Assembly (NCBI RefSeq): GCF_004116725.1
Contig: NZ_PDKG01000003.1
Location: forward strand, 1 to 64,000
Direction of reading: 5' to 3'
DNA length: 64,000 bases
From: Arcobacter sp. CECT 8986
GTDB taxonomy: Bacteria > Campylobacterota > Campylobacteria > Campylobacterales > Arcobacteraceae
Positions 1 to 64,000 of the stretch are shown in pieces (the first letter of the stretch is position 1; the number at the start of each line of letters is the position of its first letter). Below the pieces are notes generated by a model. The model did not search any database. It worked only from the letters and a program-made list of their open reading frames with translations, and was not told the origin of the DNA. The translations under genes were made by a program, and so were the position numbers.

Positions 1-104
1 GTTTTTTATATATCTAGTATATTCAGTTTATAAAGATTACTCTCTTTACCAAACTTCTCTGTTAAAGAACTCTCACTTCTTCCTTTCGGCCTCAGCGAAT
101 TTGG
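1..104 (-). promoter_or_regulatory. Probable rRNA operon leader (16S gene lies beyond the left edge)
   Basis: Reading leftward from a consensus promoter, the transcript contains TTCTTTAACA (complement of 60-69), which resembles the boxA antitermination element of rRNA leaders, and then AT-rich sequence to the window edge. There is no reading frame. The consensus promoter, GC-rich discriminator and boxA together suggest the leader of a 16S-23S-5S operon starting just outside the window. The 16S gene itself is not visible, so this is inference. Confidence 0.6.
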
Positions 105-139
105 ACGGGAATTATAGTCTCTTTTTTTACCTTTGTCAA
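104..139 (-). promoter_or_regulatory. Consensus sigma70 promoter, probably rrn
   Basis: On the minus strand there is a perfect TTGACA (complement of 134-139), a 17-base spacer and a perfect TATAAT (complement of 111-116). TCCCGTCC follows directly, a GC-rich discriminator of the kind found at stringently controlled rRNA promoters. It is the best-matching promoter I found in the window and points to the left, away from mtnN. Bases 140 to about 390 upstream of it are AT-rich with no gene visible. Confidence 0.75.
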
Positions 140-390
140 GAGCTTACGCTTAATTAAAGCTTAAATTTTTGAAATTGTACTTATTTCACCTTTTTCTCCT
201 AATTCTATCCCTCTTCTCTCCCCTTCTTTATCCTCTATTATTATTTTACATGGCTTTTTATTATTTTTATTTAATGTATTTATATTTTAAAGTAAGAATA
301 ATTTTTTTAATAATATGTAATAAATGAAAACTGAGATATTAAATAGACAATTTATAATTTGGTATAAAAAAGAAAAAATGTAGATTGGGT

Positions 391-419
391 AAAATAAGTA
401 GTATAAAACTACTTATTTT
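391..419 (-). terminator. Hairpin at the end of mtnN
   Basis: AAAATAAGTAGT and ACTACTTATTTT form a perfect 12-bp inverted repeat around a 5-base loop, overlapping the mtnN stop codon. The AT-rich stem ends in TTATTTT on the minus strand. It is likely the intrinsic terminator of the fabD-mtnN unit, although a classical long U tract is absent. Confidence 0.5.
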
Positions 420-1107
420 GTAAAGCTTTTGCTATTTTAATTACATAATCAGCAGAAATTTTAGCACTTGATTTCAAAAATTCATCAAAATCAAAATCTG
501 CACTATGGTCTGCACTATCAGAAATAGCTCTTAATATAAAGCATGGAACATTTAAAGCATCACAAATAACTGCGACACTTGCACCTTCCATTTCTAAAGC
601 ATCTGCCTTAAATGTATCTAATATAAAATCTTTTCTTTCAACAGAATTAACAAATTGATCACCTGTTGCTATTGTTCCTTCTAATACTTTTATATCATTT
701 TCTAATGCAACTTTTTTTGCAACTTCTCTAATTTCTTTAGAAGTATCAACAAAAACTTTTCCACCAGGAACATATCCATATGGATGACCAAAAGCAACTA
801 TATCTAAATCATGTTGACATAATTTATCTGCAATTACTAAATCACCAATTTTTAATTCACTATTAACTGCACCTGCAACACCTGAAAATAAAAGTGTATC
901 ACAACCAAATTTTTCAATCATTGTACTTGCTGTTAAACTTGCAAAAACTTTTCCTATTTTAGAATAAGCAATAACTACTTCTAATCCATCTAAATTTACT
1001 TCGTAATATTTGTTATCAGCATACTCAGTTACTTTAATATCATCAAAGTACTCTAAAAGAGGCTCAATTTCCTCTTCCATTGCACCCATTATTGCTAATT
1101 TATTCAT
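409..1107 (-). CDS. mtnN: 5'-methylthioadenosine/S-adenosylhomocysteine nucleosidase
   Basis: Cytoplasmic enzyme that splits the glycosidic bond of methylthioadenosine and S-adenosylhomocysteine, feeding methyl recycling. In Campylobacterota the family also works in the futalosine menaquinone route by cleaving aminodeoxyfutalosine. The 232 residues are full length for the family. The N-terminal MGAMEEEIEPL carries the conserved Glu near residue 12, GATG-type nucleoside-binding sequence is seen as TIATGDQF, and LEMEGAS and RAISDSAD hold the catalytic Glu and Asp. It overlaps fabD by 8 bases and is last in the long leftward gene string, as pfs is in C. jejuni. Which substrate dominates cannot be read from sequence. 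Confidence 0.95.
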   Translation of the reverse strand: MNKLAIMGAMEEEIEPLLEYFDDIKVTEYADNKYYEVNLDGLEVVIAYSKIGKVFASLTASTMIEKFGCDTLLFSGVAGAVNSELKIGDLVIADKLCQHDLDIVAFGHPYGYVPGGKVFVDTSKEIREVAKKVALENDIKVLEGTIATGDQFVNSVERKDFILDTFKADALEMEGASVAVICDALNVPCFILRAISDSADHSADFDFDEFLKSSAKISADYVIKIAKALQNK

Positions 1108-2032
1108 TTAAAGCCTCTATTGTTTTATTTAATGTATCTATATCACTAACATTGTAAGTAGGTTTTTTTGTGATTTTTCTATTTAAACCTTTAAGAACTA
1201 TTCCATTACCAAATTCTATAAAAGCATCAACTTCTGATTCTTTTGAAGAAACTGAATGTTTATATTTTACAGGATTAATTAATTGCTCAGATAAAAGCTC
1301 TATAGCTTCTTCTTTTGTATTATAAGCTTTTGCAGTAACATTTGATATAACATCAGTTAAGAACTCATCTTTTAAATACTCTTCTAAATATGGTCTTAAA
1401 TTTTCAACTGCACTTTGTAATAATTCACAATGGCTTGCAACGGACATATCAAGAACAATTGCTCTTTTTGCTCCAGCTTCTTTGAATGTATCAACTAAAC
1501 TTTCTAAATCAGCTTTTAAACCAGCAAGAACAATTTGTCCATCCATATTATAGTTTGCTGCCCAAACTTTTAAGCCATTTTCTCTTTGTTCTTCACACAT
1601 TTTTTCAACAGTTGAATCATCTAATCCAACTAATGCCATCATACCAGCACCTGCTCCTGCACAAGCTTCATTCATAAAAATACCTCTTTTATGAACTAAT
1701 TCGATTGCATCTAAGTAATCTATTGCACCAGCACTAACTAACGCAGAAAATTCACCTAATGAATGACCTAATACAAATTCAGGTTTAATATCATACTTGT
1801 CATTGAATATTTTATTTGCAATTGAAGAAACTAATAATATTGCAGGTTGAGTATATTCTGTTTGCCCTATTTTATCATTTTCTTCAAATAGTAATTCTTC
1901 AAAATCAATTCCTAATCTTTCACTTGCTTTTGAAATCATCTCTTTTGCAATTTCACTATTTTCAAAAAAATCTTTTCCCATACCAATTTTTTGGCTTCCT
2001 TGTCCAGGGAAAATAAAAGCAACTTTTTTCAT
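1100..2032 (-). CDS. fabD: Malonyl-CoA:ACP transacylase
   Basis: Loads malonyl groups from CoA onto acyl carrier protein to supply chain-extension units for type II fatty acid synthesis in the cytoplasm. The 310-residue protein has the N-terminal FIFPGQGSQKIGMG oxyanion-loop motif, the nucleophile elbow GHSLGEFSAL with Ser at residue 91, and a downstream SVASHCELL segment containing the catalytic His. Length is normal. It lies after slyD and overlaps mtnN, so the two are probably co-transcribed. There is no other fatty acid gene next to it. Confidence 0.96.
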   Translation of the reverse strand: MKKVAFIFPGQGSQKIGMGKDFFENSEIAKEMISKASERLGIDFEELLFEENDKIGQTEYTQPAILLVSSIANKIFNDKYDIKPEFVLGHSLGEFSALVSAGAIDYLDAIELVHKRGIFMNEACAGAGAGMMALVGLDDSTVEKMCEEQRENGLKVWAANYNMDGQIVLAGLKADLESLVDTFKEAGAKRAIVLDMSVASHCELLQSAVENLRPYLEEYLKDEFLTDVISNVTAKAYNTKEEAIELLSEQLINPVKYKHSVSSKESEVDAFIEFGNGIVLKGLNRKITKKPTYNVSDIDTLNKTIEALNE

Positions 2033-2066
2033 TTTTTTACCTTAATATTAAATTTTAATCATAGTT

Positions 2067-2141
2067 AAAACTATTTCTAAAAAGTAAATTTTACTTCTTA
2101 AAAATAGTTTTGCCCAAAAGTGATATACACTCTTGGGCAAA
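2067..2141 (-). terminator. Two consecutive hairpins between slyD and fabD
   Basis: Two inverted repeats stand in tandem. The one nearer slyD has TTTGCCCAA/TTGGGCAAA arms at 2109-2141. The second has 22-base arms at 2067-2088 and 2090-2111 with only two mismatches. Read leftward they follow the slyD stop, so termination of the slyD transcript is the likely role. U tracts are weak on the minus strand (ACTATTTTT follows the first). Confidence 0.45.
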
Positions 2142-2167
2142 AAAAGAATTATTTAGTATAAACTAAA

Positions 2168-2746
2168 TTAGTGTCCGCAACCGCATCCACCACCGTGACT
2201 TTGTCCACCTTCAGATGAACAACAACCACCTTCACCGTGATCATGGTCATGGTGACCACCACCACAACAACCGCCACCCATAGCAGCCATTCCACCAACA
2301 ACACCTGTTTCAACTTCTTCAGCAGTTGCATCTCTTAAAGATAATACAGCTACAGAGAACATTAAACTTCTACCAGCCATTGGGTGATTATAATCAATTG
2401 TTACATCATTATCTGAAAAAGATTTTACAGTAACTTGTACAGTTTCACCATTTTCACCTGTACCATAAAGACTCATACCTTCTTGTAATTCAATACCAGC
2501 AAATTGTTCTTTTGGTAAAGTTTGCATAGCTTCTTCATTATACTCACCATATGCATCTTTTGGTTCAACTAATACGTCTGCTTCTTCATTTAAAGCCATT
2601 TCAACTAATTTTGTTTCTAAACCTGGAATTATTTGACCTTTTCCAGAAACGAACTCTAGTGGTGCTCCACCTACATTTGAATCTAAGTGCTCACCAGAAT
2701 TTGCATCCTTAAGTGTGTACTCTATTCCAATTACTTTATTTGACAT
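2168..2746 (-). CDS. slyD: FKBP-type peptidyl-prolyl isomerase with metal-binding tail
   Basis: Cytoplasmic proline cis-trans isomerase and chaperone. In other bacteria SlyD also delivers nickel to hydrogenase maturation. The 192-residue protein starts with the SlyD-type FKBP fold (KVIGIEYTLKDANSGEHLD), has the inserted-in-flap domain in the middle (YGEYNEEAMQTLP), and ends in a tail of about 45 residues rich in Gly, His and Cys, including CCGGGHHDHDHGEGGCC and GGGCGCGH. That tail is the nickel/zinc-binding region of the family. It sits between cpoB and fabD, as in C. jejuni. A nickel role here is inference; no nickel enzyme is in view. Confidence 0.95.
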   Translation of the reverse strand: MSNKVIGIEYTLKDANSGEHLDSNVGGAPLEFVSGKGQIIPGLETKLVEMALNEEADVLVEPKDAYGEYNEEAMQTLPKEQFAGIELQEGMSLYGTGENGETVQVTVKSFSDNDVTIDYNHPMAGRSLMFSVAVLSLRDATAEEVETGVVGGMAAMGGGCCGGGHHDHDHGEGGCCSSEGGQSHGGGCGCGH

Positions 2747-2769
2747 AATTTCTCCTATTTAAATTTAGT

Positions 2770-3744
2770 TTATAATTTTGATTTGTTTTTAGTTGCTATT
2801 TTTGCTTCTTCTGAAGATGGATAAACATCAATTAATGTACTATAAAATTTAGTAGCATTAGTATAATCTTTAATTTTTTCAAAAGATATAGCACTATGTA
2901 ATAAAAGCTTAGGCATCCAAGAGGCTTTATCATACAATACAGCTGATTGTTTAAAATATTTTATTGCTTTGTCATATTTATCTCTGTAATACCACATTTC
3001 ACCAAGATAATAATTACTTTCAGCAGGTTTATAATTTGCATCAACTAACTGTTCAAACATTGGAATTGCTTTTGTAAAATAATCTTTTTTAAACAATCGC
3101 TTTGCTTCATCCAACATCTTTTTTTTGTCTGCGAATGATAACTTTTTTGTTTTAGTAGATGATTTTGTTTTTGTATTAGTTTTTTGGCCTAAACTATTTT
3201 TAAAAGCATTAAATTCATCTACTGTTACAAACTGTTTCATATTTGATTTAAGTTCTGATACTGAAACATATTTTTTATTAATATCATTTACTTCTTTTAC
3301 TAATTTATCAATTGCTTTTTTTAATGTATCTATATTTTTTTTATTCTCTTTTTGAATATCTTCTTGCATTGTCAATAACTGACTAGTTACATTTTTTAAA
3401 TTTTCAATATCTGTAGTATTTTTCGTATTTATATTTTGAGTTTCTTCAAGTTTTTTAATAATATTATTTACATTTAATACTGTATCATTAAGTTTTTTTG
3501 AATCACCTTCATATATTGACTCTATACCATCAATTCTTTGACTAAGCGATTCTAGTGTTGTTTTAACACCTTTAAATTTAGTATCAATTTTACCTAAATC
3601 ATTTTTGTTTTTAAGAATATATTTTTCAGTACTATTTAAACCATAAGGTTTATCAGTATTTAAATTACCTGCGCCAAAAACAGAAACTTCATTAGCAAAT
3701 GCTAATGAAGATAATAAGATTATAGATGTGATTTTTATTTTCAT
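2770..3744 (-). CDS. cpoB: Tol-Pal periplasmic coordinator CpoB/YbgF
   Basis: Periplasmic protein that in E. coli links Tol-Pal outer-membrane constriction with peptidoglycan synthesis. The sequence starts with a signal peptide (MKIKITSIILLSSLAFA), continues into a long Lys/Asn/Thr-rich region with coiled-coil character (about residues 60-190), and ends in TPR repeats (about residues 205-320; NYYLGEMWYYRDKYDKAIKYF is the clearest). At 324 residues it is longer than E. coli CpoB because of the extended coiled coil. It is the last gene of the tolQRAB-pal-cpoB set, immediately behind pal. Confidence 0.9.
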   Translation of the reverse strand: MKIKITSIILLSSLAFANEVSVFGAGNLNTDKPYGLNSTEKYILKNKNDLGKIDTKFKGVKTTLESLSQRIDGIESIYEGDSKKLNDTVLNVNNIIKKLEETQNINTKNTTDIENLKNVTSQLLTMQEDIQKENKKNIDTLKKAIDKLVKEVNDINKKYVSVSELKSNMKQFVTVDEFNAFKNSLGQKTNTKTKSSTKTKKLSFADKKKMLDEAKRLFKKDYFTKAIPMFEQLVDANYKPAESNYYLGEMWYYRDKYDKAIKYFKQSAVLYDKASWMPKLLLHSAISFEKIKDYTNATKFYSTLIDVYPSSEEAKIATKNKSKL

Positions 3745-3774
3745 ATATATCTATTTATTTTAGTCTTTAATTTA

Positions 3775-4347
3775 TTATGGTAGAAGCTTGTGTTCAGCTC
3801 TTCTGTTTTGTTGCCAACAGTTTTTGTTTTTTTCTGTACAAACAGGATTACTTTCACCAAAACTTACTAATGAGATAGAATCTGCATTAATTCCTTCAGA
3901 TACTAATGCATCTTTTGTTGCTTTTGCTCTTTTAAGTCCTAATGCGTAGTTATATTCATCAGTTCCCCACTCATCACAATTACCTTCAATTTTGATTTTT
4001 GTTGTAGGTTTAATATCTGCAAGTTTTTGAGCATTTTCTTTAGTTTTTTCAATCATTTCTGAGTTTAATTTATATTTATCAAATCCAAAATAGATATTTT
4101 CAATAAATACTTTTTTACCATTAATCATATAATAATAACCATTGTCTGCTTTTTGAGCTAATGTATCATTTAAAGTATCTTCTTGTACATTACTGTTATC
4201 GATGCTATCTAAACTAGACTCAGAATTATTAACAGCACTTTGATTTTGCTCAGTTGCCGAACTTCCGTCCATTTCTACGTTTTTTTGACTACAACCAGTA
4301 AATAATACAGCTGCAACTAAAAAAGAGTAAATACCTATCTTTTTCAT
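3775..4347 (-). CDS. pal: Peptidoglycan-associated lipoprotein Pal
   Basis: Outer-membrane lipoprotein that grips peptidoglycan and works with TolB and TolQRA in envelope constriction. It has a lipoprotein signal peptide with lipobox LFTGC (Cys 19), a Ser/Asn-rich linker, and a C-terminal OmpA-like domain with NYALGLKRAKATKDAL and the RRAEHKL end. The 190-residue length is typical. A ribosome-binding AGGGA precedes the ATG. The gene follows tolB after a 108-base gap that contains a small GCAT/ATGC hairpin, so it may also have its own promoter. Confidence 0.96.
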   Translation of the reverse strand: MKKIGIYSFLVAAVLFTGCSQKNVEMDGSSATEQNQSAVNNSESSLDSIDNSNVQEDTLNDTLAQKADNGYYYMINGKKVFIENIYFGFDKYKLNSEMIEKTKENAQKLADIKPTTKIKIEGNCDEWGTDEYNYALGLKRAKATKDALVSEGINADSISLVSFGESNPVCTEKNKNCWQQNRRAEHKLLP

Positions 4348-4455
4348 AACAATTCCCTTATATAAATTTTAATTGATTTTACAAAAACTAAACTTAATTA
4401 CAAATTACAACTAATTGCATAAAAAATGCCTATACTTCTCTATTTATAGATATTT

Positions 4456-5724
4456 TTACCAATCAATTGATTGAATTTTACCACCACTTAAAGGAAAAGT
4501 AAAAGACTTATTATAGTTTAATCTAATTATTCCAACGTAACTTCTTCCATTTATGTTTTTAATATGTAAAATAGATTCTCCATCAGCAGAAAATTTTGGA
4601 AACTGATTTACACCAGTTGTTGTCAATCTTCTTAAAAAATCACTTTTTGTAGAAATTAAATATAAATTAAAAGTTCTTACTCCAAATTCGTTTGCTTCAT
4701 CTCTACTTGAATATACTACATAATTTTTGTATGTAGTTGCTGAAGAGTTATTTCTTCCGTGATATACAACTCTTTGTACACCTCTTTGTCCTATTGTTTT
4801 AGAAAAGATATTTGGATAATTTAATCTATCAGATACAAAGATAATTTTTTTATCATTTTCAACAAAATGTGCACCTACATCAATTCCTTTATATGTAGTT
4901 AATCTTTGTTTAGTTCTACTATTTATATCATATAAATAGATATCTGCTTGTCCATAAGGAGATGCTGTTATTAACATTTTAGAACCATCAACACTAACAT
5001 CTGAAGCAATTATAATTCCTTCACTTTTCATTACAATTTGTTTTTTACCTGTATAAAGGTTTGCTTTTATTAGCGTTGGTACATTATTTCTATATGTTGT
5101 ATAGTAATAACTTTTTTGTTCATTACTTGCCCATTTTGGGAAAATATTTAAACCACCACTTACAATTCTTTTTTGAAAAGTTAAAGTATAATCACCTATA
5201 TAAATATCAGCTTTTTTTGAATCTTTGTACACAGAGAATATAACAAATTTATCCATCCAATCAATTGATGGTGCTTTTAAATACTTATTAACTGCAATTG
5301 ATATTCTATGAGATAAAAAAGGATATCTTTTTTCATATTTACTTGAAAAAGTTTTATTTTGAACTAAAACTTTACTATTTATATCATAAAGTTTAGTATT
5401 AACAGCAATTCCACCAAAACCAGTAATTCTTGCATCAATATTTAAATATAAATCAACATTGTTTTTTTGCAGAATATATAAATCAGGTTTTGAATCAAAA
5501 TTAGTAGATACATATGTTGGTTCAACATTAAAGTGACCACTTACTTTTAAATCACTTTCAATTACTTTTTTAACTTTTTTTAAAAATGTAGTATCTTTAC
5601 TATCTTTTGCAATTGCAACAACAATTTTTGGTAAGTTTTGTGATTTTTTTACAATTTCAAGTTTTGCATCAACAGCAAATGCTAAATTGAAAAAACATAA
5701 TATTAAAACTATTAATTTTTTCAT
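4456..5724 (-). CDS. tolB: Tol-Pal translocation protein TolB
   Basis: Periplasmic beta-propeller that contacts Pal and TolA. The 422-residue protein has a signal peptide (about MKKLIVLILCFFNLAFA), an N-terminal alpha/beta domain (to about residue 160) and repeated propeller blades, seen as recurring segments such as GQADIYLYDINS and TTGVNQFPKFSADGESIL. Length and layout match TolB. It sits 3 bases after tolA and in front of pal. Confidence 0.94.
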   Translation of the reverse strand: MKKLIVLILCFFNLAFAVDAKLEIVKKSQNLPKIVVAIAKDSKDTTFLKKVKKVIESDLKVSGHFNVEPTYVSTNFDSKPDLYILQKNNVDLYLNIDARITGFGGIAVNTKLYDINSKVLVQNKTFSSKYEKRYPFLSHRISIAVNKYLKAPSIDWMDKFVIFSVYKDSKKADIYIGDYTLTFQKRIVSGGLNIFPKWASNEQKSYYYTTYRNNVPTLIKANLYTGKKQIVMKSEGIIIASDVSVDGSKMLITASPYGQADIYLYDINSRTKQRLTTYKGIDVGAHFVENDKKIIFVSDRLNYPNIFSKTIGQRGVQRVVYHGRNNSSATTYKNYVVYSSRDEANEFGVRTFNLYLISTKSDFLRRLTTTGVNQFPKFSADGESILHIKNINGRSYVGIIRLNYNKSFTFPLSGGKIQSIDW

Positions 5725-5727
5725 ATA

Positions 5728-6486
5728 TTATCCTTTTGATTTGAAAGTAACTTCTATAGTTGTACTTGAACCTTTATTATGTGGAGGATAAGGTAAGTTT
5801 TTTTGTTCCTCTAAAAATTCTTTTAAAAGAGTATCAAATTTTTCATTAGTAGAATATTTTAAAAATTTATAATCAAAATTTCCACTATTTGATATCATAA
5901 TTAATACTTTAGCGAATAATCCATCATCAATCATAATTGGATTCCATCTTTGCGCAAGTATTTCATGAATTTTTGAAAAGTATGGGTCATTTGCATGTTT
6001 TGATGAAGTATCAATTGCTAATGCTCTTTTTTTCATTTTTACATCATCTAACATCTTAGATAAATTTAAATCACTACTTGTTCTTTTTTCTCTTTCAAAT
6101 TTTGATTTAAATCTACTTGAAACATTTGAAGATTTAATGTTATTTACTACTTCTTTGACAACTTTTTCTTCTTTTGTATCTACATTTGCAAAAAGTGATT
6201 TTATATTTGCTTTTTGTTCAGAACTTCTAGAAACTGATTTTTTTACAACTTCTTCTTCAACTTTTTTGTTCACACTCATTTTTGAAATATTATTTTGTTT
6301 TTCATCAGATAAAACTACTTCCAATTCTAAAACAGTAGTTTTTTTAGAAGAATCATATAGTTTTACATCATGCTCATCAATATATAATAAAAACAGAGCA
6401 AATACCAATATATAAATTAGAAAAGCTAAAAGTCCAGATAAATAGAAATTAGTATCATTTCGAGAAGTTGAAAAAAATTTTAACAT
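5728..6486 (-). CDS. tolA: TolA-like inner-membrane linker protein
   Basis: TolA spans the periplasm and transmits proton-motive-force energy from TolQR to TolB-Pal. Here 252 residues comprise a short cytoplasmic end, one membrane helix (FYLSGLLAFLIYILVFALFLLYI), a Lys/Ser/Glu-rich middle region and a C-terminal TonB/TolA-like domain (about residues 165-252). It is shorter and less repetitive than E. coli TolA, as usual in this phylum, so position between tolR and tolB carries much of the assignment. A TonB-type function is excluded mainly by context. Confidence 0.85.
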   Translation of the reverse strand: MLKFFSTSRNDTNFYLSGLLAFLIYILVFALFLLYIDEHDVKLYDSSKKTTVLELEVVLSDEKQNNISKMSVNKKVEEEVVKKSVSRSSEQKANIKSLFANVDTKEEKVVKEVVNNIKSSNVSSRFKSKFEREKRTSSDLNLSKMLDDVKMKKRALAIDTSSKHANDPYFSKIHEILAQRWNPIMIDDGLFAKVLIMISNSGNFDYKFLKYSTNEKFDTLLKEFLEEQKNLPYPPHNKGSSTTIEVTFKSKG

Positions 6487-6492
6487 TAATAA

Positions 6493-6882
6493 TTATCCAT
6501 CAGTTATTAAAGATACTTTAAAAAATCCTGCTTCTTTAACAGTTTTTAAAATATACATCACATCATTATAAATAAGTGTTTTATCTGCTCTAATATGAAT
6601 AGGAGTATTTCTATTTTTAGATCTTGCAAACAAAATAAAACTATCAGGAAAATCTTTTAAATCATATTTATTTTTATTTATACGTACTTGTCTATTTTTA
6701 TTTATAAATATTGTTATTTTTTTTACATCTTGTAGTTGTCTTGATTTACTACCACTAGGTAAATTAACTGGTTCTTCAAACTCCATAACAGGAGCAGTAA
6801 CCATAAGTATTGCTAGTAATACTAGCATAATATCAACTAGTGGAGTAACATTTAATTCAGGCTTTTGATTAAAATCATACAT
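6493..6882 (-). CDS. tolR: TolR, ExbD/TolR family
   Basis: Inner-membrane partner of TolQ in the proton-driven Tol motor. Chosen start is the ATG giving MYDFNQKPELNVTPLVD. It has AAAGG about 8 bases upstream and avoids the overlap with tolQ that an upstream TTG would create. The single membrane helix (DIMLVLLAILMVTAPVM) contains the conserved Asp that carries protons. The C-terminal periplasmic domain ends in VKEAGFFKVSLITDG, the ExbD/TolR ending. It begins 4 bases after the tolQ stop. Confidence 0.93.
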   Translation of the reverse strand: MYDFNQKPELNVTPLVDIMLVLLAILMVTAPVMEFEEPVNLPSGSKSRQLQDVKKITIFINKNRQVRINKNKYDLKDFPDSFILFARSKNRNTPIHIRADKTLIYNDVMYILKTVKEAGFFKVSLITDG

Positions 6883-6886
6883 ACAA

Positions 6887-7447
6887 TTAGCCTTTAGCAA
6901 CTAAAATTTCAGCTTGTGCCTTAATATATGTATTTAATTCATAAACTTTTCTAACTAATATTTGATGAAATGTATATGCAAATATTGCTACAAAAATTCC
7001 AGCTGCAGTTGCAACTAATGCTTCACTAATAGCAGGTGCGATAACAGAAAAACCAACTTTACCTTGATTTGAAAACTTAGCAAATGATTCTAAAATACCA
7101 ACAACAGTACCAAATAAACCAATAAATGGTGCAGTAGAAGAGATAATAGATAGCCAAGATATACCAAAACTTGCATCTTTAATAATTGAAATTTCACACG
7201 CGTGAAGAATATGTTTTGAAGAAGAGCCACTTGAACATTTATATAATGATGATAAAGGACTTATATCAGTACCTCTAGAAGTTAATGTCTCTAAAGATTT
7301 TTGTTCATTAAGAATTAATGAATTTAAAGCTAATAATCTATATATAAAAATCCAAAAAATTGTAACTAAATAAGCAGATAGTAGTACTAACACAAGAATT
7401 GTGATAGCACTACTATTACCAAGATAATCTAATATCAAATCAATCAT
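6887..7447 (-). CDS. tolQ: TolQ, MotA/TolQ/ExbB proton channel family
   Basis: Inner-membrane proton-channel subunit of the Tol motor. The start used is the ATG giving MIDLILDYLGNSSAI, which lies 10 bases beyond atpC; a longer frame would run back into atpC. There are three membrane helices: an N-terminal one (VLLSAYLVTIFWIFIYRLLA) and two later ones around SSTAPFIGLFGTVVGILESF and APAISEALVATAAGIFVAIF, which contain the family's Thr and Gly-rich signatures. First gene of the Tol set and directly behind the ATP synthase genes, as in C. jejuni. Confidence 0.93.
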   Translation of the reverse strand: MIDLILDYLGNSSAITILVLVLLSAYLVTIFWIFIYRLLALNSLILNEQKSLETLTSRGTDISPLSSLYKCSSGSSSKHILHACEISIIKDASFGISWLSIISSTAPFIGLFGTVVGILESFAKFSNQGKVGFSVIAPAISEALVATAAGIFVAIFAYTFHQILVRKVYELNTYIKAQAEILVAKG

Positions 7448-7457
7448 AAGATACTTT

Positions 7458-7835
7458 CTATGCGAAAGAGTTGATTTTTGCTTCAACTGAAGCAACAGAT
7501 ACGTTAGAATCTTTTACAGAATTAACTAAATCTTTTGCAGCTTCAATATTTTTAGCAATATTAGAATCTTCACCTTGAGTTAATGCAATAGCTCCATCAG
7601 CTAATACATCAACAGAACTTTCATTTACTTTAACATGTCCCCAGTTTATAGCAACAGCCTCAGTAGAATTTGCTTTTTCAATAACAATTACACCAACTGT
7701 TAAAGAAGAAACAAGTGATGAGTGTCCAGGTAGAACACCGAACTCTCCCTCTTTTCCAGGAAGAGTTACAGTTTTTACATCATCATTAAAGATTTCTCCA
7801 TTTGGTGTAACTATTGATAATCTAATTGTCTCCAT
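7458..7835 (-). CDS. atpC: ATP synthase F1 epsilon subunit
   Basis: Central-stalk subunit that regulates F1. The 125-residue protein has the N-terminal beta-sandwich signature (VTPNGEIFNDDVKTVTLPGKEG and FGVLPGHSSLVSSL, each partial), followed by an Ala/Asp-rich helical C-terminus. Slightly shorter than E. coli epsilon (139). It follows atpD by 9 bases and is the last ATP synthase gene before tolQ. Confidence 0.95.
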   Translation of the reverse strand: METIRLSIVTPNGEIFNDDVKTVTLPGKEGEFGVLPGHSSLVSSLTVGVIVIEKANSTEAVAINWGHVKVNESSVDVLADGAIALTQGEDSNIAKNIEAAKDLVNSVKDSNVSVASVEAKINSFA

Positions 7836-7844
7836 AGGCTAACC

Positions 7845-9263
<1,419 letters not shown>

Positions 9264-10151
9264 TTATTTTAATGATTCAACACCACTGATAATTTCTATC
9301 AGCTCTGTTGTAATTGCAGCTTGTCTAGCTTTATTATATTCAACTGTTAAACTATTAACTCTATCTTTTGCATTATTAGTTGCAGCTTCCATTGCTTGCA
9401 TTCTTGCAGAATGTTCAGCAGCTAAAGAGTCAATTAACGCATAATACATATTGAAATCAATATATTTTGCAGTTAATTCGTTTAACACTTCTTCATCGTC
9501 ATCTGGTTCTATAGAAAGCATTGAACTATCATTCTCTTCAGTTTTAGCATTTTCTAAACTGATTGGTAAAAGTTCATTAACTCTTAATTCTTGAGTTAGC
9601 ATATTTAAGAACCCGTTATAAACTAAAATTACTTTTTCAGTAATTCCATTATTAAAATCTTCTACAACTTCGCCAATAAATTCAGCAGCTCTATCGTAAT
9701 CAGGTGCTGAAGATAAATCTCCAACTTTTTGTGAAAGCTCAACGCCTTGGAAACTAAAGAAATCAATTCCTTTTCTTCCTGCAGCTCTTAATCTAACATT
9801 TGCACCTTTTGCTTCATATTCTGCTTTTAATTTATTAACAGTTTTAATTGTTGCCATATTAAAACCACCGCAAAGACCTTTGTCAGCAGTAACTAAAACA
9901 ATATCAACTGTTTTAGGGTTGTCATTTGGAATAAATGCTTTATCAACATTACCATCTTCATGAACTTTGCTAACTCGATTTGCGATATCAGAAAGAACTT
10001 CATTTATCTTCTTTGCATAACTTCTAGCTTGCTCAGACAGTTGTCTAGTTCTAGTAAGTTTTGCAGAAGATACAAGCTTCATAGCTTTAGTAGTCTTCTG
10101 AGTATTCTTAACACTGTTAATTTTAAGTTTAATCTCTTTTAAGTTAGCCAT
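9264..10151 (-). CDS. atpG: ATP synthase F1 gamma subunit
   Basis: Rotor shaft of F1. The 295-residue protein has the conserved N-terminal helix (KINSVKNTQKTTKAMKLVSS), the internal GLCGGFN motif and the C-terminal NNAKDRVNSLTVEYNKARQA, which is the gamma-subunit signature region. Full length, between atpA and atpD. Confidence 0.97.
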   Translation of the reverse strand: MANLKEIKLKINSVKNTQKTTKAMKLVSSAKLTRTRQLSEQARSYAKKINEVLSDIANRVSKVHEDGNVDKAFIPNDNPKTVDIVLVTADKGLCGGFNMATIKTVNKLKAEYEAKGANVRLRAAGRKGIDFFSFQGVELSQKVGDLSSAPDYDRAAEFIGEVVEDFNNGITEKVILVYNGFLNMLTQELRVNELLPISLENAKTEENDSSMLSIEPDDDEEVLNELTAKYIDFNMYYALIDSLAAEHSARMQAMEAATNNAKDRVNSLTVEYNKARQAAITTELIEIISGVESLK

Positions 10152-10161
10152 ATGCTAATCC

Positions 10162-11679
10162 TTAATTTGCACTGAATACAGTTTTAAACTCATCTAATGC
10201 AGATTTTAATGCAGACTCAATCTCATCATCAATTTTTTGTTTAGTTCTGATTGACTCTAAAATATTTGAATATTTTTGCTCAAAGAATGCGTGTAATTCG
10301 TCTTCGAATTTAACAACATCATTTACAGCAACATCATTTAAATAACCTTTTGTACCAGCATAAATGATAACAATTTGTTTTTCAATAACTAATGGTTTAT
10401 TAACACCTTGTTTTAATACTTCAACCATTCTTTGACCAAGTTCAAGTTCTTTTCTTGTTGATTCATCAAGATCAGATGCGAACTGTGCGAATGCTTCAAG
10501 CTCTCTATATTGAGCAAGTGATAATTTTAATGTACCAGCTACTTGTTTAGTAGCTTTAATTTGTGCAGCACCACCAACTCTTGATACAGATAAACCAACA
10601 TTAATTGCAGGTCTAATACCTGAGTTAAATAAGTTAGTTTCAAGGAAAATTTGTCCATCTGTAATAGAAATTACGTTTGTTGGAATATATGCAGCAACAT
10701 CACCTGCTTGAGTTTCAATAATAGGTAAAGCAGTCATAGAACCTGCACCTAAATTATCACTCATTTTTGCAGCTCTTTCTAATAATCTTGAGTGTAGATA
10801 GAATACATCCCCTGGGAACGCCTCTCTACCTGGTGGTCTTCTTAATAATAAAGACATTTCTCTATAAGCAACTGCGTGTTTTGATAAGTCATCATAAACT
10901 ATTAATGCGTGTTTACCATTGTCTCTGAAGTATTCACCAATAGTAACACCTGTATATGGAGCTAAGAATTGTAAAGCAGAAGATTCAGAAGCACCTGCAT
11001 TTACAACAATAGTATAATCCATTGCACCATTTTCTTCTAATGTTCTAACAACGTTTGCAACAGAAGAAGATTTTTGTCCGATTGCAACATAAATACAAAT
11101 TACATTTTCAGATTTTTGATTAAGAATTGTATCAATTGCAACTGTAGTTTTACCAGTTTGTCTATCACCAATAATAAGCTCTCTTTGCCCTCTTCCGATT
11201 GGAACTAGTGCATCAATAGCTTTAATACCAGTTTGTAATGGCTCATGTACAGATTTTCTAGCCATAATTCCTGGAGCTTTTTCTTCAACAAATCTTGTTT
11301 CAGCAGCTTCAATTGCACCTTTACCATCAATTGGTTCACCTAATGCATTTACAACTCTACCAACCATAGCGTCTCCAACTGGAGTCTCTAATAGTCTTCC
11401 TAATCTTTTACAAGATACACCTTCTGCAAGACCGTTACCTTTTCCAAGAACAACAACACCAACTGCAGATTCTTCTAAGTTTGAAGCAAGACCTCTCTCA
11501 CCATTTTCAAACTCAACAATTTCTCCAGCCATTACATTTTTAAGACCGTATACTTGAGCAATACCATCTGCAAAAGAGATGATTTTACCAGTTTCATTTA
11601 CGTCTACATTTAATTCAAAGTTTTCGATTCTCTCTTTTATAATAGAACTGATTTCATCAGCTTGAATCTTTGCACCCAT
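10162..11679 (-). CDS. atpA: ATP synthase F1 alpha subunit
   Basis: Non-catalytic nucleotide-binding subunit of F1. Of 505 residues, the P-loop GDRQTGKT is at 171-178; the [17 protein letters not shown] segment is the alpha/beta family signature, with the alpha-type Arg finger in SRVGG. Full length. It follows atpH after 21 bases with a good ribosome-binding AAGGAG. Confidence 0.98.
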
Positions 11680-11700
11680 TAAAATTCTCCTTTATAAGTT

Positions 11701-12231
11701 CTAAACTGCTTTTAAAATATGATCAATCATTTGAGATTTCAATCTATCTTTAGAAAAAGAAATTTCTACCCCAAGTCCATCAATATCAACTTTAATACCA
11801 TTATAATCACAAACGCTTTGTGTTAATGATAAATCTACATTAAATTTTTTACTAAATTCTTTTTCAATTGATGAAATATATTCAGCAGCTAACTCTTTAT
11901 TAGTGTAAATTACACCATTAAATGAGTTATTAATAACAGCAAGCTGAGCTTTTAACTCTTTTGCAATTACTGGAATAATATCTAATCTTTTGTTTTCACT
12001 TAGTAAGTTAATAAGATTTTTTAAAGTATCACTACAATTATCTAATAATGAGATAATTAACTCTACTTTATCACTATTTTTTACTTCAATAGACGATATA
12101 ATAGCGATAAATTTATCATCATTATAAGCTGAAGAGATTGTGTTTAATTCTTCACTTAAAGCAGTAACTGAAGCTACTTCTCTTCCATCTAATAAAGCTT
12201 TTACATATCTTTTTGCTACTAAATCTATCAT
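11701..12231 (-). CDS. atpH: ATP synthase F1 delta subunit
   Basis: Peripheral-stalk protein that joins F1 to the b/b' stator. 176 residues, mostly helical, with the typical N-terminal VAKRYVKALLDG (family pattern A-RYA-AL). Its ATG shares one base with the stop of atpF (TAATG), so translation is likely coupled. The C-terminal domain is divergent, as usual for delta. Confidence 0.94.
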   Translation of the reverse strand: MIDLVAKRYVKALLDGREVASVTALSEELNTISSAYNDDKFIAIISSIEVKNSDKVELIISLLDNCSDTLKNLINLLSENKRLDIIPVIAKELKAQLAVINNSFNGVIYTNKELAAEYISSIEKEFSKKFNVDLSLTQSVCDYNGIKVDIDGLGVEISFSKDRLKSQMIDHILKAV

Positions 12232-12743
12232 TACGCTACCTTCTTAAGTACAATATTTGATAACTCATCTTGAGTCAACTCAACATCGTCTGAATTAAAT
12301 AACTCTTCAAGTACTTCAGCAACAACTTGTTTTTTTGCTTTTCTTAGTTCAACTTTTGTTTTTTCATCAAAATTTTTCTCTAATTGAGCAATTTCAGCTT
12401 CCACAGCAACAAGAACTTTTTGTTTGATTGAATCTACATCTTCTTTTGCATTTTCAACAATTTCAGCTGCAAGAACTTTTGCATCTTCTAATTGTTTATT
12501 TGCAGAATCAATTTTCTTTTGTGAAGCTTTTAAAGTATCTTGTACTTTATCAAGTTCAGCTTGAATAGATAAACTTCTATCAGCAAAAAATGCTTTAACT
12601 TTATCGGCTAATAAATACCATAAAATTCCAGCAAAAATTATAAAGTTAACGGTTCTTTGAACTATATCTGTATCCGCACCTTCACTATTAGCAAATAATA
12701 CAACAGGACTTAAAGCTAAACCTAATAATAATAACTTTTTCAC
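12231..12743 (-). CDS. atpF: ATP synthase Fo b subunit
   Basis: Stator stalk subunit. 170 residues: a hydrophobic signal-like start (MKKLLLLGLALSPVVLFA), a membrane helix (VNFIIFAGILWYLLADKVKAFF) and a long Lys/Glu/Ala coiled coil. The extra N-terminal hydrophobic segment is common in Campylobacterota b subunits. Pairs with the b'-like protein encoded directly upstream. The genes for Fo a and c (atpB, atpE) are not in this window, as is usual in this phylum. Confidence 0.93.
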   Translation of the reverse strand: MKKLLLLGLALSPVVLFANSEGADTDIVQRTVNFIIFAGILWYLLADKVKAFFADRSLSIQAELDKVQDTLKASQKKIDSANKQLEDAKVLAAEIVENAKEDVDSIKQKVLVAVEAEIAQLEKNFDEKTKVELRKAKKQVVAEVLEELFNSDDVELTQDELSNIVLKKVA

Positions 12744-12753
12744 TTTAATTCCT

Positions 12754-13176
12754 TTATATCGAGCTAAGCTTAGCTTTTAAGCTCTCATTAAATTGAGGCA
12801 TTGAAGCTACTAATGAATCTTTTAACGCTTTTGTTTCTTCTTGTAACGAATTACCAAACTCTTCAGTTTTAACTTCTAAGTTTGCTTTTGCATTTGCAAG
12901 TTTCACATCAGCACTCTGTTTAGCTTCATTATAAGCTTTCTCTCTAATTGCAGCAGCTTCTCTTTTTGCAGCAGCAATCACATCATTTGCTTCAGCCAGC
13001 ATGCCATCTACGTTAGCACTGTTTGATTTTGCATTATCTAAATCTCTTTTTATTGACTCAGATCTATCATCCATATGCTTTAGTAGAGGCTTGAATAGAC
13101 AACTGTTTAGTCTAGCAACAACTAACAAAAAGATGATACCAGAGCTAAGCAACAATACAGGACTTATGTCTAACAT
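12754..13176 (-). CDS. atpF': ATP synthase Fo b' subunit
   Basis: Second stator stalk subunit; it forms a b/b' heterodimer with the following gene product. The 140 residues comprise an N-terminal membrane helix (SPVLLLSSGIIFLLVVARL), the FKPLLKHMDDR turn and an Ala/Lys/Glu-rich coiled coil. First gene of the ATP synthase operon, preceded by a GGAGG-type ribosome site and a roughly 100-base gap behind parB. Confidence 0.92.
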   Translation of the reverse strand: MLDISPVLLLSSGIIFLLVVARLNSCLFKPLLKHMDDRSESIKRDLDNAKSNSANVDGMLAEANDVIAAAKREAAAIREKAYNEAKQSADVKLANAKANLEVKTEEFGNSLQEETKALKDSLVASMPQFNESLKAKLSSI

Positions 13177-13278
13177 TCATTCCTCCATATTTTTACAGTT
13201 TAGTTTGACTAAAACTGCCTAATTTTACCAAATTGTTTTATAAAATTATATTAAACAAAGGAAGAATGTCATAGAAAT
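13177..13278 (-). promoter_or_regulatory. Upstream region of the ATP synthase operon
   Basis: The minus strand carries a TATAAT-like box within TAATATAATTTT and, closer to the gene, a hairpin made by CAGTTTTAGT and ACTAAACTG with a 3-base loop, just before the GGAGG ribosome site. A promoter here is plausible. The hairpin could affect translation, but that is a guess. No other gene is visible in the gap. Confidence 0.35.
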
Positions 13279-14151
13279 TTATAAAGTGTTACGAAAATAA
13301 TTAGAAATCTTTTCGATATCTTCTTGAGAGTTAATTTCAATCTTAAAATAATTTTTTTCGGCCTTAACTTTTAGCTTATTATCTTTCAATGTTTTTAATA
13401 CATCAGTTAATGGATTGAAATCATAATTGTTTGTAGTTTTTTTATTTTTTTGTACTTTTTTTGTACTTGGATTTTTTAAATCTTTAACAAGTTTTTCAGT
13501 CTCTCTTACAGACAATTTTTGTCCAATAATTGAATCTGCAACTAATTTTTGCTGATCTTCTTCTAAACCAAGCATTATCTTAGCATGACCAGCACTTATT
13601 TTATTGTTTGCAAGCAATTGTTGTACATAAGAACTTAAATGTAGAAGTCTTAATGTATTAGTTATTGATGTTCTACTTTTGAACACTTTCCTTGACAATT
13701 CATCATGTGTAATGTTATGTTCATTAATTAATTGTGCGTAAGAGTATGCAAGCTCTATAATATTTAAATCATCTCTTTGAATATTTTCAATTAAAGCAAG
13801 CTCTCTTAATTTAAAATCTTCTATATCTAATACAATAGAATTAATCTTTTCAAAATTAGCTAATTTATGTGCTCTTAATCTTCTTTCACCAGAGATTAAA
13901 GTAAAACTATCATCAGAATCTTGAATAACTACGATTGGTTGTAATAATCCATGTTCTACAATAGAATCACTTAACTCTTTTAGCTTATCTTCATCAAATA
14001 TTTTTCTTGGTTGATTTGGATTAGATTTAATTTTATTTACATCTAATTCAACAATAGTACCAATTTGTGAAAAATCACTTTTACTATTGCTATTTCCATA
14101 AGCAACCTCTACTTCCCCTAATAATTCTCCAAGTCCTCTACCTAGTGCCAT
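13279..14151 (-). CDS. parB: Chromosome-partitioning protein ParB
   Basis: DNA-binding CTPase that loads at parS sites near the origin and works with ParA to segregate chromosomes. 290 residues: N-terminal basic tail, the ParB/Srx CTP-binding box GERRLRAHK at 89-97, a helix-turn-helix region (ELSRKVFKSRTSITNTLRLL) and a C-terminal dimerisation domain. Four bases separate it from parA. No convincing parS was noticed in the window. Confidence 0.96.
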   Translation of the reverse strand: MALGRGLGELLGEVEVAYGNSNSKSDFSQIGTIVELDVNKIKSNPNQPRKIFDEDKLKELSDSIVEHGLLQPIVVIQDSDDSFTLISGERRLRAHKLANFEKINSIVLDIEDFKLRELALIENIQRDDLNIIELAYSYAQLINEHNITHDELSRKVFKSRTSITNTLRLLHLSSYVQQLLANNKISAGHAKIMLGLEEDQQKLVADSIIGQKLSVRETEKLVKDLKNPSTKKVQKNKKTTNNYDFNPLTDVLKTLKDNKLKVKAEKNYFKIEINSQEDIEKISNYFRNTL

Positions 14152-14155
14152 ATAA

Positions 14156-14932
14156 TTATCCTGCTATTGCTCTTGCTAAATTTGTGTATGCTTTAGTTCC
14201 AGTTGCTGCTGCATCATAAAGCATAATTGGTTTACCAAAACTTGGACTTTCTGCAAGTTTAATATTTCTTGGTATTACAACATATGAAGCATCATCAACT
14301 TTAAAAAGTTTACTTTCAAAGTGTTGTGCTAAGTCTGCAAAAACTTGTTTTGATAAGTTATTTGTAGAACTATACATTGTAGGTAAAAAACCTCTAATTT
14401 GTAACTGTCTATTAATTGTTTGTTTTACAAGTTTAATAGTATTTAGTAATTGTGCTAAACCTTCTAATGCAAAAAACTCACATTGAATAGGTATTAATAC
14501 AGAATTAGATGCACTTAATGTATTTATAGTAATTGGTCCAAGTGCAGGAGGTGAATCAATAATTATATAATCATAATCTTTTTTCACCGGGTCAATTTTT
14601 CTTTTTAAAATAAGTTCTCTTTCTTTATTATTTTTATAGAACTCTTTTTCAATTCCTACTAATCCAATATTAGAAGGAGCTACTTTTAGATTTTCAATTT
14701 CTGTATCTAAAAGAATTTCATTTAGTTCTTTTGTTCCAAGCATTACATGGTATAGGTTATATTCATATGTATCTCTATGAAAACCTAAACTTGTTGTTGC
14801 ATTAGATTGAGGATCTGCATCTATTAAAAGAACTTTTTTACCTCTTAATGCTAAAGCTGCACTTAGATTAACAGCAGTTGTTGTTTTACCAACACCACCC
14901 TTTTGATTTGCGATTGATATTATTTCTGTCAT
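14156..14932 (-). CDS. parA: Chromosome-partitioning ATPase ParA/Soj
   Basis: Walker-type ATPase that forms dynamic gradients on the nucleoid. It has the deviant Walker A KGGVGKTT at residues 11-18, DADPQSNATTSLG, and the Walker B-like YIIIDSPPALG. 258 residues, the Soj-type length without an N-terminal DNA-binding domain, so a chromosomal rather than plasmid ParA. Overlaps birA by 4 bases, so the three genes birA-parA-parB are one unit. Confidence 0.97.
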   Translation of the reverse strand: MTEIISIANQKGGVGKTTTAVNLSAALALRGKKVLLIDADPQSNATTSLGFHRDTYEYNLYHVMLGTKELNEILLDTEIENLKVAPSNIGLVGIEKEFYKNNKERELILKRKIDPVKKDYDYIIIDSPPALGPITINTLSASNSVLIPIQCEFFALEGLAQLLNTIKLVKQTINRQLQIRGFLPTMYSSTNNLSKQVFADLAQHFESKLFKVDDASYVVIPRNIKLAESPSFGKPIMLYDAAATGTKAYTNLARAIAG

Positions 14933-15564
14933 CTTAAACTAAATACCTTTTTATTATCTATATTTATAGAACCATCACTGTTTAAAACAGCATCTTCTAA
15001 TGATTTTTTTTCATTTTCGATTGTTACATGGAATTTTTTGCTATTTTGAAATTCTATCTTAAAATCTCTAAATATTTGCTTCCATGAAGTCTGTTTTTCT
15101 ATTTTATCAAAATAGTTTTTTAATGTTTTATCTACGTCAATTTTTATATCTAATTTTCCAAATTCTTCACTTACATTTATTAGATTAATTCCAATACCAC
15201 AAAACAGTAAATTATTTGTCATTGTTGTTATTGTTCCACCTATTTTTTTATCATCAATATAAAAATCATTAGGCCATTTTATCCATACTTTTGAATTACT
15301 CTCTTCTAATATTTTTTTCAAAATATAAGAAAAATATATTGAGCAACTCTGAATCGGTAAATCTTCTGGCAAGTTATTTATTTTATATACAAATGAAAAG
15401 AATAAATTGCCTTTTACACCAGTCCAACTATTTCCTCTACTTCCAACACCATTTGTTTGGTAATCAGTTAAAATACATGTTGGTTCAAAGTTTTCAAGAT
15501 TTTTTATATAGTTTTTTAAATATGTATGTGTAGAATCTACTTGTTGTAATTTTATAATTTTCAT
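14929..15564 (-). CDS. birA: Biotin-protein ligase without DNA-binding domain
   Basis: Attaches biotin to the acetyl-CoA carboxylase carrier protein through biotinyl-AMP. The 211-residue protein contains only the catalytic domain, with the biotin/AMP loop NGVGSRGNSW and IKWPNDFYIDDKKIGG. There is no N-terminal winged helix, so it cannot act as a biotin repressor as E. coli BirA does. A TATAAT lies only 6 bases before the ATG and no clear ribosome site is visible, so the mRNA may be leaderless. Confidence 0.93.
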   Translation of the reverse strand: MKIIKLQQVDSTHTYLKNYIKNLENFEPTCILTDYQTNGVGSRGNSWTGVKGNLFFSFVYKINNLPEDLPIQSCSIYFSYILKKILEESNSKVWIKWPNDFYIDDKKIGGTITTMTNNLLFCGIGINLINVSEEFGKLDIKIDVDKTLKNYFDKIEKQTSWKQIFRDFKIEFQNSKKFHVTIENEKKSLEDAVLNSDGSINIDNKKVFSLR

Positions 15565-15570
15565 AAAAAG

Positions 15571-15576
15571 ATTATA
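15571..15576 (-). promoter_or_regulatory. -10 box for birA-parA-parB
   Basis: A TATAAT on the minus strand ends 6 bases before the birA ATG. A start of transcription at the usual distance would fall at or next to the ATG. No good -35 box is seen, as is common in Campylobacterota. Confidence 0.45.
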
Positions 15577-15583
15577 TCTTATC

Positions 15584-15617
15584 TTAATAGAATAATATAT
15601 TAATATTATTCTATTAA
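15584..15617 (-). terminator. 15-bp perfect inverted repeat between fmt and birA
   Basis: TTAATAGAATAATAT and its exact complement flank an ATTA loop. It stands between the end of obgE-proB-fmt and the birA promoter. It could end the fmt transcript, but it lacks a U tract, and it could equally be an operator for birA. Confidence 0.4.
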
Positions 15618-15659
15618 TTGTACAGAAAATTAAATGATTTTATTAGAACTAAAAGAGAA

Positions 15660-16583
15660 TTAATTTAAAGTATTTCCTACTTCTAATCTTTTCCCTCTTA
15701 AATAATCTGCTACATTCATAGCTTTTTTTGAAGCAGGTTGAACTTGTGTAATTTTTATCTTTCCAATTTTACAACCTATTATCGCAAAATCTTTATTTAT
15801 TTCTAAAATTTCACCTTCATTATTTGATGAATTAGTATCTATAAGTTCAATCTGTTTTATTTTTAGTCCAGTTGATAGAAATACTCCTGGCCAATAGCAA
15901 TATGCTTTATATTTTAAATAAAGCTGTTTTGCATTTGTAAATGATACTAAACCATTCTCTTTTTTTATTTTAGAGCAATGACTTACTTCTGTATCATTTT
16001 GTTTTTTAGGTAAAATCTTTTCAAAATTATCTAAAGTTGTGATTGTTAGGTTTGCTGCAATATATGATAGTTTATCAAATACTTCATCAACTAACATATG
16101 GTTTTGAAGTTTCAAATACTCAATTGCAAGTATATCACCACTATCAAGTCCTTCTTCCATAAACATAGCTGTTACACCTGTAAATTTATCATCATTAAGT
16201 ATTGATTCTTGAATTGGGCTTGCCCCTCTATATTTTGGTAATATAGAAGCATGAAGATTTATACAAGGAGCAATTTCTAATATCTCTTTTGGCAATATTT
16301 GTCCATATGCTGCAACAATTATAAAATCAGGAGCAATTTCTTCTAATTGCTCTTTGATTTGAGTATTATTTCTTAACTTTTCAGGTTGAAAAATAGGTAA
16401 TGATAAATTATTATCAATACAATATTGTTTTATATGAGGAGCAGTTAAAATCTGTTTTCTTCCTACTTTTTTATCAGGTTGAGTAAAAAGTGCTAAAACT
16501 TCATAATCATCAGATTTTATTAATTTATCAAATATTACTGTTGCGTAATCTGGCGTTCCCATAAAAACAATTTTTTTCTTCAT
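15660..16583 (-). CDS. fmt: Methionyl-tRNA formyltransferase
   Basis: Formylates the methionine on initiator tRNA using 10-formyltetrahydrofolate. 307 residues: N-terminal KIVFMGTPDYA, the formyltransferase signature NLHASILPKYRGASPIQ with its catalytic Asn-His, the downstream GLDSGDI, and an OB-fold C-terminal tRNA-binding domain ending DYLRGKRLEVG. Shares one base with the end of proB. Confidence 0.96.
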   Translation of the reverse strand: MKKKIVFMGTPDYATVIFDKLIKSDDYEVLALFTQPDKKVGRKQILTAPHIKQYCIDNNLSLPIFQPEKLRNNTQIKEQLEEIAPDFIIVAAYGQILPKEILEIAPCINLHASILPKYRGASPIQESILNDDKFTGVTAMFMEEGLDSGDILAIEYLKLQNHMLVDEVFDKLSYIAANLTITTLDNFEKILPKKQNDTEVSHCSKIKKENGLVSFTNAKQLYLKYKAYCYWPGVFLSTGLKIKQIELIDTNSSNNEGEILEINKDFAIIGCKIGKIKITQVQPASKKAMNVADYLRGKRLEVGNTLN

Positions 16584-17356
16584 TAATTTTCCTGTGCTTT
16601 AAATAGTGTTCCACTTTTATGATTTTCATTTATTAAAAAATCATATGCATTTGTTAAGTCAAAACCAGAACTTAAAAACATTGGAATTCCTCTATCCATT
16701 AAAAACTTAGCAGCTTTAAGTTTTGTAACAATTCCACCTGTTGCAAATTCTGAGTTTGGTGTATGTTTCATCTCAAGTTGTGATTCGTAAACAGTATCCA
16801 CTTTTTTTTGTAAAACTGCATCTTCAAACTCTCTTGGATTTTTATTATAGTATCCATCAATATCTGATAAGATTGCTAATAAATCTGCTTTAAAGTAGTA
16901 AGCTGCATGAGCTGCTAATTGGTCATTATCACCAAATAAAAGTTCATCATTTGCTACTACATCATTTTCATTTACAATGGGAATTACATTATTTTCTAAT
17001 AATATTTCGACAACATTTTGTGCATTTTTTGTTCTTTTTTTAGAATCAAAATCAGTCTCAATCATTAAGATTTGTCCACATATAAGTTCATGCTCTCTAA
17101 ATCTTTTTTTGTAGTGTTTCATTAGTAAAGGTTGTCCAATAGCAGCAAGTGCTTGTCTATTGTAAATAACTTTTTTATCTAGATGTAATCTAGTATTTCC
17201 AGCGCCAACAGCACCAGAACTTACTAGAATTACTTCATAATTTTTCTCTTTTTTTAATTTTGCTATAAAATCAACTAGATTTGATAATCTATCTAAGGCT
17301 AATTTATTATCATCAGTTAGAACTGCTGTTCCAACCTTAATAACTATTCTTTTCAT
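16583..17356 (-). CDS. proB: Glutamate 5-kinase
   Basis: First step of proline synthesis: phosphorylates glutamate. The amino acid kinase fold is seen as [30 protein letters not shown] and [12 protein letters not shown]. At 257 residues it lacks the C-terminal PUA domain found in E. coli ProB, the short form typical of this phylum. Overlaps obgE by 4 bases and touches fmt, so all three are probably translated from one mRNA. proA is not in the window. Confidence 0.96.
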
Positions 17357-18444
17357 TTACTTTGTCCTAAAAGTTCATATAAAGCATACCCAATTGATTT
17401 AGTATTTAAATGAGTTACAGATGATATTGGCAAAATAAAAAATGGTTTTGTTTTGTCAAATCTTGATAAAGTTAAATCTTGAACAAAATAAGGTAAAGTT
17501 GAATCAAAACCAAAATCATTAGAGTTCGATTCTTCTAAACTTAAACTGTCAATAAATTCTTTTATATCTTTATTTAAATCTTCACCATAGTATGCATCTA
17601 CTTTTGTTAATGCAATTGCATAGTTTCTACCACTTAACTCAACAGAAAATTTTGCTAATTCTTCTTTTAAGATTTCAAATTGTTCTGTTATTTTTCTATG
17701 ATTTGATACATCAATAGTAAAAAGTAAAGTTTTAGTTCTTTCAATATGTTTTAAAAACTCTATTCCTAAACCTCTACCTTCACTTGCACCATCAATAATT
17801 CCAGGTATATCAGCCATAACAAATGAATTATATTCACCAACTTCAACAACACCTAATTTTGGTGTTAAAGTAGTAAATTCATAATTTGCAATTTCAGGTT
17901 CTGCATTTGATACAGTTGAAATTAAAGTTGATTTACCAACATTTGGATAACCAACTAAACCAACATCAGCAATAAGTTTAAGTTCTAACTTAATTTCTCT
18001 TATTTGCCCAGGTAATCCTGGTTGTGCATAAGTTGGTCTTTGATTTTTAGAGTTTTTAAAGTGAACATTTCCTAATCCACCTTTTCCACCTTCTAAAAAT
18101 AAAACTTTTTCACCTTCGTTTAGTAAATCTAATAATACTTCATTTGTATTAGCATCAATAACTTGTGTCCCAGGAGGTACAATAAGTGTAAGTGCTGGTG
18201 CTGATTTACCTGTCATTCTTCTACCCATACCTTGCTTACCATTTTCAGCTTTAAGTACAGTTCTACCTTTATACCATGATAGAGTATCAGTATTATTATC
18301 TACTTGGAAATATACATCTCCACCTTTACCTCCATCTCCACCATCTGGTCCACCTTTAACTACAAATTTCTCTCTTCTAAAAGAAGTACAACCTTGTCCT
18401 CCTTTACCAGATGAAACTGTAAATTTAACACTATCTATAAACAC
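17353..18444 (-). CDS. obgE: Obg family GTPase, ribosome assembly
   Basis: GTPase bound to the 50S subunit and linked to stress control. 363 residues: N-terminal Gly-rich Obg fold ([14 protein letters not shown] and [11 protein letters not shown]), G domain with P-loop GYPNVGKS at 165-172, [14 protein letters not shown] as switch/G3, and a short C-terminal extension. Located just after rplU-rpmA, the arrangement found in most bacteria, separated from them by an intrinsic terminator. Confidence 0.97.
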
Positions 18445-18461
18445 TATTTACTCCTAAAACT

Positions 18462-18491
18462 AAAAAAGGGTGTAGGCAAAGCCATACACCC
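18462..18491 (-). terminator. Intrinsic terminator behind rplU-rpmA
   Basis: On the minus strand GGGTGTATGGC pairs with GCCTACACCC around a TTT loop and is followed by six T. This is a textbook Rho-independent terminator, one of the strongest in the window. Confidence 0.88.
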
Positions 18492-18519
18492 TCTTATAAA
18501 AAATATTTCATACCTCAAA

Positions 18520-18774
18520 TTATGAAGCGTAAACTGAAACTTTCTTTCTATCTTTATCTTTAATCTCGAACTTAACAACACCGTCGATTAAAGCATAAAT
18601 AGTATGATCTTTACCGATTCCTACGTTTTCACCAACGTGTACTTTTGTTCCTCTTTGTCTAATAATGATGTTACCAGCTCTAACTGTTTCTCCACCAAAT
18701 TTTTTAACACCAAGTCTTTTTCCAGCTGAATCTCTATTATTCTGTGTAGATCCTTGACCTTTCTTGTGAGCCAT
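18520..18774 (-). CDS. rpmA: 50S ribosomal protein L27
   Basis: Ribosomal protein near the peptidyl-transferase centre. 84 residues, beginning [20 protein letters not shown], with [19 protein letters not shown]. The N-terminal tail is uncleaved type (no Firmicutes-like extension). 17 bases behind rplU. Confidence 0.98.
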
Positions 18775-18791
18775 ACGTTATCTCCTTAAAA

Positions 18792-19109
18792 TTATGCAGC
18801 GATTTTAGTAATTCTAATTTTTGTGAAGCTTTTTCTAAAACCTCTTTTTAATTTACTATCTTTTCTTCTTCTTTTTTTGTAAATTATAACTTTTCTATCT
18901 CTATTTACACCTGTACCATCAAGTACTACTTCTGCTTGAACTTTAGCAGCTGAAATAGCATCACCAGTTTTTAGTTCACCGTCATTTAATGCAATAACAT
19001 CAGTGATTTCTAATGTTTCTTTTGCAGCTTTACCTAGGTAATCTACATTAAGAATATCACCTTCTTGAACTTTGTATTGCTTTCCAGCACATTTAATAAT
19101 TGCGTACAT
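18792..19109 (-). CDS. rplU: 50S ribosomal protein L21
   Basis: Large-subunit protein that binds 23S rRNA. 105 residues with [18 protein letters not shown] at the start and the basic [20 protein letters not shown] segment near the end. First gene of the rplU-rpmA unit; the upstream 99 bases are non-coding and contain TAAGAT/TAGATA-like AT-rich sequence that could hold its promoter. Confidence 0.98.
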
Positions 19110-19208
19110 TCTTCAATCCTCTAACTATCTATATCTATCAAATACGTATTTTTTGTGAAGCGAAATGTTATCTAATCTTAGTTTAAACTTTGTTTAAGCG
19201 AAAAACTT

Positions 19209-19592
19209 TTATTGATAATCGTAAGGTAATGCGATAACATCCATTTCAACAAGTACATTTTTAGGTAAAGTTTTTACCGCAACTGTACTTCTAACTGGCT
19301 TATGATCACCAAACGCTTCTGCGTATAATACATTTACTATACCAAAGTCATCCATATTATCTAAAAATATAGTAACTTTTATTACTTTATCCATACCACT
19401 TTTACAATCTTCTAACAACTTTCTAAGATTTTCAAGAACTTGTCTAGTTTGAACTTTAATGTCCCCTTGAACTAGTTCTCCCTCAGCTGTTAAAGGGATT
19501 TGACCAGAAGTATAAATTAATCCATTAGCTTTAATTGCCTGAGAGTATGGACCAATTGCTGCTGGTACTCTATCAGTATGTAATAACTCCAT
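19209..19592 (-). CDS. ridA: RidA family enamine/imine deaminase
   Basis: Cytoplasmic enzyme that hydrolyses reactive enamines made by PLP enzymes such as threonine dehydratase. 127 residues with IGPYSQAIKANGLIYTSGQI and the C-terminal RSTVAVKTLPKNVLVEMDVI, which carries the conserved Arg and Glu of the active RidA subgroup. It stands alone between rplU and dnaG. Confidence 0.93.
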   Translation of the reverse strand: MELLHTDRVPAAIGPYSQAIKANGLIYTSGQIPLTAEGELVQGDIKVQTRQVLENLRKLLEDCKSGMDKVIKVTIFLDNMDDFGIVNVLYAEAFGDHKPVRSTVAVKTLPKNVLVEMDVIALPYDYQ

Positions 19593-19645
19593 TTTTTTCT
19601 TCCTCTTTAATTTTTTTGAGATTATACAAGTTTTTGAATTAATTA

Positions 19646-21277
19646 CTAATTATAAGTAACCATTTTACCTTGTTTTAACTGGAATATCTTATCTTTTAGC
19701 TTTCTAATTTCATTTGATTTCTTTTTAAAATCCATACTTTTATCATATAATAAAGTATTTAATTTATTTGAATAATATTTAGATAATAAGATGCAAATCT
19801 CTTTTTTTAATCTTTCATCATCATAATCTTCTAATCTTTCATTTAAAAGTATTCCATTTAAAGAAGGATTATGAATATCACTTATTAATAGTTCAAATTG
19901 CTCTTTGTGATAATCAAAAATTTCAGAATCAACCATATCAAGAACATAATCCAATCTTGAGGGTTTTTCTAAAATTGCTTTTATTATACTTAACTCTGCA
20001 ATATCAATTTTTGTTGAACTATTTTCAATTTTTCTTCTTGATTGAGTTGATACTTTTACTAAATTTTCTCTAATATTTAATTTTTGAGCTAAATATCTTT
20101 TATATTCATCTTGATATAAAATACTTAAACTTTTTAGATACTCATTTGCTTCTTGTAACGCTTTTTGTTTTTGAATAGGGTCATTAATATTATATTTAGC
20201 AACAATATAATCAATTGCATATGAAATAAATGCTTGAGGATTTGAGAAGACTTTATTTAGCTCTTCTACTTTGCCCTCTTTTACCATATCAGCAGGATCC
20301 ATCCCATTTCCAAATATTACAACGCCACCTTCAAACTCACTTTGACTTAACATAACAGAAGCTTTAAAAGCGGCATTTAGTCCAGCTTTATCTCCATCAT
20401 AAGCTACAATAACTTTAGGTTCACCTCTTCTTAATAAAGGTAAATGGTCTTTTGTTAATGCTGTTCCTAGTGTTGCAACTGCTGTATTAAAACCAGCTTG
20501 GTGAAGCATAATTACATCTAAATACCCTTCTGTAACAATAATTCTATTTCTTTTATAAATATTCTCTTTTGCAATGTTATAACCATAAAGAAGTTTTGAT
20601 TTATTAAATATTTTTGTTTGAGGAGAGTTTATATATTTAGCACTGTGTCCTGTGATTGTTCTTCCACCAAAACCTACAATCTTACTATTTAATCCATAAA
20701 TAGGAAAAGTAATTCTTTCTATAAATCTTGAATATAGTCCATTTTCACCTGAATCTATTACTCCTAACTCTTTTGCATCTGCCAAATTCAAATAGTTATT
20801 TTTTAAGTAGTTAATAGTTTCAAAAGATTTAGGAGCATACCCTATTTCAAACTTTTCAATTGAAAACTCTGAAATTCCCCTATTTTTAATATACTCTTTT
20901 GCTACATTATTACTAGCAAAAAGTTTTATAAAATATTGATTTATTGAATCTAATACTTTTAAATCTTGTTTTGGTTTATTACTATCATCATAAGATAAAG
21001 TAACATTATACATTGAAGCTAATTTTTCTATCGCTTCGGGATATGATAATTTTTCATATTCCATTGTAAACTTAATTGCATCTCCACCAACACCACAACC
21101 AAAACAATGGTATATCTGTTTTGCAGGACTTACGACAAATGATGGAGTATCTTCCCCATGAAAGGGACAGCATGCTTTAAAGTTTGCTCCTGCTTTTTTT
21201 AATTCAAGAGACTGAGAGATTACATCTACTATTTCAAGATGATTTTTTAAATTATCAATTGATTCTTTAGTTATCAT
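19646..21277 (-). CDS. dnaG: DNA primase
   Basis: Makes RNA primers at the replication fork with DnaB. 543 residues: N-terminal zinc ribbon (Cys37, His40, Cys58, Cys61 in CCPFHGEDTPSF and YHCFGCGVGGD), a polymerase core with the TOPRIM domain (IVTEGYLDVIML and VIVAYDGDKAG) and a divergent C-terminal helicase-binding domain. Slightly shorter than E. coli DnaG. A TATAAT sits only 6 bases before the ATG and no ribosome site is evident, as for birA. Divergent from the LapB-like gene. Confidence 0.97.
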   Translation of the reverse strand: MITKESIDNLKNHLEIVDVISQSLELKKAGANFKACCPFHGEDTPSFVVSPAKQIYHCFGCGVGGDAIKFTMEYEKLSYPEAIEKLASMYNVTLSYDDSNKPKQDLKVLDSINQYFIKLFASNNVAKEYIKNRGISEFSIEKFEIGYAPKSFETINYLKNNYLNLADAKELGVIDSGENGLYSRFIERITFPIYGLNSKIVGFGGRTITGHSAKYINSPQTKIFNKSKLLYGYNIAKENIYKRNRIIVTEGYLDVIMLHQAGFNTAVATLGTALTKDHLPLLRRGEPKVIVAYDGDKAGLNAAFKASVMLSQSEFEGGVVIFGNGMDPADMVKEGKVEELNKVFSNPQAFISYAIDYIVAKYNINDPIQKQKALQEANEYLKSLSILYQDEYKRYLAQKLNIRENLVKVSTQSRRKIENSSTKIDIAELSIIKAILEKPSRLDYVLDMVDSEIFDYHKEQFELLISDIHNPSLNGILLNERLEDYDDERLKKEICILLSKYYSNKLNTLLYDKSMDFKKKSNEIRKLKDKIFQLKQGKMVTYN

Positions 21278-21283
21278 GGCGAA

Positions 21284-21289
21284 ATTATA
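21284..21289 (-). promoter_or_regulatory. -10 box for dnaG
   Basis: TATAAT on the minus strand, 6 bases before the dnaG ATG. If used, transcription would start at about the first base of the gene. Confidence 0.4.
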
Positions 21290-21355
21290 CTCTTTTATTA
21301 TTTTATATGTGCTTTTATGATATTATATTGTTACTATTATATGTAAAGGTAATTT

Positions 21356-22405
21356 TTGGATAGTATAGTATTAGATTATAGAGATCCTTTAGTAAGTGTG
21401 ATTATATTTTTTTCACTTGTATTTCTTATTTCATTTATTACATACTCTATTGGTGTGTACAAAGAGAAAAATGCAAGAAAAGATTATAGAAAACTTCTTA
21501 ATAGATTTGAATTAGGAAAGTTAAAAGAAGAAGATTATGTACATTTGTACAAGACATACAATCTACCTTTTGATTCTATAATTTTATTAGCTTCAAGTTT
21601 CTTACATAAAGGTGATTACAATAAAGCGATATCTGTTTATTTAGCACTATTAGAGCATGTTACAGATAGAGTAAAAAAAGAAGAGCTTTTAGAGTTATTA
21701 GGTTCAACATATTTTAAAGGTGGTTTTTTACAAAGATCAAAAGAGATCTATTTAAAAGTACTAAAATTCTCACCAAGAAATGAAAATGCTTTAAAACATC
21801 TTCTTATTATAAATGAAAGACTAAAAGAGTATGACAAAGCTCTTGAAATAATTGAAGCTTTAGAAGAGTTAGATATAGAAGTAATAAGAGAAAAAATATA
21901 TATAGAAACACAAAAACTATTAAATACTGCAGATTTAAGTTATAAAGAGAAAACAGAGAAATTATATTCACTTTTCAAACTAAATCATATTGTAGAAAGA
22001 TTACTTATTCAATATTTAATTCAATACAATAAAAAGTTTTTATGGGAACATATTGATGAATTTGATATAAATAAATTTATTGATTTATTGTGGTATTTAG
22101 ATTTTAATGATATTGATTTTGATGTAGTTGACAAAAATAAACAATTATCAGAAATATATAATGCAAAAGGATATTTACAAACTTGTAATCATAGTGAAGA
22201 TTTTGTTTTTGATATTTTAATTGCACTAAATAAACATGAACATAAAATTCCAGTGACTCTTGATTTTGAATTTATTTGTACATCATGTAAACAAGTACAT
22301 CCAATTTATGAATTAAGATGTCCACATTGTCATAATATATTAACATATAAAGTAAAATATAATTTAACTAAGGATTTAAATGAAAGAAATCAATCTTTAC
22401 AGTGA
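21356..22405 (+). CDS. Membrane-anchored TPR protein with C-terminal four-Cys motif, LapB-like
   Basis: 349 residues. One N-terminal membrane helix (VSVIIFFSLVFLISFITYSI), then a cytoplasmic region with TPR-like helix pairs (AISVYLALLEHV, SKEIYLKVLKFSPRNENALK, YDKALEIIEALEEL) and a C-terminal metal-binding unit, Cys308-x2-Cys311 and Cys322-x2-Cys325. This order (helix, TPRs, rubredoxin-like knuckles) is that of E. coli LapB/YciM, which steers FtsH to LpxC and so controls lipopolysaccharide synthesis. Orthology is inference; overall similarity is low to judge by eye. It begins with TTG preceded by AAAGG, and overlaps rnhA by 26 bases. The same position is held by a TPR gene in C. jejuni (dnaG-TPR-rnhA-rnc-aroC). 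Confidence 0.8.
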   Translation: MDSIVLDYRDPLVSVIIFFSLVFLISFITYSIGVYKEKNARKDYRKLLNRFELGKLKEEDYVHLYKTYNLPFDSIILLASSFLHKGDYNKAISVYLALLEHVTDRVKKEELLELLGSTYFKGGFLQRSKEIYLKVLKFSPRNENALKHLLIINERLKEYDKALEIIEALEELDIEVIREKIYIETQKLLNTADLSYKEKTEKLYSLFKLNHIVERLLIQYLIQYNKKFLWEHIDEFDINKFIDLLWYLDFNDIDFDVVDKNKQLSEIYNAKGYLQTCNHSEDFVFDILIALNKHEHKIPVTLDFEFICTSCKQVHPIYELRCPHCHNILTYKVKYNLTKDLNERNQSLQ

Positions 22406-22835
22406 TGGATCTAGCTTAGGCAATCCTGGACCTGGAGGTTGGGGAACAATCCTTGAGTACAATGGAAAAGAAAAAGAGCTATGTGGAGGACAAGATAATA
22501 CAACTAATAACCAAATGGAATTAGTTGGTGTTATTGAAGGACTAAAAGCACTAAAAGAACCATGTGTTGTAAATGTTATTTCAGATTCAACATATGTAGT
22601 AAAAGCTATAAATGAGTGGATAAATGGTTGGATAAAAAACAACTGGAAGAACTCTGCTAAAAAACCAGTAAAAAATGTAGAGTTATGGCAAGAGTATTTA
22701 AAGGTTTCAAAACCACACAAAATAAATGCTTTTTGGGTAAAAGGCCATGCTGGACACGAGCATAATGAAAGATGTGATATACTTGCAAGAACATTTGCAG
22801 AAAATTTAAAAAAACAAGGGGAAGAAAATGAGTGA
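22380..22835 (+). CDS. rnhA: Ribonuclease HI
   Basis: Cuts RNA in RNA-DNA hybrids, for example primers and R-loops. 151 residues with all four active-site regions: [15 protein letters not shown] (Asp), NNQMELVGV (Glu), VISDSTYVV (Asp) and [16 protein letters not shown] (His, Asp). The start lies inside the end of the LapB-like gene and the gene overlaps rnc by 8 bases, so translation is probably coupled. Confidence 0.97.
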
Positions 22836-23505
22836 TTACTCGAAATTAGAAAAGTGTTTGGATTATCAGTTTAAAAACAAAGATCTGATAATCGAAGCAC
22901 TTACACACAAAAGTTTAAAGAAGCCATATAATAATGAAAGATTAGAATTTTTGGGTGATGCAGTTTTAAATTTAATAGTTGGTGAATATTTATATAAAAA
23001 GTTTCCAAGTTCAAATGAAGGTGAATTATCTAAAATAAGAGCATCACTTGTAAATGAAAATGGATTTACAAAACTTGCTAATGAGATAAAACTTGGTGAG
23101 TATATATTTATTTCTACTGCTGAAGAGAGAAATAATGGAAGACATAAAGCTTCTATTCTTTCTGATGCTTTTGAAGCAATTATGGGTGCTGTTTATTTAG
23201 AATCTGGACTTGATGCATTAAAACCAATTATTTTAGACTTATTAGAAAAATCGTATGAAAAAATAAATCTTGATGTACTTTTTAGTGATTATAAAACTGC
23301 TTTACAAGAGATAACTCAAGCTCAATTTGGTAGTATTCCTGAATACAAAATAGAAGGTTCTTATGGGCCAGACCATAAAAAAGAGTTTGAAGTTTCAATT
23401 TGGATTGATGGTAAAAAATATGGTCAAGCAAAAGGAAAAAGTAAAAAATTAGCTCAACAAGCAGTAGCAAAAATTGCAATTGAGCAGTTTAAAGGTGATA
23501 ATTAA
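22828..23505 (+). CDS. rnc: Ribonuclease III
   Basis: Double-strand RNA endonuclease for rRNA precursors and regulatory duplexes. 225 residues: catalytic domain with the signature [11 protein letters not shown] (Glu40, Asp44) and the later [14 protein letters not shown] (Asp/Glu), then a dsRNA-binding domain ([15 protein letters not shown] to [13 protein letters not shown]). One-base overlap with aroC. Confidence 0.97.
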
Positions 23506-24581
23506 TGAATAGCTTCGGCCATAGGTTTAGATTTACTACATTTGGTGAAAGTCATGGTAAAGCACTTGGTTGTGTTGTTGATGGAGTTCCAGCTGGTATA
23601 AAAATAGATGAAGAGTTTATTCAAAATGAAATGAATAGAAGAAAACCAGGTCAAAATAAATTTGCAACAGCAAGAAAAGAGAGTGACAGTGTTGAAATAC
23701 TAAGTGGTGTTTTTGAAGGTGTTACAACTGGAACTCCAATATCAATGGTTATTTTCAATGAAAATCAAAAAAGCCGTGATTACTCTAATGTAAAAGATTT
23801 ATTTAGACCTGGACATGCAGATTATACATACTTTAATAAATATGGAATAAGAGATTATAGAGGTGGAGGAAGAAGCAGTGCAAGAGAAACAGCAGCAAGA
23901 GTTGCAGCTGGATCTATTGCTAAACTTCTACTAAAAGAGTTAAATATTGAAGTACAAAGTGGTATTTGTGAAATTGATGGAATAAAAGCATTATCTCATG
24001 ACTTTACAAATGTACAATCTTCAGAAATATATGCTTTAGATAAAAAAGTAGAAGAAGAACAAAAAAATGCCATTTTAAATGCAAAAAATTCCCATAATAG
24101 CGTTGGTGGAGTTGCATTAGTAAATGTAAAAAATTGCCCTGTTGGTCTTGGTGAACCTCTTTATTTTAAACTAGATTCACAAATAGCAAATGCAATGATG
24201 AGTATAAATGCTGTTAAAGCTATTGAAATTGGTGATGGTTTTGATAGTGTAAAAACAAAAGGTAATGAAAATAATGATGAGATTAGAGCAAATGGCTTTA
24301 AATCAAATCATAGTGGTGGAATGCTAGGTGGAATATCAAATGGCGATGAGATAAACTTCAAAGTATATTTTAAACCAACACCCTCAATATTTATAAAACA
24401 AGAAACAGTTGATATTTATAATAATGAAGTTGATTGTGAATTAAAAGGAAGACATGACCCTTGTGTTGCTGTGAGAGGAAGTGTTGTTGCTGAATCGATG
24501 ACAGCTTTAGTTCTTGCAGATATGTTACTTTTAAATATGAGTTCAAATATAAATAACATCAAAAAAGTATACAAAGATTAA
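23505..24581 (+). CDS. aroC: Chorismate synthase
   Basis: Last shikimate-pathway step: 5-enolpyruvylshikimate 3-phosphate to chorismate, using reduced FMN. The three family signatures are present: [30 protein letters not shown] and [16 protein letters not shown]. 358 residues, normal length. Final gene of the rightward unit, ending before a strong terminator. Confidence 0.97.
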
Positions 24582-24641
24582 AACAAAAAGTTAGAAAAAA
24601 AAGTAAGTTTTACTTAATTTTGTTTGATTATAATTACGCAT

Positions 24642-24672
24642 AGCATCTCTTTGGTCAAGGGATGCTTTTTTT
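24642..24672 (+). terminator. Intrinsic terminator after aroC
   Basis: AGCATCTC pairs with GGGATGCT (one G-T pair) around a 9-base loop, followed by seven T on the plus strand. Confidence 0.85.
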
Positions 24673-24676
24673 ATGT

Positions 24677-25012
24677 CTAAATTTTTGTTAATTTATCTTG
24701 AACAAAATCGCTATATAATCCTAAAACTTTTTTTCTTTTTTCTTCAGTAAAAATAGAGATTCCAACTTTTTTTAATTTCTTTTCTAATTGATCATCAATA
24801 TGAGGAACAATCAAAACATTAAAATTATTAGATTTAAATAACTTAACAATTTCATCTTCAACATTTTCATGTATTCTATTTTCCATTAATTCAACAGAAC
24901 TAATAGTTTGACCTGTAAGATTTAAAACAGTAAAGTAATTAGCTTCTTTAACATCAGGAGCAACATTTGACATATAACTTAGATTTTCTATTGTAGGAAA
25001 TACAATTCTCAT
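24677..25012 (-). CDS. NifX/NifB-type dinitrogenase cofactor-domain protein (probable)
   Basis: 111 residues. The start MRIVFPTIENLSYMSNVAPD followed by a strand-rich region (YFTVLNLTGQTISSVELMEN) and VLIVPHIDDQLEKKLKKVGI resembles the RNase H-like fold of the NifX/NafY/YaaC group that binds iron or iron-molybdenum cofactors or acts as a small chaperone. The assignment rests on fold-like pattern recognition only. Small proteins of this type often sit beside DUF134 regulators, and here a DUF134 gene is divergent to it. No nitrogenase gene is nearby, so a role in nitrogen fixation should not be assumed. Confidence 0.6.
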   Translation of the reverse strand: MRIVFPTIENLSYMSNVAPDVKEANYFTVLNLTGQTISSVELMENRIHENVEDEIVKLFKSNNFNVLIVPHIDDQLEKKLKKVGISIFTEEKRKKVLGLYSDFVQDKLTKI

Positions 25013-25111
25013 AATTGAGCCTTTAATAATGATAATTTTATAAAAGGATTTTGTAAAAACTTAATAAAAAATAATATGTTTAACAAAAGTTTTTACAAAA
25101 TTTAATGGTGT

Positions 25112-25117
25112 TATAAT
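25112..25117 (+). promoter_or_regulatory. -10 box for a possible non-coding RNA
   Basis: TATAAT in the context GTTATAATTTAG, followed 7 bases later by GACCAAGAGAGG, where a transcript could begin. No clear -35 box. Confidence 0.4.
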
Positions 25118-25124
25118 TTAGATT

Positions 25125-25363
25125 GACCAAGAGAGGAGTGTTATTTGTATGTTAGGCTAGACAACTAAACAAAATGACCAATCTAATTATATTTCTAATC
25201 ATATATTCCAATCAAGCTTAACTCTTTAAACTAAGAATAATTTGAGAGAGCGGGTTCACTTAGTTTTATTTATTAAATTCACAAAATTTTTATATGAGTT
25301 AAGTCTTGTGAACATATGACCGTATAATAACATTAATTCGGTCATATGTCAAGTATTTTTTTA
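25125..25363 (+). ncRNA. Possible structured RNA in the gap before the DUF134 gene
   Basis: The 403-base gap 25013-25415 holds no gene but shows layered complementarity: GACC near the start with GGTC at 25340-25343; AGTGTTATT (about 25137-25145) with AATAACATT; CTTAACTC with GAGTTAAG; AAACTAAG with CTTAGTTT nested inside. A TATAAT stands just before it and an inverted repeat plus T7 closes it. It does not match tmRNA, 4.5S RNA or RNase P RNA as I know them. It may be an RNA of about 240 bases, the leader of the DUF134 gene, or chance structure in AT-rich DNA. Confidence 0.35.
25312..25362 (+). terminator. 11-bp perfect inverted repeat followed by T7
   Basis: ACATATGACCG at 25312-25322 and CGGTCATATGT at 25339-25349 are exact complements with a 16-base spacer; a run of seven T begins 7 bases later. 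It could terminate an upstream RNA, or serve as an operator for the DUF134 regulator 50 bases downstream. Confidence 0.45.
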
Positions 25364-25415
25364 GATTTTTAATAAAAATATGATAAAATCCTAAATTAAT
25401 AATTTAAGGAATTAA

Positions 25416-26006
25416 ATGCCAAGAGAAAAACTAGAAAGAAAATTAAATTTAAAGCCAGTAAGTAAATACTTTGGACCTAAAGATATCAAAGCTAGTGAAG
25501 ATGTAGTTTTACTTCATGAAGAGCTAGAAGCAATACATTTAATGGACTCTTTTTGTATGTATCAAGAAGATGCAGCAAAAAAAATGAATGTATCAAGAGC
25601 AACATTTGCAAGAATTATTAAAAGTGCAAGAAAGAAGATTTCACTTGCATTAATAACAGGTAAAAATATAAAAGTTCATGAAGTAAAAAATGAGTTTAGA
25701 ATTGCTGTATGTTCAAATAAAGAAGACCAACTAGATTATGCAGAAGCTGAAGCTGAATATATTTGGATTATACTTATTAAAGATTATAAACTTACATCTC
25801 AAAGCTGTATCAAAAATCCAATGTATAGAAATGAAGATGAAGCAACATGTAATGTTCTTCCAGAGATTTTATATGATTATAAAGTTAACTACTTTATGAT
25901 AAAAGATATCGATTATGATTTAAAAATTTCTTTAATTGCTAAAGGAATTTATCCAATGCTTAAAGAAAAAATTGAATTAGATTCACTTGTTGATATTTTT
26001 CAATAG
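25416..26006 (+). CDS. DUF134 family DNA-binding protein
   Basis: 196 residues. N-terminal DUF134 pattern (YFGPKDIKASEDVVLLHEEL, then EAIHLMDSFCMYQEDAAKKM) with a sigma-factor-like helix-turn-helix (NVSRATFARIIKSARKKISLAL). The C-terminal half is longer than in minimal DUF134 proteins and not recognised (VCSNKEDQLDYAEAEAEYIW onwards). Likely a transcription regulator; its target is unknown. It starts MPREKLERKLNLKP after AAGGA. Confidence 0.82.
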   Translation: MPREKLERKLNLKPVSKYFGPKDIKASEDVVLLHEELEAIHLMDSFCMYQEDAAKKMNVSRATFARIIKSARKKISLALITGKNIKVHEVKNEFRIAVCSNKEDQLDYAEAEAEYIWIILIKDYKLTSQSCIKNPMYRNEDEATCNVLPEILYDYKVNYFMIKDIDYDLKISLIAKGIYPMLKEKIELDSLVDIFQ

Positions 26007-26030
26007 AGACAAATTGTCTCTATTTTTATA
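26002..26030. terminator. Two-way terminator between DUF134 gene and htpX
   Basis: AATAGAGACAA and TTGTCTCTATT are exact complements around one base, with T-rich sequence to the right. It overlaps the DUF134 stop and lies between convergent genes, so it can serve both. Confidence 0.7.
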
Positions 26031-26874
26031 AACTACTTTTTAACTCTTCCAATCTTGCTATTCTATCTTCAGTAGTTGGGTGAGTTCTAAAAAGATCAGA
26101 GAACTTTACATCTTTACCACTAAAAGGATTTATGATAAACATATGTGCAGTTTGTTCTGTAGCATTATGCATCTCTCCTCTTTTCGCAAAATTTTCTAAT
26201 TTACTTAATGCACTTTGTAATCCACTTGCATCACCAACTAATCTTGCTGCACCTTCATCAGCCATATATTCTCTACTTCTGCTTACAGTCATTTGAATTA
26301 CTGCTGCAGCGATTGGTAAAATTATAGCTAGTATTATCATCACAAAAGGATTTGAATTTTGTCTATCATTTCCACCACTAAACATTGCTGTAAATTGCAT
26401 CATATTTGCAATCATTGCAATTGCACCTGCAAATACTGCTGCAATTGTTCCTATTAAAATATCGTAATGTCTTACATGAGAAAGTTCATGTGCTATAACA
26501 CCTTCAATCTCTTTTTCATTTAATAAATCAATTAATCCTTGAGTAACTGCAACTGCTGCATTCTCATGATTTCTACCTGTTGCAAAAGCATTTGGCATCT
26601 CATCTGGAATTAAATATACTTTAGGCATTGGTAAATTTGCTTTATATGCAAGTTTTTGTGTAATTTGATATATATAATGTCTTCTATCACTTATCTCAAC
26701 TGCATTATAGTGTGCAAGTACTTGCTTATCTGAATAATAATATGCATAAAAGTTCATACCAGCTGCAAGTAAAAATGCTATTAACATTCCATTTGCACCA
26801 CCAAATGAGTAGCCAATGAAAACAAATAAGACAGATAATAGTGCTAAAAAGAATACTGTTTTAACTTGTTCCAT
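26026..26874 (-). CDS. htpX: Membrane zinc metalloprotease HtpX
   Basis: Inner-membrane protease of the M48 family that helps clear damaged membrane proteins. 282 residues: two N-terminal membrane helices, the zinc motif HELSH (His129, Glu130, His133), a second pair of hydrophobic segments ([20 protein letters not shown] and [19 protein letters not shown]), then [13 protein letters not shown] with the third zinc ligand Glu. Length fits. Single gene, divergent from the sixA-like pair. Confidence 0.95.
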
Positions 26875-26981
26875 ATATGATTCCTTAATTTTAAATTCTG
26901 TTATGATATTATATTATAATTTATCAACTTTAATAAACAATTTAAATTTATTTTATATAAGTAAATTTTTTAGGAGATATT

Positions 26982-27473
26982 TTGAAAAGCCTATACTTAA
27001 TTAGACATGTAAAATCTTCATGGAAAAACTTAACTTTATCAGATTTTGATAGACCATTAAATAAAAGAGGAAAAATAGATGCGCCATTGATGGCAGAACT
27101 ACTTAAACAAAAAAATATCAAACCTGATTTGATAATCGCATCACCTTCTTATAGAACTAGAAAAACTGCACAAATAATTGCAAGTAAAATTGGTTACGAT
27201 AAAAATGAAATAATCTACTTTGAATCACTATATCATGCAACTTTAACTACTCTTATTGATGCTATAAAATATTTAGATGATAGATATGAAAATGTATTTT
27301 TAGTTGGTCATAATCCAAGTATAAACTACTTTGCAAATGAGTATTTAGATTTTGATAAAAATATTGCAACAACTGGTATAGTAAAAGTATCAATAAATTG
27401 TTTGATGTGGCAAGATATAAAAAAAGAAAATTGCACACTAATTTGGTACGAATATCCTAAAAAATATAAATAA
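26982..27473 (+). CDS. SixA-like histidine phosphatase, copy 1
   Basis: 163 residues of the histidine phosphatase superfamily. It has the RH motif in YLIRHVKSSWKN, SPSYRTRKTAQII and the VGHNPSINYF motif with the second catalytic His. SixA in E. coli removes phosphate from His-containing phosphotransfer domains; small-molecule substrates are also possible. It starts with TTG preceded by AGGAG. A second family member follows 51 bases later. Confidence 0.85.
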   Translation: MKSLYLIRHVKSSWKNLTLSDFDRPLNKRGKIDAPLMAELLKQKNIKPDLIIASPSYRTRKTAQIIASKIGYDKNEIIYFESLYHATLTTLIDAIKYLDDRYENVFLVGHNPSINYFANEYLDFDKNIATTGIVKVSINCLMWQDIKKENCTLIWYEYPKKYK

Positions 27474-27524
27474 TTTATTTTTTTAAAAGTATAATTACAA
27501 TCAAATTTACAAATAGGTGGAAAA

Positions 27525-28001
27525 ATGAAAACATTATATTTGATGAGACATGCACAAAAAGAGACAGATAATACAAAAGATGATTATGATATTGAATTGA
27601 CACAAGAAGGAATAGAAAATACAAAAAAACTTTGTACTCTATTAAAACAAAAAGATATAAATATTGATATGATTTTAACAAGTCCTGCTGTAAGAGCAGA
27701 AGAGACTGCACAAATAGTTGCTGAAGAGTTAAACTATGAAGGAATTATTACAAGAAATGAAGTTATATATAGAGCTTTTTTAAATGAACTATTAGAAACT
27801 CTATCTTATACATATGATAATATAAACTCACTATTTATGATAGGTCATAATCCCGCACTTGGAACATTGGCTTTTAAATTAACAAAATTAAGAGAAAAAT
27901 TTGAAATGGGTTCAATTGCTAGAATAGATTTTGATTGTGATTCTTGGCTAGATATTAGTGAAGAAAATGCGAAACTTGTATATTTTGAAAAAGGTATTTA
28001 G
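27525..28001 (+). CDS. SixA-like histidine phosphatase, copy 2
   Basis: 158 residues with YLMRHAQKETDNT, TSPAVRAEETAQIVAEEL and MIGHNPALGTLAF, the same catalytic layout as the preceding gene. The two are clearly related but far from identical, so an old tandem duplication or two distinct subfamilies. SixA-type specificity is inferred from size and motifs. Confidence 0.85.
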   Translation: MKTLYLMRHAQKETDNTKDDYDIELTQEGIENTKKLCTLLKQKDINIDMILTSPAVRAEETAQIVAEELNYEGIITRNEVIYRAFLNELLETLSYTYDNINSLFMIGHNPALGTLAFKLTKLREKFEMGSIARIDFDCDSWLDISEENAKLVYFEKGI

Positions 28002-28027
28002 GTAAATAAATTTTTTATTTACCTAAA
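27997..28027. terminator. Two-way terminator between sixA-like gene 2 and mnmE
   Basis: TTTAGGTAAATAAA and TTTATTTACCTAAA are exact complements with a 3-base loop, overlapping the stop codons of two convergent genes. AT-rich but symmetrical with T runs on both sides. Confidence 0.7.
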
Positions 28028-29361
28028 CAAAATTCACCAAACATAACATCTAACATTTCATCATTATCAAATGGTCTTGTAATATTTGATATATTATGTA
28101 AAGCTTCAGTTATATGATGAGCAAAAAATTCTAACTCTCCAGTATGTAAAGGAGTTGTAGATTCATTTATATGATATAAAGTCTGTTCTACACTATCAAC
28201 TTGTCTTTTTGAAATTAAAGTCATTTCATCTGCATGAGTATTTTTATCTAAAATAGCCTCAAGTTTTGAAATAAGAGGTTTTATACTCTCTTTTGTACTT
28301 AAACTAATAAAATCATCATCAAGTCTAGATTTATCAAAAACATTATCTAAATCAGATTTATTTAAAACTTTGATTATTGTTTTATCAGTTGTTTCTTCAA
28401 GTAATGAAAGAATCTTTTCATCCTCTTTATCACAAGATTTACTATTATCAAAAAGACTTACAACAATATCTGCTTCATTAATAGCATTAATAGATTTTTC
28501 AATTCCTATTTTTTCTATAACATCAGTTGTTTCATCTCTAATACCAGCAGTATCAACTATTTTAATAATATGAGTACCAATCTTTACTGATTCTTCGATT
28601 GTATCTCTAGTAGTCCCTGCAATATCTGAGATAATTGCTCTTTCAAAATTTAATAGTTTATTTAGAAGTGATGATTTTCCAACATTTGGTTTTCCAATTA
28701 TTGCAATTTTAAAACCTTCAATCATACCTTCTCTTCTTTTGCTAGCATCCAAAGTATTTGATAAATTCTCTTTAATATTTGCTAATTTATACTCAATTTT
28801 TTCAAAGATATCTTGAGGTAAGTCTTCTTCTGCATAATCAATACTTACTTCAGTATATGCAAGCATAAAAAGTAAATCTTGTCTAATATCTTCAACAAAA
28901 TTAGACAACTCACCTTTTAATTGTTTTGCTAATAGTTTTACAGCATCTTCACTTCTTGCTTCTATTATTTTTGATATTGCTTCTGCTTTAGATAAATCTA
29001 TCTTTCCATTTAAGAAAGCTCTTTTTGAATATTCACCTGGATTTGCTAATCTTGCTCCATAATGAATTACTTCATCTAAAATAATATTTGCTATTGCTAC
29101 TCCACCATGGCATTGAAACTCTACTATATCTTCACCAGTAAAAGAAAATGGTGCTTTAAAATATATTAATAAAGCTTCATCAATTGGTTTGTCATCATGC
29201 GAATAAAGAGTTGATAATGTAGCTAGTCTTGGAGTTAAACTATCTTTTTTAGATATTTTAAGAGCTATTGGTAATGCGTCTTTACCACTAACTCTAACAA
29301 TAGAAATAGAACCTATTCCATTTGCAGTTGCTATTGCAACAATAGTATTTTCATCAAACAA
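28015..29361 (-). CDS. mnmE: tRNA-modifying GTPase MnmE
   Basis: With MnmG makes the cmnm5U34 wobble modification in tRNA. 448 residues: N-terminal folate-binding domain (TIVAIATANGIGSISIVRVS), helical domain, a G domain with GKPNVGKSSLLN and DTAGIRDETTD, and the C-terminal FCLGK with the essential Cys. Last gene of the rpmH cluster, 2 bases behind the Jag-type gene. Confidence 0.97.
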   Translation of the reverse strand: MFDENTIVAIATANGIGSISIVRVSGKDALPIALKISKKDSLTPRLATLSTLYSHDDKPIDEALLIYFKAPFSFTGEDIVEFQCHGGVAIANIILDEVIHYGARLANPGEYSKRAFLNGKIDLSKAEAISKIIEARSEDAVKLLAKQLKGELSNFVEDIRQDLLFMLAYTEVSIDYAEEDLPQDIFEKIEYKLANIKENLSNTLDASKRREGMIEGFKIAIIGKPNVGKSSLLNKLLNFERAIISDIAGTTRDTIEESVKIGTHIIKIVDTAGIRDETTDVIEKIGIEKSINAINEADIVVSLFDNSKSCDKEDEKILSLLEETTDKTIIKVLNKSDLDNVFDKSRLDDDFISLSTKESIKPLISKLEAILDKNTHADEMTLISKRQVDSVEQTLYHINESTTPLHTGELEFFAHHITEALHNISNITRPFDNDEMLDVMFGEFCLGK

Positions 29362-29363
29362 TT

Positions 29364-30230
29364 TTATTGCTCTTTACTTCTATATTCATTTACTAATACG
29401 TATCTGTCACCTCTAACATTTGTTTTAACAGCTACATATTTAGTTGGAAATTCATCTCTTAATCTTTTTAGTGCAATATGAACTAAAATACCATCTAAAG
29501 GTTTAGTTTTAAAACTACCTTTTTCTTTTATAGTCTCTATTGCTGGTTCTAAATATGCGTGAATTGCTTCTTCTTGATTTTTCAAGAATTGTGCAACTTC
29601 TAATCTTAACATTAATCCATATTTTTCATTTATCCAATTAAATAAAATATATGATAATGCTTTATATCTATAACCCTCTTTACCAATAAGTAAAGCTGAA
29701 TCTTCACCAGTAAATTCTACATATAATGTCTCTTCATCGTAGAATTCAACTTTAATATCATCTATTTCATAGCAAGTATTAGAAAATAAAGAATCTATTC
29801 CTTTTTTAACTTCTGTTAAAATTTCATCTTTATCTTTTCTTACAATAATTTGAGAAATTTGTTGTTTTTCTTCAACTTCATAAAAATTATCAAAAATTTC
29901 TTCTTTTTCTTTAACTTTTGGAACTTTTTTTAATACAGGTTTTTCGTGATTCTCTTTTGAAGTATTACAACATGCATCCTCAATTTTTTTAGAAACATCT
30001 TCTATTTTAATATCTTTTTTTCTAAAGTGATTTTCTTTAGGTTTTCTTTCAAATTCTCTTCTAGAGTTTTTTTCAATAACTCTAATAATAGCACTTTTTC
30101 GACCAATACCAAGAAATCCTTTTCTTGGTTGTTGGTCTATTTCTATTTCTAAATTAGTAATAGAACATTTAAATTCACTTTTTGCTAATTCGTATGCTTC
30201 TTCTAGAGTCTTTGCTTCAAACTTTTTCAT
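29364..30230 (-). CDS. Jag/KhpB-type RNA-binding protein
   Basis: 288 residues: N-terminal Jag domain (KKFEAKTLEEAYELAKSEF and QQPRKGFLGIGRKSA), a charged linker of about 100 residues, a KH-like domain (LLIGKEGYRYKALSYILFNW) and a C-terminal R3H-like domain ending GDRYVLVNEYRSK. The Arg of the R-x3-H motif seems replaced by Gly (DGILVHIALKRL). The family binds RNA and partners KhpA; it is usually encoded after yidC, as here. Function in this phylum is not well known. Confidence 0.85.
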   Translation of the reverse strand: MKKFEAKTLEEAYELAKSEFKCSITNLEIEIDQQPRKGFLGIGRKSAIIRVIEKNSRREFERKPKENHFRKKDIKIEDVSKKIEDACCNTSKENHEKPVLKKVPKVKEKEEIFDNFYEVEEKQQISQIIVRKDKDEILTEVKKGIDSLFSNTCYEIDDIKVEFYDEETLYVEFTGEDSALLIGKEGYRYKALSYILFNWINEKYGLMLRLEVAQFLKNQEEAIHAYLEPAIETIKEKGSFKTKPLDGILVHIALKRLRDEFPTKYVAVKTNVRGDRYVLVNEYRSKEQ

Positions 30231-30239
30231 AATTAAATC

Positions 30240-31856
30240 CTATTTTTTTAAAGCTCTTTTCTTTTCAAACATTTTATTTATAGTATATTGTTGAGCAATT
30301 GTAAATACGTTGTTTACAAACCAATATAATGTTAATCCTGCTGGGAACCATAAGAAGAAGAATGTAAATACTACTGGAAGCATTTGGAATATCTTCTTTT
30401 GCATCTCATCTTGCATTGTATTAGGAGTAAGTTTTTGTTGAATAAACATAGAAACACCCATTAAAATTGGTAATACAAAATAAGGATCCATTTCAGCTAA
30501 ATCTTTAATCCATAAAATCCACTCTGAACCTTTAAGTTCAATTGCATTTAATAATACTCTATATATAGCGAAAAAAACTGGGATTTGTAATAAAATTGGT
30601 AAACAACCACCCATTGGGTTTGCACCATGTTTCTTATAAAGCTCCATCATATGCATAGATGCTTTTTGTTTGTCATCTTTATATTTAGTTTGGATTTCTT
30701 TTATTTTTGGAGCTAAATCTTTTAGCTTTTGCATAGAAACCATACCTTTATAAGATAAAGGATATAAAACTAATTTGATTAAAATTGTAGCTAATACAAT
30801 TGTCCAACCCCAGTTTCCTACTAAGTTATGAATATATTGTAAGAAAATAAACATTGGTTTTGCAATAAATGTAAACCAACCATACTCAATAACATCAGTT
30901 AACTCAGGATTTAAAGCTTTTAAAGTTTTAAACTCTTTTGGTCCAACATATCCACTAAATGAGATATTGCTATCACCATGAATAAATCCTTGAGGATTTT
31001 CTTCTTTATCTGGCATAACTGTAACTGCTAAAGATTTATCAAAATTATAAATTACAGTTGCATAATATCTATCAAAACTCGAAACAAATTTTATACCAGT
31101 GTAGCTTTTAGTTTTATCTAAATCACCATCTTTAGTTAATTCCATTGTTCCATCATTTTGTTTTACATATAAACCATGGTCAGCATACATATCAGCTAAT
31201 ACATTTGGTCTAAATCCATTAGAAATAAAGAATTTTTTACCATTTGTTGTAGCTACTGCTAAATCATAGTGTCCATCTGGATAGAAAGTGAAAGTTTTTG
31301 TTAAAACTGTATCTGTAAGATTTTGTGTTAAAACTAATTTTTGTACAGAAGTTGTAGCATCTACATCATTACTTGATGCAACTACGCTTGTTTTAAATGC
31401 TTCTTCATTTACATTTGCATCAGCAAATCTAACTTCTAAAGGTCTTAATTGATTAGCTTCAAACAATTTAATTTTTTGTTTATTCTCATCAATATATTGT
31501 TTATCTTCTAAAACAACTTGCGCAATTCTACCTAAACTATCTATTTGAATAGTATTATGTTTAGTTTTTACTGTTGCAATTAAATCATTAGAAGAAATAG
31601 CTTTAGATGATAATCCTTCAGCAGATTTTGAAATATTTTCAGCAGACGCTGTAACACTTGAACTATTTTGTTCTACTTTAGGTGCACTATTTTGCTTGGC
31701 AACTTGCTCTTTTTTAATTTCAGCCTGTCTTGCTTCTTGTTGAGGCTTTAAAACTAAATACTCATAAGCAATAAAAAATGCAAGGACAACTAGTGTCATA
31801 ATTAACATTCGTCTTTGCATACCTTTGTCTTGATTCATCAAATTGTTATTCATCAT
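30240..31856 (-). CDS. yidC: Membrane protein insertase YidC
   Basis: Inserts and folds inner-membrane proteins, alone or with Sec. 538 residues: N-terminal membrane helix (LIMTLVVLAFFIAYEYLVL), a large periplasmic P1 domain (to about residue 335), then the conserved core of five helices with GWTIVLATILIKLVLYPLSY, MGGCLPILLQIPVFFAIYR and the end FPAGLTLYWFVNNVFTIAQQ. Gram-negative type length. Overlaps yidD by 11 bases. Confidence 0.97.
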   Translation of the reverse strand: MMNNNLMNQDKGMQRRMLIMTLVVLAFFIAYEYLVLKPQQEARQAEIKKEQVAKQNSAPKVEQNSSSVTASAENISKSAEGLSSKAISSNDLIATVKTKHNTIQIDSLGRIAQVVLEDKQYIDENKQKIKLFEANQLRPLEVRFADANVNEEAFKTSVVASSNDVDATTSVQKLVLTQNLTDTVLTKTFTFYPDGHYDLAVATTNGKKFFISNGFRPNVLADMYADHGLYVKQNDGTMELTKDGDLDKTKSYTGIKFVSSFDRYYATVIYNFDKSLAVTVMPDKEENPQGFIHGDSNISFSGYVGPKEFKTLKALNPELTDVIEYGWFTFIAKPMFIFLQYIHNLVGNWGWTIVLATILIKLVLYPLSYKGMVSMQKLKDLAPKIKEIQTKYKDDKQKASMHMMELYKKHGANPMGGCLPILLQIPVFFAIYRVLLNAIELKGSEWILWIKDLAEMDPYFVLPILMGVSMFIQQKLTPNTMQDEMQKKIFQMLPVVFTFFFLWFPAGLTLYWFVNNVFTIAQQYTINKMFEKKRALKK

Positions 31857-32181
31857 TATTGTCGTTCCACTCCCTGTTTCTAACTACCAAATATTTATTT
31901 TTATCTATGGGTATATACCAATATTTGATTTTAATTTTTTTAAAATTTATATTATTATGCTTCGGCAACTTTATAATCGGATAATCAATTCCACCTGCAA
32001 AAAGTTGATTACATTTTAATATCCGTGTTATTGTAAAATAAATAGCCTTAAAAAAAGAATTATTTTCAAATTGCCAGATTGCATAATGAGAACAAGTTGG
32101 GTAATACCTACAACTTCCATAAGAAAAAATAGATAAATATTTTTGATAAAACTTAATTATGTATTTAGCTACACTATTCAT
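31846..32181 (-). CDS. yidD: Membrane protein insertion efficiency factor YidD
   Basis: Small membrane-associated protein of the YidD family with the signature YQKYLSIF then SCRYYPTCSHYAIWQFE. 111 residues, longer than the usual 70-85 because of a C-terminal tail rich in Lys and Asn (IIKLPKHNNINFKKIKIKYW). Its ATG overlaps the rnpA stop (ATGA), so translation is coupled. Confidence 0.93.
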   Translation of the reverse strand: MNSVAKYIIKFYQKYLSIFSYGSCRYYPTCSHYAIWQFENNSFFKAIYFTITRILKCNQLFAGGIDYPIIKLPKHNNINFKKIKIKYWYIPIDKNKYLVVRNREWNDNNDE

Positions 32182-32513
32182 TTTAATAGTTTTAAGTTTT
32201 TCAATGCAAAAATAAAATCTTTTTCCAATTCTTGGGGGTTTCTTTCAAATATTTTTTGTTTAGCAACAAATATGTAATTACCAGAAATTACTCTATTTTC
32301 AAAAGAAACAAACATGCCTCTAAGTCTTCGCTTAGAACTATTTCTTTGTACCGCTCCGCCTACTTTTTTAGATGCAACAAATGCAACTTTTAAATTTTTA
32401 CTAGGCGAAAAAAAAGCGACAAATGAATGGGTATGCCATTTTTTGTCGCTTTTATATATCCTGTTAAAATCGCTTGAATTATTAATTCGGTGTTTTTTGC
32501 TTAAACAGCTAAT
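32178..32513 (-). CDS. rnpA: RNase P protein component, apparent ATT start
   Basis: Protein subunit of RNase P, which trims tRNA 5' ends. Translating by hand gives 111 residues beginning (M)[15 protein letters not shown], with [13 protein letters not shown] and the RNR signature [20 protein letters not shown], then [16 protein letters not shown]. All family features are present without interruption. No ATG, GTG or TTG lies between the upstream in-frame stop TAG (complement of 32520-32522) and residue 67, inside the conserved core. The best start is ATT at 32513-32511, with AAAGG nine bases upstream, 13 bases inside rpmH. The end overlaps yidD. Confidence 0.88.
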
Positions 32514-32635
32514 CTTTTTCTACCTTTAGCTCTTCTAGCTTTAATAATTTTTCTACCGTTTTTAGTTGCCATTCTAACTCTAAAACCATGAGTTCTCTTT
32601 CTAGGAGTGTTATGTGGTTGATATGTTCTTTTCAT
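32501..32635 (-). CDS. rpmH: 50S ribosomal protein L34
   Basis: 44 residues: [18 protein letters not shown] at the start and [13 protein letters not shown] at the end, the whole L34 pattern. It is first in the rpmH-rnpA-yidD-yidC-jag-mnmE cluster. Below common ORF size limits, so easily missed. Confidence 0.97.
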
Positions 32636-32677
32636 TTTTAGCTTTCCTCTTATTGACTTTGACTAATTAAGTTGCGG

Positions 32678-32683
32678 ATTATA
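32678..32683 (-). promoter_or_regulatory. -10 box for the rpmH cluster
   Basis: TATAAT on the minus strand about 43 bases before the rpmH ATG, in a non-coding gap behind clpB. The -35 region (about AGTAAC) does not match the consensus. Confidence 0.45.
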
Positions 32684-32756
32684 GTTAAAGTTTACTTAAA
32701 GTTACTTTAGTTTAAACTCTTTAAAAGATTGTAAATTTACTATATTTCCAACAATT

Positions 32757-35333
32757 TTATTTAATATTTACTTGTATTTCATCATCTTTATAATCAAATT
32801 CTACACTGCTTCCTTCTTTTATTTCATCTTCTAAAATCAAATCAGCTAATCTATCTTCAACTATTTCATAAATTGCTCTTTTAAGTGGTCTAGCACCATA
32901 TACTGGGTCAAAACCTGCTTTTGCAATAAACTCTTTTGCACTATTTGTTAAACTAATAGTAATATCTTTTTCTTCTAATTTTCTTTTTATTTTATTAAAT
33001 AAAATATCAACTATACTTGTAATTGCTTCTAATCCTAATTGTTCAAATATTACAATATCATCTAATCTATTTAAAAATTCAGGTTTAAAGTTTAATTTTA
33101 ATTCATTTAAAACTTCAGCTCTTCTATTCTCTTTATCAGATATCTCAATTATTTTTGAACTTCCAATATTTGATGTCAATATAATAATAGTATTTTTAAA
33201 ATCAACAGTTACACCTTTGTTATCTGTTAATCTTCCATCATCTAATACTTGTAATAATATATTAAATACGTCTGGATGAGCTTTTTCTATTTCGTCAAAT
33301 AAAATTACACTATAAGGTTTTCTTCTTACAGCTTCTGTTAATTGTCCACCTTCATCATAGCCAACATATCCTGGTGCTGCACCAATTAATCTTGAAACAG
33401 CATGTTTTTCCATATACTCACTCATATCAAATCTAATAAGTGATTTTTCATCATCAAATAGAAATTTAGCTAATGTTTTAGCACTTTCTGTTTTACCAAC
33501 ACCTGTTGGGCCTAAAAACATAAAAGAACCAATTGGTCTATTGGCTTCACTTAAACCAGCTTTATTTCTTTTTATTGCTCTACTAATTGCTTTTATAGCA
33601 TCATCTTGTCCAATTACATCTTCTTTTAATACAGATTCTACTTTTAAAACTCTTTGTTTTTCAGAATCCATCATTTTATTTACAGGTATTCCTGTCCATC
33701 TTGACACTATACTTGCAATTGATTCTTCATCAACTGAATTTCTAAGTAAAGTACCCTCTTCTTGCATTTTTTTCCATTTTTCTTCATTATCTTTTATCTG
33801 TTTTTCTAATGCAGGTATTTCACCATACTCTATTGATGCAGCTTCTTCAAATCTTGATTCTCTTTTTGCAATATTTGCTTTTGTTCTTAACTCTTCTATT
33901 TTTGCTTTTAAACTTGAAGTTGCATTAAAAGTCTCTTTTTCATTTTGAAATCTTGCTTCTAATCCTCTTTTTTCTTCATCTTTATTTGCTAACTCTTTTT
34001 CAATTTCTGCTAATCTTTGCTCATTTTTTTTAGTTTTTTCCATTTTTAATGCTTCTTTTTCAACATTTAAAGATTGAATATCCCTTTTTATTGCTGAAAG
34101 TGCATATGGTTCTGATTCTATTTGCATTTTTAATTCTGCGGCTGCCTCATCAATTAAATCAATAGCTTTATCAGGTAAAAATCTATCTGTTATATATCTA
34201 TCACTTAATTTTGCAGCTGCAACTAATGCACTATCATTAATAGTTACATTGTGATGTGTTTCTAATCTCTCTTTTATTCCTCTTAATATTTGCAATGCCT
34301 CATTTACATTTGGTTCATCAACTTTTACTGGTTGAAATCTTCTTTGCATTGCAGCATCTTTTTCAAAATATTTTCTATACTCTTTTAATGTTGTTGCACC
34401 AATAGTATGAAGTTCACCTCTTGCTAAACTTGGTTTTAAGATATTTGCTGCATCCATACTTCCTTCGCTTGCTCCAGCACCAATAATAGTATGTATTTCA
34501 TCAATAAATAAAATAATATTTCCAGCTTTTTTTACTTCATCAATTACAGCTTTTAATCTATCTTCAAATTCACCTCTATATTTAGCACCTGCAATTAGTG
34601 CACTCATATCAAGAGCAATTACTCTTTTATTTAATAGGCTTGTTGGTACATCTTTATTTACAATTTTTTGAGCTAATCCTTCTGCAATTGCAGTTTTACC
34701 AGTTCCTGGTTCTCCTAATAATACTGGATTGTTTTTTGTTTTTCTAATTAGAATTTGCATCATTCTAGTTATTTGTTCATCTCTTCCAATTACTGGGTCA
34801 AGTTCTCCATCTATTGCTTTTTTATTTAAATCTGTACCAAATTTTTCTAAACTTTCTAAAGTTTCATCAGATGTAGCACTATCGATTTTTGCTCCTGCTC
34901 TTATTGCTTCAAGCTCTTTTTTTGCATCTAAAAGATTTATATATTTTCCTAATACTTCTTTTATTTGTTTATCATCAAAATTTGCAATAAGCCATGTATC
35001 TATTGCAATAAAGCTATCCCCATTTGAACTCATTAGTCCGTGAGCTTTTTCCAAAGAACTCATAAAGTTTCTTGATAATTTTATATTCTCTTTTGAAATA
35101 TTTGATGATGTTGGTAGTTTTGATGCAACTGATTTAATCTCTAATTCAATTGCTGCTTTATCAACATTCATTTTATTTAATAATTGATTTAATACAGAAT
35201 TAGTGTTAGTTATCAACGCCCATAAAAAATGTATTATATCTACTTCTTGATTTTTGTTATGTAGGCTTAATGATACTGCTGAATCTATTGTCTCAGCAAC
35301 TTGGTTTGTTATTTGTTCGAATATTTTTTTCAT
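32757..35333 (-). CDS. clpB: Disaggregase chaperone ClpB
   Basis: Hexameric AAA+ machine that, with DnaK, dissolves protein aggregates. 858 residues from the ATG at 35333 ([12 protein letters not shown]), which has AGGAG at ideal distance; a GTG 9 bases upstream lies inside that site. Domains: N domain (1-150), first AAA+ with GEPGTGKT, coiled-coil middle domain (about 400-520), second AAA+ with GPTGVGKT and [11 protein letters not shown], and the C-terminal [10 protein letters not shown]. Own promoter with a HspR-type operator. Confidence 0.97.
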
Positions 35334-35365
35334 TTTTAGCACTCCTTTACTTTAACTGCTAAATA

Positions 35366-35395
35366 ATTATAGCAGGTTGAGTGTTATCTTGTCAA
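35366..35395 (-). promoter_or_regulatory. Promoter of clpB
   Basis: Minus strand TTGACA (complement of 35390-35395), an 18-base spacer and TATAAT (complement of 35366-35371). The -35 overlaps the last codons of the upstream kinase gene. Confidence 0.75.
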
Positions 35396-35396
35396 G
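35376..35396 (-). promoter_or_regulatory. HAIR-like operator (HspR) at clpB
   Basis: CTTGACA, seven bases, ACTCAAC: 11 of 14 positions agree with the HspR inverted repeat CTTGAGT-N7-ACTCAAG. It overlaps the -35 box, where a repressor would block. HspR controls clpB in Campylobacter, which supports the reading. No hspR gene is recognised in the window. Confidence 0.55.
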
Positions 35397-37515
35397 TAGT
35401 TTCAATATAATCGAAATATATTTTAAATTCACATCCTTTAAATTCACTATTTTTATACTCAAAATTTATATTTTCAACATCAATTCTTCCATTCATATGG
35501 TCAACTATAATTTGATGTGTCATATAAAGTCCTATTCCCGTACCTTGTTTTTGATGTTTTGTTGTAAAGTATGGTTCAAATATTTTTGGTTTTACATTTT
35601 CATTTATTCCACCAGCATTATCTTTTATAGAAATAACAACTTTACTATCTTCTAAATATGTACAAATTTCTATTAATTTATTTTCATCTGATATCTCTTT
35701 TAAAGCATCTTTTGAGTTATTGATTATATTTATTAAAGCTTGAGTTAACTCATTTGTATAACCTTTTATAAATAAGTTTTGAGAGAACTCTTTTTTTACT
35801 TCAATATAGTGATTTTTAAAACTAGATTCCAAAAGCTTCAATGCATTTTCGATAACGCAATTTATATTTAAAATCTCTTTTTCTTTATCAACTTTAAAAA
35901 AGTTTCTAAAATCATCAATTGTTTTTGATAAATATTTAGTATTTTTAATAATCATACTTAATGAACTTTCCAAACTTTCATCATCTAAAATACCAAACTC
36001 TTTTTCTATTTTAATTCCACTTGCAGCTGTACTAATTGAACTTAAAGGTTGTCTCCATTGATGTGCAATATTTCCAATCATCTCTCCCATTGAAACCATT
36101 TTTGATTGTTGAAATATTAATTTATCTTTATTTTTTAATTCTGTAATATCAACTATATTACTAATTTTTAATCTTCTTGAATTTAATTCTACAAATTTAC
36201 CTTGAATTAGTGCTGTAAACAGTTCTCCATTTAGTTTTTTCATTTGAACTTCATATGGTAAAGTATCTTTTAAAACCTTTCTTTTTACAGTATCAATAGA
36301 TGGCTCAGCAATAAAATCAAGAATATTTCTACCTTTTACTTCCTCTTTTGAGTTTGCACCTACAAGTTTTAAAGTAACATCATTTACATCAATACAGTGA
36401 TTTGTATCATGAATTACAATAGCTTCCATCGTAGAGTTAAATAAAAATTCAAAACTATCCCTTGAATTTTTTAGATGTTTTTCTCTATTATTTACCTGCA
36501 TTTTCATCTTTTCAAAACTTTTTACAAGCTCAGAAATCTCTTTAAAGTTTGAATCTTTAATCTTTTTAGAATAATCTCCATTTGATATATTTTTTGTAGT
36601 TTCTTGAAGATAATCAAATTGATTAAAAATATTTCTAAATAATTTAAATACTAAATAAAGCATAAATAAAATAAAAATAATAACAACAAAAAATACTAAA
36701 ATAAGAAAGCTTCTTAACGTTTTTAAAACTAAATCATAACTTTCTCTAATTACTATTGTCCAACCAGTTTTATCTAACTTTGTATACATACCAAAATTAT
36801 TACCATTTGAATTTGCAGTTTTAAATGTAGCTAAAGAGTACTCTTTCTTTTTATTTATCAAATCATTATAAATAGAACTATTTTTTGCATTAAATCTTTG
36901 ATTAACTAAATTTTTATAATCAGGATTAAAAATAAAAATTCCATTTTCATCTAAAATTTTTATCATATGTGAATCATCACTATTTTGAAATTTTGTTATA
37001 AAGTTTGAAAACATATCAAGTCTTAATATCACAACAAGTATTTCATTCTCTTTTCTTAAACTATAAGAGATACTTGGTTTATTATCAACTGAAGAAAAAA
37101 ATACATTTGACCAAGAAGATTTATCAAATCCCCTTACTGATTTATAAAAAGCTTTATTTGAATAGTCAAATCCTTTATATATATGGTCATTTAATTTTGC
37201 ATAAAAATTAGTTAATTTCCCATTTTTATCCAAAATTAAAATAGATGAAATATCACTATTAAGCTCTACTATATTTTTTAATAAATTATCATCATTTTTA
37301 TAATTTTTTATTGCATAATTGGCAACTTTTTCTATTTTATGTAATAGGTTTTTTGCTTGTGATTTTACTTGTTTTATAACTTGTTGTTGAGAATGTTCTA
37401 CACTTTTTATTTTTATATCATGGAAACTTATCATTGACATAACACCTATAATAATAGATACCATAACAATTGAAAAAAGAATAAGTGTTGAAATTGTATT
37501 TTTTAAACTTTTCAT
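35392..37515 (-). CDS. Cache-type sensor histidine kinase
   Basis: About 707 residues from the ATG giving MKSLKNTISTLIL, one base behind the preceding gene. Two membrane helices (about 8-30 and 280-303) bracket a periplasmic dCache-like domain; then HAMP, a PAS domain (FLFNSTMEAIVIHDTNHCID), a dimerisation domain with the phosphorylatable His in IGNIAHQWRQPLSSI, and an ATPase domain with DNAGGI and GTGIGLYMTH. No receiver domain, so it needs a separate regulator. Partner of the binding protein encoded upstream. Confidence 0.9.
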   Translation of the reverse strand: MKSLKNTISTLILFSIVMVSIIIGVMSMISFHDIKIKSVEHSQQQVIKQVKSQAKNLLHKIEKVANYAIKNYKNDDNLLKNIVELNSDISSILILDKNGKLTNFYAKLNDHIYKGFDYSNKAFYKSVRGFDKSSWSNVFFSSVDNKPSISYSLRKENEILVVILRLDMFSNFITKFQNSDDSHMIKILDENGIFIFNPDYKNLVNQRFNAKNSSIYNDLINKKKEYSLATFKTANSNGNNFGMYTKLDKTGWTIVIRESYDLVLKTLRSFLILVFFVVIIFILFMLYLVFKLFRNIFNQFDYLQETTKNISNGDYSKKIKDSNFKEISELVKSFEKMKMQVNNREKHLKNSRDSFEFLFNSTMEAIVIHDTNHCIDVNDVTLKLVGANSKEEVKGRNILDFIAEPSIDTVKRKVLKDTLPYEVQMKKLNGELFTALIQGKFVELNSRRLKISNIVDITELKNKDKLIFQQSKMVSMGEMIGNIAHQWRQPLSSISTAASGIKIEKEFGILDDESLESSLSMIIKNTKYLSKTIDDFRNFFKVDKEKEILNINCVIENALKLLESSFKNHYIEVKKEFSQNLFIKGYTNELTQALINIINNSKDALKEISDENKLIEICTYLEDSKVVISIKDNAGGINENVKPKIFEPYFTTKHQKQGTGIGLYMTHQIIVDHMNGRIDVENINFEYKNSEFKGCEFKIYFDYIETT

Positions 37516-37516
37516 A

Positions 37517-38614
37517 TTATTTCTTTGGTTCAAACTCTTGATTTTTAACTTCCACTAAGATGTAATCTCTTGTAATATCACCATATTTATCAAAAACAAT
37601 TTTGCCTTGTAAGCCTTCAAATATTTTTTTATCTAAAATATATTTTTTTATACTTTTAGGGTCAGTTGTTTCTAGTAATGCTTCTTGCAAAATTTTAGCA
37701 GCTTCATATGCTTGAATAGAAGCAGAAGATGGCTTTTCATTGAAAGTTTTTATATATTCATTTTTAAATTTTAGATATTTATCCTCTTTTGATGTATTAT
37801 CATATCCTGTACAAAAAAGAACTCCTTCTACTGCTTTGCCACCCTCTTCTATAAACTGGTAGTCTTTTGCCCATGCAGAAGTTGCTATTATTTGTGTCAA
37901 TTTATTTAGTTTAAAAAATTGAATTAATTTTGCACTATCAATTGAATTTGCAATGATAAATATTGAACTAGTATCATCTAATTTGTTTAATATTTTTTTA
38001 TAATCGCTTTCTAGTTTTATTAACGAAACTATTTTTCCACTAAATTTATCTTCAAAAGATTTTTTTAGACTTTTTATTACATCTTGAGAATAGAGATTAT
38101 TTGAAGAGTCATATATAATTTGTATCTTTTTTTTATTATTTTCAATAAGATATTTTGATAAAGGGTCATACATTTTTGGATTAATAGTGGCTTGTAATCT
38201 AATAAAATTATCATCTTTTTTTGAAAACTTTTTACTACTTGCATTTGCAGATATTAAAAGTGTATCATCTCTATTTTTTAATTCATTCAAAGTTATCTTA
38301 GTCATAGCACTTGTGCTATTACCAATTATTATATTAATATTATCATCTAAAAATTCATCAACTATTTTTTTTGTTTGTATTACATTTTGATAATCATCTT
38401 TAATAATAATTTGAATATTTTTATTATCAACTCTATTATTTATCTCATCAAAACCTAATTTGAAGCCATTTAATATACTATGGCCAATTGATGAATATTT
38501 GCCACTTAAACTTGAGATAAAGCCAATTTTTATAGTTTGTTTATTATTATTGCTAAAAAAGTAAATAGATACTGCTATTATTATTAAAAATATTAGAAGG
38601 AAAATTTTTTTCAT
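37517..38614 (-). CDS. Periplasmic binding protein, branched-chain amino acid type, probable kinase partner
   Basis: 365 residues. N-terminal hydrophobic signal or anchor (IFLLIFLIIIAVSIYFF), then a type I periplasmic binding fold: IKIGFISSLSGKYSSIGHS, NIIIGNSTSAMTKI, a central FSKKDDNFIRLQ and YEAAKILQEALLE, typical of LivJ-like proteins. No ABC permease or ATPase gene is nearby. It is directly followed by a sensor kinase, so it probably presents a ligand to that kinase. Ligand unknown. Confidence 0.85.
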   Translation of the reverse strand: MKKIFLLIFLIIIAVSIYFFSNNNKQTIKIGFISSLSGKYSSIGHSILNGFKLGFDEINNRVDNKNIQIIIKDDYQNVIQTKKIVDEFLDDNINIIIGNSTSAMTKITLNELKNRDDTLLISANASSKKFSKKDDNFIRLQATINPKMYDPLSKYLIENNKKKIQIIYDSSNNLYSQDVIKSLKKSFEDKFSGKIVSLIKLESDYKKILNKLDDTSSIFIIANSIDSAKLIQFFKLNKLTQIIATSAWAKDYQFIEEGGKAVEGVLFCTGYDNTSKEDKYLKFKNEYIKTFNEKPSSASIQAYEAAKILQEALLETTDPKSIKKYILDKKIFEGLQGKIVFDKYGDITRDYILVEVKNQEFEPKK

Positions 38615-38679
38615 ATATAACCTTTAAAAAAAGAAGAATCTTTCAATAATTATACTCAATATTTACTAAAAGGAAATAA

Positions 38680-39246
38680 ATGCTTTGTGGCATAGATGAA
38701 GCTGGTAGAGGGCCTTTGGCTGGTCCTTTAGTTGTAGCTGGAGCAATTTTAAATGAACAAATAGAAGAATTAAATGACTCTAAAAAATTATCTGAAAAAA
38801 AAAGAGAAGAACTATTTAAAAAAATAACAAAATCAAGTACTTATCATATTGTTTTTAAATCATGTCAAGATATAGATACAAAAGGAATAAGTCAATGTCT
38901 AAAAGAGTCGATTTTAGAAATAATGCAGACATTAAATGCAGATGAATTTTTGATGGATGGAAATACATCTTTTGGTATTGATACATTACAACATAAAATC
39001 AAAGCAGATGCAACAGTAAAAGAAGTAAGTGCAGCTTCAATATTGGCAAAAGTTAGTAGAGATAGATATATGTGTGAAATATCTAAAGATTACCCACAAT
39101 ATAACTTTGAAAAGCACAAAGGTTACGGAACAAAAGCTCATGTTGAAAAGATTAAAGAGTTTGGAAGAAGCAAAGAGCATAGATTCTCTTTTAGATTAAA
39201 AGAGTTAGGAGAAGAGAAAGGTGGAGTTCAAAAAAGCTTATTCTAG
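38680..39246 (+). CDS. rnhB: Ribonuclease HII
   Basis: Removes ribonucleotides from DNA and RNA from hybrids. 188 residues with CGIDEAGRGPLAGP (Asp, Glu), LMDGN (Asp) and AASILAKVSRDRYM, all catalytic motifs. Strong AAAGGAA ribosome site. Stands alone and meets the next gene end to end. Confidence 0.96.
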   Translation: MLCGIDEAGRGPLAGPLVVAGAILNEQIEELNDSKKLSEKKREELFKKITKSSTYHIVFKSCQDIDTKGISQCLKESILEIMQTLNADEFLMDGNTSFGIDTLQHKIKADATVKEVSAASILAKVSRDRYMCEISKDYPQYNFEKHKGYGTKAHVEKIKEFGRSKEHRFSFRLKELGEEKGGVQKSLF

Positions 39247-39247
39247 C

Positions 39248-39562
39248 TTATTTTGACACTTCACCAATATATTTTTCTACTGATTTTATTTTTTGTTCAA
39301 TTCTATTTTCGTGGTTTTTTCTTATATCAAATGTAATTGTAGAATATACTCTATTACATCCTGCATCTTCTAAAACTTTATAACAATTACCTATTAATTC
39401 CAATGCTTCACTCATTTTTTCAGTTTCAATTATTGTACACATTGAAGTTAACTGGTAACTATATCCACTACTTCTTATCACATCAATAACTTTTGAAACA
39501 TCTTTAGCTTTACTCTCACTTTTATCAGTTGGAAACATTGCCATTTGTACTAATACACTCAA
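39248..39562 (-). CDS. MTH1187/YkoF family thiamine-binding-type protein
   Basis: 104 residues. SVLVQMAMFPTD at the start, RSSGYSYQLTSMCTIIETE and SEALELIGNCYKVLEDAGCN are the pattern of the DUF77/MTH1187 family, whose members bind thiamine or its pyrimidine part. It may help thiamine handling, but no thiamine gene lies nearby. Confidence 0.75.
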   Translation of the reverse strand: MSVLVQMAMFPTDKSESKAKDVSKVIDVIRSSGYSYQLTSMCTIIETEKMSEALELIGNCYKVLEDAGCNRVYSTITFDIRKNHENRIEQKIKSVEKYIGEVSK

Positions 39563-39816
39563 GACTAATCCTTTTATTTTAATAATATATTTATATACCC
39601 TTATTTCTAATTATTTCATTAAGTAAAAATATTAATAATTTTTTGACACTAATTATTTTTTTACAATAAAAAATTATATACTTTAATTTATCAAATGGTT
39701 ACCAATTATTTATTAAAAGAAAGATTCTAAAAAAAGTGTTTTATAATTTATTTTTTTAATATTTTATTTACACTAAATTTGTTATATTAAAAAACAATTT
39801 AAAAGGAGAGCAAATA

Positions 39817-40158
39817 ATGCAAATTGAAGTAAATGCAGAAGTAGTACTTTCTCAGTTAGGTTATACAAAGAATGAAAGTTCTTTAAAACAAGCATCAGAT
39901 ATTATTGAAAATACAAAAGATTTCGATAAATTCGCAAAACACGTAATTTCTTTAAATGACAACTTAAAGAAAATGAATGCATATGTTGCACTATCAAATA
40001 CAAATAAGTATTTAAAAATTAAATGTGATGAGAATGATGCACAAGAAATTTTAACTGAATTTCATAAATCAGTTAAAAATTGGGCAGAAAAATATAATAT
40101 TGAACTTCAAAAAGTAGATAACAAAGAAGTATATTATATTTTAGGTGTAGCTGCTTAA
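39817..40158 (+). CDS. Conserved-looking small protein of unknown function
   Basis: 113 residues, acidic to neutral, mostly helical (QASDIIENTKDFDKFAKHVI, DAQEILTEFHKSVKNWAEKY), no signal peptide, membrane helix or cysteine pair (one Cys). Not recognised. The ribosome site AAAGGAGAG is very strong and a TATAAT (39743-39748) lies in an otherwise empty 254-base AT-rich gap, so it is likely well expressed. A clear terminator follows. Confidence 0.75.
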   Translation: MQIEVNAEVVLSQLGYTKNESSLKQASDIIENTKDFDKFAKHVISLNDNLKKMNAYVALSNTNKYLKIKCDENDAQEILTEFHKSVKNWAEKYNIELQKVDNKEVYYILGVAA

Positions 40159-40163
40159 TCTAT

Positions 40164-40199
40164 TTTTTTAGAAGTATATTCTTTTATACTTCTAAAAAA
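40164..40199. terminator. Two-way terminator
   Basis: TTTTTTAGAAGTATA and TATACTTCTAAAAAA are exact complements around a 6-base loop, with T runs on either strand, between the convergent small gene and msrBA. Confidence 0.8.
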
Positions 40200-41046
40200 T
40201 CTTTCTATGACTATGACAATAAGGAACTTTTCCTGTTTTTAAATAGTAATCTTGATGATAATCCTCAGCACTATAAAACTCTTTTGCATCATATAATGTA
40301 GTTGCAACTTTATACCCTTTTTCTGATAATTGGTCTAAAACTTTCATAGCTGTTTCTTTTTGTTTTAAACTTGTATAAAAAATTGCAGATAAGTATTGAC
40401 TTCCAATATCTGGACCTTGACCATTTTCTTGAGTAAAGTTATGAATTTCAAAAAAGTATTTTACTAAATCTTCATATGTTATTTCACAGCTATCAAATTC
40501 TACTTTTACAGCTTCTAAATGTCCAGTCATTCCAGAGCATACCATTTCATAACTAGGATTTGGAATATCTCCACCCATATATCCAGAAACTATACTATAA
40601 ACACCTGATAATTTAGAAAAATAGTACTCTACTCCCCAAAAACATCCTGCTGCAAAATATGCAATACTATGATTTTTACAACATTTACTTTTACTATCAA
40701 ATGTAAGTGAAATAGAGTTTACACAATGTCTTGTGTTTTTAGAAGTGAAGCCTTCTCCTTCAAAAACATGTCCTAAATGACCTTTACAATTGGCACAAAC
40801 GATTTCCATTCTTCTTCCATCTTTATCTGGAACTCTTTTTACTGCACCTTTAATTTCATCATCAAAGCTTGGCCATCCACATCCAGAAGAAAATTTACTA
40901 TCTGATTTATATAAAGCAGTATTACATTTTTTACATCTGTAAATACCCTCTTCATAAAAATCATTATATCTACCAGAAAAAGGTCGTTCAGTACCTTTTT
41001 GTTCTATAACATACTCTTCTTCAGGTGAAAGTTTATTGTATTGCAT
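40192..41046 (-). CDS. msrBA: Fused methionine sulfoxide reductase MsrB-MsrA
   Basis: Repairs both stereoisomers of methionine sulfoxide. The 284 residues hold MsrB first (1-118): zinc Cys 38, 41, 84 and 87, and catalytic Cys108 in RHCVNS. MsrA follows (about 125-284): nucleophile Cys135 in GCFWG, then GYMGG and SQYLSAIFYT. No signal peptide, so cytoplasmic. The order B-A is the reverse of the A-B fusion in Neisseria PilB and pneumococcal MsrAB. Confidence 0.95.
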   Translation of the reverse strand: MQYNKLSPEEEYVIEQKGTERPFSGRYNDFYEEGIYRCKKCNTALYKSDSKFSSGCGWPSFDDEIKGAVKRVPDKDGRRMEIVCANCKGHLGHVFEGEGFTSKNTRHCVNSISLTFDSKSKCCKNHSIAYFAAGCFWGVEYYFSKLSGVYSIVSGYMGGDIPNPSYEMVCSGMTGHLEAVKVEFDSCEITYEDLVKYFFEIHNFTQENGQGPDIGSQYLSAIFYTSLKQKETAMKVLDQLSEKGYKVATTLYDAKEFYSAEDYHQDYYLKTGKVPYCHSHRKIF

Positions 41047-41160
41047 TTTTTCCTCTATTAGTTAATTTTAAAGGTATTCTAACGGGAAAGATAAAAAATG
41101 AGAATAAATTTTCAATATAACTTTTGATTTTAATTTATTTTAAATAATCATAAATTAATT

Positions 41161-42342
41161 CTAAAAAATTAAAGGTAATTTCAAAGTAAATTTTGCACCT
41201 GTAAACTCTTCATTTTCAAATTTATAAGTACTATTTTCTACTTTTATATCTCCATCTAAAAGCTTTTGCATTATCTCTTTTGACATATAAAGACCAATAC
41301 CAGTACCTTTTTCTTCTTTAGTAGTAAAATAAGCATCAAAAATCTTTTTGTGAAGTTCTTCTTTTATTCCACCTGCATTATCAATAATTTCTATATTAAA
41401 AGAATCATCTTGTTTATAGCTATTAATCAATATCAATCTTTTTGTTTTTAGTTTAATAACTTCATCTCTTGCATTATTTAAAAGATTAATTAAAACTTGA
41501 ATAAGTTCATTTTCCAATGAAGTAATTTTAATATTTTCAAGATTTTTCACAAGAATAATCTCTTTTGCAGAAAATTGTGCTTTTACTAATTTTAAACTTT
41601 TATCTATTGTTTCACTTATATCAATATTCTTGAATTTATTTCTTTTTGGGTCATAAAAACTTTTAAAATCATCAATAGTTTGAGATAAATATTTAGCAGA
41701 ACTATTTATCATATTCATACCTGAAATAATATCATCATCAGTTAATTTATCAAAATCTTTTTTTAATAATATTCCAGAAGATACAGTAGTTATTGAAGAT
41801 AAAGGTTGTCGCCATTGATGGGCAATATTTCCAATCATTTCTCCCATTGTTGCAAGTTTACTTTGTCTTACTATAATATTTTCTTTTTTTGTTATCTCTT
41901 CTACTTTTTTATCTATTATCTCGTTTAGATGTTCATTCATATCTTTTAATTTTTTCAATGAAGAAGCTAATTTTAAATGTAATTGCACTCTTTTTAATAG
42001 TACTTGAGGATAAAAAGGTTTTGTTAAATAATCAACTGCACCTTTATCTAAACCTTCGATAATATCTTTTTCTTCATCTTTTACTGTTAGAAATATAATA
42101 GGAATCTCTTTTGTTTTTTCATTTGCTTTTAGTTTTTCACATACTTCATATCCACTCATATTTGGCATAACAATATCAAGTAAAATCAAATCAAAATCAT
42201 TTTCTTCTACTAAACTTAAAGCATTTTCTCCACTTGTTGAATATATAACATTAAAATCTTTTAATATATTCATTGCAACTTGCAAATTTTTTGGATTGTC
42301 ATCAACTAAAAGAATTTTATTTGCATCTTTATCATAATCCAT
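41161..42342 (-). CDS. Response regulator-histidine kinase (REC-HisKA-HATPase)
   Basis: About 393 residues from the ATG giving MDYDKDANKILLVDD, with GGAGA 6-9 bases upstream and one base behind the stop of the preceding regulator. N-terminal receiver domain with phospho-acceptor Asp in DLILLDIVMPNMSGYEV, a coiled linker, His in IGNIAHQWRQPLSSIT, and an ATPase domain (DNAGGIKEE, GTGIGLYMSK). No membrane segment, so cytoplasmic; it probably receives phosphate from the kinase two genes upstream. Confidence 0.9.
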   Translation of the reverse strand: MDYDKDANKILLVDDNPKNLQVAMNILKDFNVIYSTSGENALSLVEENDFDLILLDIVMPNMSGYEVCEKLKANEKTKEIPIIFLTVKDEEKDIIEGLDKGAVDYLTKPFYPQVLLKRVQLHLKLASSLKKLKDMNEHLNEIIDKKVEEITKKENIIVRQSKLATMGEMIGNIAHQWRQPLSSITTVSSGILLKKDFDKLTDDDIISGMNMINSSAKYLSQTIDDFKSFYDPKRNKFKNIDISETIDKSLKLVKAQFSAKEIILVKNLENIKITSLENELIQVLINLLNNARDEVIKLKTKRLILINSYKQDDSFNIEIIDNAGGIKEELHKKIFDAYFTTKEEKGTGIGLYMSKEIMQKLLDGDIKVENSTYKFENEEFTGAKFTLKLPLIF

Positions 42343-42343
42343 A

Positions 42344-42742
42344 CTATTCTCCATAAATTTCTTTAAACAATAATTTTTTATATTTAACAAAAATATTAGC
42401 TTTTGTAATTAGTTCAATTGCAATAAAAGGTTTAATTACATAATCACTTCCACCTATTTCATATGCTTCTTCAATATCTTTTGTAGAGTCTTTTCCAGAT
42501 AAAAAGATAATAGGAATATTTTTTGTTTTATCGTTTGCTTTTAATTCTTTGCAAACATCATAACCATTCATTTCAGGCATCATAATATCAAGTAATATCA
42601 AATCAAAATCATTTTCTAAAACTAACTGCAATGCTTTACTACCACTTTGGGCATAAAACATCCTATGACCTTCATTTTTAAGAATATTCATAGCCATTTG
42701 AATATTTTTTGCAGTATCGTCAACAATTAAAATCTTACCCAT
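42344..42742 (-). CDS. Single-domain response regulator
   Basis: 132 residues, only a receiver domain: ILIVDDTAKNIQMAMNIL, phospho-Asp in DLILLDIMMPEMNGYDV, IIFLSGKDS, and the Lys of YVIKPF. It closely resembles the receiver of the next protein. With no output domain it most likely acts as a phosphate shuttle in the three-gene relay. Overlaps the hybrid kinase gene by 8 bases. Confidence 0.92.
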   Translation of the reverse strand: MGKILIVDDTAKNIQMAMNILKNEGHRMFYAQSGSKALQLVLENDFDLILLDIMMPEMNGYDVCKELKANDKTKNIPIIFLSGKDSTKDIEEAYEIGGSDYVIKPFIAIELITKANIFVKYKKLLFKEIYGE

Positions 42743-45700
42743 TTTGACTTTCCATTTTATTTTTTATATTTTCTATCAAATTTGAATAGTTATTTAATAA
42801 ATAATCGACTTTTTCAATATCAAATGATTCAATATATTTTTTTAGTTCATTTGTATATTCATTTATCACCATCAAATCAAAATCTTTATTTATTAAAATC
42901 AACTCATCACAAAAAGACTCTATTAATATAAAATCACCTTTGCTTTTTATACTATTTAAATTTGTTTCTAAATCTTGTAATTTTTCAACTAAAATAGCTA
43001 ATTTTTCATTTGGTACAAACTTATCATTTTTACATAAGTTTTCAATTGTATTCGTATCAAATTTAAACTCCAAAAACTTACTTAATTCAGCTAATAAATC
43101 ATTTATTATTATTGGTTTTCTTAAATATCCATCAAAACCATAAGACTCAACTTTTTGTAAATCTTTTCCCATAACTGAAGCAGTTAGAGCAATAACAGGA
43201 ATATTTGAAGTTTTTTTATTATTTTTTATTGAAGTTGTAGCTTCATATCCATTCATTATTGGCATTCTTAAATCCATGAGAACTAAATCTATTTTCTCTT
43301 TTTCTATTATTTCTAATGCTCTTTTTCCATTATTTGCTAAAAATAGTTTAAAGTTATGATTACTTAAAATTGATTTTATTAATTTTCTATTTTCATCAAC
43401 ATCATCAACTATTAAAATAGAAGCCTTTTCAAAAATTATAGATTCATAATCTATTTTCTCTTTTATATCATTTTCATCAATAGAACCTACATCTATATCA
43501 TAAAGTTTAACTCTAAAAGTTGAACCTTTACCTTTTTGACTAAATACTTCAATCTTACCATTCATCATCTCTACAAGTTTAGAACAAATTGCTAATCCTA
43601 GCCCTGTACCACCATATTTTGCCCTATCTTGTTCACTTTGTTCAAATACATTAAAGATATTTTTTAAATCTTTTTGATCAATTCCTACACCTGTATCTGT
43701 TATTTCAAATACTAAATCAATTTTACTTTTGATACCATTTTTAAATATATTATTTACATTTAGTTTGATATATCCTTGCTCTGTAAATTTAATAGCATTT
43801 CCTATTAAATTAAACAATACTTGTCTTAATCTAATACCATCAATTATTATATATTTAGGTATTGTATTATCAACATGAACAGAAAAATCAATATTTTTAC
43901 TTATTAATTTTGAGTGAAATATAGATTCAACTTCCAAAATCAATTCATTTGGATTTACAGATTCATATTTTATCTGCATTTTCCCAGCTTCTATTTTTGA
44001 TAAATCTAATATATCATTAATAATTGCTATTAATGCTGTTCCACCTTTTTTTATTGAACTTAAATAATCTTTTTGAATAGGATTAGTTATCTCTTTTTCA
44101 AGAAGTTCTGTAAAGCCAATTACTGAATTCATTGGAGTTCTTATTTCATGACTCATATTTGCTAAAAATTCAGTTTTATGTTTTGTTGCTTCTAAAGCTT
44201 TATTTTTTGCTTCTATTAATTCATTGTGAAGTTTTTCAACTGCTGTTATATCATGAAAAACAGCCGTTTTTAAATCAACACTATTTTCAATATGTGAAGC
44301 TAATACTTTGAAAATATACTCTTTATTATCTAGTTTTATTTTTACTTTATTATATTTACATGGATTATCTATAATATAATCTATCCAAAGTTTATTTTCT
44401 TTATATGAAGTTATAAACTCACTATTTTCATCACTTTTATCAAATAACTCACTAATACAATTATATCTTTTTTTGAAATCATCTAAAGAATCAAAATGAA
44501 AATAATCAAAAAATGCTTTGTTTACTCTTTGTATCTCTTTTCCATTTGTCACTACAACTATATCCATTTGAGAATCCATAATTGAGTGAATAAACTCATT
44601 TGATTTTTTCAAATCTTCTTGAGCTTTCTCTTTTTGTTCAATTTGATTTTTTAATTTTCTATTTGAATAAAAGATTATCAAAATAATAATTATTGAAAAA
44701 ATAACAATTTTCCATATCAATGTATAATCAATTTTTTCTTGATACTCAACTTGAACCCATTTTCTATAAATTCTGTCAAACTCTTCTTTTGATATATTAT
44801 TTAATACTTTATACATAATAGATAACAAAATCTTATCATCTTTTTTTACACCAAAAGAGTAAGAGAAACTATAACCTGAAGGACCAACAATTTTTAAATT
44901 TGATAATCCTAACTTTTTAGCATAATAATCAAATGAAGCAATATCAGTAATAAAATAATTAATCTGTCTACTTGCAAGTGCTTGCAGACCATCTTTAATA
45001 TTATCATACTCCCTTAACTTCTCAATATCAACATAATCTTTTTTTATAATTTCAGAAACAACATAGTTATCAACAGTACCTATTTTCTTTTTATTTACTA
45101 TTGAATCAATTGATTTAATATATTTATTATTATCACTTGTACCAATAATTACTAAATCTGTTGTGAAATAAGATGCCGTATAATCTATATATTTAGCCCT
45201 AGAAGAAGAATAAGAAATTGCATCAATTACATCAATTTTCTTATCTTTCATAAGATTTAAAGTCTCTGACCAGTTTTTTGTTTTTACTAATTTAAAATCA
45301 ACTTGAGAGCTTTGTTTAATTGATTTAAATAAATCTGGAATAATTCCTACATAATTACCTTTTTCATCATAAAAAGAGTAAGGATGCCAATATCCATCCC
45401 CTGCTATTTTTATAGGTGAATTCTTTTTAAGCCAATCAAGCTCTTTTTGAGTAAAAAGATTTTTTGCATTATATAACTTCACACTTTTTGAATCAAAAAC
45501 CCATCTTTTATTTATCTGTTTTCTTTTCTCTTTTGATATAGTCATAAGTGCTTTTTGAATTATTGTAAAAAGCATCTTTTTATCTTTTATTACTGCCATT
45601 GACAATCTAGCACTATCAAAATCAGCTTTAAATTTTACTTCAAGATTTGTCAACATATGTTTGTTTATATAATAAGAAACAACAGGCATATTTCCTACAT

Positions 45701-46253
45701 AAATATCTGCTTTATTATATGAAACATAATCAATTGCTTCTTCATTTGATTTTGTAAAAATAAATTTTATATTTGGAAATCTTTTTTGTAGTTTTTCATG
45801 AATAAAGTTGCTTTTTGGTACAGCAACAGTAAGGTCTTCTATTTGTTGAAAATTATCTAATTGTAAATCTTTTCTTGAGACTACAACAATATCTGCAAGT
45901 AAATATGGTTCTGTAAAATCAAGATACATTTTTCTATCTTCTGTACTGTCTGCACAAGCAAGCATATCTATATCTTTTAATCTTATTTTTTGCATTACTC
46001 TAGACCATTTGTCAGAATAAATATCAAATTTTAAGCCTGTTAATTTAGATATCTCTTTTAAGTAGTCAGAAGATATTCCACTTTGAATATCTTGTTTGTT
46101 TTTGAATTCGAATGGAGCCCAGTTACTATCGACTCCAACTTTGACAATAGGATTTTTTGAAATCCACTCTTTTTCTTTCTTTGTTAAGACTAAAGATGCA
46201 TTTAATGAAATAGAAAAATAAATAAACAAAAGAAAAAGAGAAAAATACTTCAT
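42735..46253 (-). CDS. Large hybrid sensor kinase with two periplasmic binding domains
   Basis: 1172 residues. Signal peptide (MKYFSLFLLFIYFSISLNAS), two SBP family 3-type solute-binding domains in tandem (about 28-258, NPIVKVGVDSNWAPFEF; and 270-510, SPIKIAGDGYWHPYSFYD), one membrane helix (LIWKIVIFSIIIILIIFYSN), a PAS-like domain, a HisKA domain with MSHEIRTPMNSVIGFTE, an ATPase domain, a receiver domain (DLVLMDLRMPIMNGYEA) and a C-terminal helical bundle of about 95 residues that looks like an HPt domain but contains no His. The BvgS/EvgS type of layout. Ligand is probably an amino acid-like molecule, by family only. Confidence 0.92.
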   Translation of the reverse strand: MKYFSLFLLFIYFSISLNASLVLTKKEKEWISKNPIVKVGVDSNWAPFEFKNKQDIQSGISSDYLKEISKLTGLKFDIYSDKWSRVMQKIRLKDIDMLACADSTEDRKMYLDFTEPYLLADIVVVSRKDLQLDNFQQIEDLTVAVPKSNFIHEKLQKRFPNIKFIFTKSNEEAIDYVSYNKADIYVGNMPVVSYYINKHMLTNLEVKFKADFDSARLSMAVIKDKKMLFTIIQKALMTISKEKRKQINKRWVFDSKSVKLYNAKNLFTQKELDWLKKNSPIKIAGDGYWHPYSFYDEKGNYVGIIPDLFKSIKQSSQVDFKLVKTKNWSETLNLMKDKKIDVIDAISYSSSRAKYIDYTASYFTTDLVIIGTSDNNKYIKSIDSIVNKKKIGTVDNYVVSEIIKKDYVDIEKLREYDNIKDGLQALASRQINYFITDIASFDYYAKKLGLSNLKIVGPSGYSFSYSFGVKKDDKILLSIMYKVLNNISKEEFDRIYRKWVQVEYQEKIDYTLIWKIVIFSIIIILIIFYSNRKLKNQIEQKEKAQEDLKKSNEFIHSIMDSQMDIVVVTNGKEIQRVNKAFFDYFHFDSLDDFKKRYNCISELFDKSDENSEFITSYKENKLWIDYIIDNPCKYNKVKIKLDNKEYIFKVLASHIENSVDLKTAVFHDITAVEKLHNELIEAKNKALEATKHKTEFLANMSHEIRTPMNSVIGFTELLEKEITNPIQKDYLSSIKKGGTALIAIINDILDLSKIEAGKMQIKYESVNPNELILEVESIFHSKLISKNIDFSVHVDNTIPKYIIIDGIRLRQVLFNLIGNAIKFTEQGYIKLNVNNIFKNGIKSKIDLVFEITDTGVGIDQKDLKNIFNVFEQSEQDRAKYGGTGLGLAICSKLVEMMNGKIEVFSQKGKGSTFRVKLYDIDVGSIDENDIKEKIDYESIIFEKASILIVDDVDENRKLIKSILSNHNFKLFLANNGKRALEIIEKEKIDLVLMDLRMPIMNGYEATTSIKNNKKTSNIPVIALTASVMGKDLQKVESYGFDGYLRKPIIINDLLAELSKFLEFKFDTNTIENLCKNDKFVPNEKLAILVEKLQDLETNLNSIKSKGDFILIESFCDELILINKDFDLMVINEYTNELKKYIESFDIEKVDYLLNNYSNLIENIKNKMESQNG

Positions 46254-46306
46254 ATATACTCTTTATGTCAATTTTGATTATTTATAGTAACTGAATTTTT
46301 CTTAAA

Positions 46307-46924
46307 CTAAAAGACTTCAAAGCTCTGTTCTATCAAGATTTCTTCTTCATATAATACTTTTCCAATAAAAACATCACCCTTTTTAAAATCTCCCACACCC
46401 ATAGGTGTTCCAGTCATTAAAATATCAGCATCTTCAAAATCTAAGAAACTATTTGCCTCTTTTATAATATCTTCTGGTTTATTTATCATCAAAGGAACAC
46501 CACCTTCTTGTTTTAAATCACCATTTATAAATAGTTGCAAACTTAATTTATTTAAATCACCATCAAAAGATACAAACTTAGAAAATACAGCTGAGTTTCT
46601 AAAAGATTTTGCTCTTTCCCAAGGAAGTCCAGCTTTTTTCAATTTAGATTGTACATGTCTTAGTGTTAAATCGAGTCCAAATCCAACTGCTGTAATTCTG
46701 TTATCTTCTAATATAAAACTAATTTCAGCTTCATAGTGACAAGATGGCTCACCAGCTGGAAAAACTAACTTTTCAGAAATTGAAGAGTTTGGTTTTATAA
46801 AAAATACCATTTCATCTGGTATATCATTATCTAACTCTTTTATATGTTCAACATAATTTCTTCCAATACAAACAACTTTTGAAGGCTCAATTCTTATAAC
46901 ATTATCTAATACTATACTATTCAT
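46307..46924 (-). CDS. Fumarylacetoacetate hydrolase family protein
   Basis: 205 residues with the FAH fold: VVCIGRNYVEHIKELDND, the metal-binding YEAEISFILE and LMTGTPMGVGDFKKGD. Size matches YcgM-type enzymes (acylpyruvate hydrolase or oxaloacetate decarboxylase). Substrate cannot be told. Last gene of the bioA-Nudix-FAH string. Confidence 0.85.
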   Translation of the reverse strand: MNSIVLDNVIRIEPSKVVCIGRNYVEHIKELDNDIPDEMVFFIKPNSSISEKLVFPAGEPSCHYEAEISFILEDNRITAVGFGLDLTLRHVQSKLKKAGLPWERAKSFRNSAVFSKFVSFDGDLNKLSLQLFINGDLKQEGGVPLMINKPEDIIKEANSFLDFEDADILMTGTPMGVGDFKKGDVFIGKVLYEEEILIEQSFEVF

Positions 46925-46932
46925 TTTTTACC

Positions 46933-47589
46933 TTAATATTTTTTTATAAAATCTTTTAAAATTACAGATGTCATTCCCCAAATTACATCTTTTTTGTATT
47001 TATATACCCAAACTTTATGTCTTTTATTTCCCCAAGGCTTTTGATAAACTTCTGGTAAATTTAATTTATCAGCTGGAAAATATACCTCTTTTTCTCCATT
47101 TTCATTAATATTATATGGTTTTACTTCATTTCTTAATGTATACTCTTTTGGTTTTTTATTTTTGAAAAACGAAACAGGAACTAATATAGTTTTTTCAACT
47201 TCTGCTTTATCAATTTTCATATTTTTTAAAGTTTTTTTCTTTAATAATCCTACAAAAATCTCAACAATAGCACCCATGGGAGCAACCATAGTATCAAGTT
47301 GACCTATAATTTTTATATTTTTCTTTTTAATTCCTAGTTCTTCTTTTATCTCTCGTAATGCTGTTTGCTTAAAGTTTTTATCAACTTCTTGCTCAAATCC
47401 TCCACCAGGAAAACAAATATCACCACCTTGTCTAATATTTGCAGCTCGTTTTTGAAATAAAATATAATATTCACCTTTTATTTTAACCAAAGGAATAATA
47501 ACAGCAGAACTAAAAAATCTATCTCTTCCTAAAACATTAGGATGTTTAGGAAAATTTTTTATTGCTTTTTTTAAATCACTTTTTTTCAT
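46933..47589 (-). CDS. Nudix hydrolase, CoA pyrophosphatase (NudL) type
   Basis: 218 residues. The region ILFQKRAANIRQGGDICFPG followed by GGFEQEV is the extra UPF0035 motif of CoA-splitting Nudix enzymes, and REIKEELGI is the Nudix core. The first Glu of the canonical box is absent, as in NudL. It probably splits CoA derivatives into phosphopantetheine and 3',5'-ADP. Starts one base behind bioA. Confidence 0.82.
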   Translation of the reverse strand: MKKSDLKKAIKNFPKHPNVLGRDRFFSSAVIIPLVKIKGEYYILFQKRAANIRQGGDICFPGGGFEQEVDKNFKQTALREIKEELGIKKKNIKIIGQLDTMVAPMGAIVEIFVGLLKKKTLKNMKIDKAEVEKTILVPVSFFKNKKPKEYTLRNEVKPYNINENGEKEVYFPADKLNLPEVYQKPWGNKRHKVWVYKYKKDVIWGMTSVILKDFIKKY

Positions 47590-47590
47590 T

Positions 47591-48877
47591 CTATTTCTTC
47601 ATTGAAATTATTGCATCTATCATTGTTCTTACAATTTTTCTTAAATCATCTTCTTTAATAGTATATGAAACAATTGAGTAAATTAATTTACCAAAAGGTC
47701 TAATCCAAACTCCATGTTCCACACAATAATCTTGAATTTTTTGTGCATATGAACCATCTTTTAACTCAATAACACCAATTGCACCAATATTTCTAATATT
47801 TTCTACAAGTTCTAAATCTTTTGCTTTTTCTAATTCTTCTTTAAATATAGACTCAATTGTTAATACTCTTTTTTTCCAAGGTGATTGTAATAGTAAATTT
47901 ATACTAGCTATCGCAACAGAACAAGCTAAAGGATTTCCCATAAATGTTGGTCCATGCATTAATATTCCAAGATTAGAATTAGAGATTGTATCACTAACAT
48001 CTTTTGTTGTTATCATAGCAGCCATTGTCATATAACCACCAGTTAATCCCTTTCCAACAGTCATAATATCAGGCTTAATATTTGCATGTTCTACTGCAAA
48101 CATTTTTCCAGTATGTCCAAATCCAGTTGCAATTTCATCAGCAATAAATAAAATATCATATTTACTACATAACTCTCTTGCTTTTACTAAAAATTCTGGA
48201 TTATAAACTCTCATTCCACCTGCACCTTGAACTACTGGTTCTATAATAAATCCAGCAACTTCTTTATGATGTTTAACAAAAGTCTCTTCTAAAGATTTTA
48301 TAGCTTCACTACAATCTTCATCGAAACCAATATTTGGTGCTTTTGTAAATATATGTTTTGGTAGATAAGTTCCATATATACTATGCATTGAGTTTTGAGG
48401 GTCACATACACTCATAGCTGCTAGTGTATCACCATGATAAGAGTGTTCACATGCAATAAATTTATATTTTTTTAATCCCTTTGCTTCTTGATATTGAATT
48501 GCTGTTTTTAAAGCAACTTCAACAGAGACAGAACCACTATCACATAAAAACACACTATGAAGTCCTGTTAAATCTACTAATAGTTTAGATAAAACAGAAG
48601 CATTTTCATGAGCTATTCCACCAAACATAATATGAGGCATAATATCTACTTGTTTTTTTAGTGCTTCATTTAATACTGGGTGATTATATCCATGAATTGC
48701 ACTCCACCATGAACTCATTCCATCTATTAATTCTTTATCATCTTCTAAAAAAATTGATGTTTTATTTGTTCTTTTAACAGGTAAAAGTTTTGTAGAAGAT
48801 GGCAAAGAATTATAAGGGTGCCAGACGTGTTCTTTATCAATTTCTAACCAATTCAAAATAATCCTTTTTATTTTCAT
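47591..48877 (-). CDS. bioA: Adenosylmethionine-8-amino-7-oxononanoate aminotransferase
   Basis: Biotin synthesis: amino transfer from S-adenosylmethionine to KAPA, giving DAPA, with PLP. 428 residues with HVWHPYNSLP, SYHGDTLAAMS, the PLP Asp in FIADEIATGFGHTG and the PLP Lys in TVGKGLTGGY. A TTG seven codons inside (MNWLEIDKEHVW) with AAAAGGA in front is an alternative start and gives a more usual N-terminus. No other bio gene is nearby. Confidence 0.93.
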   Translation of the reverse strand: MKIKRIILNWLEIDKEHVWHPYNSLPSSTKLLPVKRTNKTSIFLEDDKELIDGMSSWWSAIHGYNHPVLNEALKKQVDIMPHIMFGGIAHENASVLSKLLVDLTGLHSVFLCDSGSVSVEVALKTAIQYQEAKGLKKYKFIACEHSYHGDTLAAMSVCDPQNSMHSIYGTYLPKHIFTKAPNIGFDEDCSEAIKSLEETFVKHHKEVAGFIIEPVVQGAGGMRVYNPEFLVKARELCSKYDILFIADEIATGFGHTGKMFAVEHANIKPDIMTVGKGLTGGYMTMAAMITTKDVSDTISNSNLGILMHGPTFMGNPLACSVAIASINLLLQSPWKKRVLTIESIFKEELEKAKDLELVENIRNIGAIGVIELKDGSYAQKIQDYCVEHGVWIRPFGKLIYSIVSYTIKEDDLRKIVRTMIDAIISMKK

Positions 48878-48931
48878 TCTATCAAAAAGTTATTTTATAA
48901 CTACTTTTAAACAAACTTATGATAATTTATA

Positions 48932-48953
48932 TAACTATATTCTAATATAGTTA
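48932..48953. promoter_or_regulatory. 10-bp palindrome between bioA and a small gene
   Basis: TAACTATATT and AATATAGTTA are exact complements around CT, in the 102-base gap between two divergent genes. Possible operator for either; it does not match the BirA or BioR operators that I know. Confidence 0.35.
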
Positions 48954-48979
48954 AATTACAATAAATTTTAGGAGTTAGT

Positions 48980-49267
48980 ATGCAGCACCATGATCTAGAG
49001 TTAAAACATATCGCTAGTGTGGGGGATAAAAGATTTTTTATATCTACTATTAGAATGCATGTAAGACATACTTGGCTGAATCAACATGACAATGTTTATG
49101 TATATGAAACAATGATTTTCAAAAAAGAAAATGGAAAAGTTCTATATTTAGAACCAATATATACAAAAAGATATGATGCATATGATAAAGCAATAGACGG
49201 GCATCAATACGTAATAGAAAATATAGAAAAAATTGTAAATAAAGCACTAAGTAATCAAGAAGACTAG
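48980..49267 (+). CDS. Small protein of unknown function
   Basis: 95 residues, His- and Tyr-rich (MQHHDLELKHIASVGDKRFF, MHVRHTWLNQHDNVYVYETM), predicted mixed beta and helix, no signal or membrane segment. Not recognised. Start supported by AGGAG 7 bases upstream; followed by its own terminator. The His-x-H and HH groups could bind metal, but this is a guess. Confidence 0.7.
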   Translation: MQHHDLELKHIASVGDKRFFISTIRMHVRHTWLNQHDNVYVYETMIFKKENGKVLYLEPIYTKRYDAYDKAIDGHQYVIENIEKIVNKALSNQED

Positions 49268-49301
49268 AAATAGTTATTTTTATTACAAAAGAAGAAAATA
49301 A

Positions 49302-49337
49302 GTAAAAGAGATAGACTATTTTTCTCTTTTACCTTTT
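49302..49337 (+). terminator. Terminator after the 95-residue gene
   Basis: GTAAAAGAG and CTCTTTTAC are exact complements with a 13-base loop, followed by CTTTTTG on the plus strand. The reverse strand would serve less well. Confidence 0.6.
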
Positions 49338-49346
49338 TGTATTTTA

Positions 49347-49850
49347 TTACTTGTTATAAATTTTCAAATAATCAAAATTTATATGATGCATATATTCTCT
49401 AAGTATCAATAACTTTGCATAAAAATCTGCACTTAAATCTTTTTGATAACTACTTGCAACTGCACCTTGTGAAACATTAGCATATTCACCAAAAATATAC
49501 TCCATTTTATCTTTAGATAAAGATGTTATATCACTTATATTTTCATTACATAAAATTGCAATATCTAAAATAAATTTTTCTTTTGTGTACAACAAATATT
49601 TTTTTGGCAAAAGTGGTACCACTTTTTCTATCTCATCTTCTATATAATTTATTGCATACTCTATTTCGTTTGGTGTTGGAATAGAAGAGTAAAAGAACTT
49701 TTCATGTACTAAATCATACCCAACTGGTATTTCTATACTCTTTTCATCATAAAAGAATATAGTTTTCATTGACTCAATTTTCATATATAAAATATTTGAT
49801 TTATTTTCTATTTTTTTTAATTCTTCATAAAATTTTTTTATACTATTCAT
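49347..49850 (-). CDS. Protein of unknown function
   Basis: 167 residues, Ile/Lys/Glu-rich, cytoplasmic, probably alpha/beta. Segments NEIEYAINYIEDEIEKVVPL and YTKEKFILDIAILCNEN look like amphipathic helices, with a conserved-looking YANVSQGAVASSYQK near the end. I do not recognise the family. It lies alone between two rightward genes. Confidence 0.7.
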   Translation of the reverse strand: MNSIKKFYEELKKIENKSNILYMKIESMKTIFFYDEKSIEIPVGYDLVHEKFFYSSIPTPNEIEYAINYIEDEIEKVVPLLPKKYLLYTKEKFILDIAILCNENISDITSLSKDKMEYIFGEYANVSQGAVASSYQKDLSADFYAKLLILREYMHHINFDYLKIYNK

Positions 49851-49991
49851 AATAACTCTTTTAATATTTATTCAATTTGATTATATAAAAATTGTATAAA
49901 ATTATAAGTAAAATCTATAAATTAGCTACATTTTTAAATATTGACAACTACTTTAATCTTAGATAAGATTAAGAATATAAAGGAAGTAACT

Positions 49992-50459
49992 ATGAATGTC
50001 TATGATTATGCAATGAAAGTAGAAAAAGATGGTGAAGCTTATTATAACTATTTAGCTTCTAAAGCTCCAAATGATGGCTTAAAAAGAGTCTTTAATATTT
50101 TAGCAGATGCAGAAGTACAACACTACAATGTATTTAAAAGTATGAAAGAAAAAGATGGCCAAGATTTTAAATCAATAAATATCTCAACTGATACAAAAAC
50201 AATATTTGAAACTCTAAATGAACAAAGAGACAAAGTAAGTTTTAATGCTGAACAAGTTAAGTTTTATGAAGAAGCAATAAAAAGAGAAGAAGATTCATAT
50301 CAATTCTATTTAGACAAAGCAAATGAGATTGAAGATGAAGATGAAAGAGCTGCTTTTATAGATATAGCAAAAGAAGAAGAAAAACATAAAGCTATTCTAG
50401 AAGAGATTATTCACTTTATTCAAGAACCATACAATTGGGTAGCAAGTGCAGAATTTTAA
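49992..50459 (+). CDS. Rubrerythrin/ferritin-like diiron protein
   Basis: 155 residues from the ATG giving MNVYDYAMKVEKDGEAYYNY, preceded by AAAGGAAG. An upstream in-frame ATG gives a worse start. Four-helix ferritin-like bundle with metal-binding Glu patterns: EKDGEAYYNYL, ADAEVQHYNVF (E-x2-H), IKREEDSYQFYL and EEEKHKAILEEI (E-x2-H). There is no rubredoxin domain. Likely an iron or peroxide-handling protein; exact activity unknown. Confidence 0.85.
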   Translation: MNVYDYAMKVEKDGEAYYNYLASKAPNDGLKRVFNILADAEVQHYNVFKSMKEKDGQDFKSINISTDTKTIFETLNEQRDKVSFNAEQVKFYEEAIKREEDSYQFYLDKANEIEDEDERAAFIDIAKEEEKHKAILEEIIHFIQEPYNWVASAEF

Positions 50460-50467
50460 TGTATAAA

Positions 50468-51220
50468 CTATCTATTTAGTTTTTTCCATACAGTTTTTCC
50501 TGTGGCACAAACTTTATTTGTATCTTTTATTTTTATAGTATGAATAAATGAGTTATCAACACTATCTTTTTTTGTAGAAGATAAAATAACATCACCATAT
50601 TGTGCCTCAGAGATAAAATGCCCATCAATAAAGTACAAATAGTAATTATTTTGTATATCATCAGGTAGTGATTCAAGTAACCATTGAAGATATCTAAGAT
50701 TATTTACGTGTTTATTTGTATCAGTATCATATTTATTTACTTTGAACTCTTTTTGATACTCAAAAGAGTTAAGAGGCTCTATTTTATTTGTTAAGCTTTT
50801 ATTTAAAGATATTTGTTTATATGATGACCATATTTCTAAAAAGTCAGGTTCTATTTTTCTAGGTCTTCTTCTTTTTATATCATAAAAAAGCCATAAACCT
50901 CTCGCTCTTCCTATGATATTATAATCTTTATCATAAATAATATTTTCTCTAACTCCTCTTACTGCATAATATTTTGATATCCAAGTTCTAATAATAATTT
51001 TTTCTTTATATAAAGGATAACGATACATCTGCATTACTCCAGATAACAATACCCATCCTAAATTTTCAGACATTAAAGATAAAAGATTATGGCCTGCATA
51101 ATCACAATGTTCAGCAGCAGTTTCTTGAAGTAACATCAATACAGTAATAGGTGAAGCCTCTCCTAATCTATTCATCTCAAAAAATCTTAGTTCAAACTCT
51201 TTATCAAAATAGTTATTCAT
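50468..51220 (-). CDS. Acyl-ACP thioesterase (FatA/FatB family)
   Basis: 250 residues, two hotdog domains. The first starts FELRFFEMNRLGEASPITVL; the second holds the catalytic region NKYDTDTNKHVNNLRYLQW (Asp, Asn, His of the FatA type) and SEAQYGDVILSS. The family releases fatty acids from acyl-ACP; in bacteria it is linked to lipid turnover. It stands alone, convergent with the rubrerythrin-like gene. Confidence 0.85.
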   Translation of the reverse strand: MNNYFDKEFELRFFEMNRLGEASPITVLMLLQETAAEHCDYAGHNLLSLMSENLGWVLLSGVMQMYRYPLYKEKIIIRTWISKYYAVRGVRENIIYDKDYNIIGRARGLWLFYDIKRRRPRKIEPDFLEIWSSYKQISLNKSLTNKIEPLNSFEYQKEFKVNKYDTDTNKHVNNLRYLQWLLESLPDDIQNNYYLYFIDGHFISEAQYGDVILSSTKKDSVDNSFIHTIKIKDTNKVCATGKTVWKKLNR

Positions 51221-51324
51221 AACAACTCCTTTAATAAATAGAATATATGCTTTTTAATCTGTATTGTCAAGGAAAGAAAAGTAAAATATGATTTTTAGTA
51301 ATAATGTAAATAAGAAATAAATAA

Positions 51325-51350
51325 AGAGTCCGAAATAAATTTCGGATTCT
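51325..51350 (-). terminator. Terminator after purH
   Basis: On the minus strand ATCCGAAAT pairs with ATTTCGGA(C)T, followed by TTTATTTATTT. Located just past the purH stop. Confidence 0.75.
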
Positions 51351-51352
51351 TT

Positions 51353-52885
51353 TTAGTGTAAAAAGTGTCTTTTTCCTGTGAAGTATAAAGCCATACCAAA
51401 TTCATTAGCTGCTTCAATAATTTCATCATCTCTAATAGAACCACCTGGTTCAATTACACATTTAACACCTGCTTCTTGTGCAGCGTCAATTGAGTCTCTA
51501 AATGGGAAGAATGCTTCAGAAGCTAGAACTGAACCACTTACATCAATACCTAAATCTTCTGCTTTTCTTAATGCAGCTTTTGCAGCATCAACTCTTGAAG
51601 TCATACCCATACCAACTGCTACCATTGCTGAGTTTTTAATATAAACTACACAGTTAGATTTTGTTCCAGCTGCAACTTTTACAGCGATTTCCATATCTTT
51701 TATCTCTTGCTCTGTTGCTTCTCTTTTTGATTTAAGTTCTGCTGTTTTAACTTCATCTTCTTCAACTTTATCAGAGTCTTGATATACAAATCCACCATCA
51801 ACCATTTTGAAGTTGTGGGCATCATTTGATAGCTCTAATTTTGTTGTACCTTGTTTGAATAATTTAATTCTTTTCTTTCTACTTAACTCTTCAACTGCAT
51901 CAGGTGTAAAGTCTGCTGCAAATACAACTTCTAAGAAAATTTCATTCATTTTTTTAGCTAATTCTAACTCAACTACTCCATTAACAGCAACAACACCACC
52001 AAATGCAGAAACTGGGTCACATTTTAATGCTTCAGTATAACTTTCTAATAATGTATCTTTAATAGCAAATCCACAAGGATTACCATGTTTTACAATACAT
52101 ACAGCATTATCATCACCAAAAGAAGCAGCGATTTTAGCAGCACCACTAATATCACCCATATTATTAAAACTTGCTTCACCTTTTACAGTTATAAATTTAT
52201 CTGTAAATTGTCTATCAAATTCGTATAATGCACCTTTTTGATGTGGGTTTTCACCATATCTAGTATCAAATACTTTAGTTCCAACAATAAACTGTTTTGC
52301 ACCCATACCATTGTTGAATCTTTTATTCATATAATTAGCAATCATTGCATCATATGCAGCAGTATGCTCATATGCTTTAATCATTAAATCTCTTCTAAAT
52401 TCAACTGTATTTGTATCATTTTTTAAGTTTTCTAATACTAAATCATAATCAGCAACATCAGTTACAATAATTACACTATCATGGTTTTTAGCTGCACTTC
52501 TAACCATTGCAGGTCCACCAATATCAATATTTTCTATAATTTCTTCAAAATCGTCTGTTTTTTCAATAGTTGCTTTAAATGGATATAAATTTACACATAC
52601 TAAATCAATACCTTCAACTCCAAGTTCTTTTGCTTGGTCAAGGTGAGATTGTTTATCTCTTCTATGTAAAATACCACCATGAATATATGGATTTAAAGTT
52701 TTTACTCTTCCTTCAAAACATTCTGGGAATTTTGTAACTTCATTTGCTTCAATTACTGCGATTCCTGCTTCTTGAAGTTTTTTATAAGTACCACCAGTAG
52801 AGATTATTTCATAACCTAATGATACTAATTCTTTTGCAAAATTCTCAACACCACTTTTATCACTTACACTGATTAATGCTCTCAT
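51353..52885 (-). CDS. purH: Bifunctional AICAR transformylase/IMP cyclohydrolase
   Basis: Last two steps of purine synthesis. 510 residues: N-terminal MGS-like cyclohydrolase ([28 protein letters not shown]) and C-terminal transformylase with KHGNPCGFA and the SDAFGG-like [11 protein letters not shown], ending [16 protein letters not shown] and [10 protein letters not shown]. Full length. Downstream of purL but separated by a terminator. Confidence 0.97.
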
Positions 52886-52930
52886 CTAAACTTTTCTCCT
52901 ATTAAAATATTATTAAATTTTTTTAAAAAT

Positions 52931-52963
52931 AAAAAAAGCCAAACCCCGAGGAGTTTGGCTTTT
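52931..52963 (-). terminator. Strong terminator after purL
   Basis: Minus strand: AAAAGCCAAAC pairs with GTTTGGCTTTT, with GC-rich loop and seven T following. It separates purL from purH. Confidence 0.88.
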
Positions 52964-52975
52964 ATATCAGACTTA

Positions 52976-55189
52976 TTATAAATCCTGCTCGATTACTCTT
53001 TTGAATTTATTATAATATATATCACTTGCTTCTGTTAACGTAACTCTAATATCATTTATAGAAATCATTCCAGATTTAACTGTTCCAATCTCTTCAAATT
53101 TAATTTCATTCTCATTTGCAACTGTTTCAAATGCTTCTTTATTAGAAGGTTTAACTTCTACTATTGCTCTACTTAAAGTTTCTGAGAAAATATCTTTTGA
53201 ATCATCAAGTTTAACATTTACCTCTACACCTTTGTTTCCAACAACAGCCATTTTTGCTAATGATACAGCAATACCACCAACATTAACATCTTTTGCAGAC
53301 TCAACTAAACTTTGTTTATTTGCTTCAATTACTGTATTCCAAAGTTTTAATTCTTTTTCAAAATCTACTTCTGGGTGAGTTCCAGCAACTTCGTTATACA
53401 TTTTTTTCATATATAAACTTCCACCAAATTCTGATTTAGTTTCACCTAAAATATATAGTAAGTTAGCATCTGATTTTAAAGCTGAAGGAACAACTTTATT
53501 TGCATCATCATTTACACCAACCATTGCAATTGAAGGAGTTGGGAAAACACCAACACCATTTGTTTCATTGTATAAAGATACATTTCCACCAATTACAGGA
53601 GTAATTAATTCTCTACAAGCATCTTTAATACCTTCACAAGATTGAGCAAATTGCCACATTACTTCTGGATTTTCTGGGTTACCAAAGTTTAGACAATCAG
53701 TAATTGCTTTTGGCATAGCACCAGTCATAGCAACATTTCTTCCTGATTCCATTACAGCTGCACTTGCACCTAGTTTTGGATCAATATAACAAAATCTTGT
53801 ATTACAATCAGCAGACATAGCTAAAGCTTTTCCAGTCTCTTTTACTCTGATTGAAGATCCATCTAATTTACCAGGACCTTTTACAGTATTTGTTTGTACC
53901 ATTGAATCATATTGGTCATAAACCCATGCTTTATCTACAACTTCCATATCACTGAACATTGCATCGAAAGCTTCTTGATTTGAAATATTTTTGTCTAATT
54001 TAATATTTTTGATATCTTTTAAATATTCTGGTTCTTTTGTTGGTCTATCTAAAATTGGTGCTTGTTCACTTACTGGTTGAACAGGTACTTCTGCACATTT
54101 TTCACCATGCCAGAATAATTCCATATTTCCAGTACCAGTTACTTCACCAATAACAGCTACATCTAATTCCCATTTTTGAAATATTTCAATAATTCTATCT
54201 TCTGTACCTTTTTTAGCACAAATAAGCATTCTTTCTTGAGATTCAGATAGCATAAAATCATAAGGAGTCATTCCAGTTTCTCTTGCTGGAACTTTATCTA
54301 GATGCATTATCATACCACTATCACTTCTACCTGCCATTTCAAATGAAGATGAAGTAAGACCAGCTGCACCCATATCTTGAATACCGATAATTAAATCTTC
54401 TTTAAATAACTCTAAGCATGCTTCTAAAAGTAGTTTTTCAGTAAATGGGTCACCCACTTGTACTGTTGGTCTTTTTGATTCACTATCTTCATCAAATGAT
54501 GCACTTGACATAACAGCTCCACCAAGACCATCTCTACCAGTTTTAGAACCTACATACATAACTGGGTTTCCAATACCTTCAGCTTTTCCATAGAAAATTT
54601 CATCAGCTTTAGCAATACCTAAAGTAAATGCATTTACAAGGTTGTTTCCAGCATAACACTCTTCAAATGTTGTTTCTCCACCGATAGTTGGTACACCCAT
54701 ACAGTTACCATAACCACCAATACCAGCAACAACACCTCTTAATAAAAATCTGTGTTTTTTAGCAATATCACTATTACCTTCAATTCCTGCAAATCTAATA
54801 GAGTTCATATTTGCAACAGGTCTAGCACCCATTGTAAATACATCTCTTAGAATACCACCAACTCCCGTAGCTGCACCTTGGTATGGTTCAATAAATGAAG
54901 GGTGATTGTGAGATTCCATTTTAAATACTGCTGCATATCCATCTCCGATATCAATAACACCAGCATTTTCTCCTGGACCTTGGATAACCCAAGGAGCTTT
55001 CGTAGGAAAACCATTTAAATATTTTTTACTTGATTTATATGAGCAGTGCTCACTCCACATAGCAGAGAAGATACCAATCTCAACGTGATTTGGTTCTCTT
55101 CCTAAAATATCTCGAATTTGATCTAATTCTTCAAGTGATAAAGAGTGCGCTAAGGCTATCTCTTCAATATTCATCTCTTTATGTTGCAT
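52976..55189 (-). CDS. purL: Phosphoribosylformylglycinamidine synthase II
   Basis: ATP-dependent amidation of FGAR to FGAM in purine synthesis. 737 residues, the small PurL that needs PurQ and PurS (not in this window). Motifs include [33 protein letters not shown], the ATP/Mg segments [20 protein letters not shown] and [18 protein letters not shown]. Length normal. Confidence 0.97.
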
Positions 55190-55255
55190 CTGTTACCTTA
55201 AAAGTTATTTCATAGTTAAGATGCGATTATATCTAAAAAGGGGTTAAATAAAGTT

Positions 55256-56212
55256 TTAGCCTTCAGCTAATATCTCAATTCTATTGTCAATTATCTCAAC
55301 AAATAGCTCTTTTTCTCCATCAAATTTATAATTTTTTGTTCTATATTTTTCATCCATCAAAATTCTATATATTTTTTTGTTTAGTGAGTTTGGATAAGGT
55401 ATTACATTTATATTAGAAAACTCTATTTGAGTATCCTCTTTTTTATTAAAAACTCTTTTTTTATACTCTTTAAATCTATCTAAATCATATCCATTACTTT
55501 TTTTAAAATCTTTTGAATAAAAAGAGATATATTTATCCAAATCTGATTTTTTCCAAGCATCTTTCCATTTATAAATAGATGATAAAATTAAACTAATATC
55601 TTCTTTAGTACTTTTTTCAATCTTTTTCTTTGAAATTAAAACAATAGATTTATCTAAATCAATACTTTGCTCAAGTTTTTCTAAATTTATATTATCTAAA
55701 GCAATACATCCTTTAGTATAATCTTCTCTATTTTCATTTAATGGCATTCCATGTATCCAAATACCATGTCCATCTTTATTCAAAATTTTGTCATACATAT
55801 TAGGATATGAAGTAACTAAAGCTAATGGACCATAAAATGGGTCAAGTTTTGTTAATTTATTTGTTAATTTATAAACGCCTTCTGGAGTTTTTAAGTCCCC
55901 TTCTCTTTTTTTATCCCCTGGTCTTTCTCCAATAATAACATTATCATCTGCCATTTGAGAAAATCCATTATCAACTTTTTTTAAAAGTTTTAATTTTTTT
56001 GAATCTTTATCTACAACAATTAAATATTTTGTAGACTCATAATAACCATATTGTATATCTTTATTTTCTAAATATTTTTCCCAATAAGTTTGTGTTCTTA
56101 ACTGGCTTTCTAACTTCTCCTTTACAGCTTCAATTCCTTGTGTTCTATATACATCAATTAAATCTGCAAATAAAAATGTAGTAATAAGTAGGAAAGTTCC
56201 TAAAATTCGCAT
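55256..56212 (-). CDS. Csd6/Pgp2-like LD-carboxypeptidase (YkuD fold)
   Basis: 318 residues: signal peptide (MRILGTFLLITTFLFA), an N-terminal region (to about 100), a YkuD catalytic domain with HGIWIHGMPL (His154) and DYTKGCIALDN (Cys169), and a C-terminal NTF2-like domain (about 205-318, WKDAWKKSDLDKYISFYSKD). This three-part layout is that of H. pylori Csd6 and C. jejuni Pgp2, which trim peptidoglycan tetrapeptides to tripeptides and set helical shape. The L,D-transpeptidase name from automated annotation would be less exact. Divergent from the M23 gene. Confidence 0.85.
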   Translation of the reverse strand: MRILGTFLLITTFLFADLIDVYRTQGIEAVKEKLESQLRTQTYWEKYLENKDIQYGYYESTKYLIVVDKDSKKLKLLKKVDNGFSQMADDNVIIGERPGDKKREGDLKTPEGVYKLTNKLTKLDPFYGPLALVTSYPNMYDKILNKDGHGIWIHGMPLNENREDYTKGCIALDNINLEKLEQSIDLDKSIVLISKKKIEKSTKEDISLILSSIYKWKDAWKKSDLDKYISFYSKDFKKSNGYDLDRFKEYKKRVFNKKEDTQIEFSNINVIPYPNSLNKKIYRILMDEKYRTKNYKFDGEKELFVEIIDNRIEILAEG

Positions 56213-56289
56213 TCAAATACTCCAACTAGATTTTTTTAAGTTTTGCAATTGTATAATATTACCCCTAATTTTTATATAAAAGAAGTTTC

Positions 56290-57474
56290 ATGAAAATCAT
56301 ATTTACATTAATCATATTTTTAACATCTGTTTTTGGATTACAAGTTCAAGAATTAAATTGGCCAAAAGGAGATAGTTTTTTAACATTTTTAAATAAATAC
56401 AATATCTCAAATAAATTATACTTTGATTTGGAAAAAGAAGATAAAGAGCTTTGTTCTGAAATAGATGCAGGTACTGAATTTCAACTACTATTAAATGACA
56501 ATGGAACATTAAGACAAGTTTTAATTCCAGTTTCAGAAGAGATGCAACTTCATGTTTATGAAGATAAAAAAGGTGAATATAAATTTGAAGCCATTCCTAT
56601 TGCATATCAACAAATAGATGAAACAATCGCTATTGAAATCAAAAGGTCACCATTTCAAGATATACTTGATGCAACAAGAAATGTAGATTTAGCAAATGAA
56701 GTTATGAGAATTTATGGTAAAAGTATCAACTTTAGATATATTCAAAAAGGTGATTATGTAGCATTAAAATATACTCAAAAAATAAGAATGGGTAAATATT
56801 TTGGTACTCCAGATGTTAGTGCAGCTTTAGTTGAAGTGAATGGAAGAAAAAACTTCAGATTTAAAAATATGCACAATGACAAATATTATGATGAAAAAGG
56901 TAAAGGATATTCAAGAATTTATCTATTTAGTATGCCAGTAAGATATACAAGAATTTCAAGTTCTTTTACACCAAGAAGATGGCATCCAGTTTTAAAAAGA
57001 TATAGAGCTCACTTGGGTACAGACTTAGCAGCACCAAGAGGAAGAAGAATTCACGCAGCTGCTGATGGTAGAATTGTATTTAGAGGAAGAAAAGGTGGTT
57101 ATGGAAATGTAATCATTATAGACCATGGAAATGGATATAGAACTCTTTATGCTCACCAAAATAGATTTAAAGGTGGTTTGCACGTAGGAAGCAGAGTAAG
57201 AAAAGGTCAACTAATTGGTTATGTTGGAACTACTGGAGTTAGTACAGGACCACATTTACATTTTGGTGTTTATAAAAATGGAAGAGCAATTAATCCTATG
57301 AAAGTATTAAGAGAAGGTAAAGAGTTAATTCTTGCAGGAAAACAAAAAGCCACATTTATTGCTAATACAAAAGCATATGTGAAAGAATTAGAAAATATAA
57401 TAAAAGATACAAATAGAGATTTACCAACAAAAGTAGCTAGAAAAGAGAGTTTTTCAACATTACAAAAAAATTAA
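56290..57474 (+). CDS. M23 peptidoglycan peptidase, Csd3/Pgp3-like
   Basis: 394 residues: signal peptide (MKIIFTLIIFLTSVFG), two N-terminal domains (to about 225), and a LytM zinc domain with His241 and Asp245 in HLGTDLAAP and His322/His324 in GPHLHFGVY. Size and layout resemble H. pylori Csd3/HdpA and C. jejuni Pgp3, DD-carboxypeptidase/endopeptidases that shape the cell wall. Next to the Pgp2-like gene, so a functional pair is likely. Orthology is inferred, not proven. Confidence 0.85.
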   Translation: MKIIFTLIIFLTSVFGLQVQELNWPKGDSFLTFLNKYNISNKLYFDLEKEDKELCSEIDAGTEFQLLLNDNGTLRQVLIPVSEEMQLHVYEDKKGEYKFEAIPIAYQQIDETIAIEIKRSPFQDILDATRNVDLANEVMRIYGKSINFRYIQKGDYVALKYTQKIRMGKYFGTPDVSAALVEVNGRKNFRFKNMHNDKYYDEKGKGYSRIYLFSMPVRYTRISSSFTPRRWHPVLKRYRAHLGTDLAAPRGRRIHAAADGRIVFRGRKGGYGNVIIIDHGNGYRTLYAHQNRFKGGLHVGSRVRKGQLIGYVGTTGVSTGPHLHFGVYKNGRAINPMKVLREGKELILAGKQKATFIANTKAYVKELENIIKDTNRDLPTKVARKESFSTLQKN

Positions 57475-57489
57475 AAATAAGGAGTCATT

Positions 57490-58842
57490 ATGCAAAATGA
57501 AGATCCAATAAAAGATCCACATGAATTACTAGAAAACCTAGATAATTTACACCCCAGTGACATTGCATATTCTCTTAAAAAAATAGAAAATGAAAGTGTT
57601 GATGACTTTTTTTATATCTTAAAAAACTTAAGTGAAGAAGTTCTTGGTCAAGTACTACTTGAACTTCCTGACAACTTAAGAGAAGCAGCATATAACGAAC
57701 TTTCAGCAGAAAAATTAACAGAAGCAGTTGATGTACTAGAATCAGATGATGCTACTGATATTATTCAAGAAATTGAAGAAATTGATATCGAAAAAGCAAA
57801 AGAGATTTATGAAGGTTTAGAAGAAGAAGATAAAAAAGAGATTGACTGGCTTAAAAGATATGAAGAGGATGAAGCTGGTGCTTATATGCAAACAGAGTTA
57901 TTCTCTGCAAAAGTAAGTGAAACAGTTGGTGAATCAATCAATAGATTAAAACATGCAAAAGCTGAAGCTGAATTAGAAAATATTCATCAAGTTTTTGTAA
58001 CAAATGATGAAAAATCATTGATAGCTTCAATTCCTTTAGAAGATTTAATTATTTTTGATTTTGATAAAACGTATGAATCAATTCTAAATGAAGCAGAAGA
58101 GTATAAATATAAACCTTTTAAAGTTAGTGATGATACTCACATTGATGAAGTTGCAAAAAATGTTGAACAATATGACTTAAGTGTTGTTGCTGTTGTAGGA
58201 TATCAAGATATATTAATTGGTAGGATTACAAGTGATGATATTTTAGACGTAATCGAACAAAATGCAACAGAACAAATCTACCAATTAGCCGGTGTACATG
58301 AAGATTTTGAGCATGAAGAAAAAGTAATTAATACAGCTAAAAAAAGAGCAATGTGGCTTTTTATAAATCTTGGTACGGCAATTTTAGCTTCACTTGTTAT
58401 TGGTTTATTTGATGAAACAATTCAAGCTTATGTTGCTCTTGCAATTTTAATGCCAATTGTTGCTTCAATGGGAGGAAATGCAGGAACTCAAACATTAGCC
58501 GTTATGGTAAGACAGTTAGCTTTAGGTGATATTGAGTTAGAAAATGCAAAAGATGCAGTTAAAAAAGAGGTATTAATATCATTGATGAATGGTCTACTTT
58601 TTGCCATTATAATGGGTGTAATTGCATGGCTTTGGTTTGACCAACGTATGTTAGGTATAGTAATTGGAGCTTCAATGATTGTAAATTTATTTAGTGCTGG
58701 TTTTTTTGGAGCATCAATTCCTCTATTTCTAAAAAAATTAGATATCGACCCAGCAGTAGGAAGTACAGTACTTCTTACAACAGTTACAGATATAGTTGGT
58801 TTCTTTAGCTTCTTAATGCTTGCTAAAGTAATACTTTTATAG
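57490..58842 (+). CDS. mgtE: Magnesium transporter MgtE
   Basis: 450 residues: cytoplasmic N domain with helical repeats (LPDNLREAAYNELSAEKL), two CBS domains (about 130-255) that sense Mg, a plug helix and five membrane helices from about 285, with the conserved MPIVASMGGNAGTQTLAVMV and TDIVGFFSFL. Starts 16 bases behind the M23 gene, so possibly on the same mRNA. Confidence 0.95.
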   Translation: MQNEDPIKDPHELLENLDNLHPSDIAYSLKKIENESVDDFFYILKNLSEEVLGQVLLELPDNLREAAYNELSAEKLTEAVDVLESDDATDIIQEIEEIDIEKAKEIYEGLEEEDKKEIDWLKRYEEDEAGAYMQTELFSAKVSETVGESINRLKHAKAEAELENIHQVFVTNDEKSLIASIPLEDLIIFDFDKTYESILNEAEEYKYKPFKVSDDTHIDEVAKNVEQYDLSVVAVVGYQDILIGRITSDDILDVIEQNATEQIYQLAGVHEDFEHEEKVINTAKKRAMWLFINLGTAILASLVIGLFDETIQAYVALAILMPIVASMGGNAGTQTLAVMVRQLALGDIELENAKDAVKKEVLISLMNGLLFAIIMGVIAWLWFDQRMLGIVIGASMIVNLFSAGFFGASIPLFLKKLDIDPAVGSTVLLTTVTDIVGFFSFLMLAKVILL

Positions 58843-58885
58843 AATTTCAAAAAATTAATAAGAGACAATAAAAAGGAAAATTGTA

Positions 58886-59227
58886 ATGGCATTATTAGAT
58901 AATGAGAAGTGTGTTTTACCATTAAGTAGTATTGCAGAACTATTAAGTACAAAATCAAGAACACTTAAAATGTATGAAGATAAAGGCTTATTTCCACAAA
59001 AAGAGAATCAAACAAAAAAATTATATTCAATAAATGATATTAGATTTATCGCTTTTGTACACTACTTAGCAAGTGTAAAAAAAATAAATGCAAATGGAAT
59101 AAAATATATTTTAGAAATCTTACACACAAATATGGATGAAAATAACAGAAATGACTTCTTAGATAGAGTTGAAGGTAAACTTGAAAAAATCTCTACTAAA
59201 GATGTACACGATATAGATAATTTTTAA
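58886..59227 (+). CDS. MerR-like DNA-binding protein
   Basis: 113 residues. The N-terminal part matches the MerR winged helix pattern: LPLSSIAELLSTKSRTLKMY, EDKGLFPQKENQTKKLYSIN, DIRFIAFVHYL. A short C-terminal helix would dimerise. No Cys cluster for metal sensing, so closer to HspR/GlnR-type than to metal regulators. Target unknown; it follows mgtE by 43 bases and may be co-transcribed. Confidence 0.82.
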   Translation: MALLDNEKCVLPLSSIAELLSTKSRTLKMYEDKGLFPQKENQTKKLYSINDIRFIAFVHYLASVKKINANGIKYILEILHTNMDENNRNDFLDRVEGKLEKISTKDVHDIDNF

Positions 59228-59253
59228 TAAAATCTACTTATAATATCTACTCA

Positions 59254-59290
59254 AAAGGAAGTTAGTTTACACAACTAGCTTCCTTTTTTT
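59254..59290 (+). terminator. Intrinsic terminator after the MerR-like gene
   Basis: GGAAGTTAGTT pairs with AACTAGCTTCC (one mismatch) around TACA and is followed by seven or more T on the plus strand. Confidence 0.85.
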
Positions 59291-59429
59291 ATTTCTTAAT
59301 CATACTTTTTTACATACTATCCTAATAAAATATTAAGTATTTTTACTATATTCTGCAAATCTTTATGTAAAAAAAATAACATATTAAAAGTATTTTTATT
59401 ACATATATTATGTAAATATTAGGAGAAAT

Positions 59430-60995
59430 ATGAGCAGAAAATATACGACCGAGTATGAAATAGGTCAGGACAACTTACAAAAATTTGGATTAGATGTACA
59501 TAATCCCGTATTTATAATAAGTGCTTTAATTGTATTAGCATTTGTTATAGTTACTTTAATCTACCCTTCTCAAGCAAAAGAGACTTTAGATGGTGCAAAA
59601 TTATGGTCAATTGCACATTTTGATTGGTTATTTATGTTATCAAGTAATATCTTTGTAATATTTTGTATAACTTTAATCTTTTTACCTGTTGGTAAAATAA
59701 GAATTGGGGGTAAAGATGCCCAACCTGAATTTTCAAATATATCATGGTTTTCAATGTTATTCGCAGCAGGAATGGGTATTGGATTAATGTTTTGGTCTGT
59801 TGCAGAACCAGTTGCTTACTATACTGGTTGGTGGTACACACCTTTAAATGTAGCAGCTGATACTCAAAAAGCTGAAGATTTAGCAATGGGTGCAACTATG
59901 TTTCACTGGGGACTTCACCCATGGGCAATTTATGCAGTTGTAGGTTTATCTTTAGCTTTTTTTTCGTATAGTAAAAAATTACCTCTTACTATGAGGTCTG
60001 CTTTTTATCCAATTTTAGGAGAAAAAGTTTGGGGATGGCCTGGTCATGTGATTGATATATTAGCAGTATTTGCAACAATTTTTGGTCTTGCTACATCACT
60101 TGGTCTTGGAGCACAACAAGTCGCATCTGGACTACACTTTTTATTTGATACAAGTAAAGGAATAAATACTCAAATCTTAATTATTATAGGGATTACTGGA
60201 ATTGCGATAATCTCTGTTGTTCGAGGTTTAGAAGGTGGAGTTAAAGTATTAAGTAATTTAAATATTTTATTAGCTTTAATACTAATAGTTTTTCTTATTG
60301 CTGTTGGTCCCACAATTGGTATATTTAAAGGTTTTTTCCAAACTGTAAGTGATTATGCTACAAACTTTACAAGTTTAGCTAACTTCATTGATAGAAAAGA
60401 CAAAATTTGGTTTCATGATTGGACTATATTTTATTGGGCATGGTGGATTGCTTGGTCACCATTTGTAGGAATGTTTATAGCAAGAGTTTCAAAAGGTAGA
60501 ACAGTAAGAGAGTTTTTAATAGCTGTACTTCTAATACCTACATTAATTACAACAATATGGATGAGTGCTTTTGGTACAACAGCTATAAATCAAGTAATTA
60601 ATCATACAGGAGAGCTAGCAAATGGATTAACAGATAAATCTTTAGCAATGTTTCAAATGCTAGATAGTCTTCCATTATCTTCTATTACTTCAGTTATTGC
60701 AATATTTTTAGTTATTGTATTTTTTGTTACATCATCTGATTCAGGTTCACTTGTTATTGATAGTATAACAGCAGGTGGAAAACTTGATGCACCAACACCT
60801 CAAAGAGTATTTTGGGCACTAATAGAAGGTGGAGTTGCTATTTCACTATTATATATTGGTGGTAAAAAAGCACTTGATGCACTTCAAGCTGGTTCTATTA
60901 CAACAGCATTACCATTTACAATAATTTTATTGGTGATGTGTTTTAGTTTATATAAAGGACTTAAAACTGAATTACCAGCAAAAGCAATAAAATAA
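59430..60995 (+). CDS. BCCT family betaine/choline-type transporter
   Basis: Sodium- or proton-coupled uptake of compatible solutes such as glycine betaine. 521 residues, about 12 membrane helices. FAAGMGIGLMFWSVAEPV is the family's unwound helix with the GMGIG motif of Na-coupled betaine carriers, and YWAWWIAWSPFVGMFIARVS is the substrate-binding Trp box. There is no long regulatory tail. Single gene with its own upstream region, flanked by terminators. Fits a salt-exposed organism. Confidence 0.93.
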   Translation: MSRKYTTEYEIGQDNLQKFGLDVHNPVFIISALIVLAFVIVTLIYPSQAKETLDGAKLWSIAHFDWLFMLSSNIFVIFCITLIFLPVGKIRIGGKDAQPEFSNISWFSMLFAAGMGIGLMFWSVAEPVAYYTGWWYTPLNVAADTQKAEDLAMGATMFHWGLHPWAIYAVVGLSLAFFSYSKKLPLTMRSAFYPILGEKVWGWPGHVIDILAVFATIFGLATSLGLGAQQVASGLHFLFDTSKGINTQILIIIGITGIAIISVVRGLEGGVKVLSNLNILLALILIVFLIAVGPTIGIFKGFFQTVSDYATNFTSLANFIDRKDKIWFHDWTIFYWAWWIAWSPFVGMFIARVSKGRTVREFLIAVLLIPTLITTIWMSAFGTTAINQVINHTGELANGLTDKSLAMFQMLDSLPLSSITSVIAIFLVIVFFVTSSDSGSLVIDSITAGGKLDAPTPQRVFWALIEGGVAISLLYIGGKKALDALQAGSITTALPFTIILLVMCFSLYKGLKTELPAKAIK

Positions 60996-61018
60996 AAGTA
61001 GCAATTGCTACTTTTATT
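60991..61018. terminator. Two-way terminator between BCCT gene and folE
   Basis: A 28-base perfect palindrome with halves AATAAAAGTAGCAA and TTGCTACTTTTATT; T-rich on both strands and set between convergent genes. Confidence 0.8.
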
Positions 61019-61589
61019 ATTTATTAAAAGAAGAAGAAACTATTGATAAAAACTCATCTTTAGTTTTTTTATTTTGTTTAAATAATCCTCTTAATGCAGA
61101 AGTAACAGTAGTTGAACATATTTTTTCAACTCCTCTCATTTCCATACACATATGTCTTGCATCAATTATAACAGCAACACCTTTTGGTTTTAGTGCATCA
61201 TTTAGTGCATCACAAATTTGTTCTGTTAGTTGCTCTTGAATTTGTAATCTTCTTGCAAAAATATCTACAACTCTTGGAATTTTACTAAGTCCAACAACTT
61301 TTCCATCCGGAATATATGCAACATGTGCTTTACCAATGATTGGTAACATATGATGTTCACATTGGCTATAAAACTCAATATCTTTGATTACAACCATCTC
61401 ATCATTTGTACTTGTAAATAATGCAGAGTTGATAACCTCTTTTGGGTCTTGATTATATCCACCACACATAAATTCAAAAGCTTTTCTAACTCTACTTGGA
61501 GTTTTTTCTAAACCTTCTCTATTTACATCTTCGCCAACATATTCAAGAATTTTTTTAACTGAATCTTCAAACTCTTTTTCACTTACCAT
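61017..61589 (-). CDS. folE: GTP cyclohydrolase I
   Basis: First step of tetrahydrofolate (or queuosine) synthesis: GTP to dihydroneopterin triphosphate. 190 residues, FolE1 type, with zinc-binding [40 protein letters not shown] and the Cys of [11 protein letters not shown]. Located 10 bases behind the GspF-like gene, so probably co-transcribed with it. Confidence 0.96.
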
Positions 61590-61599
61590 TAAATTTCCT

Positions 61600-62778
61600 T
61601 TAATACTTTATCATATCACTCATACTCCACATTGGCACAAATATTGCTAAAATCAACCAAAGTATCAATCCCATAATAAGAATAAATACAAAAGGCTGAA
61701 TCCAAAAGGATAGTGACTTTACTCTATTTTCATATCTTTTTTTATAAATCTTCTCTATTTCAAAAGTGACTACACTCATATTATTTGATTTTTCGCCTGT
61801 TTGTATCAAATTCAATACAATATCATCAAATAAATTGGAGTATTCAAATGCAAAACTAATAGTTTTACCACTTTTTAACAGATTTTCAATGAGCGATATT
61901 TTATCTAAAACATATTTGTTTTTAATTAAACTATTTGCACTATTTAATGTATCATGAAATTCATAGTTTGCTTTTTGCAAGATATTAATAACAATAAAAA
62001 GTCTATACAATTCAAAACTTTTTAATAGTGAACTAAAAAATAAAATCTTTGTAAATATAATTTTATGTATAAAAAACTCAAATTTCAAATTTGTTTTATA
62101 AAAAAACGTAATTATAAAAATAAGAGATAAAAAACTACTAAATATAAAAAATATATTATTTTCTAAAATATTTTTTAATGAAAAAAGTAGAGTTGTTGCA
62201 ATATTTGCATTAATAGTATTTGAGTTTAATAAGCTCTCAAAAGTTGGCAATACAAAGTAAAAAATACAAAAAAATGAGAAAAATAGAGTAATTAATAATA
62301 CAAAAGGATAAGAAAAAGCTTTTTTTAATTCATTTTTCATTTGTAATTCAAAAGCAAGTAACTTGACAAATGTATTTATAGCTATATTTATATTTCCCTT
62401 TTTATTTATTAAGATAAAAAACTTTTTTATAGATTTATCAATAATATAATTTTCATATTTTATATTAAGACCTTTACCACTTTTGATTGAGTCTAATAAC
62501 TCTTTACAAAAGCTTTTTAAAGTTAAATCTTTTCTATTTTTATACAATATTTCCAATGCTTCATTTATGTTAATATTAGCTTGTAACATCATATCTAGTT
62601 CATAAAATAGTTGGTATATTTGTTTATTTGTAATTTTCTTTTTTATAAAAGTTTTAAAACTACTTTTCTTATATATCTTTATACTATTTTTAGGAAGTTT
62701 TTTAAGTTGTAAATCTTCTTCACTTATTACTTTTGATTGTAGTTTATTATCCTTTTGATAAACAACCTTATACTTCAT
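61600..62778 (-). CDS. GspF/PilC-type inner-membrane platform protein
   Basis: About 392 residues from the ATG giving [16 protein letters not shown]; a TTG two codons earlier is an alternative. Two T2SSF domains: the first around [20 protein letters not shown], the second around [20 protein letters not shown]. Membrane helices are [20 protein letters not shown], one around 215-230, and the C-terminal [19 protein letters not shown]. With the GspE-like ATPase it may drive a competence pseudopilus (as CtsF in Campylobacter) or a secretion or type IV pilus system. Overlaps that gene by 11 bases. Confidence 0.85.
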
Positions 62779-64000
62779 TTTCAAAACCTAAAACATTGTA
62801 AACTTCTTCTAATGTTGTTAACTGTTTTTTTGATTTCAATTTCCCATCAAAATATATATCTTTATAATCATTTTGTTTTAAATACTCTTTATATTCTTCT
62901 AATGTTGCATTTTTTGATATTAAAGAACTTATTTTATCATCAACTTCTAAAAACTCACAAAGAGATGTTCGTCCTTTGTATTTTGTATAATTGCATTTTT
63001 TGCAACCTTTAAAATTACAATGAGGACACAACTGCAAAACTAATCTTTGATAAAAAATATATTTTAAAGTTGAACTCAATAGAAAATTTTGAGGATTTAA
63101 ATCAACTAATCTATTAATTGCATTTAATGCAGAGTTTGAGTGAATAGTTGATAAAACCAAATGTCCAGTTAATGATGCTTGTATTGCTATTTGTAAAGAT
63201 AATGTATCTCTTATTTCACCAATAAAAATAATATCAGGGTCTTGTCTTAATATACTTTTTAAAACAGTTGAAAATCCAAGACCTATTTTTTCATTTATAT
63301 TTATTTGAGTTATATTTTCTAATTTATACTCAACTGGATCTTCAACAGTTATTATCTTTTTATTTTCTAAATCAAAGTTTTGCAACAATGAGTAAAGAGT
63401 TGTAGTTTTTCCACTTCCTGTTGGTCCACAAACTAAGATTAGTCCTTGTGTTAAGTTTTTTAAATTATCTAACTTTTTATGTATGTGAGAAGAAAATCCT
63501 AAGTCATTTAAAGACTTTTTATCTTCACTATTTTCCAAAATTCTAAATACAATTGATTCACCCGATATTGTTGGCATTATTGATATTCTAAAATCATATT
63601 TTATATCATTTATATTTTGTGTTATTCTACTATCCAAAGATTTTCTATACTCTGTAATATCAAGGTTTGATTTTAGTTTTATAATTGAACTTAGAATCTT
63701 ATATAACTTTATATCAAAGTTAATTATATGCTTTAACTTCCCATCAATTCTAAATCTTATACTTAATAACTTATCATTTGTTTCAATATGAATATCACTA
63801 GAATTTTTCTCAACAGCAAACTCTAAAAGTAAAGAAAAAAACTCTTCTATATAACTTTGTTCAAAATCTTTTTGTTCTATACATTTTTTTGATAAATTAT
63901 ATAAATTTACTCTTTTATCAATATCACTCAAATAAAAAAGTAAATTTTGCTTTTTTATATTTATATACTTTATCAAATTAAAAAAACATTTTTTTGCAAA
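62768..64000 (-). CDS. GspE/PilB-type secretion ATPase (5' end outside the window)
   Basis: Hexameric ATPase that powers pilus or pseudopilus assembly. At least 402 residues: SSDIHIETN and LSIRFRIDGKL of the N2 domain, Walker A CGPTGSGKTTTLYSLL, the Asp box, Walker B PDIIFIGEIRD, the HLVLSTIHSNSA His box and a four-Cys zinc motif (CPHCNFKGCKKC). The reading frame stays open to the right edge; a TTG at 63976 could start it, but the true start is probably upstream. Resembles CtsE of Campylobacter. Confidence 0.88.
   Translation of the reverse strand, partial: FAKKCFFNLIKYINIKKQNLLFYLSDIDKRVNLYNLSKKCIEQKDFEQSYIEEFFSLLLEFAVEKNSSDIHIETNDKLLSIRFRIDGKLKHIINFDIKLYKILSSIIKLKSNLDITEYRKSLDSRITQNINDIKYDFRISIMPTISGESIVFRILENSEDKKSLNDLGFSSHIHKKLDNLKNLTQGLILVCGPTGSGKTTTLYSLLQNFDLENKKIITVEDPVEYKLENITQININEKIGLGFSTVLKSILRQDPDIIFIGEIRDTLSLQIAIQASLTGHLVLSTIHSNSALNAINRLVDLNPQNFLLSSTLKYIFYQRLVLQLCPHCNFKGCKKCNYTKYKGRTSLCEFLEVDDKISSLISKNATLEEYKEYLKQNDYKDIYFDGKLKSKKQLTTLEEVYNVLGFENEV

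Follow-up and report, generated by a model that had tools for sequence, protein, structure and literature searches.

A conserved folded RNA, most likely encoded opposite a DUF134 gene in Arcobacter, may well be a small regulatory RNA

Background

Among the small regulatory RNAs of Firmicutes, FsrA serves in iron control. According to the parts of PMC8216469 that deal with these RNAs, RoxS stands under NO- and redox-responsive regulators, and both RoxS/RsaE and FsrA have C-rich pairing regions in a folded RNA. In Campylobacterota, the RepG small RNA of Helicobacter pylori has a C/U-rich loop and, as described in the sections of its study that concern us, about 120 genomes were searched for it, Arcobacter included (PMC8295292). 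The pertinent sections of Stav et al. 2019 cover 38 intergenic regions of Arcobacter sp. L and report that most of the remaining novel motifs were confined to Arcobacter, where they are left unnamed (PMC6429828).

Here we describe the gap at 25013-25415 between a minus-strand gene for a NifX-like protein and a plus-strand gene for a DUF134 protein in Arcobacter sp. CECT 8986. The window is the whole stretch of DNA that was analysed, namely, the first 64,000 nucleotides of contig NZ_PDKG01000003.1. Comparisons were made within a family set of 104 genomes, where G000 is the window's own genome, g1 is its genus, and the other g numbers are further genera. As far as those sections of Stav et al. 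2019 go, the gap may be among their Arcobacter motifs (PMC6429828). Sequence comparison indicates that the gap is most likely the source of a minus-strand RNA, conserved and folded and about 280 bases long, and this RNA may well be a small regulatory RNA. The predicted RNA is like RoxS/RsaE and FsrA in its C-rich regions but it belongs to another phylum, its regulator would be a DUF134 protein, no Rfam match links them, and the searches described below found no convincing target. It is like RepG, a Campylobacterota small RNA with a C/U-rich loop, and the g14 RNAs have a variable poly-C tract; however, to go by the same sections of the RepG study, in RepG the loop in use is that of the terminator, and its gene sits between different neighbours, whereas here the C/U-rich loops are in hairpins A and B. 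The comparison with RoxS, FsrA, and RepG, as we draw it, is one of manner of working and not of kinship.

Results and discussion

The features of the gap and of its two neighbours are collected in Table 1.

Table 1. Positions in the window of the genes, predicted RNA, promoter-like elements, and palindromes
Feature	Position	Strand	Remarks
NifX-like protein	24677..25012	-	PF02579, 26.0 bits (cut-off 26.3); next minus-strand gene
Predicted RNA, 277 nt	25041..25317	-	Start near 25317, to T-run after hairpin C; both ends predicted from promoter position, alignments, and folds of relatives
Hairpin C, terminator-like	25048..25101	-	15 perfect A/T-rich pairs, then CCUUUU
Extended -10-like TGTTATAAT	25109..25117	+	TATAAT in 6/6 g1 genomes, TG in 4/6, by reading
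Hairpin B	25111..25192	-	No differences among 6 g1 genomes in GUCUAGCC (25162-25155) or CACUCCUCUCUU (25140-25129); model R2
Hairpin A	25217..25303	-	Loop GAACCCGCUCUCUC, C/U-rich, inside 25258-25236, the same in all 6 g1 genomes
Operator-like palindrome 2, CGGTCATATGTTCA on minus strand	25309..25322		Over predicted start site
Sigma70-type promoter TTGACA-17-TATTAT	25324..25352	-	-35 at 25352-25347; -10 at 25329-25324, TG ahead; 11/12 matches
Operator-like palindrome 1, TTGACATATGACCG on minus strand	25339..25352		Over -35
Extended -10-like TGATAAAAT ahead of DUF134 gene	25381..25389	+	Candidate; similar elements in relatives, by reading
DUF134 protein, putative DNA-binding regulator	25416..26006	+	PF02001, 61.5 bits; divergent

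A hidden protein gene was rejected because the gap has no open reading frame of at least 60 amino acids in the window. Stop-to-stop stretches over part of the RNA in g14 (92 amino acids in L054 and 75 in L055, broken in L053) and over the RNA in g15 (63 at the longest, in L057 only) are taken as chance. The initial annotation could name no common housekeeping RNA that the region resembles, and Rfam 15 (4227 families) at the gathering cut-off gave no match in the window and none in 10 related loci, and with lax limits the best E values were 7.2 at the locus and 2.7 in L045. It had also proposed that the 5' and 3' ends pair as in 6S-type rods, and the likeness to 6S RNA (RF00013) does extend to size and to a rod-like look on paper. 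However, the 6S model found no match in the window, nor at the locus with lax limits, and the pairing segments AGTGTTATT/AATAACATT are, by reading of the alignment, altered in G001 and G004 and missing in G003. The closed rod is therefore not conserved, and instead of one with a central bubble there are separate hairpins on the opposite strand. The only 6S match in G000 at E<=1 is elsewhere, at C1:19564-19739 on the minus strand (L112); it is full-length, with an E value of 1.8e-5 and 35.1 bits against a cut-off of 46.4, and matches, all below the Rfam cut-off, were found in three of the six genus genomes (G000, G005, and G004). This is probably the 6S gene of the genus. The absence of a match at the locus and this sub-threshold match elsewhere led us to reject 6S RNA for the gap.

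Ten sigma70-type promoter matches were found in the region, where shuffling leads one to expect 11.1, and the weight therefore rests on conservation; the minus-strand promoter in Table 1 is the best of the ten. The palindromes over its -35 and predicted start site are each TGAACATATGTTCA-like and their CATATG cores are 30 bp apart. The initial annotation had taken an 11-bp inverted repeat with seven T residues as closing the RNA. The repeat (25312-25322 with 25339-25349) and the T-run (25356-25362) are present but they are better read as the minus-strand promoter and its paired palindromes, the repeat being there because two palindromic sites stand in tandem. The T-run is poorly kept, with seven T in G000 and G003, six in G001, five in G005, four in G004, and an interruption in G002. 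Among the other complementary segments that it had listed, CTTAACTC (25217-25224) with GAGTTAAG (25296-25303) and AAACTAAG (25228-25235) with CTTAGTTT (25259-25266) are present, but GACC/GGTC is a match of four bases only, and AGTGTTATT/AATAACATT are complementary at 8/9 positions with the second half lying within the -10 region of the minus-strand promoter.

The paired palindromes go with DUF134 genes across the family. A DUF134 protein search gave 57 places in 49 of the 104 genomes, and upstream stretches were taken for 50 of these places. By script count, TTGACATATG was upstream of all 50 genes, and the CATATG cores were 29-31 bp apart in 47; the remaining three (G003, G035, and G028) have a single core. 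In G003 the distal site and the -10 are lost, by reading of the alignment, and its TTGACA may have a new -10 (TAATAA) downstream. A strict pair pattern was found in 37/104 genomes, all of them from the 49 genomes in which DUF134 was matched and none from the other 55, and its reversed control gave 0. Of the 41 places with the strict pair, 38 adjoin a DUF134 gene by coordinates; G099 C1:259928 (L164) and G036 C14:22296 (L163) lie away from DUF134, and in G025 the pair is on a different contig from that of the DUF134 match. The comparison of genomes demonstrates the link of the paired palindromes to DUF134, and from it the DUF134 protein probably controls the minus-strand promoter. The isolated pairs at L163 and L164 possibly mark further regulated genes, or they are there by chance. 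A different arrangement was seen in g9 (L058 and L060), where three CATATG sites stand in a row before the NifX-like gene and the leader is shorter.

The fold favours the minus strand. With single sequences, the minus-strand fold of 25100-25366 had a z of -3.0 with 0/200 shuffles as good, and the plus-strand fold of 25119-25366 a z of -2.0 with 6/200. Leaders from 6 g1 genomes and 16 g19 genomes were aligned and folded against 100 column shuffles, and z was -5.80 on the minus strand against -3.05 on the plus strand in g1 and -7.61 against -3.93 in g19. None of the four alignment folds was equalled by a column shuffle; on the plus strand this is to be expected, given that a real stem leaves a complement that can pair as well. 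In hairpin B of g19, standard pairs make up 268/271 cells when read as minus and 248/271 when read as plus, and a recount on a separate alignment, read as minus, gave 20 G-U, 0 A-C, and 4 other cells. Hairpin B of g1, read as minus, gave 18 G-U, 0 A-C, and 2 other cells, of which the invariant G-U pair is biased because folding of g1 used the minus strand, and 12 of the 18 G-U cells are in columns that have Watson-Crick pairs in other species. Together, the two genera have 38 G-U cells and 0 A-C. Hairpin A of g19 is weak and poorly aligned (78.8% of cells pair; 13 G-U versus 5 A-C; 164/208 standard pairs as minus and 156 as plus) and, therefore, the strand evidence rests on hairpin B. Compensating base changes in the stems, which the initial annotation had wanted sought among relatives, are seen in g19: hairpins A and B together have 31 pairs, in which 90.2% of cells pair, and 9 of these pairs have changed on both sides against a shuffled mean of 5.2; 1/500 shuffles reached 9. 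The covariation score was 0.205, compared to 0.133 when shuffled and 0.046-0.067 when slid. An alignment of mixed genera gave a consensus fold without any pairs. Comparison within genera establishes the stems and, through hairpin B, their strand. The RNA of about 240 bases that was first proposed is, then, about the right size and its evolving stems are supported, but its strand and ends are not.

Hairpin B is also under selective constraint, as comparison shows. Its identity over the 15 pairs of g1 genomes is 90-100%, compared to 33-80% at fourfold-degenerate sites of the DUF134 gene, and the means over 120 pairs of g19 genomes are 0.82 for hairpin B, 0.95 for its loop, and 0.49 for fourfold sites. 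Conservation is highest in single-stranded, C/U-rich parts: in g1 these are GAACCCGCUCUCUC and CACUCCUCUCUU, and in g19 a loop of about 35 nt, AAUUGUCUUUUCCCUAGUCAUUAC...CACUC, varies across the 16 genomes by one substitution and by slight differences in length. The counterpart sequence in g10 is CACUCCUUAGUCAUAAUC. Three related species of g14 (L053-L055) have a C-run of 5, 9 or 10, like a length-variable tract. The loops diverge between genera. Agreement in promoter, position, and architecture is the reason for treating the leaders of different genera as a single kind of RNA. Kinship in sequence is suggested between g1 and g15 only. Model R2, run on 13 sources, scored 16.4-20.2 bits at the three g15 places in synteny, all on the same strand, and matched nothing else, with no match in the g10, g14, and g19 sources given; in a separate search it found the 6 g1 genomes and two weak matches in g11. 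Model R1 found 16/16 g19 genomes and four weak matches, and in other genera it gave two off-position matches of 20.7 and 17.8 bits at clearly unrelated places. Since R1 can score that much at unrelated places, the R2 result rests on position and strand and not on score. A B-like hairpin is retained in g15.

If the RNA were a leader acting in cis it should always be upstream of the gene that it regulates. The NifX-like gene is downstream in 6/6 g1, 16/16 g19, one g10, and both g9 genomes examined, but it is absent within 1,500 nt in g14 (3/3) and g15 (2/2 tested). The g14 and g15 RNAs face aroC in 4/5 cases, and aroC was not found in the L055 stretch. Hairpin C (GUAAAAAC...GUUUUUAC), which is A/T-rich with a long loop, is, by script count, in 13/13 leaders of g1, g10, g14, and g15 and in none of the 16 g19 or two g9 leaders; a T-run follows it in most of the 13, not in L057. 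Thus, g14 and g15 keep TTGACATATG and hairpin C without the NifX-like gene, and this persistence favours a small RNA controlled by DUF134 over a mere leader. By comparison, the RNA has what a small RNA should have, its own conserved promoter and a conserved fold.

Six genomes per query were searched for targets with the reverse complements of the g1 hairpin B strand and the g19 loop. The g1 query gave 46 matches, 6 of them self, versus 13 in the control, and the g19 query gave 55, 6 of them self, versus 49 in the control. Most of the 24 non-self loci inspected per search are inside coding frames. Matches at possible start sites (L090 and L095; L146, L158, and L160) are each in one genome, and no complementary site common to orthologous start codons was found among the loci inspected, the pattern searches having low power. 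In the six g1 genomes, sequences like AAGAGAGGAGTGTTA, which is complementary to the hairpin B strand, turned up about three times as often as the reversed control (40 non-self versus 13).

What the DUF134 protein responds to may be read from its other loci. At the second DUF134 locus of G000 (C3:125022; L162, C3:120500-126500), where the protein also has a C-terminal Nitro_FeMo-Co domain (29.3 bits, cut-off 26.3), the paired site faces genes for DUF4492, cydA and cydB of cytochrome bd, and a NifX-like protein. In G006 (L165, C1:797000-802500) the paired site faces DUF4492-cydA-cydB-NifX-like genes, with 44-75% protein identity to the Pfam-scanned G000 genes, and by eye DUF4492-like starts were seen in other genera too. 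A DUF134 regulon that covers cytochrome bd is likely from this arrangement and, with cyd genes beside these further DUF134 loci, a respiratory or redox signal is probable. In the literature search DUF4492 went unmentioned, papers with DUF134 as a whole word were, by title, on archaeal G-quadruplexes and a Bacillus phage region, and UPF0251 appeared, in the excerpt concerned, as an entry in a mutation table.

The explanation that we propose, with an even chance in our judgement of being right, is a divergent regulatory locus in which a minus-strand promoter switched by DUF134 makes a structured RNA of about 277 nt that acts in trans. We infer transcription, DUF134 binding, termination at hairpin C, trans action, a signal, and targets as follows. 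The DUF134 protein would bind the two palindromes, 30 bp apart and over the -35 and start site, and its binding would switch the promoter in reply to a signal that is probably respiratory or redox. The transcript would expose C/U-rich loops as single strands, and most of it would end at hairpin C, with read-through also expressing the NifX-like partner protein. The RNA would pair in trans with G-rich or ribosome-binding sequences of mRNAs.

The main rival to this small RNA is a cis-acting leader, where the same RNA is only the 5' untranslated region of the NifX-like gene and controls it by attenuation at hairpin C or by masking of the ribosome site, with no trans action. We regard it as rather unlikely. 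It would explain why the NifX-like gene is downstream in all the g1, g19, g10, and g9 genomes examined and why the g19 transcript, without a hairpin C, would run into that gene; moreover, several g1 folds allow pairing between the CCUUU that follows hairpin C and the AAAGG of the ribosome site. It does not explain why promoter and hairpin C remain in g14 and g15 where the gene is gone, the loops differ between genera, unlike a ligand-binding core, and Rfam has no match. Less probable, and in our view quite unlikely, is that the RNA titrates or scaffolds a protein and does not pair with mRNAs: most seeds are shorter than the near-invariant g19 loop with its 35 nt or so, and the searches ended without targets, but no known protein-binding signature was recognised and the loops diverge between genera.

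The remaining two alternatives dispense with a minus-strand RNA altogether. The initial annotation ran the RNA on the plus strand from TATAAT at 25112-25117, which exists and is kept in 6/6 g1 genomes, to the repeat with its seven T residues, and the plus-strand alignment folds did beat all 100 shuffles. However, on that strand the 38 G-U cells of hairpin B would turn into A-C mismatches, the T-run is poorly kept, a conserved paired site and its promoter account for the repeat, and an equivalent -10 was not seen in g14 or g15. The G-U/A-C counts, the paired sites, and the T-run together make a plus-strand RNA with a terminator very improbable. Very improbable, too, is that the conserved stretch consists of binding sites and spacer that act as DNA, without a functional RNA. 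The palindromes are DNA sites and the arms of hairpin C could be such sites as well, but the stems tolerate G-U and change on two sides, and near-invariant loops are inside them. Separately from these readings, TGTTATAAT on the plus strand is possibly an antisense promoter.

Conclusions

We tentatively propose, as a possibility that falls short of an even chance, that DUF134 proteins are respiratory or redox regulators that bind TGAACATATGTTCA sites in pairs and have cytochrome bd under their control. Some Arcobacteraceae would carry a copy, duplicated or retargeted, that controls C/U-rich small RNAs of a new family. These would be functional counterparts of RoxS or of the small RNA FnrS, with loops that change by genus while the promoter stays fixed. 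DUF134, a domain of unknown function in Pfam, gains a testable DNA site and, hence, a testable role and a tie to cytochrome bd, and the Campylobacterota gain a well-conserved candidate for a regulatory RNA. With loops that are near-invariant within a genus and different between genera behind the same promoter, this RNA would suit the study of how the pairing sites of small RNAs change.
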